Part shown: positions 1 through 64,000 of the stretch, one piece after another | Layout: each line of letters begins with the position of its first letter | Position numbering within the stretch: position 1 is the stretch's first letter | Assembly (NCBI RefSeq): GCF_900155425.1 | Contig: NZ_LT700191.1 | Span: 1,449,198-1,513,197 of the forward strand | Length of the DNA stretch: 64,000 bases | Direction: 5' to 3' | Origin: Parabacteroides massiliensis | GTDB taxonomy: Bacteria; Bacteroidota; Bacteroidia; Bacteroidales; Tannerellaceae | Translations under genes and position numbers: made by a program | The notes under the pieces: model-generated | The model's database searches: none | The model's input: only the letters and a program-made list of their open reading frames with translations | What the model was told of the DNA's origin: nothing

Positions 1-2094
1 CAAAACCAGTTGTTTATTGTTTTGTTTTAGGATTTTAGCATCCACATGGTCAAAGACATAGAGAGAACTAATGTCTGTCCGTACGTAAATGCCAGGGATT
101 TCCAATGCCATCATTGCTCCGTTTGTCTCATTCCATCCGGTTTTGCCACCATCACCGCGTGAACCACGGCTGTCGGCATCACAATAAGTCAAACGCTCCG
201 TGATTTTACCATTGGGTTGTATACCTTCTGCATGAGCATGAATTACATCTCGAAGTAATTCGGCATAGGAGGTGTCTCTGGTATAACGGTATAACTTAAA
301 CAAGGCATCTCCTGATTGTGTACAAAAACCCGGAGCTCCGTGTTTATTCTGCGTGCTAGCCCAAACTGCACCGGTCAGATTCGCACCGAGTTTTGCTAAT
401 GGAGTCTCTTCTGGTAGACGGTAAGGGAAAGAAACAGTCCAAGTGGCACATAGGTTTGCTAAATTTCCGGCTTGTTTTAAATATTGCTCTTTCTCTGTTA
501 TTTCATAAAGAGTCATTAAAGAAGTGAGTAGGGCGACTGCTGTTTCTGAGTCTGCATTTTGTAGAATATCTCCACACCCCCCGGAAGTAAAGCCAACTAA
601 TGCAAAATTGTCGTAATAGTCTGCTGCAGCCTTGCAAGCTACTTCCAGATAGGTCGGATTATTATAATACCCGGAAGCTAAAGCCAGCCCGGCTATTGTT
701 ATAGCGCCACTTGTCGTATTATAGACAGCCACATTGCCGGTTTCCACATCCAGATAATTACCCCATGTCCCTTGTTTTTTCCAAGTATTGACAAAAGCAT
801 CTGCCAATAGACGCACATTTGTTTCCCATTCGACATCGATAATATTGGCTTTTCCCTGTTCTTTTAATAACATAAATTGTTTGATCATCCAATAAAGCAC
901 ATCTCCGTTTTTTCGTGTCAGGCTAATTCCCGGATTGTTAACGGCTGCATCACGGTATAAGACTTTTCCATCCGATCCGAGAACATCATAATAATAACCA
1001 CTTTTCCCTTTAGCACGTGGCAGCCCGAAATCAAATGTGTTTTTCACTTTTCGAAAATGTTCCTCATCACCTAAAGCTAACATCGGATAGGTATTCATCA
1101 GACCGCCAATCCAACCATAGGAAATCCAGTCTGCATTTTCCGGACAGTAATATTCCCACTGGTCACCTATATAATAACGTTCATCGATATTCCGAACCAT
1201 TCGCGTCAGAACCTCACTCATCGGCATCAGATTACGAGGTGCTTCTCCTCTTATATGCAGCTTACGATCTTTCATAAAGCGAGCTAACAGTTCGGGAACA
1301 TCTTTACAAGGGAAAGTAATTTCGGTAACTCGGATAATAATCCGGTCGCCTTTTTTTACCTGTATTCCCCGGTCGGGACTTTTGCTGAAACCGATAAATT
1401 CCGGCTTACGTTCCCGTACGCCTGGAGCACTGATGACGAAAGAGGCGATACTGCGATCCAGAGTTTCTTCTACGATCAAAGCATGATCCAACAATCGCTT
1501 ATTCCATTCGATACCTTGGTCGGTTAATAAAATCGTTCCGGACTTCTTTCCTCGTTCAAACATAGTCATGGCCGGTGTTGCCACATTACTGACATTGACG
1601 TCCAACCGGGATGGGGCCCCGAACTCTGGAGAAAGCTGTGGAATCGGATTGGAAGTTAGTGCCAGATCTTTCCGGTTATAATCAGTTTTATCAAGGCCGG
1701 TTGCGTACGAACGATTTACAATCCGCTGCCTATTGCCGTTATAGACAGAAGAAGGAATCATCACATAGTTATCACTTGTCCAGTGATATCGGTCGAATGC
1801 CACAGCCACACCGGTATCACTCATGTCCCGCTTGGCAGTGAAAGAAAAAATATATGTTTTGCCTTCATAGGCATCTATTTGTTCAGTTCGGACTTCCCAG
1901 TCCGAACCGGGATTTATTTCTTTGCAATGCTTCAATTCTGCCTCTTTGTAGGAACACTCCAGCAAACGGATATTTTTACTTGTGTTCACCACGCTTGGTA
2001 ACCAGGAAGCTTGTGCAGTTACTTTTGTACCCCCTTCTGTTAAGAGGCAGAGGACGCATAAGATAACAACACTTTTCATTTCTTTATTTGTCAT
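1..2094 (-). CDS. Large secreted putative six-hairpin carbohydrate-active enzyme, C-terminus cut by window edge
   Basis: An open frame of 698 codons runs leftward from ATG at 2094 off the window edge, so the C-terminus is missing. The N-terminus (residues 1-27) is a signal peptide: Lys near the start, a hydrophobic run, then a cleavage-type TAQA. Residues about 30-290 look beta-rich. From about residue 300 the protein is helical and rich in Trp, Tyr and Gly, in a pattern resembling (alpha/alpha)6-barrel glycosidases or lyases. This is judged from composition, not a named family. It is the last visible gene of Sus-type locus 1, 42 bases after the 758-residue lipoprotein gene, so it probably acts in the periplasm or at the surface on the locus substrate. 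I do not recognise the exact family. A second ATG five codons in (2079) could also be the start. Confidence 0.75.
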   Translation of the reverse strand, partial: MTNKEMKSVVILCVLCLLTEGGTKVTAQASWLPSVVNTSKNIRLLECSYKEAELKHCKEINPGSDWEVRTEQIDAYEGKTYIFSFTAKRDMSDTGVAVAFDRYHWTSDNYVMIPSSVYNGNRQRIVNRSYATGLDKTDYNRKDLALTSNPIPQLSPEFGAPSRLDVNVSNVATPAMTMFERGKKSGTILLTDQGIEWNKRLLDHALIVEETLDRSIASFVISAPGVRERKPEFIGFSKSPDRGIQVKKGDRIIIRVTEITFPCKDVPELLARFMKDRKLHIRGEAPRNLMPMSEVLTRMVRNIDERYYIGDQWEYYCPENADWISYGWIGGLMNTYPMLALGDEEHFRKVKNTFDFGLPRAKGKSGYYYDVLGSDGKVLYRDAAVNNPGISLTRKNGDVLYWMIKQFMLLKEQGKANIIDVEWETNVRLLADAFVNTWKKQGTWGNYLDVETGNVAVYNTTSGAITIAGLALASGYYNNPTYLEVACKAAADYYDNFALVGFTSGGCGDILQNADSETAVALLTSLMTLYEITEKEQYLKQAGNLANLCATWTVSFPYRLPEETPLAKLGANLTGAVWASTQNKHGAPGFCTQSGDALFKLYRYTRDTSYAELLRDVIHAHAEGIQPNGKITERLTYCDADSRGSRGDGGKTGWNETNGAMMALEIPGIYVRTDISSLYVFDHVDAKILKQNNKQLVL

Positions 2095-2136
2095 GATTTA
2101 AATACTAAAACAGTAAGTAATTGTTTGTTTTTCGGA

Positions 2137-4413
2137 TTATTCCTGTAGATTATCACTGTATAGTTCAAAAGAACAAACTTTCAGCCCATTCTCCATTTGG
2201 TAGAGAGTCCATCCGCGATTATCGGCCTTTGCTTCAAGACGCCAGTTAAGTGTCGGATTCTGTAACATTTTTCGGATATATGTTGGGAAAGCATTTGCTC
2301 GGCGAGCTTCCTCCCAAGTTCGAATCACATTGAAGATTGCATATTTTTGTGGACAACTCTCGACATCTTTTTGGCCGATCTTGAATGCATATGTACAACC
2401 ATACCCGATAGCTGTGGCTTCGATATGCTCATAATCCTCCACTGTCGACTCTGCCGTGATTGGAAAGTTCCCTCCGAATGACGACGGGAAAAAGTTGGCG
2501 TAAGTAACATCACGAAGATCTTTACCCTGGCTTGTTGTACTTCCCCATACACGCTTTTTAACATCATAAATATTCAAACCGCCTCCTACATTCCAAATGC
2601 TTTGATAATGCCAGGAGCCTTCAGAAAGAGTTGCTCCCGTAAAACGAATGTTGGGTAAACCATATTTTTCCGTCTGAGTAAACATGTTACGGAAGAAACG
2701 TTTCACCGAATAGGCTCCGAATCCGGTATGGAAATAGAATTCCTGTCCATCATAATCGAACATCCTCAGTCCGCTGTTCTTGCATATGTCCGCATAATGA
2801 CGTGCTAACTCATCCTGCAATTCCAAATTGGGAATCAATCCTGAGTACGCTCCTCCCACTGCAGGTTGAAGCTTATCTACGGCATCTCCTTTAACATGTG
2901 TGGCGGCCTTGGTTCCCCAGTAACCACGTGTCACTTTCATGAGTCGATACGGTTTCTCTTTTGTGACGCCGAGATAGTGAATCAATTCCTTTCCAATCTT
3001 AACCATATTCAATTCCGGGCTATGTCCTTCCCAACATGCTATTTCTTCCAGATGGGTAGGATCGTCGATATAGATCATCGTATCTGTTTCATTTAAATTC
3101 TCCATTAAGAAACGACGGTGTAAAATACAGATACTGTCTGAAGGGACCGGGCTGCAATCTTTGGTGCCGGGAGCCATAGAGTTGGAGATGGACGTCCGTC
3201 CGAGCATTAAACCATCCTTAGCTAAAAGATCGGCATATTCACGGGTTGACAAATCTTTATCCGTAAAATGATAACGTTTCTTTTCATGGTTCGGACCGTC
3301 GATGAAACCTCCATTTCCTCTATCGGCATGCAAGAAAGGCTGATCGTACGTATGAATTACTTTTAATCCCATCTGTTTGGCATATGAAGTTACGCTATCC
3401 ATAAGTCCACCGTATGTGCATATATCTGGCATGAAGCTGGTAGGATCTTTAACCCACTTACCTTGAAAAGTTGGATAAGGCAATCCTTCATTCTGTACAA
3501 TATCCTGGATGACCTCCAGCAAAGCCGTACTGTCAGGGCTACCCCATAAGGCGATGGATGAACCAATAAAATCCACTCCGGGAACATCCTGGCGCATCAT
3601 GTGGTTAGGTTCGTTATTTTGGAAGATGGGATTGCCTTCCGGAGAATAGATCATCTTGCCTTTTCTGCGATCACGAGAGTGATACCGGATATTGATTCGT
3701 CCGTTACAATCGACAAAAGCCGTATTCCCATATAAAATGCGGAAATATGGTTCTTTCCGATTGTAGAAAGCCACGTCATTGATGCCATCACCTCCCATTG
3801 TAAACTGTTGTCCCTCATGTAGAGTGAGTGGTAGTGGATGATTTACCTGATCTGGGGAATGAACGATATAACCAGAAGGCCCTGTTTCAGAAGTAAAACG
3901 CGATTCTCCACCGATCGTGTTATCATCCAATGCCAATGCTCCAATGGCATAACCTACAGCTGCTGATGTGTCACGTGCCACTCCGATTATCTCGCCCAGT
4001 AAATTAGTTATATTCGTATAGTAATTACCCCATTGTATACCATCGATTCCATTACGAGGTTCCAATCTTTCCAATTTTAGTTTGAAATATTTGGTTTTCT
4101 CTTCTATACTGACTGTGGCCACAGAACCGTTCTCATATTCCAATTGATACTTGCCTTCGCTATACATTGCCTTTTGTGGATAATAATAACGCTTTAGGTC
4201 TTCATCATAAAGTGACAACAGAGGAGAAGGTTGGTCTGCCGGACTGAAGTTACGGCTATCACTTGTCAAGTTCCACATTCCGGTAATATACCCCCGGCTA
4301 TCTATATCGATACCGAAACGATCTGTTTTGAATGAACGAGATCTTTCCACTCCACAAGCTGATAGCAATATGAGTATTACAGCCAGTGAGATAATTTTTT
4401 TTGTCATTATCAT
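2137..4413 (-). CDS. Putative lipoprotein glycoside hydrolase of unknown family (locus 1)
   Basis: The protein has 758 residues. The N-terminus ends in the lipobox LLSAC, so Cys20 would be lipidated and the protein anchored in a membrane, probably facing outward as usual for Sus-locus enzymes. The N-terminal 300 residues look like a beta-sandwich. The middle carries barrel-like strands ending in acidic motifs such as HTYDQPF (about residues 355-361) and FDYDGQEFYF (about 548-557), reminiscent of TIM-barrel alpha-glycosidases. The family was not recognised and the catalytic residues are guesses. It lies 166 bases after the susD gene and before another putative enzyme, which supports a role in glycan breakdown. 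ATG at 4407 is an alternative start that would drop two residues. Confidence 0.75.
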   Translation of the reverse strand: MIMTKKIISLAVILILLSACGVERSRSFKTDRFGIDIDSRGYITGMWNLTSDSRNFSPADQPSPLLSLYDEDLKRYYYPQKAMYSEGKYQLEYENGSVATVSIEEKTKYFKLKLERLEPRNGIDGIQWGNYYTNITNLLGEIIGVARDTSAAVGYAIGALALDDNTIGGESRFTSETGPSGYIVHSPDQVNHPLPLTLHEGQQFTMGGDGINDVAFYNRKEPYFRILYGNTAFVDCNGRINIRYHSRDRRKGKMIYSPEGNPIFQNNEPNHMMRQDVPGVDFIGSSIALWGSPDSTALLEVIQDIVQNEGLPYPTFQGKWVKDPTSFMPDICTYGGLMDSVTSYAKQMGLKVIHTYDQPFLHADRGNGGFIDGPNHEKKRYHFTDKDLSTREYADLLAKDGLMLGRTSISNSMAPGTKDCSPVPSDSICILHRRFLMENLNETDTMIYIDDPTHLEEIACWEGHSPELNMVKIGKELIHYLGVTKEKPYRLMKVTRGYWGTKAATHVKGDAVDKLQPAVGGAYSGLIPNLELQDELARHYADICKNSGLRMFDYDGQEFYFHTGFGAYSVKRFFRNMFTQTEKYGLPNIRFTGATLSEGSWHYQSIWNVGGGLNIYDVKKRVWGSTTSQGKDLRDVTYANFFPSSFGGNFPITAESTVEDYEHIEATAIGYGCTYAFKIGQKDVESCPQKYAIFNVIRTWEEARRANAFPTYIRKMLQNPTLNWRLEAKADNRGWTLYQMENGLKVCSFELYSDNLQE

Positions 4414-4579
4414 TTACTGTTTTTGCATTCTGTTAGTAATTTCTTCCTAAAACAATATTAATTGTGACTGAAATGTACCTTCCCTCAAAAGAAGTTGGAC
4501 AAAAAATTGGGAGAGGGAAACTAAAACGAGTCTCCCTCTCTTGTATTTCTACAGATTTTCAATCAATTAATTATGATTG

Positions 4580-6367
4580 TTATTTCAATGGATCAAATGT
4601 ACCGCCCCATTCTACATTTTGCTCAATCTTGGAGTTACGATCAATGACTTCTTTATGGATAGAATAGAACCAATGATCCAAATCAAGGTTGAACATGTAT
4701 TGTTTATCCATATCAACACATTCTACATATTCGAAGCGGAACAATTTACGAATTTCCGGATCATACATATCCTTGGTCCAATCGAAACTTGCTATATTAC
4801 TCTGATCTTTTATGACTGGGTATAAGCTGGCACGGTATTTAAGGTTATTCAGGATGTCATATCGTTTCCAACGGCGTAAATCTGCCCAACGTTTGCCTTC
4901 ATAGGCAAATTCTATGAAACGTTCATTAATATAGGCTTCACGAATATCGCTTTGAGATGTTGCAGTAATCCCATAGTTTCCTGTCCCAGATTCAATACCG
5001 GCACGTTTACGAATATCATATAGTACTTGTAGGGCTTCATTGCTTTTGCCTAATTCATTCGCACACTCACCATAGTTCATTAAAACTTCTGCAAAACGAA
5101 TTTCAATCCAGTCGATGTCTGCATCATATACGGTAGCTTGGGTCAAGTCAGGATCCAACCCCTTTTTCTGATAATAACCAGAAGAATTACCGCCAATGCC
5201 TTTATTTAACTGATCTTGTATCAAAGACACATATTTATAACCTGTTGACGCTCCTTCATCTGCCATTAGTTTCCATGCATTCCAATACTTCATATTGTCA
5301 GTTAATACATCGTTACATGGATAACTTGTTCCTGGACAGAATATTGTCGCATAGAAACGAGGATCACGATTCATATAGAAGTCAGTCATAAATTGCTCAT
5401 TGTAAGCAGGATCATTTGCTAAACGATTTACATCCAATTCCAGTTTGGAGCCATCAGCTTTCGGAAATGCCATCAGAAGCGGAAATATTGCTTGGTTATC
5501 ATTGGCTGCGTCTTTTGTCAACGGCTCAGGGCGAATGTTTTTTTGATCGAGTTTGTGATCAGGGTAAATATATTGATTCACCATAACGACCTCACGATTT
5601 TGTTCATCATACCAAATATCTGCAAAATTTCCTTCATATAAACCTTTGCCAGCATTTTGTAAAAAATCTACAGCCGTTTTATTGGCATTATAGGCAATCT
5701 CCCAACGGGACTGATCGTTGTTTGGATTAAACAGTGGACTGGCATATTGCAATAATATGCGGCCTTTGAATGCCATAGCACAACCTTTGTCAATACGCCC
5801 ATAATCTTTTCCTTCCCACGTATCAGGGAGAGAGGCGATTGCTTCATCCAAATCTTTCATGATCTGTTCTACACATTCGGAGGTACTGTTTCGGGTGACA
5901 AACAAAGATGCAACATCAGTTACATCTTGAAAATGAAGAATTAACGGGACACCTCCCACAGAAAAGATTTTTCCCCAATAGTCCCATGCTCTCCAGAAAA
6001 GAGCCTGGCCTCTTAATGTTTTCTTTTCTTCATCAGTTAAAACCGTCACTGTTTCCAGTTGATCCAAAAAGAAGTTTATACGATCTATGTTCCCATAATC
6101 CAACTTTTGTCCACAATTGTCGATTGTGATTTGCCCTCTAACATATTCACTCATATTAGTAGGGCCATTCATACCCTCATCCGTATTGTTGGCATTAACA
6201 GGCCATCCCGGTAACATTCTGCCGTAAATATCGGTCAGGAATGAACTGATCATTGTTTTATCTTTCCAGACATTGTCTGGAGTGATCGCGCCTGAATTTT
6301 CATAGTCCAAGCTGCAACTGCATAAGATAATGAGTGCTAAACTGTATATAATATTTTTTCGTTTCAT
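4580..6367 (-). CDS. SusD/RagB-family nutrient-binding outer membrane lipoprotein (locus 1)
   Basis: SusD-like proteins are surface lipoproteins that form a lid on the SusC channel and bind glycan. The signal peptide ends in ILCSCS, giving a lipidated Cys near residue 17. Family features include the helical TPR-like core (WRAWDYWGKIF near residue 125) and the C-terminal block with INERFIEFAYEGKRWADLRRW, about 100 residues before the end. I chose ATG at 6367: the frame extends three codons upstream only through TTG. This start leaves 19 bases after the susC stop codon, nearly the same spacing (20 bases) as the second SusC/SusD pair in this window. It is cotranscribed with susC upstream. Confidence 0.95.
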   Translation of the reverse strand: MKRKNIIYSLALIILCSCSLDYENSGAITPDNVWKDKTMISSFLTDIYGRMLPGWPVNANNTDEGMNGPTNMSEYVRGQITIDNCGQKLDYGNIDRINFFLDQLETVTVLTDEEKKTLRGQALFWRAWDYWGKIFSVGGVPLILHFQDVTDVASLFVTRNSTSECVEQIMKDLDEAIASLPDTWEGKDYGRIDKGCAMAFKGRILLQYASPLFNPNNDQSRWEIAYNANKTAVDFLQNAGKGLYEGNFADIWYDEQNREVVMVNQYIYPDHKLDQKNIRPEPLTKDAANDNQAIFPLLMAFPKADGSKLELDVNRLANDPAYNEQFMTDFYMNRDPRFYATIFCPGTSYPCNDVLTDNMKYWNAWKLMADEGASTGYKYVSLIQDQLNKGIGGNSSGYYQKKGLDPDLTQATVYDADIDWIEIRFAEVLMNYGECANELGKSNEALQVLYDIRKRAGIESGTGNYGITATSQSDIREAYINERFIEFAYEGKRWADLRRWKRYDILNNLKYRASLYPVIKDQSNIASFDWTKDMYDPEIRKLFRFEYVECVDMDKQYMFNLDLDHWFYSIHKEVIDRNSKIEQNVEWGGTFDPLK

Positions 6368-6386
6368 ACTTAACAAAGCTTTTTAG

Positions 6387-9300
6387 TTAGAATTTCACAT
6401 CAACCCCAAAGTTCCAAGACCGTAAAATCGGGAAAGCATTTCCATTTCCTATTTCCGGATCATAATAGTTCTTATTAAAGCTACTTAATACGAATAAATT
6501 TGTTCCAGTAATAAATAAACGGACATTATCAAAGACCTTATTATAGAACTGTCTTTGAGGTAAATCATAGCTTACCGTCAGATATTTCAGACGCATAAAA
6601 CTTGCATCTTTCAGCCAATAGCTGGAATTTGTCTGATACGTTTTCGAGTTGTTGTTGCTGATACGTTTGGGTAATGTCGCATTGGGTGTTTCCGGTGTCC
6701 AACTATCGTAATACCATTGGTTCCACATGCGGTTCCATTCTACACCACCGGCCAGATCAGACATCCATTTCTTTTCACCTAATCTTCCAGAGAACATCAT
6801 GTCAATATTTAGACCTTTCCAGCCACCACCAAGATTCAAACCATAAATGACAGGGAAATTTTTATTTTTTAATATTACACGGTCCCAATCGTTTATTACA
6901 CCATCGGGAATACCATCAGGTCCACTTATATCTTTAAATACCATCATACCCAATTCAGGAGACAATCCGTTGTGTTTGTAATTAGGGTTGGCTGCATTAA
7001 AAGCGTCCAGCTCTTCTTGGGTACGGATGATTTTATCAAATTCCCAACCAGTAATATAAGAAGTCGATTTACCTTCTGCGATATCGATCCATTGTGCGTT
7101 TTCTGCATGATCTTTTTTTATCACTTTGTTCCATCCATACGACATCGTCAGGTTTGCAAAATAAGAGAAATCTCGAGTTTGCCCGCGATAACCTAATTGG
7201 AAATCGATACCTTGTGCATGGACTTCTCCATAGTTTTCTGCCGGCATGGATAAACTAAATGTCGATGGCAATGTATTAGTACGGCTACCCAAAATGTCAT
7301 AAGAATTGCGGAACCAGTAGTCAGTTGAGAGATTCCAATGGTTCAAGAAATTCATGTCTACGCCAATATTGTAACTCAATGATTTTTCCCAAGTCAGATT
7401 CGGGTTGACCACACTTCCATAAGTTATACCAACCGATTTTACAGGATTTTTACCAAAATAGGCAGAACTGCCTGAGTTATAAGATTCTTGCCACTGCCAT
7501 CCGCCAACGGAGTCATTACCGGTCAAACCGACAGAACCACGTATTTTTAAAAACTGAATAGTACTTCTATTAAAGAAATCTTCTTCTGAAATAATCCAAC
7601 CAAGAGATCCAGCCGGGAAGAATCCCCAACGTTGTTCTGGTGCAAAGTTCATCGAACCGTCTTCACGAAAAGAGAAAGTTGCCAAATACTTATCTGCATA
7701 TGAATAACTGAACTGTCCGATATAAGACAGACGGCCATTTATCCAGTCGGTGTCACCATTCCCCCATGTGTCTGTACGGGAGCTGCTTGCTGCCCAAAAC
7801 TGATCTGTTGTATATACAGGAAAAGTTTCACGTCCACCTGTGACACCTGCACCACCACCTTCATACCATTCTGTTACGAATACTGCCGATACACGATGTT
7901 TTCCTTTGAATACATTTTCGTAATTCAACTGGAAGTTTAATTGTTTGTCATCGCTCCAACTTGATTTACGCTCAATATAATCCTTACCAACCCATGTCGA
8001 TTTTCTTGTACTGATGATATCATTATCATTTGTAGATATAATACGATTATTCGTGCCACTTTTTTTCATGGTCATCAAATCATAATTGATATAAAACTTC
8101 TTATTGACATCATTCGTCCAACTTTTGCTATAGGAAACTTTTGCGCTTAGACCTTTCAAGAATGGCATTTTGTAAGTCGCACTGATAACTGCTTGAGGTT
8201 TCAACATCTGTGATTTGTTATAACCTCCTTTTCCATCAACAGCTGCTCCCATATTGGCTATCCAGCCATAATCAATATACTGTCCGTTATCCGTATAAAC
8301 CGGTTGATCCGGTTGCCAGACTCTCAGTTTGCTGTAATTAGAAGCTGCATTTTCAAAAACCGCATTTCCTGTGAAGTTGTTGTAAATAGCCAAACCTGCA
8401 AAGACCTCTAAGTCTTTTGTGATATCGGCAGTAACATTCATACGAATGTTATATTTATCATACGTCAACGGTTTTAAGAAACCCTTTTGTTTCACATAAG
8501 AAGCAGCTCCGAAATAACGAACCCGATCACTACCGCCATTTACACTCAAGTTATGTGTTTGGGTTGTCGGATTTCTCCATACTGTTTCCAGCTGGTCATA
8601 TCCCCAACCTCCATTTATCGTTTTGAAATGGTCAATTTCCTCTTGTGACCAAGCCCAACCCGCAGGATCAGCAGAACCATTGATGCGTGTGTACATTTCA
8701 CCTGCCTGAACAGCACTTGTCAATTCTGAATTTTTAGTACGGGAATCCGTGCTAAAGCCATATGAATAATTGAATGTCGGTTTTCCCCGATTACCTTTTT
8801 TTGTGGTAACAACTATTACACCTCCAGCAGAACGCGAGCCATAAATAGCAGCAGAGGCAGCATCCTTTAATACGGAAACATCCTCGATTTCATTCGGGCT
8901 CAAATTATTAAAATCTCCACTGCCACGAACAACCCCATCAATCACATAAGTGACATTCTCTGCGTTCCAAGATGCACCTGTACGAATAGAAATATTAGGT
9001 GCTGTTCCAGGAAGAGCACTCGGTGTACTCACATTTACTCCAGCTAATTTACCAACCAAAATGTTTCCGGCGGATGTTGTGGGAAGTGCTTTTACATTTT
9101 CTTCCACTTTCATGGATGATACGGCTCCTGTAACCAGCCCCTTTTTTTGTGTCATATAACCGACAACAACTACTTCATCCAGCAATTCTGAATCATTTGC
9201 TAATGTAATATTGAATGTTTTTCCCCTTATTACCGGGACTTCTAGATTTTTAAAACCCACATATGATATCAATAATGTCGCATTATCATCTACACTTAAA

Positions 9301-9782
9301 GAAAAATTGCCGTTGATATCTGAAATTGTACCATTATCCTTGGTACCTTTTTCTAAAATGTTAGCACCAATCACTGGTTCACCATTCGGATCATGGATAG
9401 AACCGGTGACGATTTTTTTATTTTGATCGACTGCTGTTGTGATATGAGAGGTCTCTTTCGGTTTATAAATAGAGATTGTTTTATTTTCAATATCATATTT
9501 CACTTCCATACCTTCAAAAACGGAAGCCAAGACCTGGTTAAGAGTTTTGTCTGTCGCGTTGACCGTAACAGTTTGTTTGATATTTATATCATTATTACGG
9601 ACTAAGATCGAATATCCGGTTTGTCGTTCTATATCATCCAGTACTTTACTGATAGGTACATTTTGGTGATGTACTGTAATTTTTATACTTTGTAATACAG
9701 TATTTGCATACATGGATGCAGAGATTACACTCATCGCCAAAAATAAGCTCAATTGTTTGATTGAAAAATACTTTATTTTCAT
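6387..9782 (-). CDS. SusC/RagA-family TonB-dependent outer membrane transporter with STN domain (locus 1)
   Basis: This 1131-residue TonB-dependent transporter would import oligosaccharides across the outer membrane. A signal peptide (1-26) is followed by a secretin/TonB N-terminal (STN) domain (about 30-110), which in this family contacts a FecR anti-sigma factor. Next come a carboxypeptidase-regulatory-like domain (about 125-205), the TonB-box region with LDEVVVVGYMTQKK, a plug domain (VSVLKDAASAAIYGSRSAGG) and the C-terminal beta-barrel ending in an aromatic strand (FGVDVKF). The fecR and sigma factor genes lie just upstream on the same strand, so transcription is probably induced by the substrate through trans-envelope signalling. 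On the opposite strand the start codon overlaps the -7 box of a candidate antisense RNA. Confidence 0.96.
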   Translation of the reverse strand: MKIKYFSIKQLSLFLAMSVISASMYANTVLQSIKITVHHQNVPISKVLDDIERQTGYSILVRNNDINIKQTVTVNATDKTLNQVLASVFEGMEVKYDIENKTISIYKPKETSHITTAVDQNKKIVTGSIHDPNGEPVIGANILEKGTKDNGTISDINGNFSLSVDDNATLLISYVGFKNLEVPVIRGKTFNITLANDSELLDEVVVVGYMTQKKGLVTGAVSSMKVEENVKALPTTSAGNILVGKLAGVNVSTPSALPGTAPNISIRTGASWNAENVTYVIDGVVRGSGDFNNLSPNEIEDVSVLKDAASAAIYGSRSAGGVIVVTTKKGNRGKPTFNYSYGFSTDSRTKNSELTSAVQAGEMYTRINGSADPAGWAWSQEEIDHFKTINGGWGYDQLETVWRNPTTQTHNLSVNGGSDRVRYFGAASYVKQKGFLKPLTYDKYNIRMNVTADITKDLEVFAGLAIYNNFTGNAVFENAASNYSKLRVWQPDQPVYTDNGQYIDYGWIANMGAAVDGKGGYNKSQMLKPQAVISATYKMPFLKGLSAKVSYSKSWTNDVNKKFYINYDLMTMKKSGTNNRIISTNDNDIISTRKSTWVGKDYIERKSSWSDDKQLNFQLNYENVFKGKHRVSAVFVTEWYEGGGAGVTGGRETFPVYTTDQFWAASSSRTDTWGNGDTDWINGRLSYIGQFSYSYADKYLATFSFREDGSMNFAPEQRWGFFPAGSLGWIISEEDFFNRSTIQFLKIRGSVGLTGNDSVGGWQWQESYNSGSSAYFGKNPVKSVGITYGSVVNPNLTWEKSLSYNIGVDMNFLNHWNLSTDYWFRNSYDILGSRTNTLPSTFSLSMPAENYGEVHAQGIDFQLGYRGQTRDFSYFANLTMSYGWNKVIKKDHAENAQWIDIAEGKSTSYITGWEFDKIIRTQEELDAFNAANPNYKHNGLSPELGMMVFKDISGPDGIPDGVINDWDRVILKNKNFPVIYGLNLGGGWKGLNIDMMFSGRLGEKKWMSDLAGGVEWNRMWNQWYYDSWTPETPNATLPKRISNNNSKTYQTNSSYWLKDASFMRLKYLTVSYDLPQRQFYNKVFDNVRLFITGTNLFVLSSFNKNYYDPEIGNGNAFPILRSWNFGVDVKF

Positions 9783-9789
9783 ACTTTTG
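9756..9789 (+). promoter_or_regulatory. Candidate promoter of an antisense RNA opposing susC (locus 1)
   Basis: A plus-strand TTTG (9756-9759), 22 spacer bases and TACTTTTG (9782-9789) match the Bacteroidetes housekeeping promoter pattern (TTTG near -33, TAnnTTTG near -7). Spacer length equals that of the clear promoter before the second sigma factor gene. The -7 box overlaps the A of the susC start codon on the other strand. Confidence 0.5.
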
Positions 9790-9794
9790 TAACG

Positions 9795-9877
9795 ATTTTG
9801 TTAGTTAGTAACTAATTAATTCAAAAAATCATCTAATGAATCGGAGAGAAGTGCCAACCATCTCCGATTCTTTTTTT
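9795..9877 (+). ncRNA. Candidate DonS-like cis-antisense small RNA to the susC leader (locus 1)
   Basis: A transcript from the promoter at 9756-9789 would start near 9795 and end at the terminator whose U-run finishes at 9877. It would be about 80 nt long and fully complementary to the 5' leader of the minus-strand susC mRNA. No plus-strand gene ends here, so the plus-oriented terminator has no other obvious use. In Bacteroides fragilis, DonS-type antisense RNAs repress Sus-type loci that have ECF sigma/anti-sigma pairs from the same position. The RNA itself is inferred; only the promoter-like and terminator sequences are seen. The second Sus locus has a matching arrangement. Confidence 0.5.
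9838..9877 (+). terminator. Rho-independent terminator on the plus strand between susC and fecR
   Basis: GAATCGGAGA (9838-9847) pairs perfectly with TCTCCGATTC (9861-9870) across a 13-base loop, followed by seven T residues on the plus strand. Read on the minus strand it lacks a U-run directly after the stem, so it points against the operon. Confidence 0.75.
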
Positions 9878-9936
9878 ATCCTGTTCTTCCCATAAGTTTT
9901 ATTTTAAAGTTAAACATTATTATATCACTCACAGTT

Positions 9937-10932
9937 TCATTTATCTTTTAAGGTGATGACGCCTCCACTCTGTTCAAAACGATACTTCTTGTCCACATCG
10001 ATAAAGTTAAACACATCCTGAAGCGACATATTCAGATCGATACTTCCTGTAAAATATTCATTCGTCACATTAGGGCTATCCACATGTATTTTGATATTGT
10101 ATTTCCGTTCTATATCTTTCAATATATCCAGGAAAGATGCATTTACAAAACTCAATCTACCCGTTGTCCACAATGCTGATTTGTAGGATTCGACAGTTTC
10201 GCTGTATAAGTTTCCGGTGTTGCGGTTATAAATAGCTTTTTCATCCGGTTTCAAACGAACATACTTATTGTTGGCAAAGACATCAACCCCTCCATTGATC
10301 AGGGTAACTTCTGTCGATTGATCTTCCTGATAGCAACGGAGATTAAATTCAGTGCCTGTAACTTTTACTGTTATATCTCCGGCATATACCTGAAATATTT
10401 TTTCTTTATCTTTTGCCACATCAAAATATCCTTCTCCAACTAAATATACATTTCGCTCTTTTTTCCCATAAGATAATGGATACTTTAACATGGAACCGGA
10501 GTTAAGGACCACTACGGAGCCATCAGGTAAAAGAACTTTTGTTTGTGAACCCAAAGGAACCGTTGTCTCATTATATAACAGGTCATCTGATTCATCTAAC
10601 TCATTATATGTAAAAATCGAACCAACGGATACGGTTATCATTAATAAAAGGATGGCTGCAATGTTTCGAGCATAAATGAACCATTTACTGTGGAGAGTTC
10701 TTTCGGTAGTCAAATGCAATTTTTCTTTTAGAAGAATATAACCGGCCTTTTTCTGAGATTCAAAAGTCGGGATATGGAGCAAAACATACAGCTTGACCAT
10801 TTCATGGTATTGTTTTCGGTATAAATCAGATTCTTCTATTAAAGCAAACAAAGAGGTTTTTTCTTCATCTGTTATTGAACCTGATATATATTTATCCATT
10901 AATTCTTCAAATAGTATATTTTTATCTTGCAT
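9937..10932 (-). CDS. FecR-family anti-sigma factor (locus 1)
   Basis: This 331-residue inner-membrane protein would hold the partner ECF sigma factor inactive until the STN domain of SusC signals substrate. The N-terminal about 90 residues are cytoplasmic and helical (sigma-binding). One membrane helix lies at about 85-105 (AAILLLMITVSVGSIF). The periplasmic part carries the FecR domain (about 125-225, with LPDGSVVVLNSGSMLKYP and GEGYFDVAKD) and a C-terminal DUF4974-type domain that ends in GGVITLKDK. It lies between the sigma factor gene and susC, all on one strand. Family assignment is firm; the partner specificity is inferred from position. Confidence 0.95.
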   Translation of the reverse strand: MQDKNILFEELMDKYISGSITDEEKTSLFALIEESDLYRKQYHEMVKLYVLLHIPTFESQKKAGYILLKEKLHLTTERTLHSKWFIYARNIAAILLLMITVSVGSIFTYNELDESDDLLYNETTVPLGSQTKVLLPDGSVVVLNSGSMLKYPLSYGKKERNVYLVGEGYFDVAKDKEKIFQVYAGDITVKVTGTEFNLRCYQEDQSTEVTLINGGVDVFANNKYVRLKPDEKAIYNRNTGNLYSETVESYKSALWTTGRLSFVNASFLDILKDIERKYNIKIHVDSPNVTNEYFTGSIDLNMSLQDVFNFIDVDKKYRFEQSGGVITLKDK

Positions 10933-11026
10933 ATTGCTATATTTTCTGTCTGTTTATAATTAATACACATCCCAAGTGAAAAACATTTAGATGAGATTGC
11001 TTTTTTTTATATTCAGGAATAAATAT

Positions 11027-11605
11027 TTAGTAAATAAGAAAGAGGAGAAGATGTTTAAGGGCTTGTTTCAAGCGATCAGTCGCATTTTTGAGCTGTACAC
11101 GTACTGTGCTAACAGTCAGTTCCATTTCTTCAGCAATTACGTCGATGGTTTTTCCTGCATAAAAATATTCTTCAAAAACTTTCTTGCATTTTAGAGGTAA
11201 TTGGTCCACAGCCGAGCGTATTTCATCTTCTGTCTGTCGCATTTCTACATACTGTAACGGGAGGGGAGTCGATTGAATATAAGATTCTAAATAAGCCAGC
11301 AACTGATCTTTGTGAATATCCAACAAGTTCTGTTGGTTTCTCTGTGAACGAATATAATTGAGGCATCCATTCTGTACGGAACGGACTAAATAATAATGGA
11401 TTGGATATACTAAGGTTTCTTTTTTTAACCAGACGTTTATGAAAACATCATCAACAATTTCAGAACAAAGTTGTTTGTCCAATAAGTAATATAGGGCGAT
11501 TGCATTCAGGTAACTATAATAATGACTATATAACTTAGCAAAAGCCTTTTCAGAACCATTTCTGATTTGTTTTATGATCTCTTCATTTATATGGTTTATA
11601 TTCAT
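11027..11605 (-). CDS. ECF-type RNA polymerase sigma-70 factor (locus 1)
   Basis: This 192-residue protein has sigma region 2 (about 20-85, with the AFAKLYSHYYSYL core) and region 4 (about 130-180, with LPLKCKKVFEEYFYAGKTIDVIAEEM and a helix-turn-helix). It resembles the sigma factors that control Bacteroides Sus-type loci. It would direct transcription of the downstream susC operon when released by FecR, which lies 94 bases downstream. A TATATTTG box 78 bases before the start codon is the likely housekeeping promoter. The C-terminal LLLFLIY tail is hydrophobic, a common oddity in this subfamily. Confidence 0.93.
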   Translation of the reverse strand: MNINHINEEIIKQIRNGSEKAFAKLYSHYYSYLNAIALYYLLDKQLCSEIVDDVFINVWLKKETLVYPIHYYLVRSVQNGCLNYIRSQRNQQNLLDIHKDQLLAYLESYIQSTPLPLQYVEMRQTEDEIRSAVDQLPLKCKKVFEEYFYAGKTIDVIAEEMELTVSTVRVQLKNATDRLKQALKHLLLFLIY

Positions 11606-11682
11606 GACTATCCATTCAGTAATTGTATTAATGATATTAATTTTTGAGTTCTTTTGGGTATTCTAATCTCTTTTTAACGTGG

Positions 11683-11690
11683 CAAATATA
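11683..11690 (-). promoter_or_regulatory. -7 box before the locus 1 sigma factor gene
   Basis: TATATTTG on the minus strand matches TAnnTTTG exactly, 78 bases before the sigma factor start codon. No clear -33 TTTG is seen at the usual distance. Confidence 0.45.
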
Positions 11691-11810
11691 ATATTTATCC
11701 TCTTATTTTGAATAATATCTCGATGAATAATTGGATAATCCAATGAATTACAGATAATTAAATAGGATTGTATTGTGTGAAAGGCTCAATCAAAAGTCTA
11801 TGTCTGGGTG

Positions 11811-11903
11811 ATGATGCCAGAACTATATATTGTTGGTCATGAAGATGATAGGAATAAGAATGAAATTCGACCGTATGGTGGCCGGCAGAAAGTTATTGCC
11901 TGA
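11811..11903 (+). other. Possible 30-residue small ORF in the sigma-murF gap
   Basis: The 437-base gap between the sigma factor gene and the murF stop holds one short plus-strand frame from ATG at 11811 to TGA at 11903. It encodes a hydrophilic peptide starting MMPELYIVG, and a strong terminator hairpin follows 16 bases later. There is no exact TAnnTTTG box and no recognisable family. It may be a small gene or a remnant. Nothing else was seen in the gap. Confidence 0.2.
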
Positions 11904-11918
11904 TCAATGGTAACCAGG

Positions 11919-11953
11919 AAAAATCGCCCGGAAATAAATGCCGGGCGATTTTT
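11919..11953. terminator. Strong bidirectional terminator hairpin downstream of murF
   Basis: AAAAATCGCCCGG (11919-11931) pairs perfectly over 13 bp with CCGGGCGATTTTT (11941-11953) around a 9-base loop. The A/T-rich ends give U-runs on both strands. It lies 90 bases after the murF stop codon (minus strand) and just after a short plus-strand ORF. Confidence 0.8.
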
Positions 11954-12042
11954 GAGCGGATACGTTTATATATGGCTGTATTGATGACAAGAGTTGATTT
12001 GCCAAATACAGTCAGGAGTCGGTTGTCTTGTTGTATGTTGTT

Positions 12043-13329
12043 TTATAAGACATCAACTGTCCTTTCCAGAGCCATCCCATGCGAGCCTTTTATCAGCACA
12101 TGATATCCTTTCAGGGGATTTTTGCGCAGGGCTTCGATCAGTTGTTCTGTTGTGGGATATGTGACGAAGTCTTTTCCGGCGGCTTTTTGGAAGTGTTCGC
12201 CGCATAGGAATACTTTGTCGTAGTTGCCTTCCTTGATGAGGGCAATGACTTCGGCATGGAGTTCGTCGCTCGTTGGGCCTAATTCGCGCATGTCACCTAA
12301 GATAAGGGCTTTGGGCGAGACAGGCATTGTGGCAAAATTATCCAGGGCGACTTTCATGCTGCTCGGATTTGCGTTGTAGGCATCGATGATCAATTCGTTG
12401 TTCTCAGTCTTTTTCAGCTGTGAACGATTGTTGGTCGGTTCGTAAGCGGCAATGGCACGGCTGATACGTTCTGCCGGAATCTTGAAGAAACGGCCGACGG
12501 CAACGGCTGCCAAGGCATTGTCCAGGTTGTAGCTGCCGATCAGGTGGGTTTCCACCGTGTGGATCTTGCCCTGTTGTTTCCATTCGAAAGTCAGGTAAGG
12601 ATTGCTGCTGACTACACATCCCCAGGCAAAAGCCGTTTCGTCGGAGCCGTATGTGACCTGCTCGATTCCCTTGGCGATATCTTTCAGGAACTTGTTGTCC
12701 TGATTGATGAAAATCTTGCCTTTCGTGTGGCGTATATAGTCGTATAGTTCGCCTTTTGTTTTGATCACGCCCTCGAAAGAACCGAAACCTTCCAGATGGG
12801 CGCGTCCGACGTTGGTGATAATTCCGTAGTTCGGGTGTACGATATCGACCAGCTCTTTGATATCGCCCGGATGGCTGGCTCCCATTTCGATCACGGCCAT
12901 TTCGTGGTCGTGCGTCAGGCGGAGCAAGGTGAGGGGAACGCCGATATGGTTGTTCAGATTGCCTTCGGTGTAGAGGAGGTTGTATTTGGTTGACAGGACG
13001 GAGGCCAACAGCTCTTTTGTCGTTGTCTTGCCGTTTGTCCCGGTGATACCGATAATCGGGCAGCCGATCACTTTACGGTGGCGGTGCGCCAATTGTTGTA
13101 AGGTTGTCAGTGTGTTGTCCACAAGGATCGTACGTCCTTCGATAAAATAATCCGGATTATCGATTACGGCATATACGCAACCGGAAGCCAATGCTTTTTC
13201 TGCATATTGGTTACCATCGAATTTATCCCCTTTCAATGCAAAAAAGATAGAACCGCGGGGACAATTACGGCTGTCGGTCGTTATTTTCGGATTGTGTATA
13301 AACAATTCATATAGTTCAGGTATAGTCAT
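12043..13329 (-). CDS. murF: UDP-N-acetylmuramoyl-tripeptide--D-alanyl-D-alanine ligase
   Basis: MurF is the cytoplasmic ATP-dependent ligase that adds D-Ala-D-Ala to the UDP-MurNAc-tripeptide, the last soluble step of peptidoglycan precursor synthesis. Seen in 428 residues: an N-terminal substrate domain (TTDSRNCPRGSIFFALKG, 17-34), the Mur-ligase P-loop GITGTNGKTTTKELL (94-108), the central motif HLEGFGSFEGV, and the C-terminal domain with DAYNANPSSMK (about 317-327). It is slightly short of the E. coli protein but complete. It is transcribed alone, divergent from folP. It is not in a mur cluster, which is usual for the extra murF position in Bacteroidales. Confidence 0.96.
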   Translation of the reverse strand: MTIPELYELFIHNPKITTDSRNCPRGSIFFALKGDKFDGNQYAEKALASGCVYAVIDNPDYFIEGRTILVDNTLTTLQQLAHRHRKVIGCPIIGITGTNGKTTTKELLASVLSTKYNLLYTEGNLNNHIGVPLTLLRLTHDHEMAVIEMGASHPGDIKELVDIVHPNYGIITNVGRAHLEGFGSFEGVIKTKGELYDYIRHTKGKIFINQDNKFLKDIAKGIEQVTYGSDETAFAWGCVVSSNPYLTFEWKQQGKIHTVETHLIGSYNLDNALAAVAVGRFFKIPAERISRAIAAYEPTNNRSQLKKTENNELIIDAYNANPSSMKVALDNFATMPVSPKALILGDMRELGPTSDELHAEVIALIKEGNYDKVFLCGEHFQKAAGKDFVTYPTTEQLIEALRKNPLKGYHVLIKGSHGMALERTVDVL

Positions 13330-13369
13330 TGTCTTTTTCCTTTATAATTTCTATGCGAGTTATTTCGCG

Positions 13370-13377
13370 CAAATGTA
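13370..13377 (-). promoter_or_regulatory. -7 box of murF
   Basis: TACATTTG on the minus strand, 41 bases before the murF ATG, matches TAnnTTTG. A folP box lies 22 bases away on the other strand, forming a divergent pair. Confidence 0.55.
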
Positions 13378-13398
13378 GTGATTTAATGTATTTACCTT

Positions 13399-13406
13399 TA
13401 TCTTTG
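13399..13406 (+). promoter_or_regulatory. -7 box of folP
   Basis: TATCTTTG, 20 bases before the folP ATG at 13426, matches TAnnTTTG. No good -33 element is visible. Confidence 0.55.
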
Positions 13407-13425
13407 CCGGAAAGAAAAAATAAAG

Positions 13426-14286
13426 ATGTTACATAAAACGCTCAATATTAGAGGAACACTTACCTCGCTCGATACTCCGCTGGTGATGGGTATTCTGAAT
13501 GTCACTCCCGATTCTTTTTATGCCGACAGCCGGAAACAGACAGAGGCTGCTATTGAAGAACGCATACAGGCTATTTTATCCGAGGGAGGGCAGATCATCG
13601 ACCTCGGAGGTTATTCTTCCCGTCCCGATGCCGCCGAAGTCTCACCGGAAGAGGAGATGAGACGTCTGGCTTTTGCCTTGAAGATACTGAATGCGCATTA
13701 TCCGGATGCGACTTTGTCTGTCGATACGTTCCGGGCAGACGTGGCCCGTCGTTGCGTCGAAGAATATGGGGTGGCGATAATCAACGATATTTCGGGAGGA
13801 GAGCTGGATGCCGATATGTTCGGGACGGTCGCCCGTTTGCATGTGCCTTATATCATGATGCATATGCGCGGAACTCCCCAAACGATGCAGCAACATACCG
13901 ATTATGCGGATATGATGGAGGAGATCATGCTCTATTTCGCCGGAAAAGTCCGCCAGCTCCGTTTGTTGGGTGTGAACGATATCATACTGGATCCCGGCTT
14001 CGGTTTCAGTAAGACGGTGGATCAGAATTATACGTTAATGGGACATCTGAGTGAGTTTAAGGAATTCGGTTTGCCCCTGCTTGTCGGTATCTCCCGCAAG
14101 AGCATGATTTATAAATATCTCGGTGGAACACCTGCCGACAGCCTGAACGGAACCACAGTTTTGAATACCATTGCCCTGCTGAACGGTGCAGATATTTTAC
14201 GTGTCCATGATGTCAAGGCTGCCGTAGAAGCAGTCAAACTCGTTTCGAAAACTTTCAACTTTCAACTTTCAACTTTCAACTGTTAA
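13426..14286 (+). CDS. folP: Dihydropteroate synthase
   Basis: FolP joins para-aminobenzoate to 6-hydroxymethyl-7,8-dihydropterin diphosphate in folate synthesis and is the target of sulfonamides. Seen: the first signature MGILNVTPDSF (21-31), the pterin-binding Asp in DTFRADV, DPGFGFSKT (about 189-197) and LLVGISRKSMI (about 217-227), giving a complete TIM barrel in 286 residues. The last residues (about 276-286, FNFQLSTFNC) are encoded by a TTTCAAC short-word repeat rather than conserved sequence, so the original stop codon was probably upstream. The diadenylate cyclase gene begins 4 bases after the stop codon, so the two are almost certainly cotranscribed. Confidence 0.96.
   Translation: MLHKTLNIRGTLTSLDTPLVMGILNVTPDSFYADSRKQTEAAIEERIQAILSEGGQIIDLGGYSSRPDAAEVSPEEEMRRLAFALKILNAHYPDATLSVDTFRADVARRCVEEYGVAIINDISGGELDADMFGTVARLHVPYIMMHMRGTPQTMQQHTDYADMMEEIMLYFAGKVRQLRLLGVNDIILDPGFGFSKTVDQNYTLMGHLSEFKEFGLPLLVGISRKSMIYKYLGGTPADSLNGTTVLNTIALLNGADILRVHDVKAAVEAVKLVSKTFNFQLSTFNC
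14258..14284. repeat. TTTCAAC tandem short-word repeat at the folP 3' end
   Basis: Three to four tandem copies of a 7-base TTTCAAC-type word occupy the final codons of folP. The same word family, in both orientations, fills the ispG-purE gap at 41093-41213. Confidence 0.75.
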
Positions 14287-14290
14287 TATT

Positions 14291-15076
14291 ATGTGGATGA
14301 ATTTCGGAATAAAAGACCTGATTGATGTCTTATTGGTGGCCTTCTTCTTGTACCAGACATATAAGCTGATGAAGAATTCCGGTACGCTGGCCATTTTTAG
14401 TGGAGTCGTTTCGTTTATAATTGTCTGGATCCTGGTCTCCCAAGTGTTGGAGATGCGCCTGATGGGAGCGATACTCGACAAGTTCATCAGTGTCGGCTTC
14501 CTTGTGTTGGTGATTTTGTTTCAGGATGAGATACGCCGTTTTTTAGTGGCGCTCGGTTCGCACAGAGGATGGAAGTTTCTGGGAAAGATATTTTCGAAAA
14601 AGAACCACGACAAGGAGAACGAGGGCAAGTTCATTGCCCCGGTTGTCCTGGCCTGCATGAATATGGCAAAGAAAAAGACAGGAGCGCTGATCTGTATCCA
14701 GCAAGATGTCGATTTGACCGTTTATGAGCATACCGGTGAGATGTTCAACGCCGATGTCAATGCCCGTCTGATCGAGAATATCTTTTTCAAAAACAGCCCT
14801 CTGCATGATGGAGCCATGATTATCGCGGACAATCGCATCAAGGCTGCCGGCTGCATTCTTCCGGTTGCCCAGAACGCCAATCTGCCGAAAGATATGGGAT
14901 TGCGCCATCGTTCCGGCTTGGGGATGTCGCTCGAAACAGATGCGTTGGTAATCATTGTTTCGGAAGAACGCGGGAAAATATCGGTTGCCCATAATGGTAA
15001 AATAGAAGTGAACGTTACGGCAGAGGATTTGCAACAAATTCTGTCAGGAGAGAAAGAGGTAATAAATTATTGTTAA
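14291..15076 (+). CDS. cdaA: Membrane diadenylate cyclase, CdaA/DacA type
   Basis: This enzyme makes cyclic di-AMP from two ATP. The 261 residues begin with three likely membrane helices (about 12-80). The DAC (DisA_N) catalytic domain (about 85-245) follows, with the hallmark DGA at 173-175 (NSPLHDGAMII) and RHR at 205-207 (LRHRSGLGMS). It lies directly behind folP. Cyclic di-AMP controls potassium and osmotic homeostasis and cell-wall integrity in many bacteria; its role in this organism is inferred. No CdaR or GlmM gene, the usual Firmicutes partners, is next to it. Family is certain; cdaA is the symbol for this membrane type. Confidence 0.94.
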   Translation: MWMNFGIKDLIDVLLVAFFLYQTYKLMKNSGTLAIFSGVVSFIIVWILVSQVLEMRLMGAILDKFISVGFLVLVILFQDEIRRFLVALGSHRGWKFLGKIFSKKNHDKENEGKFIAPVVLACMNMAKKKTGALICIQQDVDLTVYEHTGEMFNADVNARLIENIFFKNSPLHDGAMIIADNRIKAAGCILPVAQNANLPKDMGLRHRSGLGMSLETDALVIIVSEERGKISVAHNGKIEVNVTAEDLQQILSGEKEVINYC

Positions 15077-15119
15077 ATGTTCTGAAACTGACAGGTCCGC
15101 ATGTAAATCTTTCCTTGAT

Positions 15120-15154
15120 TTTGCAAACTCTATATTGCATTTTGCCTACTTTTG
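15120..15154 (+). promoter_or_regulatory. Candidate promoter of pta-ackA
   Basis: TTTG (15120-15123), 23 spacer bases and TACTTTTG (15147-15154) sit 52 bases before the pta ATG and match the Bacteroidetes pattern. Confidence 0.5.
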
Positions 15155-15206
15155 TACCCGATAATCGTGATATCTAACTAACAATATAATAAAAAGATCT
15201 TCCGCT

Positions 15207-16220
15207 ATGGACTTAATGCAAGAGATTATTGCACGCGCTAAAGCAAACAAACAGCGTATCGTTCTTCCTGAAGGAACAGAAGAAAGAACATTGAAAGCTG
15301 CCGACCGTTTAGTGGCCGACGAAGTTGCAGACATTATCCTGATTGGTAATCCTGCTGAAATCAACAGCCTGGCTGCCCAGTACGGGTTGAACCACATTGG
15401 ACAAACTACTATTATCGATCCTAAGAATCACGAAAAGAAAGCCGCTTACGCAGACCTGCTTTTCCAGTTGCGCCAGAAAAAGGGTATGACACCCGAAAAG
15501 GCTGCTGTTTTAGTAGAAGATCCTTTGTTTCTTGCCTGCCTGATGATTAAATCCGGTGATGCCGACGGTGAAATCGCCGGTGCACAGAACACGACCGGTA
15601 ACGTGTTGCGTCCCGCTTTGCAGATTATCAAGACTGCTCCGGGCATGAGCTGCGTCTCTGGTGCGTTCCTGATGTTCACAAAGACTCCCCAGTATGGTAA
15701 AGACGGAATTCTGGTATTTGCCGACTGTGCCGTAATGCCGAATCCGACTGCACCCGAACTGGCAAGCATCGCGATCGCTACGGCTGCAACGGCTCGTGAT
15801 ATCGTAGGCATGGAACCACGTGTCGGCATGTTGAGTTTCTCCACGAAAGGAAGTGCCTCTCACGAGATGGTCGACAAGGTTGTCGAAGCTACCCGTCTGG
15901 CAAAAGAAATGGCTCCCGATCTGAAGATTGACGGAGAATTGCAGGCTGACGCCGCTTTGGTTGAAAAAGTCGCTTCATTGAAAGCTCCGGGCAGCGATGT
16001 GGCCGGACAGGCAAATGTTTTGGTATTCCCGACTCTGGAAGTAGGAAATATCGCTTATAAGCTGGTTCAGCGTTTAGGAGGTGCAGAAGCTGTAGGTCCT
16101 ATCCTGCAGGGTATGGCTGCTCCGGTTAACGACTTGTCTCGCGGTTGTTCCGTTGACGATGTCTACAAAATGGTTGCGATTGCATGTAACCAGTCGATCG
16201 GCTTAAAAGCAAATAAGTAA
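15207..16220 (+). CDS. pta: Phosphate acetyltransferase
   Basis: Pta converts acetyl-CoA and phosphate to acetyl phosphate and CoA, the first step of acetate fermentation. The 337 residues form the short single-domain PTA_PTB type. They include [16 protein letters not shown] (about 131-146), the SFSTKGSA region, and a C-terminal block with [20 protein letters not shown]. It lacks the extra N-terminal regulatory domains of the enterobacterial enzyme. The gene is followed 18 bases later by ackA, giving a complete acetyl-CoA to acetate plus ATP pathway in one operon. Confidence 0.97.
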
Positions 16221-16238
16221 TTCATAAATCATTAAATC

Positions 16239-17438
16239 ATGAAAGTATTGGTATTAAACTGCGGTAGCAGTTCGATTAAATATAAATTGTTCGATATGAC
16301 ATCCGGCAAAGTGATGGCACAGGGTGGTATCGAAAAGATCAGTCTGCCGGGTGCATTCCTGAAGCTGACAGACAAGGACGGTAAGAAAGTTATCCTGGAA
16401 AAAGACATCCCCGGCCACAAAGAAGGTATCGAATTCATCCTGAGCATCCTGACCGACAAGACATACGGTTGCATCAAGGATTATAACGAAATCGACGCTG
16501 TCGGCCACCGCGTGGTACACGGAGGTGAAAAGTTTGCATCCAGCGTGAAGATCGACCGGGATGTGATCAACAAGGTGATCGAATGTTCTGATCTGGCTCC
16601 GCTGCATAACCCGGCTAACCTGAAGGGTATCGATGCGATGGAAGCGTTGATTCCGGGTATTCCCCAGGTGGCTGTGTTCGACACGGCTTTCCACCAGACA
16701 ATGCCGGCTAAGGCTTATATGTACGGTTTGCCGTATGAGATGTATACGAAATACGGTGTGCGCCGCTACGGTTTCCACGGAACGAGCCACCGCTATGTTT
16801 CCCGTCGCGCTTGTGAAATCTTGGGTGTTCCTTACGAAGAACAGAAGATCATTACAGCCCACGTAGGTAACGGCGGTTCTATCGCTGCCGTAGATCATGG
16901 CAAATGTGTCGATACTTCTATGGGCCTGACTCCGGTCGAAGGCTTGCTGATGGGTACCCGTTGCGGTGACGTAGACGCCGGAGCTCTTTCCTTTATCATG
17001 GAGAAAGAAGGACTGGACGGCCACGGCTTGTCTGACTTGATCAACAAGAAGAGCGGGGTTGCCGGTTTGGTAGGCGGTTCGTCCGACATGCGTGATCTGG
17101 AAGTTGCCGTAGAGGCAGGCAATGAACGTGCGAAGATGGTTTTGGATGTTTATAACTACCGCATCAAGAAATATATCGGTGCTTACGCTGCTGCCATGGG
17201 CGGTTGCGATATTCTGGTATGGACCGGAGGTGTCGGTGAAAACCAGTGGACAACACGTCGTGTCGTTTGTGAAGACATGGAATACATGGGCATGAAGATC
17301 GACGTTAAGAAGAACGAAGGTATGCGTGGAGAAGAAATGGTCATCAGCACACCGGACAGCAAGGTAACGATCATCGTGGTTCCGACAGACGAAGAATATA
17401 TGATCGCTTCCGATACGATGGATATATTAGGTAAATAA
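16239..17438 (+). CDS. ackA: Acetate kinase
   Basis: AckA transfers phosphate from acetyl phosphate to ADP, yielding acetate and ATP. The 399 residues have the usual length. They show the N-terminal signature VLNCGSSSIKYKLFD (4-18), the HRVVHGGEKF motif (about 92-101), HNPANLKGI, FDTAFHQTMP (about 147-156) and the second signature RRYGFHGTSHRYVS (about 174-187). The adenosine-binding GGVGEN (about 330-335) is also present. It pairs with pta upstream, and a clear terminator follows 55 bases after the stop codon. Confidence 0.98.
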   Translation: MKVLVLNCGSSSIKYKLFDMTSGKVMAQGGIEKISLPGAFLKLTDKDGKKVILEKDIPGHKEGIEFILSILTDKTYGCIKDYNEIDAVGHRVVHGGEKFASSVKIDRDVINKVIECSDLAPLHNPANLKGIDAMEALIPGIPQVAVFDTAFHQTMPAKAYMYGLPYEMYTKYGVRRYGFHGTSHRYVSRRACEILGVPYEEQKIITAHVGNGGSIAAVDHGKCVDTSMGLTPVEGLLMGTRCGDVDAGALSFIMEKEGLDGHGLSDLINKKSGVAGLVGGSSDMRDLEVAVEAGNERAKMVLDVYNYRIKKYIGAYAAAMGGCDILVWTGGVGENQWTTRRVVCEDMEYMGMKIDVKKNEGMRGEEMVISTPDSKVTIIVVPTDEEYMIASDTMDILGK

Positions 17439-17492
17439 TAGTAATAATTATTCTAATCCTCACAGCTTACAAAACATTAGGATTAGTGTTTA

Positions 17493-17527
17493 GACTGCCC
17501 CGACACCGGTTGGGGCGGTCTTTTTTT
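17493..17527 (+). terminator. Terminator of pta-ackA
   Basis: GACTGCCCCGAC (17493-17504) pairs with GTTGGGGCGGTC (17509-17520) with two G-U pairs around a short loop, followed by seven T residues. The lpxH stop codon lies in the same T-run on the other strand. Confidence 0.85.
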
Positions 17528-18299
17528 ATTCTGTCTCGAACTGCTCCATATACAGTGTTTCCCCGTCCCAGACGATGTAGGAGAAATATTGCATCCAGTC
17601 GCCCGCGATCAGGAGCCGTGCGGTACGTGAAAGCATCAGGTCGAGCATGATATGGCGGTGCCCGAAGATAAAGAAGTTGATATCCGGGTGTGTCTTGAGG
17701 TAATCTTTTGCGAATTGGACCATATATTCATGGTCCTCTCCCTGGTATTCGGCTGCATCCCTTTTATGTTCTTTCAGCCCGCTTTTGCGGCTGCTGAGCG
17801 ACCATCCGAGAGCGAATCCGAACGTCCACCGGGGATGGATGCCGGCATACAGCCATTGGCAGAATTTATTGCGGAAAAGGGCGCGGAGGAAACGGAACGC
17901 CTTGCTGCGATAGTCCACCTCGTCGCCGTGCCCGAGGAAAAACCGTTTGCCTAAAAGGTCTGTGGTGAGCACGTCCCGGTGTATGACCGCACCGATCTCC
18001 TGCGGCAGGTAGTCGAACATCCAGATGTCGTGGTTGCCGATAAAGATATGGATTTCCACCCTATTGTCGGATAGTTCCGCCAGTTTGCCGAGGAAGCGGA
18101 CGAAACCTTTCGGCACGACATATTTATACTCATACCAATAGTCGAACATATCCCCCAGGAAATAAATCGCCATCGCTTCGTCCTTGATGCTGTCCAGCCA
18201 GCGTACCAGCCTCTTCTCGACGGCGAGCGGGTCTTTATGGAAACGGGCGCCCAGGTGGGCGTCCGACGCAAAATATATTTTCTTTCGAGGGGAATTCAT
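17526..18299 (-). CDS. lpxH: UDP-2,3-diacylglucosamine diphosphatase (LpxH-like calcineurin-type phosphoesterase)
   Basis: LpxH hydrolyses UDP-2,3-diacyl-GlcN to lipid X in lipid A synthesis. The 257 residues carry the calcineurin metal-binding motifs: SDAHLG (12-17), GDMFD (49-53), GNHD (88-91), GHGDEVD (123-129) and a C-terminal FGHRH (about 212-216). The length fits the family. It begins 4 bases after the stop codon of the SufT-like gene and probably shares its promoter. Assignment as LpxH rather than another phosphoesterase rests on overall pattern. Confidence 0.88.
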   Translation of the reverse strand: MNSPRKKIYFASDAHLGARFHKDPLAVEKRLVRWLDSIKDEAMAIYFLGDMFDYWYEYKYVVPKGFVRFLGKLAELSDNRVEIHIFIGNHDIWMFDYLPQEIGAVIHRDVLTTDLLGKRFFLGHGDEVDYRSKAFRFLRALFRNKFCQWLYAGIHPRWTFGFALGWSLSSRKSGLKEHKRDAAEYQGEDHEYMVQFAKDYLKTHPDINFFIFGHRHIMLDLMLSRTARLLIAGDWMQYFSYIVWDGETLYMEQFETE

Positions 18300-18303
18300 G
18301 TTT

Positions 18304-18621
18304 CTATAAAAAACCTAATTCAAGTTTGGCTTCTTCGGACATCATCTCCTTGTCCCATTCCGGCTCGAACACGAGGTTTACTTCCACGTTGTTCACGCCT
18401 TCGATTGATTCCACTTTCATGCGGACGTCTTCCAGGATGAAATCTGCGGCGGGGCAATTGGGGGCGGTGAGGGTCATATCGATACGAACATTCTTCTCAT
18501 CGTCCACCTCTATATTATAGATCAAACCCAGATCGTAGACGTTGACCGGGATTTCCGGGTCGTATACGGTTTTAAGCATGGCGACAATCGCTTCTTCTGT
18601 TTGGAGGAATTCGTTGTTCAT
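18304..18621 (-). CDS. SufT-like iron-sulfur cluster assembly protein (MIP18/DUF59 family)
   Basis: This 105-residue single-domain protein has the family signature DPEIPVNVYDLGLIY (21-35) and the conserved Cys in LTAPNCPAAD (Cys56). Family members help mature Fe-S proteins. The [4Fe-4S] enzyme IspG encoded elsewhere in this window is the kind of client such proteins serve, but that link is only inference. It heads a two-gene operon with lpxH. A TACGTTTG box lies 19 bases before the start codon. Confidence 0.88.
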   Translation of the reverse strand: MNNEFLQTEEAIVAMLKTVYDPEIPVNVYDLGLIYNIEVDDEKNVRIDMTLTAPNCPAADFILEDVRMKVESIEGVNNVEVNLVFEPEWDKEMMSEEAKLELGFL

Positions 18622-18639
18622 CTTTCTTTAATTTGAATG

Positions 18640-18647
18640 CAAACGTA
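18640..18647 (-). promoter_or_regulatory. -7 box of the SufT-like gene and lpxH
   Basis: TACGTTTG on the minus strand matches TAnnTTTG, 19 bases before the ATG at 18621. Confidence 0.5.
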
Positions 18648-18648
18648 C

Positions 18649-18691
18649 AAATTAATTGACAATTGACAATTGATAATTGACAATTAATAAC
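18649..18691. repeat. CAATTGA-family short-word repeat
   Basis: Tandem words of the type AATTGACAATTGA fill the gap between the SufT-like gene and radC. The same family occurs at 33577-33717, 56413-56500 and 57138-57286. Confidence 0.75.
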
Positions 18692-18716
18692 AGAACAACC
18701 GACAGGTTACTCTTGT

Positions 18717-19397
18717 TCAGAGCTTCCCTTCGTCCGAATAGCTGTAATAGTTGCCGTCGGACAGGACAATGTGGTCTAACAGCTGTACTTCGATCAGGCG
18801 GGCGGCGTCTCGGAGGCGTTGTGTCAGTAGGTCGTCCTGCCGGCTGGGATGAGAACAGCCCGAAGGATGGTTGTGGCAGACGATGATGCCTGCCGCAAGA
18901 GCATTGATCGCCGCTTTCAGGATGATGCGGAGGTCGGCGGATGTTTCGTTTGTCCCGCCTTGGCTTATCTTGAGCTTTTCGATTACCAAGGACGAACGGT
19001 TCGTAAGGGCGATCCATAATTCTTCGTGAGGAAGATCGCAGAGCAGGGGATGGAAGAGCTGGTAAGCGTCTTTGCTGGCCCGGATTGCCGGCCGTTGAAT
19101 CGGATCGCTGCCAGCGCGCCGTTTTCCCAGTTCGAGGGCTGCATTGATTATGGTCGCTTTGACTTGACCGATACCTTTGAACTTCGACTTCAGCTCTTTG
19201 ACGGATAATTTGCCTAAGGCATTCAGGTTGTTGTCGACCGAACCTAAAATACGTTGTGATAATTGGACTGCGGTTTCCTGGCTGTTGCCGGAACCGATCA
19301 GGATGGCAAGCAGTTCGGCATCGCTAAGGGAAGCAATACCTTTTAATAGCATTTTTTCGCGCGGGCGGTCTTCTTCTGCCCATTCTTTTATTTTCAT
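18717..19397 (-). CDS. radC: RadC-family JAB-domain protein
   Basis: The 226 residues have an N-terminal helix-hairpin-helix region (about 20-90, with GIGQVKA at 75-81) and a C-terminal JAB/MPN metalloprotease-like domain. The JAB domain shows the zinc motif HNHPSG (175-180) and a downstream Asp. RadC was once linked to DNA repair; its true role is unsettled, and many copies occur on or near mobile DNA. This copy is full length and in a housekeeping setting next to efp. No mobile genes are seen around it. Confidence 0.92.
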   Translation of the reverse strand: MKIKEWAEEDRPREKMLLKGIASLSDAELLAILIGSGNSQETAVQLSQRILGSVDNNLNALGKLSVKELKSKFKGIGQVKATIINAALELGKRRAGSDPIQRPAIRASKDAYQLFHPLLCDLPHEELWIALTNRSSLVIEKLKISQGGTNETSADLRIILKAAINALAAGIIVCHNHPSGCSHPSRQDDLLTQRLRDAARLIEVQLLDHIVLSDGNYYSYSDEGKL

Positions 19398-19419
19398 AGC
19401 AAGAAAGGTTTGGATGATT

Positions 19420-19483
19420 TTAGATTTATGATTTATGATTTATCTTGTCTACGCGTATAAATCATAAATCATAAATCATAAAT
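19420..19483. repeat. ATTTATG-family inverted short-word repeat between radC and efp
   Basis: Three tandem GATTTAT words (19423-19443) are followed after 13 bases by four tandem ATAAATC words (19457-19483). The two blocks can fold into a long A/T-only hairpin. The same structure recurs between mgtE and rsmA at 31642-31723. Confidence 0.8.
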
Positions 19484-19484
19484 T

Positions 19485-20048
19485 TTACCGGATACGTCCT
19501 ACATAAGAACCGTCCTGTGTATTGATTTCGATAACTTCACCTTCTTCAATGAACAACGGGACGCGTACTTCGGCTCCTGATTCCACTGTTGCAGGTTTCA
19601 GCGTGTTGGTTGCTGTATCACCTTTGATACCCGGTTCCGTATAAGTTACTTTCAACTGTACTTTTACAGGCATATCTGCAAACAGGACTGTTTCGGTTGA
19701 TGCGTCTGAAACAACGTCTACTATCTGGCCTTCGATCATGAAGTCTACACCGTTGATCAGGTCTTTGTCGATGATGACATCGTCGAAAGTTTCCTGGTTC
19801 ATGAAGTGATAGTGTTCGCCTTCCTGATAAGTATATTGATACGGGCGACGTTCTACGCGTACGTCTTCCAACTTTTCACCGATATTGAAACGACGTTCGA
19901 TCAGACCGCCTTTTACAACGTCTTTCAAAGTTGTACGCATAATCGTGTTACCTTTTCCCGGTTTTACGTGAAGAAAATCGACGCAGAAATAGAGTTTACC
20001 GTCCAGACGGATACATGTTCCTTTCTTGATGTCCTGTGAATTAATCAT
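19485..20048 (-). CDS. efp: Translation elongation factor P
   Basis: EF-P rescues ribosomes stalled on polyproline. The 187 residues have the three-domain EF-P layout. The KOW-like domain I carries a PGKGNT loop whose tip is Lys32, the position that is modified in other bacteria. The C-terminal OB domain carries the signature ending in VPLFIEEGEVIEINTQ. No EpmA/EpmB or EarP gene is nearby. A TACTTTTG box lies 54 bases before the start codon. Confidence 0.97.
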   Translation of the reverse strand: MINSQDIKKGTCIRLDGKLYFCVDFLHVKPGKGNTIMRTTLKDVVKGGLIERRFNIGEKLEDVRVERRPYQYTYQEGEHYHFMNQETFDDVIIDKDLINGVDFMIEGQIVDVVSDASTETVLFADMPVKVQLKVTYTEPGIKGDTATNTLKPATVESGAEVRVPLFIEEGEVIEINTQDGSYVGRIR

Positions 20049-20101
20049 ACTAATGTGCTTTATATTATATTGTTAATTTATCTCGCGATGGATTTTGGGT
20101 G

Positions 20102-20109
20102 CAAAAGTA
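20102..20109 (-). promoter_or_regulatory. -7 box of efp
   Basis: TACTTTTG on the minus strand, 53 bases before the efp ATG, matches TAnnTTTG. Confidence 0.5.
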
Positions 20110-20180
20110 GTGTTTTCCTCTTAAAGTAGCAATAAACTTTTGCATTTTTTATTTGGAAATAGGTTGCAAATCAGTTTGAT

Positions 20181-20201
20181 ATCCCGGCTCATGTCCGGGA
20201 T
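20181..20201 (-). terminator. Short hairpin after lrgB
   Basis: ATCCCGG (20181-20187) pairs with CCGGGAT (20195-20201) 11 bases beyond the lrgB stop codon. There is no U-run, so termination here is uncertain. Confidence 0.35.
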
Positions 20202-20211
20202 GGGAGGGAAG

Positions 20212-20910
20212 TTAGAAAAGTGAAATAATAAAGCTGATAACCGGAACGAGGATTGCCGTCATGATTCCCATCAAGCCGATGGCCAGTCCACTCAAAGCTC
20301 CTTCCACCGCACCGATCTGGATCGCGACGGAAGTGCCTACCCCATGCGAAGAAGCACCCAACGCCAATCCTTTGGCTATACGGCTTTCGATGCCTAACAC
20401 TTTCATTACGAACGGCCCGACGATACTGCCGAATATTCCGACCGCAACTACTATGACGGCCGTCAGGGAAGGAATGCCGCCGGACTTCTCGGCAATGCCC
20501 ATCGCAATCGGCGTCGTGACCGACTTCGGTTCGAGCGTGGCGACCAACGCAGCGTCTGCCCCCATCAACTCGCCGATTGCTATGACGCTGATGATCCCGA
20601 CAATCGCCCCGACAAAGACAGATGTCAGGATAGAAACCACATTTCCCTTCAGGTATTGGATCTGTTCATACAGCACATACCCCAGCGCCACGACCGACGG
20701 CCCCAGAAGGAAATGAATCAGGTGGCTGCCTTTCTGGAACGATTCGTATTCGATATCCATCGCTTTCAAAACAAGGATAATGACGAAGATGGAGGTGATA
20801 AGCGGGTGCAGCAGGCAGATACGTGTCTTTTTGTACAGAGCCAAAGACGCCAGATAAGTACCGACCACCAAAGTCAGCGAGAATACTTCCGATTGTGCCA
20901 GGTTATTCAT
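20212..20910 (-). CDS. lrgB: LrgB/CidB-family membrane protein
   Basis: The 232 residues are almost entirely membrane helices (about six). They carry the conserved EPKSVTTPIAMGIAEKSGG block (about 127-145) and the GASSHGVGTSVA block (about 186-197) of the LrgB family. LrgAB/CidAB proteins were named for modulating murein hydrolase activity and cell death in Staphylococcus; more recent work links them to export of small metabolites such as pyruvate or glycolate. Which applies here is unknown. The start overlaps the lrgA reading frame by 8 bases, so the pair is translationally coupled. Confidence 0.92.
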   Translation of the reverse strand: MNNLAQSEVFSLTLVVGTYLASLALYKKTRICLLHPLITSIFVIILVLKAMDIEYESFQKGSHLIHFLLGPSVVALGYVLYEQIQYLKGNVVSILTSVFVGAIVGIISVIAIGELMGADAALVATLEPKSVTTPIAMGIAEKSGGIPSLTAVIVVAVGIFGSIVGPFVMKVLGIESRIAKGLALGASSHGVGTSVAIQIGAVEGALSGLAIGLMGIMTAILVPVISFIISLF

Positions 20911-21253
20911 TTCTGTCCGTCTCCTTTCCTAATTTTTGCTGGACGAGTGCCACGCTGGCAATTACGAGTATGGTACTGACCACGGAGGCTGTTACGATCA
21001 CAACCCAATACTGTGAGATGATGCCGAGCGAATTCATCAACCCCACACCTGCCGGCAAGAAAAAAAGCCCCATGTTTTCGGTCAGAAGCGTGGAGAGCTT
21101 CTTCACTTTGTTCGGCTTGACGACCTTGAATGCCAGTGCCAGAAATAACAACACCATTCCGATTACGCTACCCGGGATGAACCCGTCGATAAAGTAGCTG
21201 ATAAACTCCCCTGTAAAGTAGAAGAAGAGAATGTAAAATGCTTCTATTAGCAT
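20903..21253 (-). CDS. lrgA: CidA/LrgA-family holin-like membrane protein
   Basis: This 116-residue protein has four predicted membrane helices and the family motif PGSVIGMVLLFLAL (about 28-41). A conserved short loop follows, with FFLPAGVGLMN (about 74-84). It is the usual small partner of LrgB, encoded by the next gene with an 8-base overlap. A TATCTTTG box precedes it. The holin comparison is based on topology. Confidence 0.9.
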   Translation of the reverse strand: MLIEAFYILFFYFTGEFISYFIDGFIPGSVIGMVLLFLALAFKVVKPNKVKKLSTLLTENMGLFFLPAGVGLMNSLGIISQYWVVIVTASVVSTILVIASVALVQQKLGKETDRNE

Positions 21254-21281
21254 ATTCTTGCTGTTTTTTAGATAACCGCTG

Positions 21282-21289
21282 CAAAGATA
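21282..21289 (-). promoter_or_regulatory. -7 box of lrgAB
   Basis: TATCTTTG on the minus strand, 29 bases before the lrgA ATG, matches TAnnTTTG. Confidence 0.5.
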
Positions 21290-21475
21290 ATACCTTTGTT
21301 GAAATTATGTTCTACAACATATATTTTTAAATTCGATTTTAACAAATTCTGAGTAATTCTCGGTTGTGCATGGAACAGGACGGAGGGGCGTGTCCAGACC
21401 GGATTGGCCGGCTGTCCAACGGTTCGGTGCTTTCGCATTGCCCGCGTAACGGCTTGCCTGAGAACAGTGGGCATA

Positions 21476-21509
21476 TTTGACCGATACATGAAAATTATTC
21501 CTATATTTG
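21476..21509 (+). promoter_or_regulatory. Promoter of the locus 2 sigma factor gene
   Basis: TTTG (21476-21479), 22 spacer bases and TATATTTG (21502-21509) give one of the best full promoter matches in the window, 42 bases before the sigma factor ATG. The rest of the 298-base gap shows no gene. Confidence 0.65.
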
Positions 21510-21551
21510 TTGCCATAAGTTATCTTGTAGATTGAAAAACTGAATGGGAAA

Positions 21552-22091
21552 ATGGTCGATGAACTGCTTTTTGAGCAATTATTTCGGATGTATTATGCGG
21601 ACCTGTGTCGCTATGCATCCCGTTATTTGCCGGATAAACAATTAGTAGAAGACATTGTCCAAAACTTTTTTATTGCCGTTTGGGAAAAAGAAAACCTGAC
21701 AGTCAACAAGGAGAACTTTCTACCCTATGCTTATCGTTCCGTTTATAACCGTTGCTTGAACTATTATAAAGCCGAATTATCGAAAGAGAGTTTTTTAGCC
21801 TCGCTCCTGGAAGAGTGGGACGGACAAATAGAGGAAGATGATGATTTCCCCTATAAACAAGAAGTGCGTGAAGCTCTTCGGAAGTTGCCGCCTAAATGCA
21901 GGCAGATATTCCTTCTTAAATGCATAAAGGGTTTGAAATATAAGGAAATTGCCGATATATGCGGAATATCGGTCAATACAGTCAAATATCATTTGGGAGA
22001 GGCTTTCCGGATCATGCGGGAAGAACTGAATGGCCTATCGGGATGTATTCTGCTTTTTATGATGACGAAGGCTCTTGACATTGTCGTGTGA
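21552..22091 (+). CDS. ECF-type RNA polymerase sigma-70 factor (locus 2)
   Basis: This 179-residue protein has region 2 (about 8-75, FRMYYADLCRYASRYLPDK with the DIVQNFFIAVWE helix) and region 4 (about 108-160, LPPKCRQIFLLKCIKGLKYKEIADICGIS with a helix-turn-helix). It belongs to the Bacteroides sigma group that controls Sus-type loci. A FecR gene follows after 144 bases, then susC and susD on the same strand. It would activate the susC promoter once freed from FecR. Confidence 0.95.
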   Translation: MVDELLFEQLFRMYYADLCRYASRYLPDKQLVEDIVQNFFIAVWEKENLTVNKENFLPYAYRSVYNRCLNYYKAELSKESFLASLLEEWDGQIEEDDDFPYKQEVREALRKLPPKCRQIFLLKCIKGLKYKEIADICGISVNTVKYHLGEAFRIMREELNGLSGCILLFMMTKALDIVV

Positions 22092-22235
22092 ATATTCGAC
22101 GTTGCCGGGAATATGTCCGACATTGCCGAAAACAGATTACATGCAGGCAAAATTTTGAATACCCCCGCAAAAAAAGTTTATTTTTTCCTACCCATTTCCC
22201 AATCCTCTGTTGTCATATAATAAAAAGCACTGCAA

Positions 22236-23429
22236 ATGAAGTCAGAAACGATATATGAGATCATGCTGTCTGTCTTGGCGGGAGAAGCGACCGGAGACGA
22301 GCATCGCCTGTTGAATGAATGGCTTGCTCGTTCGGAGGCCAACAAGCGGGAGTTTGAGCAAATGAGTAAATTATATCGTAGCTTCGAGGTTGTCGGAAAA
22401 CAAGATGATTCGGAGTTTGACGTCGGATTGGCTTGGATGAAGGTTCGCAGCCAGACGGTGGACAAGAAGAGGAAGAAGAAACAGTTCGACTTGAAGCGTT
22501 GGTTGTCTTACGCGGCTTTGGTCGCTGTCCTGTTTACGGTCGGGTTTTATTTTATGGACAGGCCGGCTGAGCGGGAGTGGATTGCCGGGTCGGATGTATT
22601 GGAAAACATAAATCAACCGACTTTATTGTTGGATAACGGAGAACAGATTCCGTTGAAGCAAGATAGTTTCTCGATTCAGCAGGGGAATACGAAGATTCGG
22701 AATAATCTGGTCGGCCAGCTTTCGTATGAGTCGGACAAGAAGCCGTCTTCGGGTGAAGAAAAGCAGTCTTGGAACCATTTGATGATACCGAAAGGCAATG
22801 CTTACGAGCTGGAATTGGCGGATGGAACGCACGTCTGGTTGAATGCGGAATCGGAATTATCTTATCCGACCCGCTTTACAGGAGAAACGCGTGAGGTCCG
22901 GTTGAGAGGTGAGGCGTTTTTTGATGTGGCTAAAAATCCGGACTGTCCGTTTGTGGTCAGGACGGACGATGTCGCTGTCCGGGTTTTGGGAACCTCTTTC
23001 AATGTCTCGGCCTATCGGTCCGAACAAACGGCCAGTGTCACCTTGGTGGGCGGTTCTGTGGCTGTAAAAGCGAATAAAGGCGAAGAATTCCGGATAGTTC
23101 CTTCCGAACAGTTTTGTTATGACAAGAACAGCCGCAAATCCGGAATACAGGTCGTAGATACCGAACTGTATACTTCTTGGACAAAAGGAGAGTATGTTTT
23201 CAAGAATGCTACATTAGATGAAATATTTAATAAATTATTGCATTGGTATGATTTTTCCGTCCGGTATCAAAACGAACAGTTGAAGAATAAGCATTTTTCT
23301 TTGGTCGTAGATCGGAGAATCAGCCTGGAGCAATTGCTGGAGTTGATCAGTTTTACTTCAGACGTGCAATTGGAACAAAATCAAGGGAATATTATTATTG
23401 TTAAACAAAAAGGAGGGGAGGTGCGATGA
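22236..23429 (+). CDS. FecR-family anti-sigma factor (locus 2)
   Basis: The 397-residue protein has a cytoplasmic N-terminal part (about 1-85). One membrane helix follows (about 90-108, LSYAALVAVLFTVGFYFM). The periplasmic FecR domain (about 185-285) contains ELADGTHVWLNAESELSYP and GEAFFDVAKNPDCPF, and the C-terminal domain (about 320-397) ends in NIIIVKQKGG. It is longer than the locus 1 homologue because of a linker after the membrane helix. It should inhibit the upstream sigma factor until SusC signals. Confidence 0.95.
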   Translation: MKSETIYEIMLSVLAGEATGDEHRLLNEWLARSEANKREFEQMSKLYRSFEVVGKQDDSEFDVGLAWMKVRSQTVDKKRKKKQFDLKRWLSYAALVAVLFTVGFYFMDRPAEREWIAGSDVLENINQPTLLLDNGEQIPLKQDSFSIQQGNTKIRNNLVGQLSYESDKKPSSGEEKQSWNHLMIPKGNAYELELADGTHVWLNAESELSYPTRFTGETREVRLRGEAFFDVAKNPDCPFVVRTDDVAVRVLGTSFNVSAYRSEQTASVTLVGGSVAVKANKGEEFRIVPSEQFCYDKNSRKSGIQVVDTELYTSWTKGEYVFKNATLDEIFNKLLHWYDFSVRYQNEQLKNKHFSLVVDRRISLEQLLELISFTSDVQLEQNQGNIIIVKQKGGEVR

Positions 23430-23442
23430 TCCGAATATCATG

Positions 23443-23484
23443 AAAAAACACGTAAGGAGGCAGTATGTACCAGATACTGCCTCC
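23443..23484 (-). terminator. Rho-independent terminator on the minus strand between fecR and susC
   Basis: GGAGGCAGTAT (23456-23466) pairs perfectly over 11 bp with ATACTGCCTCC (23474-23484). On the minus strand the stem is followed by a T-rich tract ending in six T (23448 to 23443). On the plus strand no T-run follows, so the terminator points against the operon, as in locus 1. Confidence 0.7.
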
Positions 23485-23530
23485 CGTAACAGATTTGCTA
23501 AAAAAATTTTATAACTCAGTTTAAACCTGT
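23443..23530 (-). ncRNA. Candidate DonS-like cis-antisense small RNA to the susC leader (locus 2)
   Basis: A minus-strand -7 box TAAATTTG (23544 to 23537) and the minus-oriented terminator would bound an RNA of about 88 nt. It would be fully complementary to the leader of the susC mRNA. No minus-strand gene ends here. No TTTG is seen at the -33 position, so the promoter is weaker evidence than in locus 1. The position between fecR and susC, the size and the overlap of the -7 box with the susC start codon all match locus 1. The RNA is inferred. Confidence 0.45.
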
Positions 23531-23536
23531 AATGTA

Positions 23537-23544
23537 CAAATTTA
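23537..23544 (-). promoter_or_regulatory. -7 box of the candidate locus 2 antisense RNA
   Basis: TAAATTTG on the minus strand matches TAnnTTTG. Its first base pairs with the A of the susC ATG at 23544, giving the same CAAAnnTATG arrangement as locus 1. Confidence 0.45.
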
Positions 23545-26500
23545 TGGAAAAAAGCAGACATGGGGCTTTAGTGTATGCACAAAAAGTCTTAAAGCGCTCA
23601 TTATTTTTATTTTTACTCATCAATTTATTAAGTGTCTCGCCGGCAGTTTCAGCTTCAACAAGCCTTTTAGAGCAAGAGTACACATTGAATTTATCTTTTA
23701 AGAACGCTCGTTTAGAGCAAGTTCTGGATGCTATTATGAAACAGTCGGGCGTGAAAATAGCCTACAGCAGTGATGAACTTCAGAAGGACCGGGTGGTTTC
23801 AGTGGATATCCGGACAACGGATATATTGACAGCACTGCGCACTGTGTTGGGAGACGGTTATTCTTTTAAACAAATCGAAGACTATATTGCGATAGGAAAG
23901 AAAACAGTTTCCGATTCATCGGAAACCGTCAGCAATGTTGCTGACGATCGGAATTGGATTATCCAAGGACAGGTTTTGGAAAACTCCGAACCGCCTTTTC
24001 CACTCCCCGGAGTGAATATTTTGGTCAAAGGTACTTCTTTGGGAACGGTCAGTGATGGCAATGGATATTTTAACATAAAGGCAAAAAGAGGGGATGTGCT
24101 GGTTTTCCGATATGTCGGATTTAAGGATTATGAATATGTCGTGTCACGTGCGATCAGCAACTTGACGGTTTCTTTGAGTTCAGACGCAGAACTGTTGGAT
24201 GAAATCGTGGTGACCGGTATTTCGGAGGAAAAGAAGTTGAACTCGATTTCTTCAATTTCCTCTTTGGATGTTTCTAAAAACATGTCTTCGAAGCCGATTA
24301 CTTCTCTTTCCCAGTCTTTGCAAGGCGGCATCACAGGTTTGAATGTAACGCAAGGATCCGGTTTGCCGGGTGCCGATGCTGCCACGATTAAGATCCGTGG
24401 TATTTCTTCGTTGGAAACCAATAACGACCCGTTGGTGTTGGTCGATGGCATTCCGATGGACATGAATCAATTGGATCCGAATACGATTGAGAGTGTCACG
24501 GTTTTGAAAGATGCTGCCGCAGCTGCCATCTATGGTGCTCGTGCTGCTAACGGCGTTATCGTAGTAAAGACGAAACGAGGTATGCCGGGCAAGGTAAACG
24601 TTTCTTATAATGGTTATGTGGGTTTGCAGCAGGCCACTTATTTGCCTAAATTTATCGATGGCGCCGGTTATATGGAGATGGTGAATGCAGCCAATTTGAA
24701 TATCGGTGGAAATGCGGTTTATTCCCAGGAAGCGATTGACGCAACCCGCAATCATACGGATCCGATCAACTATCCGGATACGGATTGGGCGGATTGGTTG
24801 TTTAAGAACGGTTCTGTGCAGAGCCATTCCGTAGCCGTTTCCGGCGGTAGCAACTTGGCACGTTTTGCTTTGACGGTTAATTATCTGAAAAACAATGGTC
24901 TGGTAGAGAACACAAACTCCGATCGGTTGAATATCCGGGCTAATACGTCTGTCAACTTGTTGGACAACCTGTCGGTCAACATGGACTTCAATTCCTATCG
25001 TACTAATCGGGAAAAACCGTTGTTCGACAGCGGGGGCGATATTTTTACCTATATCTATCGTACACCGCCGACGACAGTGATCCACTATCCGAAGAAAGAG
25101 GGGAGCGATATTGTGTATTATGGAAATAGGCCGGAACAACGAAATCCGGCAGCTATTATCGAACGCGGCGGTATCCGTACGAACTTGGAAGATAATATCA
25201 GCATTAACATTGCACCGCGTTGGGAGATTATTCCGAAATTGATTGTCCGCGGACAATATTCGTATCGTATCAGCAGCAGTGCACAGCGTGACGAACGTGA
25301 AGCCTATAACTTCTTCGATTATAACTCCGGCGCTTTTCTGCAAACCTGGGGCGCATCCTACAGTGCTTCGAAAGACCGTTCCAGCTATTACTATTTGGGA
25401 GGGACGGCCGAATATACTTTTGAACGGCAGAAGCATCGCCTGTTTGCCATCGCCGGCTACAACCAGGAGTTGACCAATACCGGAGATTGGGATCGCTATT
25501 CAATGGTTTCTGTCTTTGCAAAAGCAAACTATACGTTCAATTCCCGTTATTTGCTGGAAGCGACCGTACGTCGTGACGGTTCTTCCCGTTTTGGAAAAGG
25601 AAATAAATTCGGTGTGTTTCCGTCGGTCGGTGGCGGTTGGAACCTACATGAAGAGTCGTTTATGAAGTCGTTGAAAAGCAAAGTGAACGAATTTAAGGTG
25701 AGAGCATCTTACGGTTTGCTGGGAAATGAAAACATCGGACTGTACAAATATCAATCGTTGATTAATGCCAGTAACGGAAATGAAACGGTTTTCGGAAATC
25801 CGGATATTACGTGGGAAACAGTCCACATGCTGAACATTGGTGCCGATATCCGTTTGTTTAAAGATTTGGCGATTACGTTCGATTATTATAACAAGTTGAC
25901 TACGGATATGATCATCACGCCGCCGACTTCCTATATCGGAGGTATGTCTTCAGCCCCGTTGAACTCCGGTAAAGTTCGCAACAGAGGTTGGGAATTGGAT
26001 ATGGTCTATGGAAAAAGTCTGACAAAAGATTTCGGATTCGATGTACATCTCGGTTTGTCTCAAAACAAAAATAAAATTGAAGATCTTTTTGGTGCGCCTT
26101 ATGATAACGGAGACCGCATTCACCAAGTGGGATATGCTTTAAATAGCTATTATGTGTATCCGACAGCCGGTTTGCTGCAAGAGAGCGATTTCACGACAGA
26201 CGAATCGGGAAATATGGTTCCTAAAGAGGGCGTGGTTATTTTTGACGGTCAGAAACCGGGTGATATTCATTATGTCGATCAGAATGGTGACGGACGTATC
26301 ACGACTGACGACCGGGTGATTCGAGGAGATGCACAGCCGAAACTGAACTATTTTGCCAATGTTACGTTGGATTATAAGAAGTGGACGTTGGAAGTTCTGT
26401 TCCAAGGCGTGCAAGGCGTTGACGCTTATTATTCGGAACCCTATTCTTTCGGCTTGAACGTGGGAGGAGACGGTCAGACACCATTGGCTGTTCAGCGTGA

Positions 26501-26816
26501 TTATTGGACACCGGCCAACACGACGGCCCGCTATCCGCGCATGGCTCCTAATTCTTCGTATGGCAGCAACCATCATACGTCTGATTTCTGGCATTTTGAT
26601 GCAAGTTATTGTCGTGTGAAATATATACAGTTAGGCTATATGTTTGATCAGATGGGATTGAAAAAGATCGGTATCGGCAATATCTGTGTGTATGCGAACT
26701 TGCAGAATCCGTTTACATTCAGCAAAGAAAAACTGGTGGATCCGGAGAGCCGTGGACAGCGTGGCTCTTATCCGTTGGTAAAAACCTATTCTTTGGGACT
26801 TAGCTTGAATTTCTAA
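23544..26816 (+). CDS. SusC/RagA-family TonB-dependent outer membrane transporter with STN domain (locus 2)
   Basis: This transporter has about 1090 residues. After the signal peptide it has an STN domain (about 45-125, with LEQVLDAIMKQSGVKIAYSS) for FecR signalling and a carboxypeptidase-regulatory-like domain (about 145-215). A TonB-box region with LDEIVVTGISEEKK, a plug domain (VTVLKDAAAAAIYGARAANG) and the beta-barrel ending in YSLGLSLNF follow. I chose ATG at 23544 rather than the in-frame ATG at 23532 because MEKSRHG then precedes the positive and hydrophobic signal region, and the spacing matches locus 1. It ends one base into an alternative susD start (TAATG). Confidence 0.95.
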   Translation: MEKSRHGALVYAQKVLKRSLFLFLLINLLSVSPAVSASTSLLEQEYTLNLSFKNARLEQVLDAIMKQSGVKIAYSSDELQKDRVVSVDIRTTDILTALRTVLGDGYSFKQIEDYIAIGKKTVSDSSETVSNVADDRNWIIQGQVLENSEPPFPLPGVNILVKGTSLGTVSDGNGYFNIKAKRGDVLVFRYVGFKDYEYVVSRAISNLTVSLSSDAELLDEIVVTGISEEKKLNSISSISSLDVSKNMSSKPITSLSQSLQGGITGLNVTQGSGLPGADAATIKIRGISSLETNNDPLVLVDGIPMDMNQLDPNTIESVTVLKDAAAAAIYGARAANGVIVVKTKRGMPGKVNVSYNGYVGLQQATYLPKFIDGAGYMEMVNAANLNIGGNAVYSQEAIDATRNHTDPINYPDTDWADWLFKNGSVQSHSVAVSGGSNLARFALTVNYLKNNGLVENTNSDRLNIRANTSVNLLDNLSVNMDFNSYRTNREKPLFDSGGDIFTYIYRTPPTTVIHYPKKEGSDIVYYGNRPEQRNPAAIIERGGIRTNLEDNISINIAPRWEIIPKLIVRGQYSYRISSSAQRDEREAYNFFDYNSGAFLQTWGASYSASKDRSSYYYLGGTAEYTFERQKHRLFAIAGYNQELTNTGDWDRYSMVSVFAKANYTFNSRYLLEATVRRDGSSRFGKGNKFGVFPSVGGGWNLHEESFMKSLKSKVNEFKVRASYGLLGNENIGLYKYQSLINASNGNETVFGNPDITWETVHMLNIGADIRLFKDLAITFDYYNKLTTDMIITPPTSYIGGMSSAPLNSGKVRNRGWELDMVYGKSLTKDFGFDVHLGLSQNKNKIEDLFGAPYDNGDRIHQVGYALNSYYVYPTAGLLQESDFTTDESGNMVPKEGVVIFDGQKPGDIHYVDQNGDGRITTDDRVIRGDAQPKLNYFANVTLDYKKWTLEVLFQGVQGVDAYYSEPYSFGLNVGGDGQTPLAVQRDYWTPANTTARYPRMAPNSSYGSNHHTSDFWHFDASYCRVKYIQLGYMFDQMGLKKIGIGNICVYANLQNPFTFSKEKLVDPESRGQRGSYPLVKTYSLGLSLNF

Positions 26817-26836
26817 TGATAAATAGATATAAGATT

Positions 26837-28504
26837 ATGAAACTGAATAATATATTCAAAATAGCGGGGCTTTCCTCTATGTTGCTGATTGGAAGTACCG
26901 GTTGTGAAGATTTTCTGACGAAAGACCATCCTACTGCAACGACGGATGATAAATTTTGGAAAACGATGAATGAGTGCGAGAGTGCGCTTGGACAATGTCG
27001 TTCATGGCCGAAGGCCGGATATGGCGGGGATGATTTGGGATTTGTTTGTATGGAAGGCATGACGGACAATATGTATTTCTTGTCAAATTTCGAACAGCGT
27101 ATCGTCATGATGGGAAATGGCTCTTTGGTGCCTCCTACATCTAATAATTCTCCCTCTTCGTGGGAATCGACTTTTTGGACTTGGCGTTATTATTATCAGA
27201 AAATCCGTCGCTGTTGCCGTTTCTTGGAACATGTGGATGGCGCTTATTTCTCAGATGAATCCGAACGGACCCGTATGAAGGTGGAAGCACGGACGTGGCG
27301 GGCTTGGTATCATTTGAATTTGTTGCGATGGTATGGCCGCCACGATGGTATTCCTATTGTGGATAAGGCTTTGAATCCGACGGAAGTATATATGGGACGC
27401 AATACGGTGGAAGAATGCCTTGATTTTCTGAACCGGGAGTTTGATGAGATCTTGAGTGTCCAGGACGAAAAGGCTTTCCCCTTCTTGTGGGATGAAGGAC
27501 GCCGTGACCGTATCAGCCAAGCGGTTGTCTTGGCCATGAAAATGGATATCAACTTGCAGTTTAAAAAGTATGATCTGGCGAAAGCGGCAGCAAAACGTTT
27601 GATCGATTCAGGGGCGTTTGAACTGTATTACGATACGGAATCCGGTGATTCGGATCCGTCGGCTAATTACCGGAACTTGTTTACTTATAAAGGAGAACAG
27701 AATAAAGAACGTATATTCTTCACGAGAGATGGGGCAAGTGACATTTGGTTCCGTAATATGGGAACTCCTTTAGGGGGACAAGGTTGTGCGGCTCCTTTGA
27801 AATCGTTGTTGGATACGTATGAAACGATAGACGGTAAGACGATTCAGTCGTTACCGGCATCCGAACGTGGGCTGTATGAAAAGGACCCGCTGTATAAACC
27901 TCGTGACCCGCGTTTAGCTGCAACGTTCATACTTCCGGGGGATGATTCTTCAATTACCAATTATACATACAAGCCATTTGATCCAAGCAGTAGCGATTAT
28001 GTAGGTAAGACCGGAGCTTCTCGTTCCGGCTATATGCTGAAGAAATATATTGACGAGAATGACCGTTCGACAGGTAACGGTTCTTTGGATTTTCCTCTGT
28101 ATCGCTATGCCGAAGTGTTATTGGACTATGTAGAATGTCTGGTTGAAACGGGCGATTGGCAGAGTCCGGAGGTCGAGACGTATATCAATATGATCCGCCA
28201 TCGTGCCGGATTGCCGAATATGGATAAATCGGTCTATAACTCACAGGAGAAAGTTCGTGAACTTTATCGTCGTGAACGTCGCGTGGAACTTTGTTTTGAA
28301 AACAAACGTTATGACGATATCCGTCGTTGGGGAATAGGAGCGGAAACCATGAGCGGCCCGATTTATGGAGCCTGGAATCCGAATGACGAGGCTTTCGTAT
28401 TGATTGAAACTCGTGCTTGCACATTCCCGAAACATGATTCTTGGCCATTCCCGCAACAGGAAGGAACGGCTAATCCGAATATCCAACAACCGACAGGTTG
28501 GTAA
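26837..28504 (+). CDS. SusD/RagB-family nutrient-binding outer membrane lipoprotein (locus 2)
   Basis: The protein has 555 residues from ATG at 26837. Its signal peptide ends in LLIGSTGCEDF, giving a lipidated Cys near residue 23. The SusD core has RTWRAWYHLNLLRWYG (about 150-165), and the C-terminal block has LYRRERRVELCFENKRYDDIRRW. It should bind the same substrate as the SusC encoded upstream. An earlier ATG at 26816 overlaps the susC stop codon and would add seven residues. I prefer 26837 because the 20-base gap after the susC stop nearly equals that in locus 1. No enzyme gene follows; a long hairpin comes 8 bases after the stop codon. Confidence 0.93.
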   Translation: MKLNNIFKIAGLSSMLLIGSTGCEDFLTKDHPTATTDDKFWKTMNECESALGQCRSWPKAGYGGDDLGFVCMEGMTDNMYFLSNFEQRIVMMGNGSLVPPTSNNSPSSWESTFWTWRYYYQKIRRCCRFLEHVDGAYFSDESERTRMKVEARTWRAWYHLNLLRWYGRHDGIPIVDKALNPTEVYMGRNTVEECLDFLNREFDEILSVQDEKAFPFLWDEGRRDRISQAVVLAMKMDINLQFKKYDLAKAAAKRLIDSGAFELYYDTESGDSDPSANYRNLFTYKGEQNKERIFFTRDGASDIWFRNMGTPLGGQGCAAPLKSLLDTYETIDGKTIQSLPASERGLYEKDPLYKPRDPRLAATFILPGDDSSITNYTYKPFDPSSSDYVGKTGASRSGYMLKKYIDENDRSTGNGSLDFPLYRYAEVLLDYVECLVETGDWQSPEVETYINMIRHRAGLPNMDKSVYNSQEKVRELYRRERRVELCFENKRYDDIRRWGIGAETMSGPIYGAWNPNDEAFVLIETRACTFPKHDSWPFPQQEGTANPNIQQPTGW

Positions 28505-28512
28505 AATAATTC

Positions 28513-28575
28513 AGGTGTGTCAAAATATACTTGTCCCCGCGTCAAGCGCGGGGACAAGTATATTTTGACACACCT
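28513..28575. terminator. Very long perfect hairpin after locus 2 susD
   Basis: A 29-bp perfect inverted repeat (28513-28541 with 28547-28575) has a 5-base TCAAG loop. The arms begin AGGTGTGTCAAAATATAC and the inner part is CCCCGCG/CGCGGGG. It probably ends the susD transcript. If the neighbouring insertion is recent, it originally also served mgtE on the other strand. It has no U-run. Confidence 0.7.
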
Positions 28576-28586
28576 CCACTATTTTT

Positions 28587-28638
28587 ACTTATCCGGCCAA
28601 CGCAGAAGCGATGAACATGTAGATCATCATACCGATAA
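28587..28638. repeat. 52-bp direct repeat copy 1 (duplicate of the mgtE 3' end)
   Basis: These 52 bases are identical to 30281-30332, which carries the mgtE stop codon and last 16 sense codons. This copy has no mgtE body beside it. The two copies flank 1642 bp with one gene, like the ends of an inserted segment. Confidence 0.92.
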
Positions 28639-28893
28639 AAAGCCTGGGAAAGGCAGGTGTTAGTTTGAATGATGCCGAATATGGAGCAAAATCTATCTCT
28701 ATAATACGCTTCCAAATTTTATCACTATATTTGTAAAGAGAATCTATTTATATGTATTAGATGGCATTCCGAAAAGATTACCTTAGATTTGCATCCGAGG
28801 ATTACAGATGAAGGCATTGGATTCTCAAAAACATATTTGGAAATACCGGATGGCCTCAAGAATATACTTCTGGTTATTTTTCAAAGAAGAAAA

Positions 28894-30258
28894 ATGAATA
28901 TGATGAATACAGAATCCCATAACATAGAATTTAAAGAATCTTGGCGTGACGAATATCTGAAATGGATATGTGGTTTTGCCAATGCACAGGGTGGGACACT
29001 ATTTGTCGGCATTAAGGACAATGGCGAAATCTGTGGTGTGCAGGATGCCAAGAAGTTGATGGAGGATATTCCCAACAAGGTACGTGATATGCTTGGTATC
29101 TTAGTAGAGGCCAATCTGAAAGAGGAACATGAAAAACAATATCTGGAAATTGTAACAGAAGTGTATCCTTATCCGATTAGTTTTCGTGGCAAATATTACC
29201 AGCGGAGCGGTGCTACCAATCAAGAATTGAAAGGTGCGGCACTTGACCGTTTCATGCTTCGCAAACAGGGAAAGACATGGGATAGCACACCTGTGCCTTA
29301 TCTGAAAACAGAGGATTTGGACAATGCTACTTTTGACTTATTCCGTAAATATGCCAAACGAAGTGAACGCATGGAAGATGCTGATTTAATGGATGACAAT
29401 CATGGTTTGTTAGAAAAACTTCGGCTTTATGAAGGCAATTATCTGAAACGCGCTGCAGCTTTGTTATTTCATCCTGACCCGGAACGTTACGTGACCGGAG
29501 CTTTTGTAAAGGTTGGTTTCTTCCGTGAAGGAATGGATTTGGTGTATCAAGATGAGGTACATGGCAATCTGTTTCAGCAAATTGTAAAACTGATGGATTT
29601 GCTATGTACTAAATACATGAAAGCTATCATTACCTACGAAGGCATCCACCGAATAGAAACATTGCCTATACCGAGAGAAGCTCTGCGCGAGGCACTACTG
29701 AACGCATGCATTAACAAAGATTATGCAGAACCTTCTCCCATACAAATCCGTGTATGGGAAAATAAACTGGAAATTGTAAATGGCGGTGTGTTGCCAGATG
29801 GATGGACTGTAAAAACACTACTATCTTCCCATCGAAGTTACCCTTACAACCCCGATATCGCTAATACATTCTTTCGCTCAGGAGAGATTGAAGCATGGGG
29901 ACGTGGTATTGAGCGTATTATTATGGCTTGTAAGAATGACGGATTTTCTACACCGGAATTTCGTTACGATGCTTCGGGTATTTGGACGATATTCAAGTAT
30001 GAGTATCCGGAAAGAGCAACTACCCAAAAGACTACCCAAAAGACTACCCAAAAGACTACCCAAAACCTGACGGAGCAACAACAGGCTATGCTATCCTTCC
30101 TAAAAGAGCATCCCGAAGCGACCCGGAAAGAAATAAGTGAAAACCTCCCTAACATCACAGAGAACGGTGTTAAGTATAATCTTTCACGTCTTCAAGAACT
30201 TGGCTTATTGGAACGTGTAGGAGGTAGAAAACAAGGCTTTTGGCGGATTGTCGAGTAA
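28894..30258 (+). CDS. Schlafen/AlbA_2-domain ATP-binding putative transcriptional regulator (COG2865-like)
   Basis: The 454 residues have an N-terminal AlbA_2 (Schlafen-type) domain with NIEFKESWRDEYLKWICGFAN and GGTLFVGIKDNGEI. A GHKL-type ATPase-like region follows (PREALREALLNACINKDY; GRGIERIIMAC). A four-fold TTQK linker and a C-terminal winged helix (about 395-450, HPEATRKEISENLPNI) complete it. Such proteins are common accessory genes in gut Bacteroidales; function is not established, and some related proteins occur in anti-phage contexts. I chose ATG at 28894 because the frame upstream opens only at TTG (28789) and lies before the conserved N-terminus. It is the only gene in the putative insertion. 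Confidence 0.88.
   Translation: MNMMNTESHNIEFKESWRDEYLKWICGFANAQGGTLFVGIKDNGEICGVQDAKKLMEDIPNKVRDMLGILVEANLKEEHEKQYLEIVTEVYPYPISFRGKYYQRSGATNQELKGAALDRFMLRKQGKTWDSTPVPYLKTEDLDNATFDLFRKYAKRSERMEDADLMDDNHGLLEKLRLYEGNYLKRAAALLFHPDPERYVTGAFVKVGFFREGMDLVYQDEVHGNLFQQIVKLMDLLCTKYMKAIITYEGIHRIETLPIPREALREALLNACINKDYAEPSPIQIRVWENKLEIVNGGVLPDGWTVKTLLSSHRSYPYNPDIANTFFRSGEIEAWGRGIERIIMACKNDGFSTPEFRYDASGIWTIFKYEYPERATTQKTTQKTTQKTTQNLTEQQQAMLSFLKEHPEATRKEISENLPNITENGVKYNLSRLQELGLLERVGGRKQGFWRIVE
30019..30066 (+). repeat. Four 12-bp tandem repeats encoding TTQK
   Basis: Three exact copies of ACTACCCAAAAG and a fourth ending AC lie in frame within the AlbA_2 gene. They encode TTQKTTQKTTQKTTQN, a linker before the winged helix. 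The 12-base unit keeps the frame, so copy number can change without breaking the protein. Confidence 0.92.
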
Positions 30259-30280
30259 AAACTTTATGAATGATTTACAG

Positions 30281-30332
30281 ACTTATCCGGCCAACGCAGA
30301 AGCGATGAACATGTAGATCATCATACCGATAA
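30281..30332. repeat. 52-bp direct repeat copy 2 (native mgtE 3' end)
   Basis: This copy is identical to 28587-28638. It begins two bases outside the mgtE stop codon and continues into the mgtE body, so it is the parental copy. Confidence 0.92.
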
Positions 30333-31632
30333 TGTCGTTTGTGATCGTGATAAACGGGCCGGTGGCTAAAGCGGGATCGATCTTCAGTTTATCGAGTGTC
30401 ATGGGGACCAATGTCCCGAAGATACTGGCGAACATCACGACTGCAAACAGGCTTAAAGAGACCGAAGCGGTGATGCCTCTGTCGCCTAACATGAAGAAAT
30501 TATAGATAAATACGACTAAGCTGATGATACTGGCGTTGATCAGCGAAACGACAGACTCTTTCAATATCTGGGGCAGGATATTCCCTTCTTTCAAGCTGTT
30601 GTTGGCCAGGCCTTGCACCACGATGGCGGAAGATTGGATACCGACATTTCCGCCTGTTCCTCCGATCAGCGGGATAAACAGCGCCATTTTGGGGTTGACG
30701 GCAAAATTTCCTTCGAAATTCCCTAAAATCAGGGAATTCCCGATTCCACCTATCATTCCGATCAGAAGCCAGGGTAGACGGGCGGCTGTCTGGGTGAAGA
30801 CGTTATCTGATGTTTCCACATCTTGCGAGATACCGGATGCCAACTGGTAGTCACGCTCGTGCTGTTCGCGGACTTCGTCCATAACGTCGTCGATGGTGAT
30901 GCGTCCGACGAGACGCCCGATACTGTCGATGACCGGCAGGGCGACCAAGTCATACTTCTCGATTGTCTCGGTCACCTCTTCGATACTGTCGCTGTCACGG
31001 ACGGAGATCGGGTCTTTCTTCATCACGTGCTTGATCTTCGAGACGGAAGGATTGGTGATCAGTTTCTGCAAGGGGAGGACTCCGCGCAGGCGTTCATCGT
31101 CGTCGACAACATAGACATAATAGATTTCATCCATGTCTTCGGCTTGCTTGCGCATCTCGTCGATGCATTTGGGCATACTCCAGTTCTCGTTCACCACGAT
31201 CATTTCGGTACCCATCAAACCACCGGCGGTGTCTTCGTCGTATTTCAACAGGTCGACGATATCGCCTGCCTGTTCTACGTCTTCGATGTGCGAAAGAATC
31301 TCTTCCTGGGTGTCTTCGTCCAACTCACGCATCAGGTCTACTGCGTCGTCGGTCTCCATATTGTCCACGAAGCGTTTGGCAATCAGTTCGTTCGGGAGCT
31401 CTTTCAGTAACTTGTGGCGGTCTTCTTCGTCCAGTTCCATCAAGACATCCGCTGCCTTTTCACCATCCATCAGCAGATAGAGGTAGATCGCCTCTTGCAG
31501 ATCAAGTTCCTTGTATAGTTCGGCTATATCGGCCGGATACAGTTCGTGCAGTATTTCCTTAATCTTTGCGTCATCCTTCTCTGTGATGATGTTTCTCAGA
31601 TTGTCGATGTATTCTTTCGTCAGTTCAATCAT
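30283..31632 (-). CDS. mgtE: MgtE-family magnesium transporter
   Basis: The 449 residues have an N-terminal MgtE_N superhelical domain (about 30-130), then DEDTAGGLMGTE (132-143). Paired CBS domains follow (about 145-260, with VDDDERLRGVLPL and DSIGRLVGRITIDDV). The C-terminal membrane domain has five helices (about 285-449), and the pore-motif region contains PLIGGTGGNVGIQSSAIVVQG. MgtE is a Mg2+-gated channel-like importer. It is downstream of rsmA on the same strand, separated by an ATTTATG repeat. Its last 48 bases are duplicated at 28587-28638. Confidence 0.96.
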   Translation of the reverse strand: MIELTKEYIDNLRNIITEKDDAKIKEILHELYPADIAELYKELDLQEAIYLYLLMDGEKAADVLMELDEEDRHKLLKELPNELIAKRFVDNMETDDAVDLMRELDEDTQEEILSHIEDVEQAGDIVDLLKYDEDTAGGLMGTEMIVVNENWSMPKCIDEMRKQAEDMDEIYYVYVVDDDERLRGVLPLQKLITNPSVSKIKHVMKKDPISVRDSDSIEEVTETIEKYDLVALPVIDSIGRLVGRITIDDVMDEVREQHERDYQLASGISQDVETSDNVFTQTAARLPWLLIGMIGGIGNSLILGNFEGNFAVNPKMALFIPLIGGTGGNVGIQSSAIVVQGLANNSLKEGNILPQILKESVVSLINASIISLVVFIYNFFMLGDRGITASVSLSLFAVVMFASIFGTLVPMTLDKLKIDPALATGPFITITNDIIGMMIYMFIASALAG

Positions 31633-31641
31633 ACCTTGGAG

Positions 31642-31723
31642 AATTTATGATTTATGATTTATGATTTATGAAGCTTGTGTTTTGTTTCATAAATCATAAA
31701 TCATAAATCTGAAATCATAAATC
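31642..31723. repeat. ATTTATG-family inverted short-word repeat between mgtE and rsmA
   Basis: Four tandem ATTTATG words are followed by four CATAAAT words, forming an A/T-rich hairpin like that at 19420-19483. It occupies the whole gap between the two genes and runs up to the rsmA stop region. Confidence 0.8.
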
Positions 31724-32500
31724 TTTTAAGTTCCGCTCCGTTATCAGCGTCAGTTCCACAAACTGCTCTACGGATAACTGTTCCGGCCGTTTGTCGAAGA
31801 TCGGGAGCGAATAATCGGGACAATCCTTGCCCAGCAGAGGTTTCATGGAGTTACGCAATGTTTTGCGACGCTGGTTGAATGAGGTCTTGACAACCGTTTT
31901 GAAAAGTTTCTCGTCGCATCCCAACGATTTCCGGTCGTTACGCACCATCCTGATCACCGCACTCTTGACCTTTGGAGGCGGATCGAATACTTTTTCGCTG
32001 ACGGTAAACAGATATTCCACTTCGTACCAGGCTTGCAGCAGGACGCTCAGGATACCGTATGTCTTACTGCCCGGACCGGCGGCAAGGCGTTCGGCTACCT
32101 CTTTCTGTATCATGCCTGAACAGCAGGGAATATGCTCCTTGTAGTCGAGCACTTTGAAGAATATCTGGCTGGATATATTGTAGGGGTAATTGCCGATCAC
32201 ACAAAACTGGTCCGGAAACAACTTGCCGAGATCCAAACGCAGAAAGTCTTCCGCCAAAATCTTACCTTCCAGAGTGGGAAAATTCTGTTCCAGATAATCG
32301 ACTGATTCCATATCCAGTTCCACAACTGTCAGATCATGTCCTTTTTCCAGTAAGAATTGGGTGAGGACACCCATGCCCGGGCCGATTTCCAGTATGGGCA
32401 ACTGTTTGTAGTCGGACAATGTATCTGCAATACGTTCAGCTATTTGCAGATCTTTCAGGAAATGTTGTCCTAACGCTTTCTTTGGCTTAACTAATCTCAT
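31715..32500 (-). CDS. rsmA: 16S rRNA (adenine1518/1519-N6) dimethyltransferase
   Basis: RsmA (KsgA) dimethylates two adjacent adenines in the 3' end of 16S rRNA, a late quality check in 30S assembly. From ATG at 32500 it has 261 residues: the N-terminal KKALGQHFL, the SAM-binding EIGPGMGVLT (about 38-47), the catalytic GNYPYNIS (about 103-110), and the C-terminal helical domain with FNQRRKTLRNSMK. The frame extends 29 codons upstream through sequence holding promoter boxes, and that part is not conserved, so I use the inner start. mgtE follows on the same strand. Confidence 0.95.
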   Translation of the reverse strand: MRLVKPKKALGQHFLKDLQIAERIADTLSDYKQLPILEIGPGMGVLTQFLLEKGHDLTVVELDMESVDYLEQNFPTLEGKILAEDFLRLDLGKLFPDQFCVIGNYPYNISSQIFFKVLDYKEHIPCCSGMIQKEVAERLAAGPGSKTYGILSVLLQAWYEVEYLFTVSEKVFDPPPKVKSAVIRMVRNDRKSLGCDEKLFKTVVKTSFNQRRKTLRNSMKPLLGKDCPDYSLPIFDKRPEQLSVEQFVELTLITERNLKDL

Positions 32501-32542
32501 CCACTTCTTCGGTGTAATGTGTTCGTATTTAAATATAATGCT

Positions 32543-32550
32543 TATCTTTG
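32543..32550 (+). promoter_or_regulatory. -7 box of the flippase-like gene
   Basis: TATCTTTG matches TAnnTTTG, 47 bases before the ATG at 32597. It lies close to the rsmA box on the other strand. Confidence 0.45.
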
Positions 32551-32558
32551 CAGGTGTA

Positions 32559-32566
32559 CAAAAATA
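32559..32566 (-). promoter_or_regulatory. -7 box of rsmA
   Basis: TATTTTTG on the minus strand, 59 bases before the rsmA ATG at 32500, matches TAnnTTTG. Its place inside the longer rsmA frame supports the inner start. Confidence 0.5.
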
Positions 32567-32596
32567 CAACAAATAATTTAAAGTCATCTACGCATA

Positions 32597-33613
32597 ATGG
32601 ATTTTAAAGCAATTCTACGCACGTTTCTCAAGATAATTCTCCCGCTTGCTTTCGGTTGTTTACTCCTTTGGTATCTGTACAGTAAGATGGATATTGGCGA
32701 AATCTGGAATGTGATACGTAAGGGTGTCCGTTATGAAATCATTCTTTTTTCCCTTTTGTTCGGCTTGGGAGCCAACATTATCCGGGGATTGCGTTGGGGA
32801 CTGTTGATCCGTTCGCTGGGCGATAAGGTGAAGACTGTCAATGTGGTCTATGCCGTGTTGGGAAATTATGCCGTGAATCTTGTGCTGCCACGTGTCGGTG
32901 AAATCTGGCGTTGTGGGATGATAACCAAGTATGACAAGATCCCGTTTACCCGCTTGTTGGGAACGTTGCTGATCGATCGTGTGAGCGATACCATCATGGT
33001 CGGGCTGATCACCATGTCTATCATTGTCTTCAATTTTGATTTCTTCCGTAGCTTCTTTGCGAAGAACCCGGCGTTGCTGGACGGCTTTCAGTCTATGTTC
33101 AACTCGATATGGATTTACGTGGTCGGCGTAATTTTTATTGCCGGAATTTGGTTTATATTCACATATATGAGTAACTTTACGCTGGTCAAGAAAGCAAAGT
33201 CGATGTTGCAGAACGTCTGGGACGGAATGAAGAGCATTTGGCTGATGAAGCGTAAAGGTCTTTTCGTGATTCAAACCCTGTTGATCTGGACAGGATATTT
33301 CCTGTATTTCTACATCACATTCTATGCTTTCGATTTTACCCGTGACTTGGGCGTGACGGTCGGCCTGATCGCTTTTACGATGAGCAGTATCGCCGTGGCA
33401 GTACCCGTTCAGGGAGGAATCGGCCCGTGGCATTTTATGGTGATCGCCACCTTGATGTGCTTCGGGGTGAAAGAAACCGATGCTGCGGCTTTCGCCCTTG
33501 TGGTGCATACGGTGCAAACCGCCTGGCTCGGGCTTACGGGGTTGTTCGGTGTGGTGGCACTGCCCTTTGCGAATAAAACAATTGACAATGGACAATTGAC
33601 GATTGACAATTAA
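32597..33613 (+). CDS. Lysylphosphatidylglycerol synthase transmembrane-domain family protein (YbhN/UPF0104-like)
   Basis: The 338 residues form about eight membrane helices with the family motifs RGLRWGLLI (about 64-72), NLVLPRVGEIWRC (about 95-107) and VPVQGGIGPWHFMV (about 265-278). It corresponds to the flippase-like membrane half of MprF without the lysyl-transferase domain. Its cargo here is unknown. The last dozen residues (NKTIDNGQLTIDN) are encoded by a CAATTGA short-word repeat, so the true conserved end is near residue 325. It is divergent from rsmA and is followed by pepD. Confidence 0.9.
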   Translation: MDFKAILRTFLKIILPLAFGCLLLWYLYSKMDIGEIWNVIRKGVRYEIILFSLLFGLGANIIRGLRWGLLIRSLGDKVKTVNVVYAVLGNYAVNLVLPRVGEIWRCGMITKYDKIPFTRLLGTLLIDRVSDTIMVGLITMSIIVFNFDFFRSFFAKNPALLDGFQSMFNSIWIYVVGVIFIAGIWFIFTYMSNFTLVKKAKSMLQNVWDGMKSIWLMKRKGLFVIQTLLIWTGYFLYFYITFYAFDFTRDLGVTVGLIAFTMSSIAVAVPVQGGIGPWHFMVIATLMCFGVKETDAAAFALVVHTVQTAWLGLTGLFGVVALPFANKTIDNGQLTIDN

Positions 33614-33717
33614 TGGTCTGGTTGTCCATTCGAAATATATAAATAGTAGTATCAACCTAATTGTCATTGCCAATTATCAATTGTCCGTTGATTAATAAGT
33701 TGTCAATAGTCAATTAA
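33577..33717. repeat. CAATTGA-family short-word repeats with inverted halves
   Basis: Words such as AATTGACAATGGACAATTGA (33577-33612) and their complements (33660-33717) flank the 119-base gap before pepD and can form a long hairpin. The left block supplies the last codons and stop of the flippase-like gene. Confidence 0.75.
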
Positions 33718-33732
33718 AACGCAGTTTTATTT

Positions 33733-35187
33733 ATGTCAGCAGAAATCAAAAATCTTTCTCCGCAGCCTGTCTGGGGTTATTTCTATGACCTTACGCAAAT
33801 CCCGCGTCCGACCGGGCATATGGAGGCTGTAACCCGTTTTATGGTAGCTTTTGGTAAAGGTTTGGGATTGGAAACCTTGCAGGATGAAGTGGGAAACGTT
33901 TTGATTCGTAAACCGGCTTCACCGGGGATGGAAGGACACAAAACCGTGACCATGCAGTCCCACCTCGATATGGTTCCACAGAAGAACTCTTCGGTAAAAC
34001 ATGATTTTCTAACCGATCCGATCGATGCTTACATAGATGGAGATTGGGTGAAGGCGCGTGAAACGACATTGGGCGCCGATAATGGCATGGGGGCTGCTTT
34101 TGCGATGGCTGTCCTGGCAGACAAGACGTTGAAGCATGGTCCGCTGGAAGCTCTTTTCACTATTAACGAAGAAGTGGGAATGGATGGGGCAGTCGGTCTG
34201 AAGCCGGGGTTCCTGAAAGGGGAGATACTTTTGAACTGTGATTCGGAGGAAGAAGGCGAGCTGTTTGTCGGCTGTGCCGGTGGCGCCGATCTGAATGTCT
34301 CCATGCAATTCAAGGAAGATACTTATATCCCGGAGGGCGATGTTGCCGTGAAAATCTGCCTGACCGGTTTGAAAGGCGGCCATTCCGGTGTGGATATTCA
34401 TTTGGGGCGTGCGAATGCGAATAAGCTGATGTTCCGTTTCTTGAAAGAGGCTGTACGCGATTACGGGGCTCGCCTGTCGTCTATCGACGGCGGTTCGTTG
34501 CGCAACGCAATCCCGCGCGAGGCTTTTGCCGTCATAACGATCCCGGGCGATAACGTGGAAGCTCTCTGGGAGCTTGTTTCCGATTATCAGGAAATGTATC
34601 GTTCCGAATATAAGGGCATCGAACACAATATTAATTTTATGGCTGAAATGACCGATATGCCGGCAACTCTGATTCCGGAAGAGATTCAGGATGATTTGAT
34701 CAACGCGATAGAAGGTTGCCAGAACGGTGTGATCAGTATGTTGGTCGATTTCCCGGGCACGGTCGAATCGTCTACAAACCTGGCAATCGTCAAGTCATCG
34801 AACGAAATGATCGAGATTCAGATTTTGGTTCGAAGTTCGTCCGAGAGCCGTAAGGATGCTGTTTGTTCGAGCTTGGAAAGTATTTTCTCTCTGGCCGGGG
34901 CGAAGGTGGAATATTCGGATGGTTACGGCGGATGGCAGCCGAATATTGATTCACCGATATTGAAAATCATGCAGCAGGCTTATCTGGATCTGTACGGAAA
35001 GAAACCGGAAGCGAAGGTTATGCATGCCGGCCTGGAATGTGGAATTATCCAGGAAGCCTATCCCGGTATGGATATGATCTCTATCGGTCCGGACTTGCAG
35101 CATCCGCATTCTCCTGACGAACGTGTGAGCATACAGTCTGTTGCCCGTACGTGGAACTTTATTGTGACGACGCTTGCGAGAATCTGA
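33733..35187 (+). CDS. pepD: Aminoacyl-histidine dipeptidase (PepD, M20 family)
   Basis: PepD is a cytoplasmic di-zinc peptidase that cleaves Xaa-His and related dipeptides. The 484 residues contain the M20 metal ligands: SHLDMV (His77, Asp79), the bridging Asp116 in GADNGMG and the catalytic Glu pair NEEVG (146-147). The lid domain has LTGLKGGHSGVDIHLGRAN, and a late His-containing HPHSPDERV completes the site. The length fits the family. A strong terminator follows 24 bases after the stop codon. Confidence 0.96.
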   Translation: MSAEIKNLSPQPVWGYFYDLTQIPRPTGHMEAVTRFMVAFGKGLGLETLQDEVGNVLIRKPASPGMEGHKTVTMQSHLDMVPQKNSSVKHDFLTDPIDAYIDGDWVKARETTLGADNGMGAAFAMAVLADKTLKHGPLEALFTINEEVGMDGAVGLKPGFLKGEILLNCDSEEEGELFVGCAGGADLNVSMQFKEDTYIPEGDVAVKICLTGLKGGHSGVDIHLGRANANKLMFRFLKEAVRDYGARLSSIDGGSLRNAIPREAFAVITIPGDNVEALWELVSDYQEMYRSEYKGIEHNINFMAEMTDMPATLIPEEIQDDLINAIEGCQNGVISMLVDFPGTVESSTNLAIVKSSNEMIEIQILVRSSSESRKDAVCSSLESIFSLAGAKVEYSDGYGGWQPNIDSPILKIMQQAYLDLYGKKPEAKVMHAGLECGIIQEAYPGMDMISIGPDLQHPHSPDERVSIQSVARTWNFIVTTLARI

Positions 35188-35211
35188 TTCGTATCCTATA
35201 TATAATATTGT

Positions 35212-35254
35212 AAAAAAAGCCTCCGATGAATTCAATCCATTGGAGGCTTTTTTA
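35212..35254. terminator. Bidirectional terminator between pepD and the thioesterase gene
   Basis: AAAAAAAGCCTCC (35212-35224) pairs with GGAGGCTTTTTT (35242-35253) around an interior that also partly pairs (GATG/CAAT region). It gives U-runs on both strands. Confidence 0.85.
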
Positions 35255-35321
35255 TTTCGTCTTCATATTCCCGACTTATCTCATGGAATGATTGCGATAC
35301 ATCATCAACTATACAAAGTCT

Positions 35322-35729
35322 TTATTTTATCGGTTCAAAAGGCAGTTCCGTGTCTTTTCTGTAGCCTGTGCCGTTGAAGGTGGCGATCAGGTCGCCGGCT
35401 TCGTTGGTGATACGTACTTCACAGTTGGCAAGCCTTTTGTGGCTGAATGCTTCGTGAGCTTCGGCATAAAGGAAACCTTTGCTTTCGGCTTTGAAGAAGT
35501 TGATGCTGGAAGTAATGGAAAGCGTCAGACGCGCATGGCTGTTTGTCGCAGCAGCAAAAGCCAGATCTGCTAAAGTGAAGATGGCGCCGCCCTGGCAGAC
35601 GCCGCCACCGTTGAGGTGTTCGGGCTTTATTTCCATGCGGGCCTTTGCATAACCGTTACCAGTCTCCAACAGTTCGACACCGGCCAATAATGCAAATTTG
35701 TCTCCTTGAAGGAATTCGTTTATCGTCAT
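35322..35729 (-). CDS. PaaI-family hotdog-fold thioesterase
   Basis: This 135-residue single hotdog-fold protein has the PaaI signature HLNGGGVCQGGAIFTLADLAFA (start near residue 38, Asp at about 54). Family members hydrolyse acyl-CoA esters, often aromatic; the substrate here is unknown. It starts 9 bases after the cysS stop codon and is cotranscribed with it. Confidence 0.9.
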   Translation of the reverse strand: MTINEFLQGDKFALLAGVELLETGNGYAKARMEIKPEHLNGGGVCQGGAIFTLADLAFAAATNSHARLTLSITSSINFFKAESKGFLYAEAHEAFSHKRLANCEVRITNEAGDLIATFNGTGYRKDTELPFEPIK

Positions 35730-35738
35730 GATCCTGCT

Positions 35739-37217
35739 TTATTTGCTTAATTTCCATTCGGCTCCGTCTTTCGTATCTTTGATCTCAAAACCGATAGCCG
35801 TCAGTTCGTTACGAATCTTATCCGATGTAGCCCAGTCTTTGTTGGCTTTCGCCTGTTGGCGGATGGTCAGCAACAGATCCATTGCTTTTCCAAACGCTTC
35901 ATTGCTATTGTTGCCGGCTGAAGCCGCTTCGTCTTTCATTCCGAGGATATCGAAGATGAACGTATGGAATACATCCTGCAATTCTTTCAGGTCTTCGGCC
36001 GAAATCGTTGCCTTACCGTCCTTTACGGAATTGATGGCACGGGTCGCATCGAACAAGTGTGCGATCACGATCGGTGAGTTCAGATCGTCGTTCATCGCAT
36101 CGTAGCATTTGCGGCGCAAATCCTTTACATCCACTGTTGAAACATCGGCTGCCTTTAATTTCATCAGATGATTGTAAGCGTCCATCAAGCGTTCCAATCC
36201 CTTTTCGGCTGCCAGCAGGGCTTCGTTGCTGAAATCTACCGTACTGCGGTAATGGGCCTGGAGGATGAAGAAGCGGATGGTCATGGGCGAATAGGCCTGG
36301 CTTAACACTTTATTATTACCGGTAAAGAATTCGTCCAGCGTGATGAAGTTGCCCAAGGATTTTCCCATCTTCTGTCCGTTGATGGTGATCATGTTGTTGT
36401 GCATCCAGTAATGGACCATTTCTTCGCCTTGGGAAGCGACAGCCTGTGCAATCTCGCATTCGTGATGCGGAAAGATCAGGTCCATCCCACCGCCGTGGAT
36501 ATCGAAATGTTCACCCAAGTATTTTTTACCCATTGCCGTACATTCGCAATGCCAGCCGGGAAATCCGTCGCTCCACGGGGAAGGCCAGCGCATGATATGT
36601 TCCGGCTGTGCACATTTCCAAAGGGCAAAGTCGATCGGATTATGCTTCTCGTCCTGTCCGTCCAACGCACGGGTCGTATTCAACATGTCATCGATGTTAC
36701 GTCCGGAAAGAACACCGTAGTTATGATCCTTGTTGTATTTCTCCACGTCGAAATAGACAGACCCTTTGCTTTCGTATGCATAACCGTTATCCAGTATCTT
36801 CTTGACCAGTTCGATCTGTTCGATGATATGGCCGGACGCATGTGGCTCGATGCTGGGCGGCAGCACGTTGAGCGCTTCCATCGCATGATGGTAACGGTTT
36901 AGGTAATACTGCACGACCTCCATCGGTTCGAGCTGTTCGAGACGGGCTTTCTTGGCAATCTTGTCTTCACCGTCGTCTGCGTCATGTTCCAAGTGACCGA
37001 CATCCGTTATGTTGCGTACATAGCGTACTTTGTATCCTATATGTGTCAGATAACGGAACAGCAGGTCGAATGTGATCGCCGGACGTGCATGACCCAGATG
37101 GGCATCGCCATAAACAGTAGGGCCACAAACATACATACCCACATGCGGTTCGTGCAGCGGGATGAACTGTTCCTTTTTTCTTGTGAGTGTGTTGTAAATG
37201 CTTAATGGATGTTCCAT
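35739..37217 (-). CDS. cysS: Cysteinyl-tRNA synthetase
   Basis: CysRS charges tRNA-Cys. The 492 residues show the zinc Cys31 in YVCGPTVYG, the HIGH-type HLGH (40-43), further zinc ligands in WHCECTAM (about 223-230) and HHECE, and the KMSKS-type KMGKS (284-288). The length is typical. It heads an operon with the thioesterase gene. A TAAGTTTG box lies 23 bases before the ATG, back-to-back with one for the GH110 gene. Confidence 0.98.
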
Positions 37218-37239
37218 ATCTATTTGTATTTAAGTGGGG

Positions 37240-37247
37240 CAAACTTA
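37240..37247 (-). promoter_or_regulatory. -7 box of cysS
   Basis: TAAGTTTG on the minus strand matches TAnnTTTG. With 37271-37278 it forms a 9-bp inverted repeat of two divergent promoter boxes. Confidence 0.5.
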
Positions 37248-37270
37248 CAATAAAATCGGATAATTTTGAG

Positions 37271-37278
37271 TAAGTTTG
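37271..37278 (+). promoter_or_regulatory. -7 box of the GH110 gene
   Basis: TAAGTTTG matches TAnnTTTG, 41 bases before the GH110 start codon, and mirrors the cysS box. Confidence 0.5.
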
Positions 37279-37318
37279 TCCCTAATAATTGAAAATATAA
37301 TAAACGAAAGATTCAGTC

Positions 37319-39127
37319 ATGAAATTAAACTCTGTTTTGACATTCTTATTTATTGCCCTGTTTACGGCTTGTAAAGGTGGCACGTATGATCTGTCCGCGT
37401 ACGGACTGAAACCTGATACCGGTGAAAATGCTTCTCCATTGATAGCGAAAGCCCTTCAGCAAATAGCGGCGGAATCGAACTCCGACACGGTCCGGATTTT
37501 CCTGCCGAAAGGTCGTTATGATTTTTACCCGTCGGGTTCTTCAGAGCGTGAATATTTCATTTCCAACCATGACCAGGATAATCCGAAACAGGTGGGACTG
37601 GCTTTCGAGAATATGAAGAACGTGGTTTTTGACGGGCAAGGATCCGAACTGATTTTCCACGGACGGATGCTTCCGGTCTCTCTGGTAGGTTCGGATAATT
37701 GTACGTTGAAAAATTTCAGTATCGACTTTTTAAATCCACATATCAGCCAGGTAAAAGTGTTGGAGAACGACACGATTGGCGGTATGATCACCTACGAGGT
37801 TGCTCCCTGGGTGGAATACGAAATACGTGACAGCAACTTTGTTGCCAAAGGGGAAGGTTGGGAGCATGTCCCTGCTGGAGGAATCGCTTTTGAAGGGGAT
37901 ACGAAGCGATTGGTCTATACGACCAGCGATATCCGTGTGGGTAGCAAGCGGGTCACCGAGATTGCGCCACGCAAAATCCTTGCCCCTTGGAAGAACAAGA
38001 AACTGATACCGGGAACAGTTGTCGTATTTCGTGGGTATGGGCGTCCAACACCGGGCGTTTTCATGTATCATGATACGAATACGATACTTGAAAACATACA
38101 GGTGCATTATGCGGAAGGAATGGGTTTGTTGGCTCAGATGAGCGAGAATATCACACTGGATAAATTCTCGGTCTGCCTGCGTGGCCAGGATGATCCGCGT
38201 TATTTTACGACACAGGCCGATGCCACTCATTTTTCCGGTTGCAAGGGGCTGATCCGTTCGGTCGGCGGTCTGTATGAAGGGATGATGGATGATGCCATCA
38301 ATGTGCACGGAACTTACTTGAAAGTGCAGAAACGGATAGACGACAAGACGTTGGTCGGCGAGTATATGCACGGTCAATCCTACGGTTTTGAATGGGGGCG
38401 TCCGGGGGATACCGTCCAGTTTATCGATTCCAAGACGATGGAGATTTTAGGAGAGCAGAACAAGGTGACAGCGATTGAGGCTGTCGATAAGCCGGACGAT
38501 CACGGTGCCAAACAGTTCCGTATTACGTTCGAGAAGTCTGTCGATCCTGCCATCAGTGAAGCCGGCACTTACGGTATCGAGAATCTGGAATGGACACCTG
38601 AGGTTTATTTTGCCGATAATGTGATCCGCAATAACCGTGCCCGCGGTTCCCTGTTCAGTACTCCGAAGAAGACAGTGGTCGAGAATAACATCTTCGATCA
38701 TACATCCGGTACGGCAATCCTCTTGTGCGGTGACTGTAACGGCTGGTTCGAGACGGGTGCCTGCCATGACGTATTGATCCGGAACAATCGCTTTATCAAC
38801 GCATTGACAAATCAATTCCAGTTCACGAATGCTGTTATTTCCATCTATCCGGAGATACCGGATTTGAAGGATCAGAAGAAATATTTCCATAGTGGAATCG
38901 TGATCGAGGACAACGAGTTCGAGACTTTTGACATGCCGATCCTGTATGCTAAATCGGTGGATGGCCTTGTTTTCCGTAATAATGTGGTTAAACAAAATCA
39001 CGATTATCCGGCTTTCCATTGGAACAACCATCGCATCTACTTCCAGCGCGTTGTTAATGCCGAGATCAAAGATAATCGGTTCGATGGAGGGTTCGATGAA
39101 GCCAAAGATATAAGGTCTGAGGACTAA
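37319..39127 (+). CDS. glaB: Exo-alpha-1,3-galactosidase, GH110 subfamily B-like
   Basis: GH110 enzymes remove terminal alpha-1,3-linked galactose. Subfamily B acts on linear alpha-1,3-Gal as well as blood group B structures. The 602 residues start with a lipoprotein signal (FTACKG, Cys near 18). They continue as a right-handed parallel beta-helix with family blocks EYFISNHDQDNPKQVG, QGSELIFHGRMLPVSL, YFTTQADATHFSGCKG, YEGMMDDAINVHGTYLK and LLCGDCNGWFETGAC. The acidic pair in MMDDAINVHG is a likely part of the active site. It stands alone, outside a Sus locus. Family is confident from recall of Bacteroides homologues; the subfamily is likely. Confidence 0.9.
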   Translation: MKLNSVLTFLFIALFTACKGGTYDLSAYGLKPDTGENASPLIAKALQQIAAESNSDTVRIFLPKGRYDFYPSGSSEREYFISNHDQDNPKQVGLAFENMKNVVFDGQGSELIFHGRMLPVSLVGSDNCTLKNFSIDFLNPHISQVKVLENDTIGGMITYEVAPWVEYEIRDSNFVAKGEGWEHVPAGGIAFEGDTKRLVYTTSDIRVGSKRVTEIAPRKILAPWKNKKLIPGTVVVFRGYGRPTPGVFMYHDTNTILENIQVHYAEGMGLLAQMSENITLDKFSVCLRGQDDPRYFTTQADATHFSGCKGLIRSVGGLYEGMMDDAINVHGTYLKVQKRIDDKTLVGEYMHGQSYGFEWGRPGDTVQFIDSKTMEILGEQNKVTAIEAVDKPDDHGAKQFRITFEKSVDPAISEAGTYGIENLEWTPEVYFADNVIRNNRARGSLFSTPKKTVVENNIFDHTSGTAILLCGDCNGWFETGACHDVLIRNNRFINALTNQFQFTNAVISIYPEIPDLKDQKKYFHSGIVIEDNEFETFDMPILYAKSVDGLVFRNNVVKQNHDYPAFHWNNHRIYFQRVVNAEIKDNRFDGGFDEAKDIRSED

Positions 39128-39188
39128 AAAAAGCCTCGGTAAGGTAGCAGAATGCTGGGGAATTATTATCCGGGGTTTTGCAGAAGTG

Positions 39189-39234
39189 AAAAAAAGGCGG
39201 TGTGCCAAAAAGTACTTGGCACACCGCCTTTTTT
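39189..39234. terminator. Bidirectional terminator between the GH110 gene and ispG
   Basis: AAAAAGGCGGTGTGCCA (39191-39207) pairs perfectly with TGGCACACCGCCTTTTT (39217-39233). It is a 17-bp stem with U-runs on both strands, serving two convergent genes. Confidence 0.88.
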
Positions 39235-39244
39235 ATTATACTTA

Positions 39245-41086
39245 TTAATGATCCGTCCAATCCCCATTCTCCATTATCAGCTGGATCAATCGTTCCACAG
39301 CTTCTTCTTCGGGAATGTTTTTCAGGACACATTCTTTTCCTTTGTATAAACTGATCCGGTTCTTTCCGGCACCGACATAGCCGTAATCGGCATCCGCCAT
39401 TTCGCCAGGCCCGTTCACGATACATCCCATGATGCCGATCTTCAAGCCTTTCAGGTGTGCGGTGGCTTCTTTGATACGGGCGATTGTCGTTTGCAAGTCA
39501 TATAAGGTACGCCCGCAACTTGGGCAGGAGATATATTCTGTCTTGCTGATGCGGGTACGGGTTGCCTGCAGAATGCCGAACATGCAGCTATCCGTCACCA
39601 TTGCTTCGCAACCTTCGTTGTGCAGCATGATGCCATCACCGAAACCGTCTAACAACAAAGTCCCGAAGTCGGCAGCCGATTTCAGTTGCAACGCTTCGAT
39701 ATCCGTTTCCCTATAATCGCGGTGCAAGACGACCGGCACGTCGCAACCGGCTGACAGCAAGCGATGCATGGCTGCACGTTCGGCGGCGATACCGTTCCGG
39801 TGATGCGTACTCAAGATTACGATTACGGAAGTGTCTTCTTTCAGGACCTCGATTACGCGGTCGGTCAGATCCCGGTAGGTGAGGCGTATAAATTTCAGGG
39901 GAGCGGAATAATCTTTCAGTTCCTCTATTTCCGATGCTATAAAGAAAGGGTAGGCATTCGGACGTTCTTTCCAGAAGTGGGCGTCTACCAAAAGGCGGAA
40001 ATTGTCCGGCAGATTGTCAGGATCTTCCTTACCTATATATAGATAGTCCGGTTGAGACGCATAATCGAACTCGAAATCACCGTTGCTGCGGTCGGAAATG
40101 ACAACCGGCGGGAAATTACCCCCCATTCCTTCCGTCACCCGGCTACGGCGACGCTCGACAGCAACCGGATCGTATCCCGGAGCCGGCATGGCTTCTATCG
40201 GTTCGTGCCCTTCACGTTCGAGTATGTAATCGACCAGTTTGCGGGCAACCGGAATTTCAGCTTCCGGATCTTCACTCAGGGAGACGCGAATCGTGTCGCC
40301 GATGCCATCGGACAGCAAAGCGCCGATACCGACGGCACTCTTGATACGTCCGTCTTCGCCGTCGCCGGCTTCCGTCACACCGAGATGCAACGGATAGTGC
40401 ATATCTTCCGTTTCCATTGTCCTGACCAGCAAGCGGACGGTTTTTACCATGACAACCGTGTTCGAGGCCTTAATAGAAATCACGACATCGGAAAAGTTTT
40501 CATCCCGGCAGATACGCAGAAATTCCATACAAGAGGCAACCATGCCTTCGGGAGTGTCGCCATAGCGGCTCATGATCCGGTCGGACAGCGAACCGTGGTT
40601 CACGCCGATGCGGATGGCGGTTCCGTGTGCTTTGCAGATGTTAAGAAATGGAATGAAACGGTCGCGTATCTTCTGCAATTCTGCGGCATATTCCTCATCG
40701 GTATATTCCAGCAGGTCGAACGTCTTCACTTTGTCGACATAGTTTCCGGGGTTGATACGCACTTTCTCCACCTCTTCGGCAGCGGCGTCGGCCGCACGTG
40801 GGTTGAAATGGATGTCGGCGATCAACGGAGTCGTATATCCGGCTTCGTGAAGTTGTTTACGGATTACGCCTAAATTGCGGGCCTCACGTTCTCCTTGGGC
40901 AGTGAAACGCACATATTCCGCACCGGCCTCGATCATCCGGATCGCTTGGCTGACGGCCGCATCGGTGTCCATTGTGGAGACGTTTGCCATCGACTGGATG
41001 CGAATCGGATAGTCACCTCCAAGCGGCGTGTTCCCTATGTTGACAACAGACGATTTACGGCGACGATAGTTAAAAAAATCTTCCAT
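39245..41086 (-). CDS. ispG: 4-hydroxy-3-methylbut-2-enyl diphosphate synthase
   Basis: IspG (GcpE) is the [4Fe-4S] enzyme of the MEP isoprenoid pathway that makes HMBPP. At 613 residues it is the long form with an inserted domain, found in Bacteroidetes and plants, rather than the about 370-residue E. coli form. Seen: the TIM-barrel start (GGDYPIRIQSMANVSTMDTD), ADIHFNPRAA, INPGNY, and the C-terminal cluster domain with SCPSCGRTLYD and the GCIVNGPGEMADADYGYVG block. It lies downstream of purE, with a TTTCAAC repeat between. Confidence 0.97.
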   Translation of the reverse strand: MEDFFNYRRRKSSVVNIGNTPLGGDYPIRIQSMANVSTMDTDAAVSQAIRMIEAGAEYVRFTAQGEREARNLGVIRKQLHEAGYTTPLIADIHFNPRAADAAAEEVEKVRINPGNYVDKVKTFDLLEYTDEEYAAELQKIRDRFIPFLNICKAHGTAIRIGVNHGSLSDRIMSRYGDTPEGMVASCMEFLRICRDENFSDVVISIKASNTVVMVKTVRLLVRTMETEDMHYPLHLGVTEAGDGEDGRIKSAVGIGALLSDGIGDTIRVSLSEDPEAEIPVARKLVDYILEREGHEPIEAMPAPGYDPVAVERRRSRVTEGMGGNFPPVVISDRSNGDFEFDYASQPDYLYIGKEDPDNLPDNFRLLVDAHFWKERPNAYPFFIASEIEELKDYSAPLKFIRLTYRDLTDRVIEVLKEDTSVIVILSTHHRNGIAAERAAMHRLLSAGCDVPVVLHRDYRETDIEALQLKSAADFGTLLLDGFGDGIMLHNEGCEAMVTDSCMFGILQATRTRISKTEYISCPSCGRTLYDLQTTIARIKEATAHLKGLKIGIMGCIVNGPGEMADADYGYVGAGKNRISLYKGKECVLKNIPEEEAVERLIQLIMENGDWTDH

Positions 41087-41092
41087 TTTTTT

Positions 41093-41213
41093 AAGTTGAA
41101 AGGTGAAAGTTGAAAGGTGAGAGTTGAAAGTTGAAAGTCAACAAAAACGCAAAGTATTCGATACCGCTTGCCTCCCTTGTTGACTCTCACCTTTCAACCT
41201 CACCTTTCAACTA
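41093..41213. repeat. TTTCAAC-family inverted short-word repeats between ispG and purE
   Basis: Words of the type GTTGAAAG (41093-41142) and their complements CTTTCAAC (41182-41213) form the arms of a potential hairpin of about 120 bases. The family also ends folP at 14258-14284. Confidence 0.75.
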
Positions 41214-41717
41214 ATTCGTTTTATATTTGAAGGAAACCTTAGCCAGTTCTTCGTTTGCTTTTACAATTTTCTTTTTAAGGTCTTCCTTGTAGGCTGCGAG
41301 CTTATCCTGGAGCTGTTCGTCTCCGACGGCAAGTATTTGGACTGCCAGAATCCCGGCGTTCAGGGCTCCGTTGATACCGACGGTGGCAACTGGTATTCCC
41401 GGAGGCATCTGTACGATGGCCAGTAAGGCATCCATACCGTCGAGCGTCGAATTGATAGGTACGCCGATTACGGGAACTGTCGTCATGGAAGCGATCACAC
41501 CACATAGATGAGCAGCCATACCGGCAGCCGCAATAATCACTTTGATACCGCGTCCTTTGGCTCCTTTGGCGAATGCTTCCACTTCGGCAGGCGTGCGGTG
41601 GGCGGATAAAGCGTGCATTTCGAACGGGATCTCCATCTCGTCGAGCAGTTTGGCCGCTTTTTCCATTACGGGCAGATCCGAAGTACTGCCCATAATGATA
41701 CTAACTACAGGTGTCAT
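41211..41717 (-). CDS. purE: N5-carboxyaminoimidazole ribonucleotide mutase
   Basis: Class I PurE rearranges N5-CAIR to CAIR in purine synthesis. The 168 residues show [12 protein letters not shown] (7-18), the catalytic-loop SAHRTP (about 40-45) and [14 protein letters not shown]. Its start overlaps the gcvH stop codon by 4 bases. No purK is in the window. Confidence 0.97.
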
Positions 41718-42094
41718 TTCGCAATCATTTGTTCGTATTCGGCAGCAGACATCAGTTCATCCAGTTCGGAAGGATCTGAAATGGTGATCTTGATCAGCCA
41801 TCCGTTACCATATACATCTTCATTCACCAGTTCGGGTTTGTCTTCCAATTCGGCATTCATTTCGATTACTTCACCACCTACCGGCATGAACAGGTCTGAA
41901 ACAGTCTTTACTGCTTCGATTGTTCCGAAAACTTCTTCTTTGCCAACAACTTCGCCTTCTGTCGTGATGTCGACGAAAACGATTTCGCCCAATTCGCTTT
42001 GTGCGTAATCAGTAATACCAACGTAGGCAACATTGCCATCTACACGGATCCATTCATGATCTTTTGTGTACTTTAAATCTGTAGGAAAATTCAT
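41714..42094 (-). CDS. gcvH: Glycine cleavage system H protein
   Basis: GcvH is the lipoyl carrier of glycine cleavage. The 126 residues contain the lipoylation site at Lys63 in [11 protein letters not shown] and the N-terminal [20 protein letters not shown] block. No gcvT or gcvP is nearby. It overlaps purE by 4 bases and lies 16 bases after the PAP2-like gene, in one minus-strand run from rpoN to ispG. Confidence 0.97.
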
Positions 42095-42110
42095 AATTTT
42101 AGTGTTTTTA

Positions 42111-42731
42111 TTAGATGAATAAATAGATATAACTCAAGAATGAGGCTACAAAGGTACATATAAATCCGAGACAAAACCCGGCGTATACCTGCATGGGAGT
42201 ATGCCTTTTCAGAAAGATACGTGAAGTCCCGACCAGCCCCGCTATTATGATCACGATAATAAAGGCCCAATAAGGGTTTATCAAGTGGATCCGCGCTACG
42301 CCCATGATGCCACCCAATAATCCGCCTATCCCGATCGCATGAGCGCTGATCTTCCAGAAAAAGTTGATGAGCAACGCTAAGATTAGCGCTATACAAGCAC
42401 CTAATAGCAAAGAAATGAACCAGAACGGCAACATCATTTTATACATATAGAAAGCGCAGACCATGATCGATGTGATAAAGATCAGGTACGGAACCACGCG
42501 TTCATGCCTGTTCGAGAGTTCCATATCGACTGCCGCCCCGTTTTTTACCATCATAAAGATGAATGCTCCGGGGATAACTGCCGTTGACAGGAATGCTCCG
42601 CCTGCGAGCAACAGCTTTATCGTCGGCGGATAGATTGCCAGATACGTGAAGGTGAGAGCCAACACGACCCCATACGTCACCATCAGCAACGGGTGGAACA
42701 TACCGGATATGATATTTGAAAATAACCTCAT
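42111..42731 (-). CDS. PAP2-like membrane phosphatase family protein
   Basis: The 206 residues form about six membrane helices. Divergent PAP2 phosphatase motifs are visible: NRHERVVPY (about 75-83, motif 1), SAHAIGIGG (about 129-137, motif 2) and [13 protein letters not shown] (about 168-180, motif 3 with Arg and His). Family members dephosphorylate lipid phosphates such as undecaprenyl diphosphate or PGP; the substrate here is unknown. It sits between rpoN and gcvH with short gaps. Confidence 0.78.
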
Positions 42732-42743
42732 AACGTTTCAATT

Positions 42744-44213
42744 TTATATTTCTTTTCTGAGTCGCGCAACCGGAATACCCAATTGTTCGCGGTATTTGGC
42801 TACCGTACGGCGGGCGATGATATAGCCTTTCTCTTTCAAGATGGAGGCCAACTCCTCGTCGGTAAGCGGTTTGCGTTTGTCTTCACCGTCGATATGCTCT
42901 TTCATGATCTTTTTCACCTCACGGGTGGAGATTTCTTCGCCACTGTCGGTTTGCATCGATTCGGAGAAGAAATATTTGAGCGGATAGATGCCGAAGTTCG
43001 TCTGCACGTACTTGCTGTTGCTCACACGTGAGATTGTCGAGATGTCATATCCGGCCCGTTCCGCCACATCTTTGAGGATCATCGGGCGCAAGGTCGCTTC
43101 ATCACCGGTGAGGAAGAAATCGCGTTGCAGGAGGATGATTGTTTCCATCGTGCGTTGCAAAGTTTCCTGACGTTGCTTGATGGCATCGATAAACCACTGG
43201 GCGGAATCGAGTTTTTGCTTCACAAACTGGACGGCTTCCTTCATCTGGTTCGTCTGGTTCGCCTTGTTGCCGGCGTAATCCTGAAACATCTCCGCATATT
43301 CACGGTTGATGCGCATATCGGGAATTCCCCGGTTGTTCATGCTTAAGATCAGTTCACCATTGACAGCTTCCACCACAAAATCGGGAATGATCTGGCTCAT
43401 AGCCGTCTCCATGGAACCACCCCAGCTGCTGCAAGGTTTGGGATCGAGGGTCGTTATTTCACGGATCGCTTTTTTCAAGGCGGCTTCATCGATCTCCAGC
43501 CCTTTCATGATCTTGTCGTAATGCTTGCGGGTGAACTCTTCAAAAAAGTCGGTCAACATCCGGGTTGCCAACTCCGTCTCGGGTGTTTTTTCCCGGCGGG
43601 CCAACTGGAGCAGCAGGCATTCTTGGAGGTTGCGGGCGCCGACTCCTGCCGGATCAAAATCCTGTATGATGGCAAGTACTTCTTCTATTTCTTTTTCCGT
43701 CACATCCTGCCCTGCCTGAAACACCAGGTCATCGGCTATGGCGGACAGGTCACGGCGTAAATAACCGTCGTCGTCTATATTCCCGATGATATATTCGGCG
43801 ATTTTCACCTGCTTCTCCGGCAAATCCCGCAATCCGAGCTGTTGGAGCAGATATTCGTTCAGAGATTCACTGACCGAGAAAGGAACATCCTCCTTCTTTT
43901 CCGTCCGCTCGCTCAATTCGCGAAGCTTGTAATCGGGTATGTCGTCCTCGCTCATATAGTCGCCGAGTGAAAGGTCGATGTCTGTTTCGCCTCCTCCTTC
44001 CGTCTCGTTAGATGTCAACTCCTCGCCACCTTCGTCAGTACGGTCAAAGTCTTCCGCAATATCCTTTCCTTCTTCCAACGCGGGATTATCTTCCAGTTCA
44101 TGCTTCACGCGTTCTTCCAGCTCTATGGCGGGGAGCTCCAGAAGCCGGATCAACTGAATCTGCTGCGGAGAGAGTTTTTGCTGTAACTTTTGCTGTAACT
44201 GTTGCTTCAACAT
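42744..44213 (-). CDS. rpoN: RNA polymerase sigma-54 factor
   Basis: From ATG at 44213 it has 489 residues: the Gln/Leu-rich activator-interaction region I (MLKQQLQQKLQQKLSP), an acidic region II (about 60-100), the core-binding region, a helix-turn-helix, and the RpoN box ARRTVAKYRE (about 467-476). Sigma-54 needs an AAA+ enhancer-binding activator; none is encoded in the window. The longer frame upstream (31 codons) crosses the -7 box at 44268-44275, so I use the inner start. It heads a run of PAP2, gcvH, purE and ispG. Confidence 0.97.
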   Translation of the reverse strand: MLKQQLQQKLQQKLSPQQIQLIRLLELPAIELEERVKHELEDNPALEEGKDIAEDFDRTDEGGEELTSNETEGGGETDIDLSLGDYMSEDDIPDYKLRELSERTEKKEDVPFSVSESLNEYLLQQLGLRDLPEKQVKIAEYIIGNIDDDGYLRRDLSAIADDLVFQAGQDVTEKEIEEVLAIIQDFDPAGVGARNLQECLLLQLARREKTPETELATRMLTDFFEEFTRKHYDKIMKGLEIDEAALKKAIREITTLDPKPCSSWGGSMETAMSQIIPDFVVEAVNGELILSMNNRGIPDMRINREYAEMFQDYAGNKANQTNQMKEAVQFVKQKLDSAQWFIDAIKQRQETLQRTMETIILLQRDFFLTGDEATLRPMILKDVAERAGYDISTISRVSNSKYVQTNFGIYPLKYFFSESMQTDSGEEISTREVKKIMKEHIDGEDKRKPLTDEELASILKEKGYIIARRTVAKYREQLGIPVARLRKEI

Positions 44214-44267
44214 AATCAAATTCAATAAATAAAGGACAATCGCCGGATCGTCCGATGTTAGAACATG

Positions 44268-44275
44268 CAAATATA
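44268..44275 (-). promoter_or_regulatory. -7 box of the rpoN cluster
   Basis: TATATTTG on the minus strand, 55 bases before the rpoN ATG, matches TAnnTTTG. Confidence 0.5.
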
Positions 44276-44381
44276 ACTTTTTACACGGAATGACCTCGAT
44301 ATTCAAAATATAATAGTTCTAAAGGAAGATAGATTAAATCATTATTATTGACGAAAAATGCTCAGAATCAAAACTATTTTT

Positions 44382-44389
44382 TATTTTTG
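44382..44389 (+). promoter_or_regulatory. -7 box of the histidine kinase gene
   Basis: TATTTTTG matches TAnnTTTG, 21 bases before the ATG at 44411. It supports that start over the TTG at 44348, which lies upstream of the box. Confidence 0.45.
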
Positions 44390-44410
44390 TCATCATATAA
44401 AGAATCTGAT

Positions 44411-46335
44411 ATGACTCTTAAAACATCGCTATACGATCGGTTGACCCGGGAAGAATTAATACGATTACTGGAAGCCAAAGATAACAAACCTGGCAATACC
44501 GGAATTCGTATGTCTTCGGAAACGCCGACAATCAAACGTGTTATTTCTGAAGTCTTAGTTATCCTGTTCAACGAAGAAAACAAGCCAATCGAAAAAGCGA
44601 TGAACTTGTTATTGGATTATTTCTGTGCTGATTGGGGGTATGTTGCCATCTTTGAGAAAGACGGGTTGGCTGCTAATTTTACGTGTGAAGTGAAGAGCTC
44701 GTGGGTGAAAGTCCCCAAAGATGACCGGAATAAATTGACATACGACACAATCCCGTGGATTATTGACACCGTCAAGGACGGGCACGATATCGTGCTGGGA
44801 GATATAGCCGGCCTACCTGCAGAAGCGAATGTCGACAAAATCCTGCTGGCCGAACAACGGCTGAAGTCTATGCTGATCATCCCGCTTACCTTCCATAATA
44901 AAGTACAAGGGTTCATCGGTTTCGACTCGGTGCAGAAGAGCCGTTTCTGGACCGCCTCGGAGGTGGAGGACATGCATATCATTGCTGGTATTTTCTCCAT
45001 TATAATAGAACGTTGGCAAACCAGTTATAATCTGGAAGAGTCGAGAAAACGTATCTCCAAATTGAGCACGAAGTTCTATCAGTTTTTCAATAATCTGCCG
45101 ATCGGTGTGGAACTGTATGATGCGGAAGGAAACTTGATCGATATAAACGATGCCGACACTAAAATCTTCGGTAGCCCGATGAAACGGAAAAACAGGCTAA
45201 AGAGGAACAGACGCAAAACAACCTAGCGATCCTGAAAGCCATTCTCTTGTCCGGTCATTCTCTTATAGCCGAATACGATATAGAGAAGAAAGAGTTGTTT
45301 GTCGATTCGCTCCTGAACGAAACGCCGGACGACAATAAACTGTTCAATTACTTGAGAGATAACAAGCATATGACGCTCGAAGGTGTACAACGGATTGTTC
45401 GTTCGAGCGATAATGTCAACCAACTTTTCCAAGTGATAGAAGGTAAACTGGACCATTGCAGCTTTGAATGCCGCACCGCTATCGAAAACGAAACGATCTG
45501 GATTCGTATCAATGCGCAGGCCTATAAGACGAAAGGGAGCAAGCGGCAAAACAAAATGATCTGCCACGTCACTAATATCACTGAAGAAAAACTGTTGGAG
45601 GAGAAGCTGCGGCATGCGGAGTACGAAACCCGGCAGTCGGAGTTGGAGATACAGAAAGTTCGTGAAGCGGACAAGCTGAAATCAGCCTTCCTTGCCAATA
45701 TGAGCCACGAGATACGGACACCGCTCAACGCCATAATCGGATTTTCCAATATTCTTGCCGAGACTGACGATAGAGAAGAAAAAGAAGAGTTTGTCAAAAT
45801 AATCAATAATAACAGTGACTTGCTCCTTCGTCTGATTACCGATATCCTGGACTTTTCCAAAATAGAATCGGGCATCCTGGACTACTCGCTTGCCGATGCC
45901 AGCCTGAAAGAGATATTCTATGAACAGTTTCAAGTACATGCGTTGAAAATACAGGAACAGGTTTCATTGATCTGTGACTTCGACGCGCTGCCGGACATCC
46001 TCGTTCATACCGATCCTAAGCGAGTCACGCAGGTGATTTCGAATCTGATCTCCAATGCTGTCAAATTTACGGAAAAGGGAAGCATAAGGCTTTCTTTCCG
46101 CATCGTAGAAGGGTATGTGCTGATTGAAGTAATCGATACGGGTATCGGGATCTCGCTCCAGCATCAACAGACGATCTTCGACCGTTTCATGAAAGTCAAC
46201 TCATTCAAACAAGGGACCGGTTTAGGTCTGACAATCTGCAAAACCATTATCAAAGCCCTCGGTGGGACAATCGGTGTCGATTCGAAGGTGGGAGAAGGCA
46301 CGCGCTTCTGGTTTACGCTCCCTTACAATAGATAA
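44411..46335 (+). pseudogene. Broken GAF/PAS sensor histidine kinase (frame lost inside the first PAS domain)
   Basis: Two adjacent frames belong to one sensor kinase. The first (44411-45226) has a GAF domain (about residues 35-200) and the start of a PAS domain (FFNNLPIGVELYDAEGNLI), then runs into a stop. The second is open from 45175 and reads through DETEKQAKEE, a second PAS-like region, the H-box NMSHEIRTPLN, the N-box SNLISNAVKF, DTGIGIS and GTGLGLTI, to a normal end at 46335. The frames differ by one base. About 80 residues expected for the rest of the first PAS domain are absent, so an internal deletion fits better than a single-base error. The kinase half might still be made separately. 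No response regulator is nearby. Confidence 0.75.
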
Positions 46336-46365
46336 TTTTCTGCGTGTGTAGCAGGCAACGAAGAA

Positions 46366-46471
46366 AAATTTTCACCTGTTTCCATTTGGTGAAAATTTAT
46401 TTTCTCCCGCGGGAAAATAAATTATCATGGGCAGGAAATAAAATTTTCATGCCTATGAAAATTTTATTTCC
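46366..46471. repeat. Cluster of three A/T-rich palindromes
   Basis: Three inverted repeats follow in 106 bases: AAATTTTCACC (46366-46376 with 46388-46398), AATTTATTTT (46394-46403 with 46414-46423, with CCCGCGGG inside) and GGAAATAAAATTTTCAT (46434-46450 with 46455-46471, 17 bp perfect). The arms share words, so alternative pairings between hairpins are possible. They lie between convergent genes and may stop both transcripts. Confidence 0.8.
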
Positions 46472-46499
46472 TCATAAGAAAGTATTCCGTTATAGCAAC

Positions 46500-48167
46500 T
46501 CAATACCGGAAACTGCCGCCTCCGAGGAATTCACGCAAAAGGGAAGTTCCCGGAAGCCCGGCATCGGGAATATAATTGAAGTAGCGGAGGAAACGGAGCA
46601 AACGATACGCTTCGGCATTTTCCGGATCGCATTCGCGCACTTCGCGCAGGATCGGTTCGGCTTCCTTACGCAAGGCGGCCAGTTCATACAACATGGCACT
46701 GTTGAACATCGCATCCGCATTTTCCTGATACGGGAATATCCATTTGTCTTCGCCCCGGCGTACGCTGGGCCAGCGGGCGATTGTGTCACGGGCGGAATAT
46801 CCGCGGAACCGGTAGTCGCGGATGATACGGCGCAAGAGTCGGTTGTCGGTTGTCGGGATCCAGTTGTGATTGTCCAACGAGATGGAAGTCAGCACAGACA
46901 CATAGATGCGGTATTTGTAGCAATCTTCGATCATGGCGGTCAGTTCGGGGTTCAAGGCGTGGATGCCTTCTATCACCAGGACCGAGTTTTTCTGCATCTT
47001 CAGTTTCTTTCCTTTGAAAACGCGGCGGCCTGTCTCGAAATTGAAACTCGGCACATCGATCTCTTCGCCTGAAAGCAACTTTTGCAGTTCGCTGTTGAAA
47101 TAAGGCAGGTCGAGGGCATACAGCGACTCGAAGTCATATTCGCCGGATTCGTCTTTCGGCGTATCTTCACGGTTCAGGAAGTAATCGTCCAGCGAAAGTC
47201 CGACCGGATGGATCAGGTTTGTAATCAACTGAATCTCCAGCCGTTTGCAGAAAGTCGTTTTCCCCGATGAGGACGGTCCGGAAATCAGCACGATACGGAT
47301 GCCGTTATCATAGCGGGCGGCAATTTCTTCTGCGATCTTGGCTACCTGTTTTTCCTGTATGGCTTCGGAAACCATCACGACCTCGGAGGCCAGGCCTTTT
47401 TCGATCACCCGGTTCAGGTCTCCGACGTTGTCCAACCCGACCGTACGTTGCAGAGTCAGGTGTTCCTTATAGACCTGGAACATTTTATCTTGGCGGATGA
47501 CAGGTTCCAATTCTGTCGGATTCGCTCTTTGAGGCACACGCAGCAACACGCCGTCGAAGTAGGGAACCAGGTCGAAATGCCGGATATAACCGGTGGAAGG
47601 AGTCAGGCAGCCGTAGAAATAGTTGATGTAGCCGTCCAATTCATAATAAGAAGTATAAGGCATGCCGGCGCTTTCGATCAGGCGGGCCTTGTCATTCATG
47701 CCTCTTTCACGGAACAGGACTGCTGCATCGGCTGTCCGGACCGTCTTCAAATGGAAAGGCAGGTCGGCATCGATGATTTCACGCATCCGCTTTTTGATCT
47801 TGCCGATCGTCTCTTCGTCTATGTTTTTGCCATTGTGGATAACACAATAATAGCCTTTCGAGATAGGATGTTCCAGGTTCAGGGTTGCCGAAGGGAGCAC
47901 GTCGTTCACAGCTTTCGAGAAAATATGGCAGAGGGAACGGACGTATGTTCGCATTCCCGAAAGCGTGGAATAGTCGACATATTCTACGTCTTTCGGATGC
48001 CAGCAACGGAAGGTCAACCCTTCCGTTTTATTATTCACCTGTGCATTCATCGGGCGTAACCGAAGCGGTGCGCCAACCAATGAATAGATCTCCAACAATG
48101 AAGAACCAATCGGTACTTCTTTATAAGTATTGTTGTTTTTGCAATAAATTGTAATAGTTTCAGACAT
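46500..48167 (-). CDS. TGS-domain nucleoside (uridine) kinase fusion
   Basis: The 555 residues begin with a TGS domain and tRNA-synthetase second-additional-domain-like part (about 1-240), similar to the N-terminus of threonyl-tRNA synthetase. A phosphoribulokinase/uridine kinase domain follows, with P-loop GPSSSGKT (297-304), the SLDDYFLNRED motif and VIEGIHALNPEL. This fusion is known in Bacteroidetes and some Firmicutes. It is annotated as a nucleoside kinase; the role of the TGS part is unknown. It is convergent with the broken kinase gene. Confidence 0.92.
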   Translation of the reverse strand: MSETITIYCKNNNTYKEVPIGSSLLEIYSLVGAPLRLRPMNAQVNNKTEGLTFRCWHPKDVEYVDYSTLSGMRTYVRSLCHIFSKAVNDVLPSATLNLEHPISKGYYCVIHNGKNIDEETIGKIKKRMREIIDADLPFHLKTVRTADAAVLFRERGMNDKARLIESAGMPYTSYYELDGYINYFYGCLTPSTGYIRHFDLVPYFDGVLLRVPQRANPTELEPVIRQDKMFQVYKEHLTLQRTVGLDNVGDLNRVIEKGLASEVVMVSEAIQEKQVAKIAEEIAARYDNGIRIVLISGPSSSGKTTFCKRLEIQLITNLIHPVGLSLDDYFLNREDTPKDESGEYDFESLYALDLPYFNSELQKLLSGEEIDVPSFNFETGRRVFKGKKLKMQKNSVLVIEGIHALNPELTAMIEDCYKYRIYVSVLTSISLDNHNWIPTTDNRLLRRIIRDYRFRGYSARDTIARWPSVRRGEDKWIFPYQENADAMFNSAMLYELAALRKEAEPILREVRECDPENAEAYRLLRFLRYFNYIPDAGLPGTSLLREFLGGGSFRY

Positions 48168-48187
48168 GGTATATCAGTTATTATATG

Positions 48188-48195
48188 TACTTTTG
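48188..48195 (+). promoter_or_regulatory. -7 box of the Na/Pi cotransporter gene
   Basis: TACTTTTG matches TAnnTTTG, 54 bases before the ATG. Confidence 0.45.
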
Positions 48196-48249
48196 TCCCC
48201 TAAAGTTAGGAATATTAATCGGATATACATCCACTTAAACGTATTTTAA

Positions 48250-49938
48250 ATGGACTATTCATTTTTTGATTTTCTACGCCTTATAGGTTCCTTGGGTTTG
48301 TTCCTGTACGGTATGAAGATCATGAGCGAAGGTCTGCAGAAGTTTGCGGGAGACAGTTTGCGCAGGATTCTGACGGCCATGACGACCAATCGGGTTACCG
48401 GAGTTCTTACCGGGGTTTTGATTACAGCCCTGATTCAATCATCCTCCGCTACAACGGTCATGGTGGTCAGTTTCGTAAATGCCGGGCTGCTTACTCTTAC
48501 CCAATCCATCGGTGTCATAATGGGAGCCAATATCGGTACGACCGTCACTGCTTGGCTGATCTCGGCTCTCGGATTCAAAGTCGACATTGCGGCTTTTTCT
48601 CTTCCTCTGCTCGCGTTCGGTATTCCACTCCTGTTCTCCGGAAAAAGTTCACGTAAATCGGTCGGAGAGTTCATTTTCGGTTTCTCTTTCCTTTTCATGG
48701 GGCTTCAGGCCCTAAAAGCTAATGCTCCAGATCTCGGAGCCAATCCGGAGATGCTTGCCTTTGTGCAGAATTATGCCGATATGGGCTTCTTTTCCATCAT
48801 CCTGTTTCTGTTTATCGGGGCTATTCTGACCATGATTGTGCAGGCCTCTGCTGCGACGATGGCTATCACGTTGATTATGTGTGCCAACGGATGGATTGAC
48901 TATCAATTGGGTGTGGCGCTCGTATTGGGTGAAAATATAGGAACAACGATCACGGCCAACCTGGCGGCTTTGACCGGCAATACACAAGCCAGGCGGGCAG
49001 CTTTGGCACACCTTGTCTTCAACGTGTTCGGTGTGATCTGGGTATTGATCCTGTTCTATCCGTTCACCAATGCCGTTTCCTGGTTCGTCACGAACGTAAT
49101 GCGCATTTCCGATCCGTCGGTGGCTGTCTCTTTCAAACTGGCCGCTTTCCATACGGCTTTCAATATCAGTAATACATTTATTATGATCTGGTTTGTCGGC
49201 TTGATAGAGAAGACGGTTTGTTTCCTTATCAAAGGGAAGAAAGACGAGGACGAGGAATATCGTTTACGTTATATTACGGGTGGTATGTTGTCGACAGCCG
49301 AACTTTCGATCTTGCAGGCACATAAGGAGATCACACTGTTTGCCGAGCGTACAGGCCGTATGTTGGATATGGTGAAAGCGCTGTTTTATGAGAAGAACGA
49401 GGATGCTTTCCTGAAAACCTATAGCCGCGTCGAGAAATACGAAAGTATCAGTGACCGGATGGAGATAGAGATTGCCAATTATCTGACTTGTGTGGCGGAA
49501 GGACGCCTGAGCTCGGAAGGTAAGGAAGAAATCCGCATCATGCTGCGTGCCGTATCGGAGATCGAGAGTATAGCAGACTCCTGCAATAACATGGCGCGAA
49601 GCATCAAACGTCGAAACGAGTTTAAATCGGTCTTCACAGACGAGCAGAACCACAATGTGGACCAGATGCTGGCACTTACGGAGAAGGCTTTGCATCGCAT
49701 GATCGAGATTCTGAAGAAATCGGAACTTGTACGTGACGATGTCAACCCGTCCTACAACATCGAAAACGAAATAAACAATTATCGCAACCAGTTGAAAATC
49801 CATAATGTGGAAGACATCAATAACAAGAAATACCAGTATCAAGACGGTGTCTATTACATGGATATCATCGGTGAAGCCGAAAAATTAGGCGACTACGTGC
49901 TGAATGTGGTACAGGCGGTTATCGAGAAAAAGATATAA
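48250..49938 (+). CDS. Na/Pi-cotransporter family protein with PhoU-like tail
   Basis: The 562 residues have a membrane half with about eight helices and the two inverted Na/Pi repeats, marked by QSSSATTVMV (about 63-72) and QASAATMAI (about 198-206). A cytoplasmic PhoU-like helical tail (about 350-560) follows. The family imports phosphate with sodium; PhoU-tailed bacterial members are common. A GGAT-type inverted repeat follows the gene. Confidence 0.93.
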   Translation: MDYSFFDFLRLIGSLGLFLYGMKIMSEGLQKFAGDSLRRILTAMTTNRVTGVLTGVLITALIQSSSATTVMVVSFVNAGLLTLTQSIGVIMGANIGTTVTAWLISALGFKVDIAAFSLPLLAFGIPLLFSGKSSRKSVGEFIFGFSFLFMGLQALKANAPDLGANPEMLAFVQNYADMGFFSIILFLFIGAILTMIVQASAATMAITLIMCANGWIDYQLGVALVLGENIGTTITANLAALTGNTQARRAALAHLVFNVFGVIWVLILFYPFTNAVSWFVTNVMRISDPSVAVSFKLAAFHTAFNISNTFIMIWFVGLIEKTVCFLIKGKKDEDEEYRLRYITGGMLSTAELSILQAHKEITLFAERTGRMLDMVKALFYEKNEDAFLKTYSRVEKYESISDRMEIEIANYLTCVAEGRLSSEGKEEIRIMLRAVSEIESIADSCNNMARSIKRRNEFKSVFTDEQNHNVDQMLALTEKALHRMIEILKKSELVRDDVNPSYNIENEINNYRNQLKIHNVEDINNKKYQYQDGVYYMDIIGEAEKLGDYVLNVVQAVIEKKI

Positions 49939-49954
49939 GAATATTTGAAACATT

Positions 49955-50062
49955 AAAGAACCAGGTTTGCGGATGACGCGGATCGGGCGGATCTTAACGG
50001 ATAAAATAATTAAAATCCGCTTTCATCCGTTTCATCCGCGTCATCCACGAACCTGGTTCTTT
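49955..50062. repeat. Large GGAT-type intergenic inverted repeat
   Basis: AAAGAACCAGGTT (49955-49967) and AACCTGGTTCTTT (50050-50062) are perfect arms. Inside them, imperfect GGATGACGCGGAT-like and ATCCGCGTCATCC-like words also pair. The whole 108 bases fold into one long hairpin between convergent genes and may terminate both. This word family is typical of dispersed repeats in Bacteroidales. Confidence 0.8.
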
Positions 50063-50126
50063 AGTGAGACATTTAGTCTCACACCTGCCAACACCGAGCT
50101 GTTCTTTTATATTGGACTTGAGTGGA

Positions 50127-51614
50127 TCACAGTGTCACGCCGGATTTGAAGATGGCGATTTCTCTGTAGCCGTTCTTCTCATTGTTAGTCGGGTTGCCGC
50201 TTGCAACACCGATGATAAACCGGATAAAACAGTCGCAAACTTCCCCCATGCTTTTGCCCTCCAAAAGAGAGCCTGCATTGAAGTCGATCCAATTCGGTTT
50301 ACGGTGATATAGATTGCTGTTAGTCGAAACTTTGACTGTCGGAACAAACGTCCCGAATGGAGTCCCTCTGCCGGTCGTAAACAAAACCAGATGGCAGCCC
50401 GAAGAAGCAAGGGCTGTACTGGCCACAAGGTCGTTTCCGGGGGCACTCAACAAATTCAGTCCTCTTGTCTTTAGGCGTTCGCCATAGAGCATCACATCCC
50501 GGACAGCCGAAGTTCCGGCTTTTTGCGTACAGCCCAGTGATTTTTCTTCCAAGGTGGAAATGCCTCCCGCCTTATTACCCGGGGAGGGGTTTTCGTAAAT
50601 CGGTTGTTTGTTTTCTATAAAATAGGATTTGAAGTCGTTGATCAGATGAACGGTCTTCTCAAAGACAGCTTTCGATTCGCACCGGTTCATCAGAATCGTC
50701 TCGGCACCGAACATCTCCGGAACTTCCGTCAGGACAGTCGTTCCTCCCTGTGCTGCCAGAAAGTCGGAAAAGACACCCAACAGAGGATTGGCCGTAATGC
50801 CGGAAAAGCCATCCGACCCTCCGCATTTCAATCCTACACGCAACTCATTTAAGGGAATATCCGTCCGCCGGTCCTGCGATACAATCGCATGGAGTTCCCG
50901 CAACAGTCCCATTCCCGTTTCCAGTTCATCGTCCACCTTCTGCGTTTCCATAAAGCGGATGCGTTCCGTATCGTAATCGCCAAGCATTTCCCCGAAAGCG
51001 CTGACTTGGTTGTTCTCGCAGCCTAACCCGACAACGAGAACAGCACCAGCATTCGGATGCAGAACCATATCCCGTAAAATCTTCCGGGTATTCTCATGAT
51101 CGTTTCCCAGTTGGGAACAGCCATAATTGTGAGGAAATGCGACGATCGCATCGACCCCTGCGCCCTGTGTCTCCTGTCGTAACCGGTCTGCCAGCCGGTG
51201 CGTGATGCCGTTGACACAACCAACGGTCGGAATCACCCATATTTCGTTCCGGATTCCCACTTCTCCGTTCTTGCGGCGATATCCTTTGAAAGAAAGCAGT
51301 TTTTCGGATGGCTGTTCCGGAATAGGCTGCGGGCTGAATTCATATTCCCGTAATCCTTTCAGATTGGTCTTGATATTCTTTTCGTTCACCCAGCTTCCGG
51401 CACTTATCGCCTCATGGGCATGTCCGATGGGAGCGCCATACTTTATGATAAGGTCTCCCTCTTTCAAGTCCTGCAAGGCTACTTTGTGCCCTGCAGGGAT
51501 ATCCTGCAGGACAGCAATCGTTTTGCCGTTGATATCCAAAGAAGTACCGGCCTGTAAATCCTTTATGGCGACCACGACATTGTCCGCCGGATTTATTTGT
51601 ATATAAGTCCGCAT
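50127..51614 (-). CDS. uxaA: Altronate dehydratase
   Basis: UxaA dehydrates D-altronate to 2-keto-3-deoxygluconate in galacturonate (pectin) breakdown. From ATG at 51614 the 495 residues hold an N-terminal SAF-type domain (about 1-95, with IKYGAPIGHAHEAI) and the large C-terminal catalytic domain. The latter includes GCVNGITHRLADRL, GLKCGGSDGFSG and TTGRGTPFG. Its start codon shares one base with the uxaB stop (TGATG), so the two are coupled. The longest frame begins two codons earlier at TTG. Confidence 0.95.
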   Translation of the reverse strand: MRTYIQINPADNVVVAIKDLQAGTSLDINGKTIAVLQDIPAGHKVALQDLKEGDLIIKYGAPIGHAHEAISAGSWVNEKNIKTNLKGLREYEFSPQPIPEQPSEKLLSFKGYRRKNGEVGIRNEIWVIPTVGCVNGITHRLADRLRQETQGAGVDAIVAFPHNYGCSQLGNDHENTRKILRDMVLHPNAGAVLVVGLGCENNQVSAFGEMLGDYDTERIRFMETQKVDDELETGMGLLRELHAIVSQDRRTDIPLNELRVGLKCGGSDGFSGITANPLLGVFSDFLAAQGGTTVLTEVPEMFGAETILMNRCESKAVFEKTVHLINDFKSYFIENKQPIYENPSPGNKAGGISTLEEKSLGCTQKAGTSAVRDVMLYGERLKTRGLNLLSAPGNDLVASTALASSGCHLVLFTTGRGTPFGTFVPTVKVSTNSNLYHRKPNWIDFNAGSLLEGKSMGEVCDCFIRFIIGVASGNPTNNEKNGYREIAIFKSGVTL

Positions 51615-53053
51615 CAGCAAATTTCTTTAACGACAGTAAGCATTCCTTTTTCCTGAATGGCATCCAGAAAACCTTTCACCATACCGGTCAATCCCGGAAT
51701 GCGGTTCAGGTCTTCTCCCCAAATGGAAGTCGCTGCCAATACACCTTCGGCGACCTGCTGTGTCGAGCCGGTAGCCCAAAGATCCTGTAGCAGTTGAAGG
51801 TTTTCGGCGGAATCATTCGGCTCGGATTTCGTCCCGTCGTTACGCACATATCCCTTATAATAGGTAATAATGGCAGCCAGACCTAACACCAGCCCCTTGG
51901 GTAATTCGCCTTTCCGTTCCAGATAGACTTTCAGTCCCGGCAGATCGCGTGTTTCATATTTAGGGAAAGAGTTCAGCATGATGGAAACGACCGAGTGGTC
52001 GACAAACGGATTGTTGAAACGTTCCATGACATCATTGCCGAACTGCACCAGTTCTTCTTTGGGCAGATTCAGCGTTTCCAGCAATTCTTCGAACATCACT
52101 TTGTGGATATATTTCCCCAGTATCTCGTGCTGGCAGGCATCCCGTACGATATTCACTCCGGAAAGCCAGGAAACAGGTGCCAGAACCGTATGAGGACCGT
52201 TCAAAAGAGTTACTTTCCGCTGGTGGTAGGGCTCTTCGCTCGGAACAAACAGTACATTCAAACCCGCCTTGTCTGCCGGAAATTCTTTGGCAACCGATTC
52301 GGGCGCCTCGATTACCCATAAATGGAATATTTCCGCCTGCACGACCAGATTGTCGTTGTATTGCAGTTTTTCTTTGATCGAATCGATCTCTTTACGCGGA
52401 AATCCCGGAACAATACGGTCGACCAATGTCGCATATACCCCGCAACTTTCCGTAAACCACGTTTTGAAACCTTCTCCCAATTGCCATAAATCAATATATT
52501 GGTAGATAGTCTCTTTCAGTTTATGCCCGTTCAGGAAGATCAATTCGCATGGAAAAATAATCAAGCCTTTGTCTTTGTCTCCGTTAAATGTCTTGTAGCG
52601 GTGATAAAGCAATTGCGTCAGTTTGCCCGGATAGGAAGAGGCCGGCGCGTCTTCCGGCTTGCAAGCCGGATCGAAGGTTATTCCTGCTTCCGTCGTATTG
52701 GAAATGACGAAACGCATCTCCGGCTGTTCCGCCAGTTCCATAAAAGCGGAAAAGTCCGCATAAGGATTCAGCGCACGGCTTATCACGTCGATCCGGGTGA
52801 GGCTGTCGACCTTTTCGCCTTTGTCCAATCCCTGAAGATTGACATGGTACAAGCAATCTTGCGCGTTCAACATATCAACCATTCCCCGGTCGATAGGCTG
52901 GACCACTACGACACTGCTGTTGAAACCCACTTTCTCATTCATTTTCTGGATAATCCAATCCACGAATGCACGGAGAAAATTACCTTCACCGAACTGGATG
53001 ACCCGTTCCGGATGCTGTATTTTCCCGGCAGTTTTTTCATTCAACTCTCTCAT
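51614..53053 (-). CDS. uxaB: Tagaturonate reductase
   Basis: UxaB reduces D-tagaturonate to D-altronate with NADH, the step before UxaA. The 479 residues belong to the mannitol dehydrogenase superfamily. They show the N-terminal VIQFGEGNFLRAFVDW (about 19-34), ISNTTEAGI (about 117-125) and the catalytic-region KVTLLNGPHT. The isomerase uxaC and the KDG kinase and aldolase are not in the window, so the pathway is completed elsewhere. It is divergent from an SMP-30 lipoprotein gene. Confidence 0.95.
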   Translation of the reverse strand: MRELNEKTAGKIQHPERVIQFGEGNFLRAFVDWIIQKMNEKVGFNSSVVVVQPIDRGMVDMLNAQDCLYHVNLQGLDKGEKVDSLTRIDVISRALNPYADFSAFMELAEQPEMRFVISNTTEAGITFDPACKPEDAPASSYPGKLTQLLYHRYKTFNGDKDKGLIIFPCELIFLNGHKLKETIYQYIDLWQLGEGFKTWFTESCGVYATLVDRIVPGFPRKEIDSIKEKLQYNDNLVVQAEIFHLWVIEAPESVAKEFPADKAGLNVLFVPSEEPYHQRKVTLLNGPHTVLAPVSWLSGVNIVRDACQHEILGKYIHKVMFEELLETLNLPKEELVQFGNDVMERFNNPFVDHSVVSIMLNSFPKYETRDLPGLKVYLERKGELPKGLVLGLAAIITYYKGYVRNDGTKSEPNDSAENLQLLQDLWATGSTQQVAEGVLAATSIWGEDLNRIPGLTGMVKGFLDAIQEKGMLTVVKEIC

Positions 53054-53145
53054 CTTACTATCATTTAAAATTTGTTCATTAATGGCAATTAGAGCCGATT
53101 ATATAAATTCGGGTCTAATTTAAAAGAAATCTCGGATTTATTTTC

Positions 53146-53153
53146 TATATTTG
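53146..53153 (+). promoter_or_regulatory. -7 box of the SMP-30 gene
   Basis: TATATTTG matches TAnnTTTG, 46 bases before the ATG at 53200. Confidence 0.5.
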
Positions 53154-53199
53154 CATAAAACTTATCCGTAACTAGCAAGAACTTTTTTCTTTTAATACC

Positions 53200-54153
53200 A
53201 TGAAACAATATTTTATTGATGCATCCATTTTATTATCTATTTTAATTATGACGACATCCTGCTCACCTAAAGTCGAAATGATTCCAGTAGAATTAGCTTA
53301 TAAGGCAGAAGCAACTACTGGAGAGGGTTCTATCTGGCATCCCGAACGCCACACTCTGTTCTGGGTTGATATCGAAGGACAAACATTGTATGAATATCAT
53401 CCCGAAACAAAAGAATGTAATTCTTGGAAATTCGACCGTATGGTATCGACGGTTGTCCCCGAAACAGACAGTACGGTTATCATAGCTTTGCAAAACGAAA
53501 TCGTGCGGGTAAACCTGCATGACGGACATACCACTTCTATCGCTCCGATACCTGACGGAGACGGAAAGATCCGTTGCAACGACGGTAAATGCGATCCTGC
53601 CGGGCATTTGTGGATCGGGACGATGGGGTTCGGAGCGCCTAAAGGGGCCGGGACCTTGTATACTGTTTCACCGGACGGAACTGTTACGACGAAATTGAAA
53701 AAGGTCACGATCTCAAACGGGATCGTCTGGTCGTCCAATAAGAAGTTTATGTATTACAACGATACGCCGACCGGCAAGATAGCCCGCTACCGCTACGATG
53801 CCGACAACGGAGACATCCTGTTCGACGGCATAGCCGTTACTTTGCCCGAAGGGACAGGGGTGCCCGATGGTATGGCAATCGATAGCAAAGACCATCTTTG
53901 GGTGGCCCAATGGGGAGGATATGGCGTTTATTGCTACAATCCTTATACCGGAGAGTTGTTGACAAAAGTAGAAGTCCCGGCGCCAAATGTCGCATCCTGT
54001 GCTTTCGGCGGCAATAAAATGGATATACTTTATATCACAACGGCTCGTGCAGGGTTGTCTGAAGAACAGCTCTGGAAATATCCGTTAAGCGGCAGTGTTT
54101 TTTGTTGCAAACCGGGTGCTAAAGGGATAAGGGCCAATAGTTTCGGAGAATGA
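53200..54153 (+). CDS. SMP-30/gluconolactonase-family lipoprotein
   Basis: The 317 residues start with a lipoprotein signal (MTTSCSP, Cys21) and continue as a six-bladed propeller. Metal-ligand motifs are GEGSIWHPE (about 41-49), RCNDGKCDPAGHLWIGTM (about 127-144) and DGMAIDSKDHLWVA (about 225-238). Family members are lactonases for sugar acids, which fits the divergent uronate genes uxaAB, but the true substrate is unknown. Confidence 0.88.
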   Translation: MKQYFIDASILLSILIMTTSCSPKVEMIPVELAYKAEATTGEGSIWHPERHTLFWVDIEGQTLYEYHPETKECNSWKFDRMVSTVVPETDSTVIIALQNEIVRVNLHDGHTTSIAPIPDGDGKIRCNDGKCDPAGHLWIGTMGFGAPKGAGTLYTVSPDGTVTTKLKKVTISNGIVWSSNKKFMYYNDTPTGKIARYRYDADNGDILFDGIAVTLPEGTGVPDGMAIDSKDHLWVAQWGGYGVYCYNPYTGELLTKVEVPAPNVASCAFGGNKMDILYITTARAGLSEEQLWKYPLSGSVFCCKPGAKGIRANSFGE

Positions 54154-54234
54154 AATCTCCCGAAGATTATTTATCACAAAGGTAAACAGCTTCTCAAAAT
54201 TTATTGTTTACTTTGTAAAACATTGAAAAGGAAT

Positions 54235-56415
54235 ATGACTAAGAATAAATCTGAAAAGAAAAGTAATAAACCGGGGAAGAAGAAAAGCCACTCCAAAGGT
54301 GAAAACAAACGGATGAAAAAAGAGGCTATGATCAATGCCATCATCAACGTTTTCAAATCTTCTCCCAAAGAACCTTTTAACTATCGACAAATCAGCAGTA
54401 TGATTGGAGTAACCAATCAGGTGCAGAAGTTGCAGGTGGTGGATATCCTGTATGAGCTTTCTTCCGACAATTTCATTTCCGAGATAGACCGGGGACGCTA
54501 CCGCTATAACGATTGGGGAACGACTGCTGTCGGAACTTTTATGCGCCGCCAGAATGGCAAGAACTCTTTTATCCCCGAAGATGGCGGGACTCCGATTTTC
54601 GTGGCAGAGCGAAACTCCGCACATGCGCTTAACGGCGATAAGGTAAAAATTCAGCTTCATGCCAAAAGAAAAGGAGCTGACCCGGAAGGCGAGGTTATTG
54701 AAATACTGGAAAGCCAGCAACGCTCGATCACCGGAAAATTGCAGGTGACCAAAGGGCTCGCATTTCTTATTACGGAAGACAAGACTCTTGCAAACGATAT
54801 CTTTATTCCGAAAGACAAACTGAAAGGGGGCAAGACCGGCGACAAAGCGATCGTACGTATCACCGAATGGCCGGAAGGAGCCAAGAACCCGTTGGGCGAA
54901 GTAGTCGATATTCTGGGTACTGCCGGCGACAACAATGCGGAGATGAATGCTATCCTGGCCGAGTTTAACCTTCCATACAAGTATCCGGCCAACGTCGAGA
55001 AGGCAGCAGAAAAGATATCGGAAACGATCCCTGAAGAGGAAATTGCCAAACGTGAGGATTTTCGCGGTATCACGACTTTTACGATCGACCCGAAAGATGC
55101 CAAGGACTTCGATGATGCCCTTTCCGCCCGTAAGTTGGATAATGGCAATTGGGAAGTAGGCGTTCATATTGCCGATGTGACCCACTATGTTAAGCCGGAA
55201 AGCCTGATAGACCGGGAAGCTTTCAGTCGTGCAACTTCTGTGTATCTCGTGGATCGTACCATCCCGATGTTACCGGAACGTTTGTGCAATCAGATATGTT
55301 CACTTCGGCCGGATGAGGAAAAACTTTGTTTTTCTGTGATTTTCGAGCTGAATAAGAATGCCGAAATCCAACAGTCCCATATCACCCGCACCATTATCAA
55401 GAGTGACCGCCGTTTCACTTATGAAGAGGCTCAGGCTGTCATTGAAACAGGCGAGGGCGATTATAAAGAAGAAATCTTGGCACTTAACAGCCTGGCACAA
55501 AAACTGCGCGACCGACGTTTTAAAGACGGGGCAATTGCTTTCGACCGTTACGAAGTCAAATTCGACATAGACGAGAATGGCAAACCGTTGGGAACGTATA
55601 TCAAAGAATCGAAGGAAGCCAATAAGTTGATCGAAGAATTCATGTTATTGGCAAACCGTACGGTTGCCGAGTTTGTCGGAAAGAGTAAGAATAAGACTAA
55701 GAAGACGTTTGTCTATCGTGTCCATGAACAGCCTGATCCTGAAAAACTAAGAGACTTCTCTGCGTTCATCAGCCGTTTCGGTTACAAGATGCGTACGGAA
55801 GGAACGAAAACGGATATCTCCAAAGGTATCAACAAGCTGTTGGACAGCGTACAGGGCAAACCGGAAGAAAACTTGGTGGAGACTTTGGCTATCCGCTCCA
55901 TGCAGAAAGCCCGCTATACGACAGACAATGTCGGACACTATGGGTTGGCAATGGACTATTATACGCATTTCACTTCTCCCATCCGCCGTTATCCGGATAT
56001 GATGGTGCATCGTTTGCTGGAACGCTATCTGGCTGGTGGGCGCAGTGTGATAAAGAATAAATACGAGGATTATTGTAAACATTGTTCCGATATGGAAGTG
56101 TTGGCTTCAAACGCCGAACGCTCCTCCATCAAGTACAAACAGGTCGAATTTATGAAAGATAAGTTGGGGCAGGTATTCGACGGTACCGTGTCCGGTGTCG
56201 CCGAATGGGGATTGTATGTGGAACTGAATGAAAACAAATGCGAAGGACTTGTCCCGATCCGCGACCTCGACGATGACTACTATGAGTTTGACGATAAGAA
56301 TTACTGTTTGTTGGGACGCAGGACAAAACGCATTTACCGGTTAGGAGACTCCATTACGGTAAAGGTGGCACAAGCTAACCTGGAGAGGAAACAGTTGGAT
56401 TTCGCATTGGTCTGA
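54235..56415 (+). CDS. rnr: Ribonuclease R
   Basis: RNase R is a 3'-5' exoribonuclease that degrades structured RNA. From ATG at 54235 the 726 residues have a Lys-rich start, a winged-helix-like region (about 25-85), cold-shock domains (about 85-230), the RNB catalytic domain with DPKDAKDFDDALS, and a C-terminal S1 domain (about 635-726). The catalytic-site RRYPD lies in FTSPIRRYPDMMVHRLL. The longer frame begins at TTG 54223 and is not needed. It is preceded by 81 bases with no clear promoter. Confidence 0.96.
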   Translation: MTKNKSEKKSNKPGKKKSHSKGENKRMKKEAMINAIINVFKSSPKEPFNYRQISSMIGVTNQVQKLQVVDILYELSSDNFISEIDRGRYRYNDWGTTAVGTFMRRQNGKNSFIPEDGGTPIFVAERNSAHALNGDKVKIQLHAKRKGADPEGEVIEILESQQRSITGKLQVTKGLAFLITEDKTLANDIFIPKDKLKGGKTGDKAIVRITEWPEGAKNPLGEVVDILGTAGDNNAEMNAILAEFNLPYKYPANVEKAAEKISETIPEEEIAKREDFRGITTFTIDPKDAKDFDDALSARKLDNGNWEVGVHIADVTHYVKPESLIDREAFSRATSVYLVDRTIPMLPERLCNQICSLRPDEEKLCFSVIFELNKNAEIQQSHITRTIIKSDRRFTYEEAQAVIETGEGDYKEEILALNSLAQKLRDRRFKDGAIAFDRYEVKFDIDENGKPLGTYIKESKEANKLIEEFMLLANRTVAEFVGKSKNKTKKTFVYRVHEQPDPEKLRDFSAFISRFGYKMRTEGTKTDISKGINKLLDSVQGKPEENLVETLAIRSMQKARYTTDNVGHYGLAMDYYTHFTSPIRRYPDMMVHRLLERYLAGGRSVIKNKYEDYCKHCSDMEVLASNAERSSIKYKQVEFMKDKLGQVFDGTVSGVAEWGLYVELNENKCEGLVPIRDLDDDYYEFDDKNYCLLGRRTKRIYRLGDSITVKVAQANLERKQLDFALV

Positions 56416-56500
56416 ACAATGGACATTGGACAATTGACAATTGGTTCGGTTTTTGGCCGATTTAGTATTCCTAAGATTGTCAATTGCCCATTGTCAATTC
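56413..56500. repeat. CAATTGA-family inverted short-word repeat after rnr
   Basis: Words of the type CAATGGACATTGGACAATTG (start 56415) and their complements near 56478-56500 flank a short spacer between convergent genes and can form a hairpin. Confidence 0.7.
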
Positions 56501-56709
56501 CAAAAGACAAGTCCTGCCACTCCGCAGGCTATCAACCCTAATCCCAGCAAGGCATAGAAAATACGGGCACCTTTACGGCCCAGCCATCTGACAAAAGTCA
56601 TAGCTCCGCTGGTCTGGAAATACCAGTCGAGATTCAAGATCGCAGCAACAATGGAGAATGCCCCTAATGCGATAAAGAGTAGTAGGATGAAATATTCGGT
56701 AGGCTCCAT
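56494..56709 (-). CDS. Small two-helix membrane protein resembling the Imm17 family
   Basis: The 71 residues hold two membrane helices (about 6-24 and 49-69) joined by a basic loop with RWLGRKGARIF. It resembles proteins annotated as Imm17, a putative immunity family named for toxin contexts. No toxin is nearby; the gene starts one base after the tsaE stop codon. A general membrane role is as likely. Its end overlaps the CAATTGA repeat. Confidence 0.75.
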   Translation of the reverse strand: MEPTEYFILLLFIALGAFSIVAAILNLDWYFQTSGAMTFVRWLGRKGARIFYALLGLGLIACGVAGLVFWN

Positions 56710-56710
56710 T

Positions 56711-57130
56711 TTACTTCACTTCTACGGTACGGGAGCCGTCCGGGTTTTCTGTAATGGTAACATCTACAACATCACCGGGCAATAATTCTTCGATCTTTTC
56801 CGGCCATTCGATAAAGCAGAGAGCATCGCTATAGAAATAGTCTTCCGTGCCTATATCTTCCGCTTCACTTAGTTTGTTGATGCGATAGAAGTCAAAATGA
56901 TAGATAAGTTCACCGGTCTTATCGCTGCGATATTCGTTGATGATGGCGAATGTCGGGCTGTTGATGACATCTTCCACACCCAACTCTTCGCAGATAGCCT
57001 TGATAAAAGTTGTCTTTCCCGCTCCCATGTTGCCCCGGAATGCAAAAACAGTACGGTCGTCCATTCCGGCAATGAACTCTTTGGCTGCTTGACGGATCGT
57101 ATCTAAACTTTCGATTTTAATTGTATGCAT
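56711..57130 (-). CDS. tsaE: tRNA threonylcarbamoyladenosine biosynthesis ATPase TsaE
   Basis: TsaE is the small ATPase that works with TsaB and TsaD to make t6A37 on tRNAs. The 139 residues show the Walker [11 protein letters not shown] (33-42), [11 protein letters not shown] (about 57-67), and the C-terminal [13 protein letters not shown]. It is upstream of the Imm17-like gene with one base between. A TAACTTTG box precedes it. Confidence 0.95.
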
Positions 57131-57137
57131 AACTTTG

Positions 57138-57286
57138 ATAATTGATTAATTGGCAATTGACAATTGACCATTCAGAGAGAAAAAGGAGAATTGGTAACTG
57201 GCAACCGGCAATTGAAGTTTATGGTTGCAAAGTTAAAACAATTGTCAATTGTCAATTCTTAATTGTCAATTATTTTGCAGTTGCCA
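57138..57286. repeat. CAATTGA-family inverted short-word repeats between tsaE and porX
   Basis: TTGGCAATTGACAATTGACC (start 57151) and the complementary CAATTGTCAATTGTCAATTC (start 57240) flank a spacer holding the tsaE -7 box, and can form a hairpin. Confidence 0.75.
57228..57235 (-). promoter_or_regulatory. -7 box of tsaE
   Basis: TAACTTTG on the minus strand matches TAnnTTTG, 98 bases before the tsaE ATG. Confidence 0.4.
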
Positions 57287-57287
57287 A

Positions 57288-58838
57288 TCATTTTACTGTC
57301 ATCGTGATGAAAGGAATCAACATTTCCTCCATCGAAATACCTCCGTGCTGGAATGTGTTCTTATAGTAAGAAACGTAATAATTGTAGTTGTTCGGATAGG
57401 CAAAGAAATCGTTACTCATCGCAAAGATATATTTGCTGCTCAAATTCGGGGAAGGCAGTCCTGCCTTGTCGGGAAAACGAATGTCGAAAACTTCCTTCGG
57501 ATTATAATTCAAGTTCTTGCCTACCTTGTAGCGCAGGTTGGTATTTGTATTCTTATCGCCTATCACCTTCTGCGGGTTGTCAACGCGGATCGTACCGTGG
57601 TCGGTCGTGACGATTACTTTATATCCTTTTCCGGCGATACGTTTGAAAAGTTCCAGTGTACCTGAATGTTGAAACCAAGAGCGTGTCAGGCTGCGATAGG
57701 CTGCTTCGCTCTGGGCCAGTTCGCGGATCATCTTGTTTTCTGTACGAGCATGAGACAGCATGTCGACGAAGTTCAGCACTACCACATTCAACTGGTTACG
57801 AAGCAGAGATGGAACGATATTCAGCAATTTGTCGTTATACTGCGAATCATGTACCTTATGATAGGAGAACGTATATTTTTTACGGAACCGCTCGATCTGT
57901 GTCTGGATAAGCGGCGCCTCGTTCAGGTTTTTCCCTTCTTCACTATCTTCGTCCACCCAAAGTTCCGGAAACATCTTTTCGATCTGCAAAGGCATCAGTC
58001 CGGAGAAGATCGAGTTGCGGGCATATTGTGTGGCGGTCGGGAGGATGCTGTAGTACAGGCTTTCGTCGAACGTATAGTATTCGGCAAGCAGATCTTTTAC
58101 TTCGCGCCACTGGTCGAGACGGAAATTGTCGATCAGGATAAAAAAGACTTTTTCTCCGTTGTCGAGCATCGGAAATACTTTCTTTTTAAACAAATCCGGA
58201 CTCATCAACGGGCGGATTTCAGGATTTTGAATCCAATCCAAATAGTTCTTTTTGACAAATTTCCCGAATGCACAGTTTGCCTCCTGTTTCTGCATACGGA
58301 GCATGTCAGTCATCGGAACCTGGCTGTTTTCCAACTCAATTTCCCAATAGACGAGCTTCTTGTATACCTCCATCCAGTCGTCGGTCGTCAGCGAATCGTT
58401 GATTTGCATGCCGATACGTCCGAACTCCTGCTGGTAGCCGACAGTTGTCGTTTCGGATATGATTACATTCTTGTGGACATTTTTCTTGATAGACAAAAGC
58501 AATTGGTTTGGGTTGACCGGCTTGATCAGGTAATCGGCGATCTTGTTGCCGATAGCCTGGTTCATGATGCTCTCTTCCTCGCTCTTGGTAACCATGACGA
58601 TCGGAACATCGGGATTGATAGCCTTGATCTGCGCCAATGTTTCCAATCCGGTCAGCCCCGGCATATTCTCGTCCAGAAAAATAATGTCGAACGATTCTTC
58701 CTTACAGCATTCGATGGCGTCCTGCCCGCTGATTACCGGAATCACTTCATATCCCTTGTCCTGCAGGAAAAGGATGTGGGGCTTTAACAAATCTATCTCA
58801 TCATCTGCCCAAAGCACTCTGTCTTTCTTTGCTGCCAT
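57288..58838 (-). CDS. porX: PorX-family response regulator with PglZ-like phosphatase domain
   Basis: In Porphyromonas gingivalis PorX with PorY regulates type IX secretion; homologues occur across Bacteroidetes. From ATG at 58838 the 516 residues have a CheY-like receiver (about 5-120) with DDE (12-14), phosphoacceptor Asp56 in FLDENMPG, and the LIKPVNP Lys. A helical linker follows, and then an alkaline-phosphatase/PglZ-like domain (about 215-516) with FFILIDNFRLDQW and VIVTTDHGTIRVD metal-site motifs. The longer frame (11 codons) starts before the conserved region. No porY or T9SS gene is in the window. Confidence 0.93.
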   Translation of the reverse strand: MAAKKDRVLWADDEIDLLKPHILFLQDKGYEVIPVISGQDAIECCKEESFDIIFLDENMPGLTGLETLAQIKAINPDVPIVMVTKSEEESIMNQAIGNKIADYLIKPVNPNQLLLSIKKNVHKNVIISETTTVGYQQEFGRIGMQINDSLTTDDWMEVYKKLVYWEIELENSQVPMTDMLRMQKQEANCAFGKFVKKNYLDWIQNPEIRPLMSPDLFKKKVFPMLDNGEKVFFILIDNFRLDQWREVKDLLAEYYTFDESLYYSILPTATQYARNSIFSGLMPLQIEKMFPELWVDEDSEEGKNLNEAPLIQTQIERFRKKYTFSYHKVHDSQYNDKLLNIVPSLLRNQLNVVVLNFVDMLSHARTENKMIRELAQSEAAYRSLTRSWFQHSGTLELFKRIAGKGYKVIVTTDHGTIRVDNPQKVIGDKNTNTNLRYKVGKNLNYNPKEVFDIRFPDKAGLPSPNLSSKYIFAMSNDFFAYPNNYNYYVSYYKNTFQHGGISMEEMLIPFITMTVK

Positions 58839-58886
58839 AGTTCTATCTTTCTTTTTTTTGAGGATGAACAAACGGGTTCATCCCTA

Positions 58887-58894
58887 CAAATGTA
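58887..58894 (-). promoter_or_regulatory. -7 box of porX
   Basis: TACATTTG on the minus strand, 49 bases before the porX ATG, matches TAnnTTTG. Confidence 0.5.
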
Positions 58895-58960
58895 TGATAT
58901 TATAACGATATACCCCTTTATTTTGTATGTTCTTCCCTCATTTTTTAGGCTCTTTTGCAT

Positions 58961-58968
58961 TACCTTTG
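58961..58968 (+). promoter_or_regulatory. -7 box of the GH2 gene
   Basis: TACCTTTG matches TAnnTTTG, 31 bases before the ATG at 59000. Confidence 0.5.
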
Positions 58969-58999
58969 TATAATATAAACGAGTTAACTATACACACGT

Positions 59000-61501
59000 A
59001 TGAGACTATCCGTATTTATCCTGATCTACCTGTTTCTTACCGTATGCGGCACACAAGGAAAAGGCCGTGAAAGAATATCCTTTAACAGGAATTGGCGCTT
59101 TGCCTTGACAGAAAAACAAGCCGATGCTTCTGCTCCCGGTACGGATGACAGCAATTGGCGGATACTGGACCTGCCTCACGACTGGAGCATCGAGTCGGAT
59201 TTCTCCCTCGATAACCCGGCAACTCCTGGAGGCGGTGCGCTGCCTGGCGGAACAGGGTGGTATCGGAAACACTTCAAACTGCCTGAAAGCGACAAAGGGA
59301 AAGTGATCTATATTGATTTTGACGGCGTTTACCGGAACAGCGAAGTCTGGCTGAACGGTCATTTGTTAGGTTTCCGCCCCAACGGGTATGTCTCGTTCCG
59401 TTATGATCTGACGCCGTATCTGAATTATGGAAAGAAGGAGAATGTTTTGGTTGTCCGAGCCGATAACAGTGAACAGCCTAATTCCCGCTGGTATTCGGGT
59501 TCCGGCATTTACCGGAATGTATGGTTGGTGAAGACCGGACAAGTCCATGTGGATAATTGGGGGACAAACATCACGACTCCGGTCATTAATGCGGACAAGA
59601 GCACGGTCGAGATTGAAACGACTTTGAAAAACGACGCTTCCGATGTGACCGTGGAAGTTTCTACCCTGATACAAGACAAGGAAGGAAAGATACTATACCG
59701 GATATCCTCCCCGGCCGAGATAGCCGCAGGAGGGAAGAAAACCGTTACACACACGATAGAAATGTTCTATCCGGAACTATGGAGCGTCCGGAATCCTTAT
59801 CTGTACACCGCCATAACCGAGGTGAAAGTCGGCAATAAGCTGACGGATCGTTATCGGACCACATTCGGCATACGTAAATTCGATTGGGACGAGCATACGG
59901 GATTCTCCCTGAACGGAGAACCAACAAAAATATTGGGCGTCTGCCTGCATCATGACTTGGGATGCCTCGGAAGCGCGGTCAATACGAGGGCACTCGAACG
60001 TCAGCTGCAAATGATGAAAGACATGGGCGCCAATGCCGTCCGCACCAGCCATAACCCACCGGCACCCGAACTGCTCGACATCTGCGACCGGATCGGATTG
60101 CTGGTACAAGACGAAGCTTTCGATATGTGGCGGAAACGGAAATCACCGTACGACTATGCCCGATATTTTGACGAATGGCATGAAAAGGACTTGACAGACC
60201 AGATCCTGCGCGACCGTAACCATCCGTCCGTCTTTATGTGGAGCATCGGAAACGAGGTGCTGGAGCAATGGCAACATGCCGATGCCGATACGCTCAGTCT
60301 CGAAGCTGCCAACCTGATCTTAAATGCAGGTCATCCGGTGGATGACAAGGTATTGTCCGATACTGCCATGAGCGTACAGGGATTGATCGCCCATTCGCTG
60401 GCGGCGATCGTCAGGCGCCTGGATAAGACGCGCCCCGTCACTGCTGCCAACAACGAAGCGACACCGGGTAACTTGATCTTCCGTTCGAATGCGTTGGATG
60501 TATTGGGATTCAACTATCACGAAAAGAATTACGAGCCGTTTCCGCTGAATTTCCCGGGTAAAAAGTTAATCGTAAGCGAGTCTACTTCCGCCTTGATGAC
60601 ACGCGGTTACTACCAGATGCCATCCGATTCGATGTATGTCTGGCCGAACACCTGGCGGGAACGCTTCGATCGTCCCGAACACCTTTGCTCGGCTTATGAC
60701 AACTGCCATGTGCCTTGGGGATCGACCCACGAGGTGACTTGGCGGGAAGTCAAACGGTTGCCTTATGTTTCAGGTCTGTTTATCTGGACGGGCTTTGACT
60801 ATCTGGGTGAACCGACACCTTACTGGTGGCCGAGCCGTAGCAGTTTCTTCGGTATTGTCGACTTGGCAGGCATCCCGAAAGATATCTATTATATGTATCA
60901 GAGCGAATGGACCGACACGCCGGTTCTTCACCTTTTCCCGCACTGGAACTGGAAGGAAGGAGAGACTGTCGATGTCTGGGCCTACTATAACCAAGCGGAC
61001 GAAGTGGAGCTTTTCCTGAACGGTGAGAGCCTGGGTGTCAAGAGCAAGCCGGACGATGTTTTCCACGTCTGCTGGCGGGTACCTTTTGTACCGGGCACGT
61101 TGAAAGCTGTTTCCCGCAGGAACGGCAAGGATGTGCTTGTACGTGAAATCCGTACGGCCGGCGAACCAGCCCGGATCATGCTGATCCCCGATCGTTCCGT
61201 CTTGCACGCCGATGGCACGGATCTTTCATTCGTGACCGTGGAAATACAAGACAAAGACGGGAACTTGGTGCCGGATGCCGACAACCTGCTTCACTTTACG
61301 GTTGAGGGGAATGGCTTTATCGCCGGGACAGATAACGGAAACCAGAACGATTCCGTCAGTCTCAAGAAACCGGAACGCCATGCGTTCTACGGAAAAGCAA
61401 TGGCGGTTGTACAAAACACGGGCAAGGCTGGAACCATCCGGTTGAAAGCTACGGCGGAAGGTCTGCCGGATGCAATCGTGGAAATAAAGGTTGGAGAATA
61501 A
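59000..61501 (+). CDS. Secreted glycoside hydrolase family 2 enzyme, probable beta-galactosidase
   Basis: The 833 residues begin with a signal peptide (about 1-20). GH2 sugar-binding (about 25-200), immunoglobulin-like (about 200-305) and TIM-barrel (about 305-620) domains follow, and a C-terminal DUF4982/Ig-like tail. The catalytic acid/base is Glu419 in WSIGNEVLEQW and the nucleophile Glu527 in LIVSESTSALM. RTSHNPPAPELLD and RDRNHPSVFMWS are typical GH2 blocks. The layout matches Bacteroidales periplasmic or surface beta-galactosidases; beta-glucuronidase or beta-mannosidase activity cannot be ruled out. It stands alone with its own promoter. Confidence 0.9.
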   Translation: MRLSVFILIYLFLTVCGTQGKGRERISFNRNWRFALTEKQADASAPGTDDSNWRILDLPHDWSIESDFSLDNPATPGGGALPGGTGWYRKHFKLPESDKGKVIYIDFDGVYRNSEVWLNGHLLGFRPNGYVSFRYDLTPYLNYGKKENVLVVRADNSEQPNSRWYSGSGIYRNVWLVKTGQVHVDNWGTNITTPVINADKSTVEIETTLKNDASDVTVEVSTLIQDKEGKILYRISSPAEIAAGGKKTVTHTIEMFYPELWSVRNPYLYTAITEVKVGNKLTDRYRTTFGIRKFDWDEHTGFSLNGEPTKILGVCLHHDLGCLGSAVNTRALERQLQMMKDMGANAVRTSHNPPAPELLDICDRIGLLVQDEAFDMWRKRKSPYDYARYFDEWHEKDLTDQILRDRNHPSVFMWSIGNEVLEQWQHADADTLSLEAANLILNAGHPVDDKVLSDTAMSVQGLIAHSLAAIVRRLDKTRPVTAANNEATPGNLIFRSNALDVLGFNYHEKNYEPFPLNFPGKKLIVSESTSALMTRGYYQMPSDSMYVWPNTWRERFDRPEHLCSAYDNCHVPWGSTHEVTWREVKRLPYVSGLFIWTGFDYLGEPTPYWWPSRSSFFGIVDLAGIPKDIYYMYQSEWTDTPVLHLFPHWNWKEGETVDVWAYYNQADEVELFLNGESLGVKSKPDDVFHVCWRVPFVPGTLKAVSRRNGKDVLVREIRTAGEPARIMLIPDRSVLHADGTDLSFVTVEIQDKDGNLVPDADNLLHFTVEGNGFIAGTDNGNQNDSVSLKKPERHAFYGKAMAVVQNTGKAGTIRLKATAEGLPDAIVEIKVGE

Positions 61502-61712
61502 GAGGAACAGGGCTTGGTCGCAGAACTTGTTATTGCGGAATCCTCTGCCACTCTATCGCACTTTACCATGCGAGTTTTGATAATCATGGTGCGTAGGAGT
61601 GATAGATGCCGTATTTGTCTATCACTTATGTATCATCGGTTTTCTGAAAGCCATAGTCTTTATTTTACAATATAGGTATGTATTAATCAATCAGTAGGTA
61701 TGTTTTGTTTTC

Positions 61713-61772
61713 GGACACCCGGGTGTCCGGGGCAGAAACACCCGGGTGTATGGGGCGGCTACACCCGGATGT
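61713..61772. repeat. Three iterated ACACCCGGGTGT palindromes
   Basis: GGACACCCGGGTGTCC (61713-61728), ACACCCGGGTGT (61738-61749) and the variant ACACCCGGATGT (61761-61772) recur every 23 bases in the 480-base gap between the GH2 gene and dut. Spacers share GGGGC. The rest of the gap shows only the dut -7 box and no convincing gene. Confidence 0.85.
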
Positions 61773-61954
61773 TGAAAGGTGCAAGATGGGGGTGTCTGCG
61801 ATCATTTCTGCTTGTTTTCGATACTTTTCTTGCTTGTTTTGAAGAAAGTATCATAAGGGAACCAAAACATTCCGGTGTGGATGTATATAGGTGTACTTAG
61901 TATAATTTAAAGAATAATGAAACTTCCGGGAGATGGTAATCAGGGATATTTATG

Positions 61955-61962
61955 TAAATTTG
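61955..61962 (+). promoter_or_regulatory. -7 box of dut
   Basis: TAAATTTG matches TAnnTTTG, 19 bases before the dut ATG. Confidence 0.55.
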
Positions 61963-61981
61963 CCCGGAAATAAAAGAGTTT

Positions 61982-62413
61982 ATGGAAGTAAAGATCATAA
62001 ATAAGTCACATCATCCGCTGCCGGGATACGCGACTCCACTGTCGGCAGGAATGGATATTCGTGCAAATCTGACGGAACCGGTAGTATTGAAACCCCTTGA
62101 ACGGAAACTGATTCCGACCGGATTGTATATCGCGTTGCCGGAAGGCTATGAGGCACAGATGCGCCCCCGTAGCGGCTTGGCATTGAAACATGGCATCACA
62201 TTGCTGAACACGCCGGGCACTATCGATGCCGACTATCGCGGCGAGATCGGCATAATTCTGATAAACATCTCATCCGAACCGTTTACCGTCAACGACGGGG
62301 AGCGTATTTGCCAGATGGTGATCACGACTCACAGCCAGGTTGTTTGGCGACCGGTAGAGGCGCTGGACGACACCGAACGGGGAGACGGCGGTTTCGGTCA
62401 CACTGGAAGATAA
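61982..62413 (+). CDS. dut: dUTP diphosphatase
   Basis: Dut hydrolyses dUTP to dUMP and diphosphate, keeping uracil out of DNA. The 143 residues carry the five trimeric dUTPase motifs: AGMDIRA (about 22-28), [11 protein letters not shown] (about 61-71), [16 protein letters not shown] (about 76-91), ERICQMV, and the C-terminal [10 protein letters not shown]. It is followed 30 bases later by a TPR gene and likely heads an operon. Confidence 0.97.
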
Positions 62414-62443
62414 ATGAAAATTAAATATTAAGAATTTAAAAAT

Positions 62444-64000
62444 ATGGGAGGGATGCTGAAATCTCTGATTTATATATCTTTTCTCTTATTCCTGATCGGA
62501 AGTTCGCAATTGCTGAAGGCGCAGAATCAGGATGTGGAAGTGGAAACATCGCCGAAGCCGAATAAAGTGAGTGCCGAAGATCAGCGAAAATTCGATTACT
62601 TCTTCTACGAAGGGCTGAACCTGAAGACAGCCGGTAAATTCGACGCCGCTTATGATGCCTTTAACCATTGTCTGGCGATCGATTCGACTGCATCGGCTGT
62701 CTTATACGAACTTTCTTCATTTTATGCTCAACTGAACCGTCCGGAAAAATCACTGGAGATGTTGAGGCGTGCGGTGGCTTACAGCTCTGATAATTTCACC
62801 TACCGGATGGCGTTGGCAACAATGAGCCGTAACCTCGGTATGTTCGGGGAAGCGGTAGAAGAGTATGAAAAGCTGGTAAAAGATTATCCCGGAAAACCGG
62901 AGTTGAACTATTATTTGGCGGATGCGCTTTCGCAAGAAGGTGAAATCGGGAAGGCGATCGATGCTTATGACGCCCTCGAGTCGTCTATCGGTATGAACGA
63001 AGCGCTTTCCATGCAGAAATATAAATTGTATAATACGTTGGAGCAGACCGATAACGCGTTTAAAGAAGTGGAAAAGCTTGCTGCCAAGTTTCCGATGGAA
63101 TCCCGCTACCAGATAATTTTAGGTGATCTCCATCTGGAAAAGAACGATACGGTCAATGCCCTGAAATATTATCAGAAAGCACACGAAATCGATCCGGGAA
63201 GTCCTTACTACATTGTCTCCATGGCAAATTATTATGAAGCCGTTGGTAATAAAGAGGCCGCCGAGACGCAGATACGTAATGCATTGGTGAATGAGAAACT
63301 GGATGTCGATACGAAAGTCGGTATCTTGTCTCGCTATATTCTCAAACTGCAACAGACGAAGAAAGGGACCGAGAGCGCGAATACTCTTTTCCAGGCATTG
63401 CTGGAACAACATCCGGAAGATATCGATCTGAAACAGATGTACGGTGGCCTGCTGGTTGCGCAGGGAAAGACCGATGAGGCTCGTTTTCAGTTTCAGCTGA
63501 TTACCGAAATGGAACCTTCGAATGCCGCTGCCTGGCAACAACTCCTGAACTTGGCGTTGAAGTCGGAAGACATTCCCGAAGTGATCCGTATCTGTACCCG
63601 TTGCCAGGAACTCTTCCCCGATGCGCCGGAGTATTACTTTTATCTTGGAATCGCTTATTTCCAGCAGGAAAAGTATCAGGATGCATTGGATACCTACAAG
63701 GCCGGATTGGAGATTATCCCGGAGACGAACGTCGGGTTAAAGTCTGATTTTTACGGGCAGATAGGCGATATCTACTATCAGATCAAGAATATGCCGGAAA
63801 CCTACAAGGCGTATGACGAAGCCCTGAAATACAACGATAAGAATGTGGTTGTCCTCAATAATTACGCCTATTTCCTTTCGTTGGAAAAGAAAGACTTGAA
63901 AAAGGCGGAACGGATGAGCGCGTTAACGGTTAAACTGGAACCGGGCAATTCAACTTATCTCGATACCTATGCGTGGATATTCTTTGTGCAGGGAAATTAT
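62444..64000 (+). CDS. Secreted tetratricopeptide-repeat protein, C-terminus cut by window edge
   Basis: An open frame of 519 codons from ATG at 62444 runs off the right edge. A signal peptide (about 1-27, ending LLKAQ) is followed by tandem TPR helices from about residue 45 to the end of the visible part. Clear repeat pairs include KYYQKAHEIDPGSPYY and YKAGLEIIPETN. TPR proteins are scaffolds; its partner is unknown. In Bacteroidales dut is often followed by a TPR protein and envelope genes, so a cell-envelope role is plausible. ATG at 62453 is an alternative start. Confidence 0.9.
   Translation, partial: MGGMLKSLIYISFLLFLIGSSQLLKAQNQDVEVETSPKPNKVSAEDQRKFDYFFYEGLNLKTAGKFDAAYDAFNHCLAIDSTASAVLYELSSFYAQLNRPEKSLEMLRRAVAYSSDNFTYRMALATMSRNLGMFGEAVEEYEKLVKDYPGKPELNYYLADALSQEGEIGKAIDAYDALESSIGMNEALSMQKYKLYNTLEQTDNAFKEVEKLAAKFPMESRYQIILGDLHLEKNDTVNALKYYQKAHEIDPGSPYYIVSMANYYEAVGNKEAAETQIRNALVNEKLDVDTKVGILSRYILKLQQTKKGTESANTLFQALLEQHPEDIDLKQMYGGLLVAQGKTDEARFQFQLITEMEPSNAAAWQQLLNLALKSEDIPEVIRICTRCQELFPDAPEYYFYLGIAYFQQEKYQDALDTYKAGLEIIPETNVGLKSDFYGQIGDIYYQIKNMPETYKAYDEALKYNDKNVVVLNNYAYFLSLEKKDLKKAERMSALTVKLEPGNSTYLDTYAWIFFVQGNY

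Follow-up and report, generated by a model that had tools for sequence, protein, structure and literature searches.

A putative DonS-type antisense RNA gene with its promoter box on the susC start codon of a Parabacteroides Sus-type locus

The intergenic region between fecR and susC of a Sus-type locus in the analysed DNA (the window, a stretch of 64,000 nucleotides from the 5.0-Mb genome of Parabacteroides massiliensis, G000) most probably encodes in cis an antisense RNA with a length of about 83 nt, which by its sequence features is of the PUL-associated DonS type and is proposed to act as a brake on susC (estimated probability about 0.82). Antisense RNAs of this kind are already known; what is added here is the fusion of the RNA's promoter box with the start codon of its target as a recognizable signature, and an adjoining mini-ORF. 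DonS from Bacteroides fragilis, together with the family of PUL antisense RNAs to which it belongs, was reportedly described by Cao et al. 2016; according to the earlier note on this DNA, which had proposed an RNA antisense to the susC leader, DonS is said to repress a Sus-type locus with an ECF sigma/anti-sigma pair in that species. The genes of the present locus are:

6387..9782, minus strand: susC (STN and Plug domains), the target gene, with its start codon at 9780-9782
6376-4580, minus strand: susD
9937..10932, minus strand: FecR-type anti-sigma gene
11027..11605, minus strand: ECF sigma gene (TIGR02985)

The fecR-susC gap comprises 154 nt (9783-9936) and is free of ORFs of 100 aa or more, in agreement with the earlier claim that promoter and terminator have no gene of their own. 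The proposed placement antisense to the susC leader was likewise borne out, with susC on the minus strand and both box and terminator on the plus strand within the gap, as was the ECF sigma/anti-sigma context (genes for ECF sigma, FecR, SusC and SusD are all present). The closest named relative, Parabacteroides faecis JCM 18682, shares 94% protein identity in SusC and 93% identity across the gap DNA. On the 3' side of susD lies a gene for a 758-aa lipoprotein-like product (2137-4413, minus strand), for which no Pfam or NCBIfam match was obtained at E 0.001. The elements of the predicted RNA gene are:

9756-9759, plus strand: TTTG, candidate -33 element, 22-nt spacer to TACTTTTG, not conserved
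9782-9789, plus strand: -7 box TACTTTTG, which overlaps the start codon of susC
9795..9877, plus strand: predicted antisense RNA of about 83 nt (putative 5' end)
9801..9815, plus strand: dyad TTAGTT-AGT-AACTAA near the 5' end of the RNA, its arms unchanged across the seven aligned sequences
9838..9877, plus strand: intrinsic terminator from sequence and folding (10-bp hairpin, 13-nt loop, T7)

The box TACTTTTG reads as a match to the sigma-ABfr -7 consensus TAnnTTTG, and its first T is the complement of the A in the susC ATG. The TTTG that sigma-ABfr promoters carry around -33 is present at 22-nt spacing; it is retained in P. faecis and changed to TTTA in G045, while a -33-like match was not found in G052, G020 and G007, nor a -33 consensus among the paralogues. 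Of the promoter read in the earlier note, the -7 box thus stood, at its place and recurring over loci, and the TTTG proved weak and not conserved; the box is the one well-supported promoter part because of this lack of conservation and the 22-nt spacer. A sigma-70-type promoter scan is not informative for this phylum.

The terminator hairpin GAATCGGAGA...TCTCCGATTC occupies 9838-9870 and is followed by seven T (9871-9877), so that the 10-bp stem and seven T residues claimed for the plus strand were located; a generic terminator scan misses this hairpin because it allows loops of 8 nt at most. With a 5' end inferred at about 9795, the 83-nt RNA (9795-9877) folds with -21.4 kcal/mol (z -5.4; none of 200 shuffled sequences folded as well), is fully complementary to approximately -13 to -95 of the susC mRNA and ends short of the AUG. 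An Rfam search of the window gave no family at gathering score; three sub-threshold matches in the gap were rejected as chance, the best being MicC with 30 bits against a cut-off of 90. As to peptides within the RNA, the ATG at 9836 reads beyond the terminator by inspection, and a TTG-started frame of five codons lies at 9798-9815. The calculated duplexes of such RNAs with their cognate leaders ranged from -130 to -220 kcal/mol compared with a median of -36 for non-cognate pairs (18 loci), the strongest of the latter (-90 and -78 kcal/mol) coming from the L008/L019 pair. Since the cognate duplexes far outweigh the others, pairing is likely to be specific to the RNA's own leader according to these calculations, with possible cross-talk between the two paralogues L008 and L019.

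P. faecis and G045 carry the window's hairpin unchanged, and G053 lacks its outermost pair (the box of G053 is unreadable because the contig begins inside it); the more distant G052, G020 and G007, the latter two of another genus, retain the hairpin with base changes. All six relatives also retain TTAGTT-AAC-AACTAA in the 5' part of the RNA. Covariation across the seven aligned orthologues was not above that of shuffles, the sequences being too alike; the case rests on the paralogues because pair counting in orthologues says nothing for covariation. A palindrome TTAGTACTA(A) occurs at a similar distance from the receptor gene in L015, L016 and L020, loci without the antisense RNA; judged from its sequence, this palindrome, like the dyad at 9801-9815, could be a protein-binding site.

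A lone hairpin proves little because such terminators also arose in 125 of 1160 shuffled gaps; on the sense strand they were scored in 3 of 32 loci. Box and terminator were scored jointly in the DNA upstream of the 32 STN-domain matches found in this genome (mostly SusC-like, with a few shorter TonB receptors), using a fixed box TAnnTTTG beginning on the start codon together with a terminator test based on folding; the gaps of L013, L030 and L031 (<15 nt) are too short for the feature. With start codons set by hand, 17 loci contained both elements, none the terminator only, one the box only and 14 neither: the box lies over the start codon in all 17 loci with an antisense terminator versus 1 of the 15 others. 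For L027, L029 and L032 a later in-frame ATG had been chosen before their upstream bases were shown; with the first ATG they lose the box, and the distribution becomes about 15/2/0/15 (both, terminator only, box only, neither). A held-out set of 70 STN matches from two congeneric genomes (55 of 65 in G045, 15 of 24 in G036; 69 usable), in which an in-frame ATG counted as start if it lay no more than 105 nt from the first, gave 42 loci with both, 8 with the terminator only, none with the box only and 19 with neither. Some of the eight terminator-only loci have near-miss boxes such as TAGATTTA, and the hairpins of two are weak (-8.1 and -8.4 kcal/mol). The resulting values (Fisher p=3e-8 in the own genome, p=5e-11 in the held-out set) are to be read as strong and not as exact, since the loci are kin within and between genomes and independence is overstated. 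By these sequence comparisons, the pairing of box and terminator is not a chance association.

The hairpin sequences differ in 58 of the 59 loci with box and terminator, while position and form are kept; the lengths predicted for these RNAs are 67-134 nt, 51 of 59 being inside the published range of 78-128 nt. Restriction to the STN-bearing receptor class is indicated by a control of hand-picked Plug-domain matches from the same genome (35 of 88, chosen for a long frame without an STN match in the vicinity, of which 34 were usable), where the box was present in one, the terminator in seven and both in none; the class border is not perfectly sharp, because two of the seven (L185 and L196) combine a well-placed hairpin with a near-miss box. 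Across the order, 60 genomes were surveyed and an STN match was present in 35 of them; 30 loci were taken, each from a different genome, and the 28 usable ones outside the own genome comprised 2 loci with both, 4 with the terminator only and 22 with neither. This count is a lower bound because in at least three cases (L071, L087, L088) the frame seems to be the wrong one. A second STN-domain receptor gene of the window (start 23544, plus strand) is the box-only locus L032:

23456-23544, minus strand: antisense box (23544-23537), strong hairpin (23485-23456) and delayed T-run of L032

Besides the antisense elements, the susC leaders contain a recurrent heptamer, GCCTATG, which was present in 15 of 29 gaps against a mean of 0.05 over 20 shuffled sets. 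It is positioned 86-192 nt before susC both with and without the antisense RNA. The reading frame opened by its ATG reaches a stop within five codons in 14 of the 15 own loci and in 27 of the 30 held-out ones (41/45 pooled), compared with 3 of 15 and 6 of 30 (9/45) for the +2 control frame (pooled p=5e-12). A fixed DNA motif does not explain these stops because the frames are of variable length, 1 to 7 codons in 15/15 own and 28/30 held-out loci; the counter-cases L152 and L155 (2 of 30 held-out) run for 28 codons. GCCTATG also precedes 3 of the 34 receptor genes without STN. In all 20 held-out loci where heptamer and antisense hairpin occur together, it is found 26-61 nt past the hairpin, and likewise beyond the hairpin in the 10 own loci. 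Since a translated feature must sit in the mRNA, these frames suggest that the sense leader of the susC mRNA should run through the antisense region. Mini-ORF, box and terminator are all present in L079 and L084, from other families of the order. At the present locus the mini-ORF has a relaxed form:

9876..9893, minus strand: mini-ORF MGRTG-stop, ending at the T-run of the antisense RNA

By eye, P. faecis, G045 and G053 retain its start and stop, G020 and G007 have it one codon shorter, and none was seen in G052. Leader mini-ORFs without GCCTATG that end in Pro-stop were observed in L001, L004, L008 and L019 (MNKGP, MGP, MKTFKPP and MKNRPP, respectively); Pro-stop can stall ribosomes. Ribosome loading or the sensing of translation state are guesses at the role of the mini-ORFs. 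No published description of such mini-ORFs in susC leaders was found in the literature searched, and this observation may be newer than that of the antisense RNA. Tentatively, and with somewhat more doubt than belief, we propose that the ECF-controlled susC leader of Parabacteroides is a single two-part device, in which an antisense RNA, its -7 box merged with the start codon, and a start-stop mini-ORF that is translated at the distal end of the leader (GCCTATG, with mostly 1-5 codons before the stop) would together set leader access: ribosomes starting and stopping at the mini-ORF beside the end of the antisense RNA would decide between the antisense RNA and the susC ribosome.

The passages on the DonS family in PMC7366714, PMC11697453, PMC10994844 and PMC9723704 report such RNAs for 15 B. 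fragilis PULs; they are described as antisense RNAs of 78-128 nt, divergent from susC homologues and acting against them (PMC7366714), and DonS itself as repressing its PUL by a mechanism called unknown (PMC11697453). The predicted RNA resembles them in lying at the head of a PUL, antisense to the 5' part of a susC homologue and divergent from it, in its length of 83 nt (counted from the putative 5' end), in having its own intrinsic terminator by sequence and folding, and in the company of ECF sigma and FecR-type anti-sigma genes; it differs in its host, Parabacteroides, and the likeness is one of layout, size and context to a DonS known here from descriptions. Together with its own -7 box, the recurrence in 17 of 32 own STN loci and 42 of 69 congeneric loci, and the conservation of this copy in relatives, these features support the DonS-type interpretation of the earlier note. 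The same genomic layout is shown by the PUL-associated antisense RNAs of B. thetaiotaomicron (ten, later 32, in the parts of PMC7366714 and PMC10994844 that treat them), which were seen by RNA-seq and Northern blot, in contrast to the present RNA, predicted from sequence and comparison; a canonical sigma-ABfr promoter is given there for 52% of the cis-antisense RNAs of the B. thetaiotaomicron map. Monosaccharide repression of mucin O-glycan PULs maps to a cis-acting intergenic region (Pudlo et al. 2015, via PMC5635687), for which such an antisense RNA is one possible means; the description of that work in PMC5635687 was seen to draw no link to antisense RNA in the part concerned.

The recurrence of box and terminator also bears on other explanations of the region. 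If the hairpin were a sense-strand device (an mRNA 5' stabiliser or a leader switch) with an incidental antisense T-run, it would be understandable that the sense strand folds here as well (-19.0 kcal/mol, z -3.3) and that conserved leader features such as GCCTATG occur in some gaps without the antisense RNA; such a device is nevertheless very improbable, for the held-out boxes always accompany such a terminator (42/42), and the hairpin flank is T-richer on the antisense side in 17 of 17 own loci (mean 6.0 versus 2.1 of 8), a comparison biased by a detector that itself required T on this side and informative in the absence of a sense-side T-run. Slightly less credence still is given to antisense noise, i.e. 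a chance promoter in AT-rich DNA and an insulating terminator with no regulation: the caveat that noise may account for most antisense RNAs in low-GC genomes is raised in the relevant passage of PMC7366714, but linkage over loci and conservation in relatives speak against it here. The least probable alternative takes the CAAAnnTATG context as a translation-initiation signal of the phylum with no antisense promoter; an A-rich upstream context is indeed typical of Bacteroidetes starts, as stated in a passage of PMC7366714, yet context alone would not track a terminator, and the box is missing where the terminator is missing (14/15 own STN and 19/19 held-out loci; also 33/34 non-STN receptor genes).

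A rather unlikely alternative, though less so than the preceding three, is that the act of transcription matters and not the RNA, with polymerase starting on the susC start codon and colliding with or blocking the sense polymerase. The overlap of the -7 box with the start codon (17/17 own and 42/50 held-out terminator loci) would suit this explanation, but interference alone needs neither a conserved terminator nor a fully complementary product of 80 nt, and DonS-type RNAs are described in PMC7366714, in the passage on this family, as accumulating as discrete RNAs.

In the preferred reading, an antisense RNA that brakes susC, housekeeping RNA polymerase would initiate from the -7 box laid on the susC start codon, head away from susC across the 5' leader and halt at the hairpin and T7 before fecR; the RNA would begin approximately 12 nt before the AUG and extend over the leader as far as about -95. 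While FecR sequesters the ECF sigma factor, the antisense RNA would pair with the few leaky susC leaders, blocking ribosome entry at the AU-rich leader and/or exposing the duplex to RNase, and the antisense promoter on the start codon would additionally interfere with sense transcription. A glycan signal would free the sigma factor, whereupon sense polymerase traffic would cross the antisense promoter and outnumber the RNA, with a sharp on-switch as the outcome, strong ECF-driven transcription overriding the damping. Repression is not certain here, because some antisense RNA/PUL pairs of B. thetaiotaomicron correlate positively according to the part of PMC10994844 on these pairs. A sense ECF promoter of susC, sought by k-mers and by anchoring on GCCTATG, could not be named.

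The predicted RNA would extend the DonS-type brake to Parabacteroides and provides a simple signature usable on genome sequence alone, an antisense TAnnTTTG over the start codon with a terminator roughly 45-140 nt on. The fused layout of box and start codon makes the two modes of action, pairing and interference, directly testable. The mini-ORF, if real, would add a second layer of control in these leaders, and if the two-part device were true, translation state would be read directly into the expression of glycan transporters.
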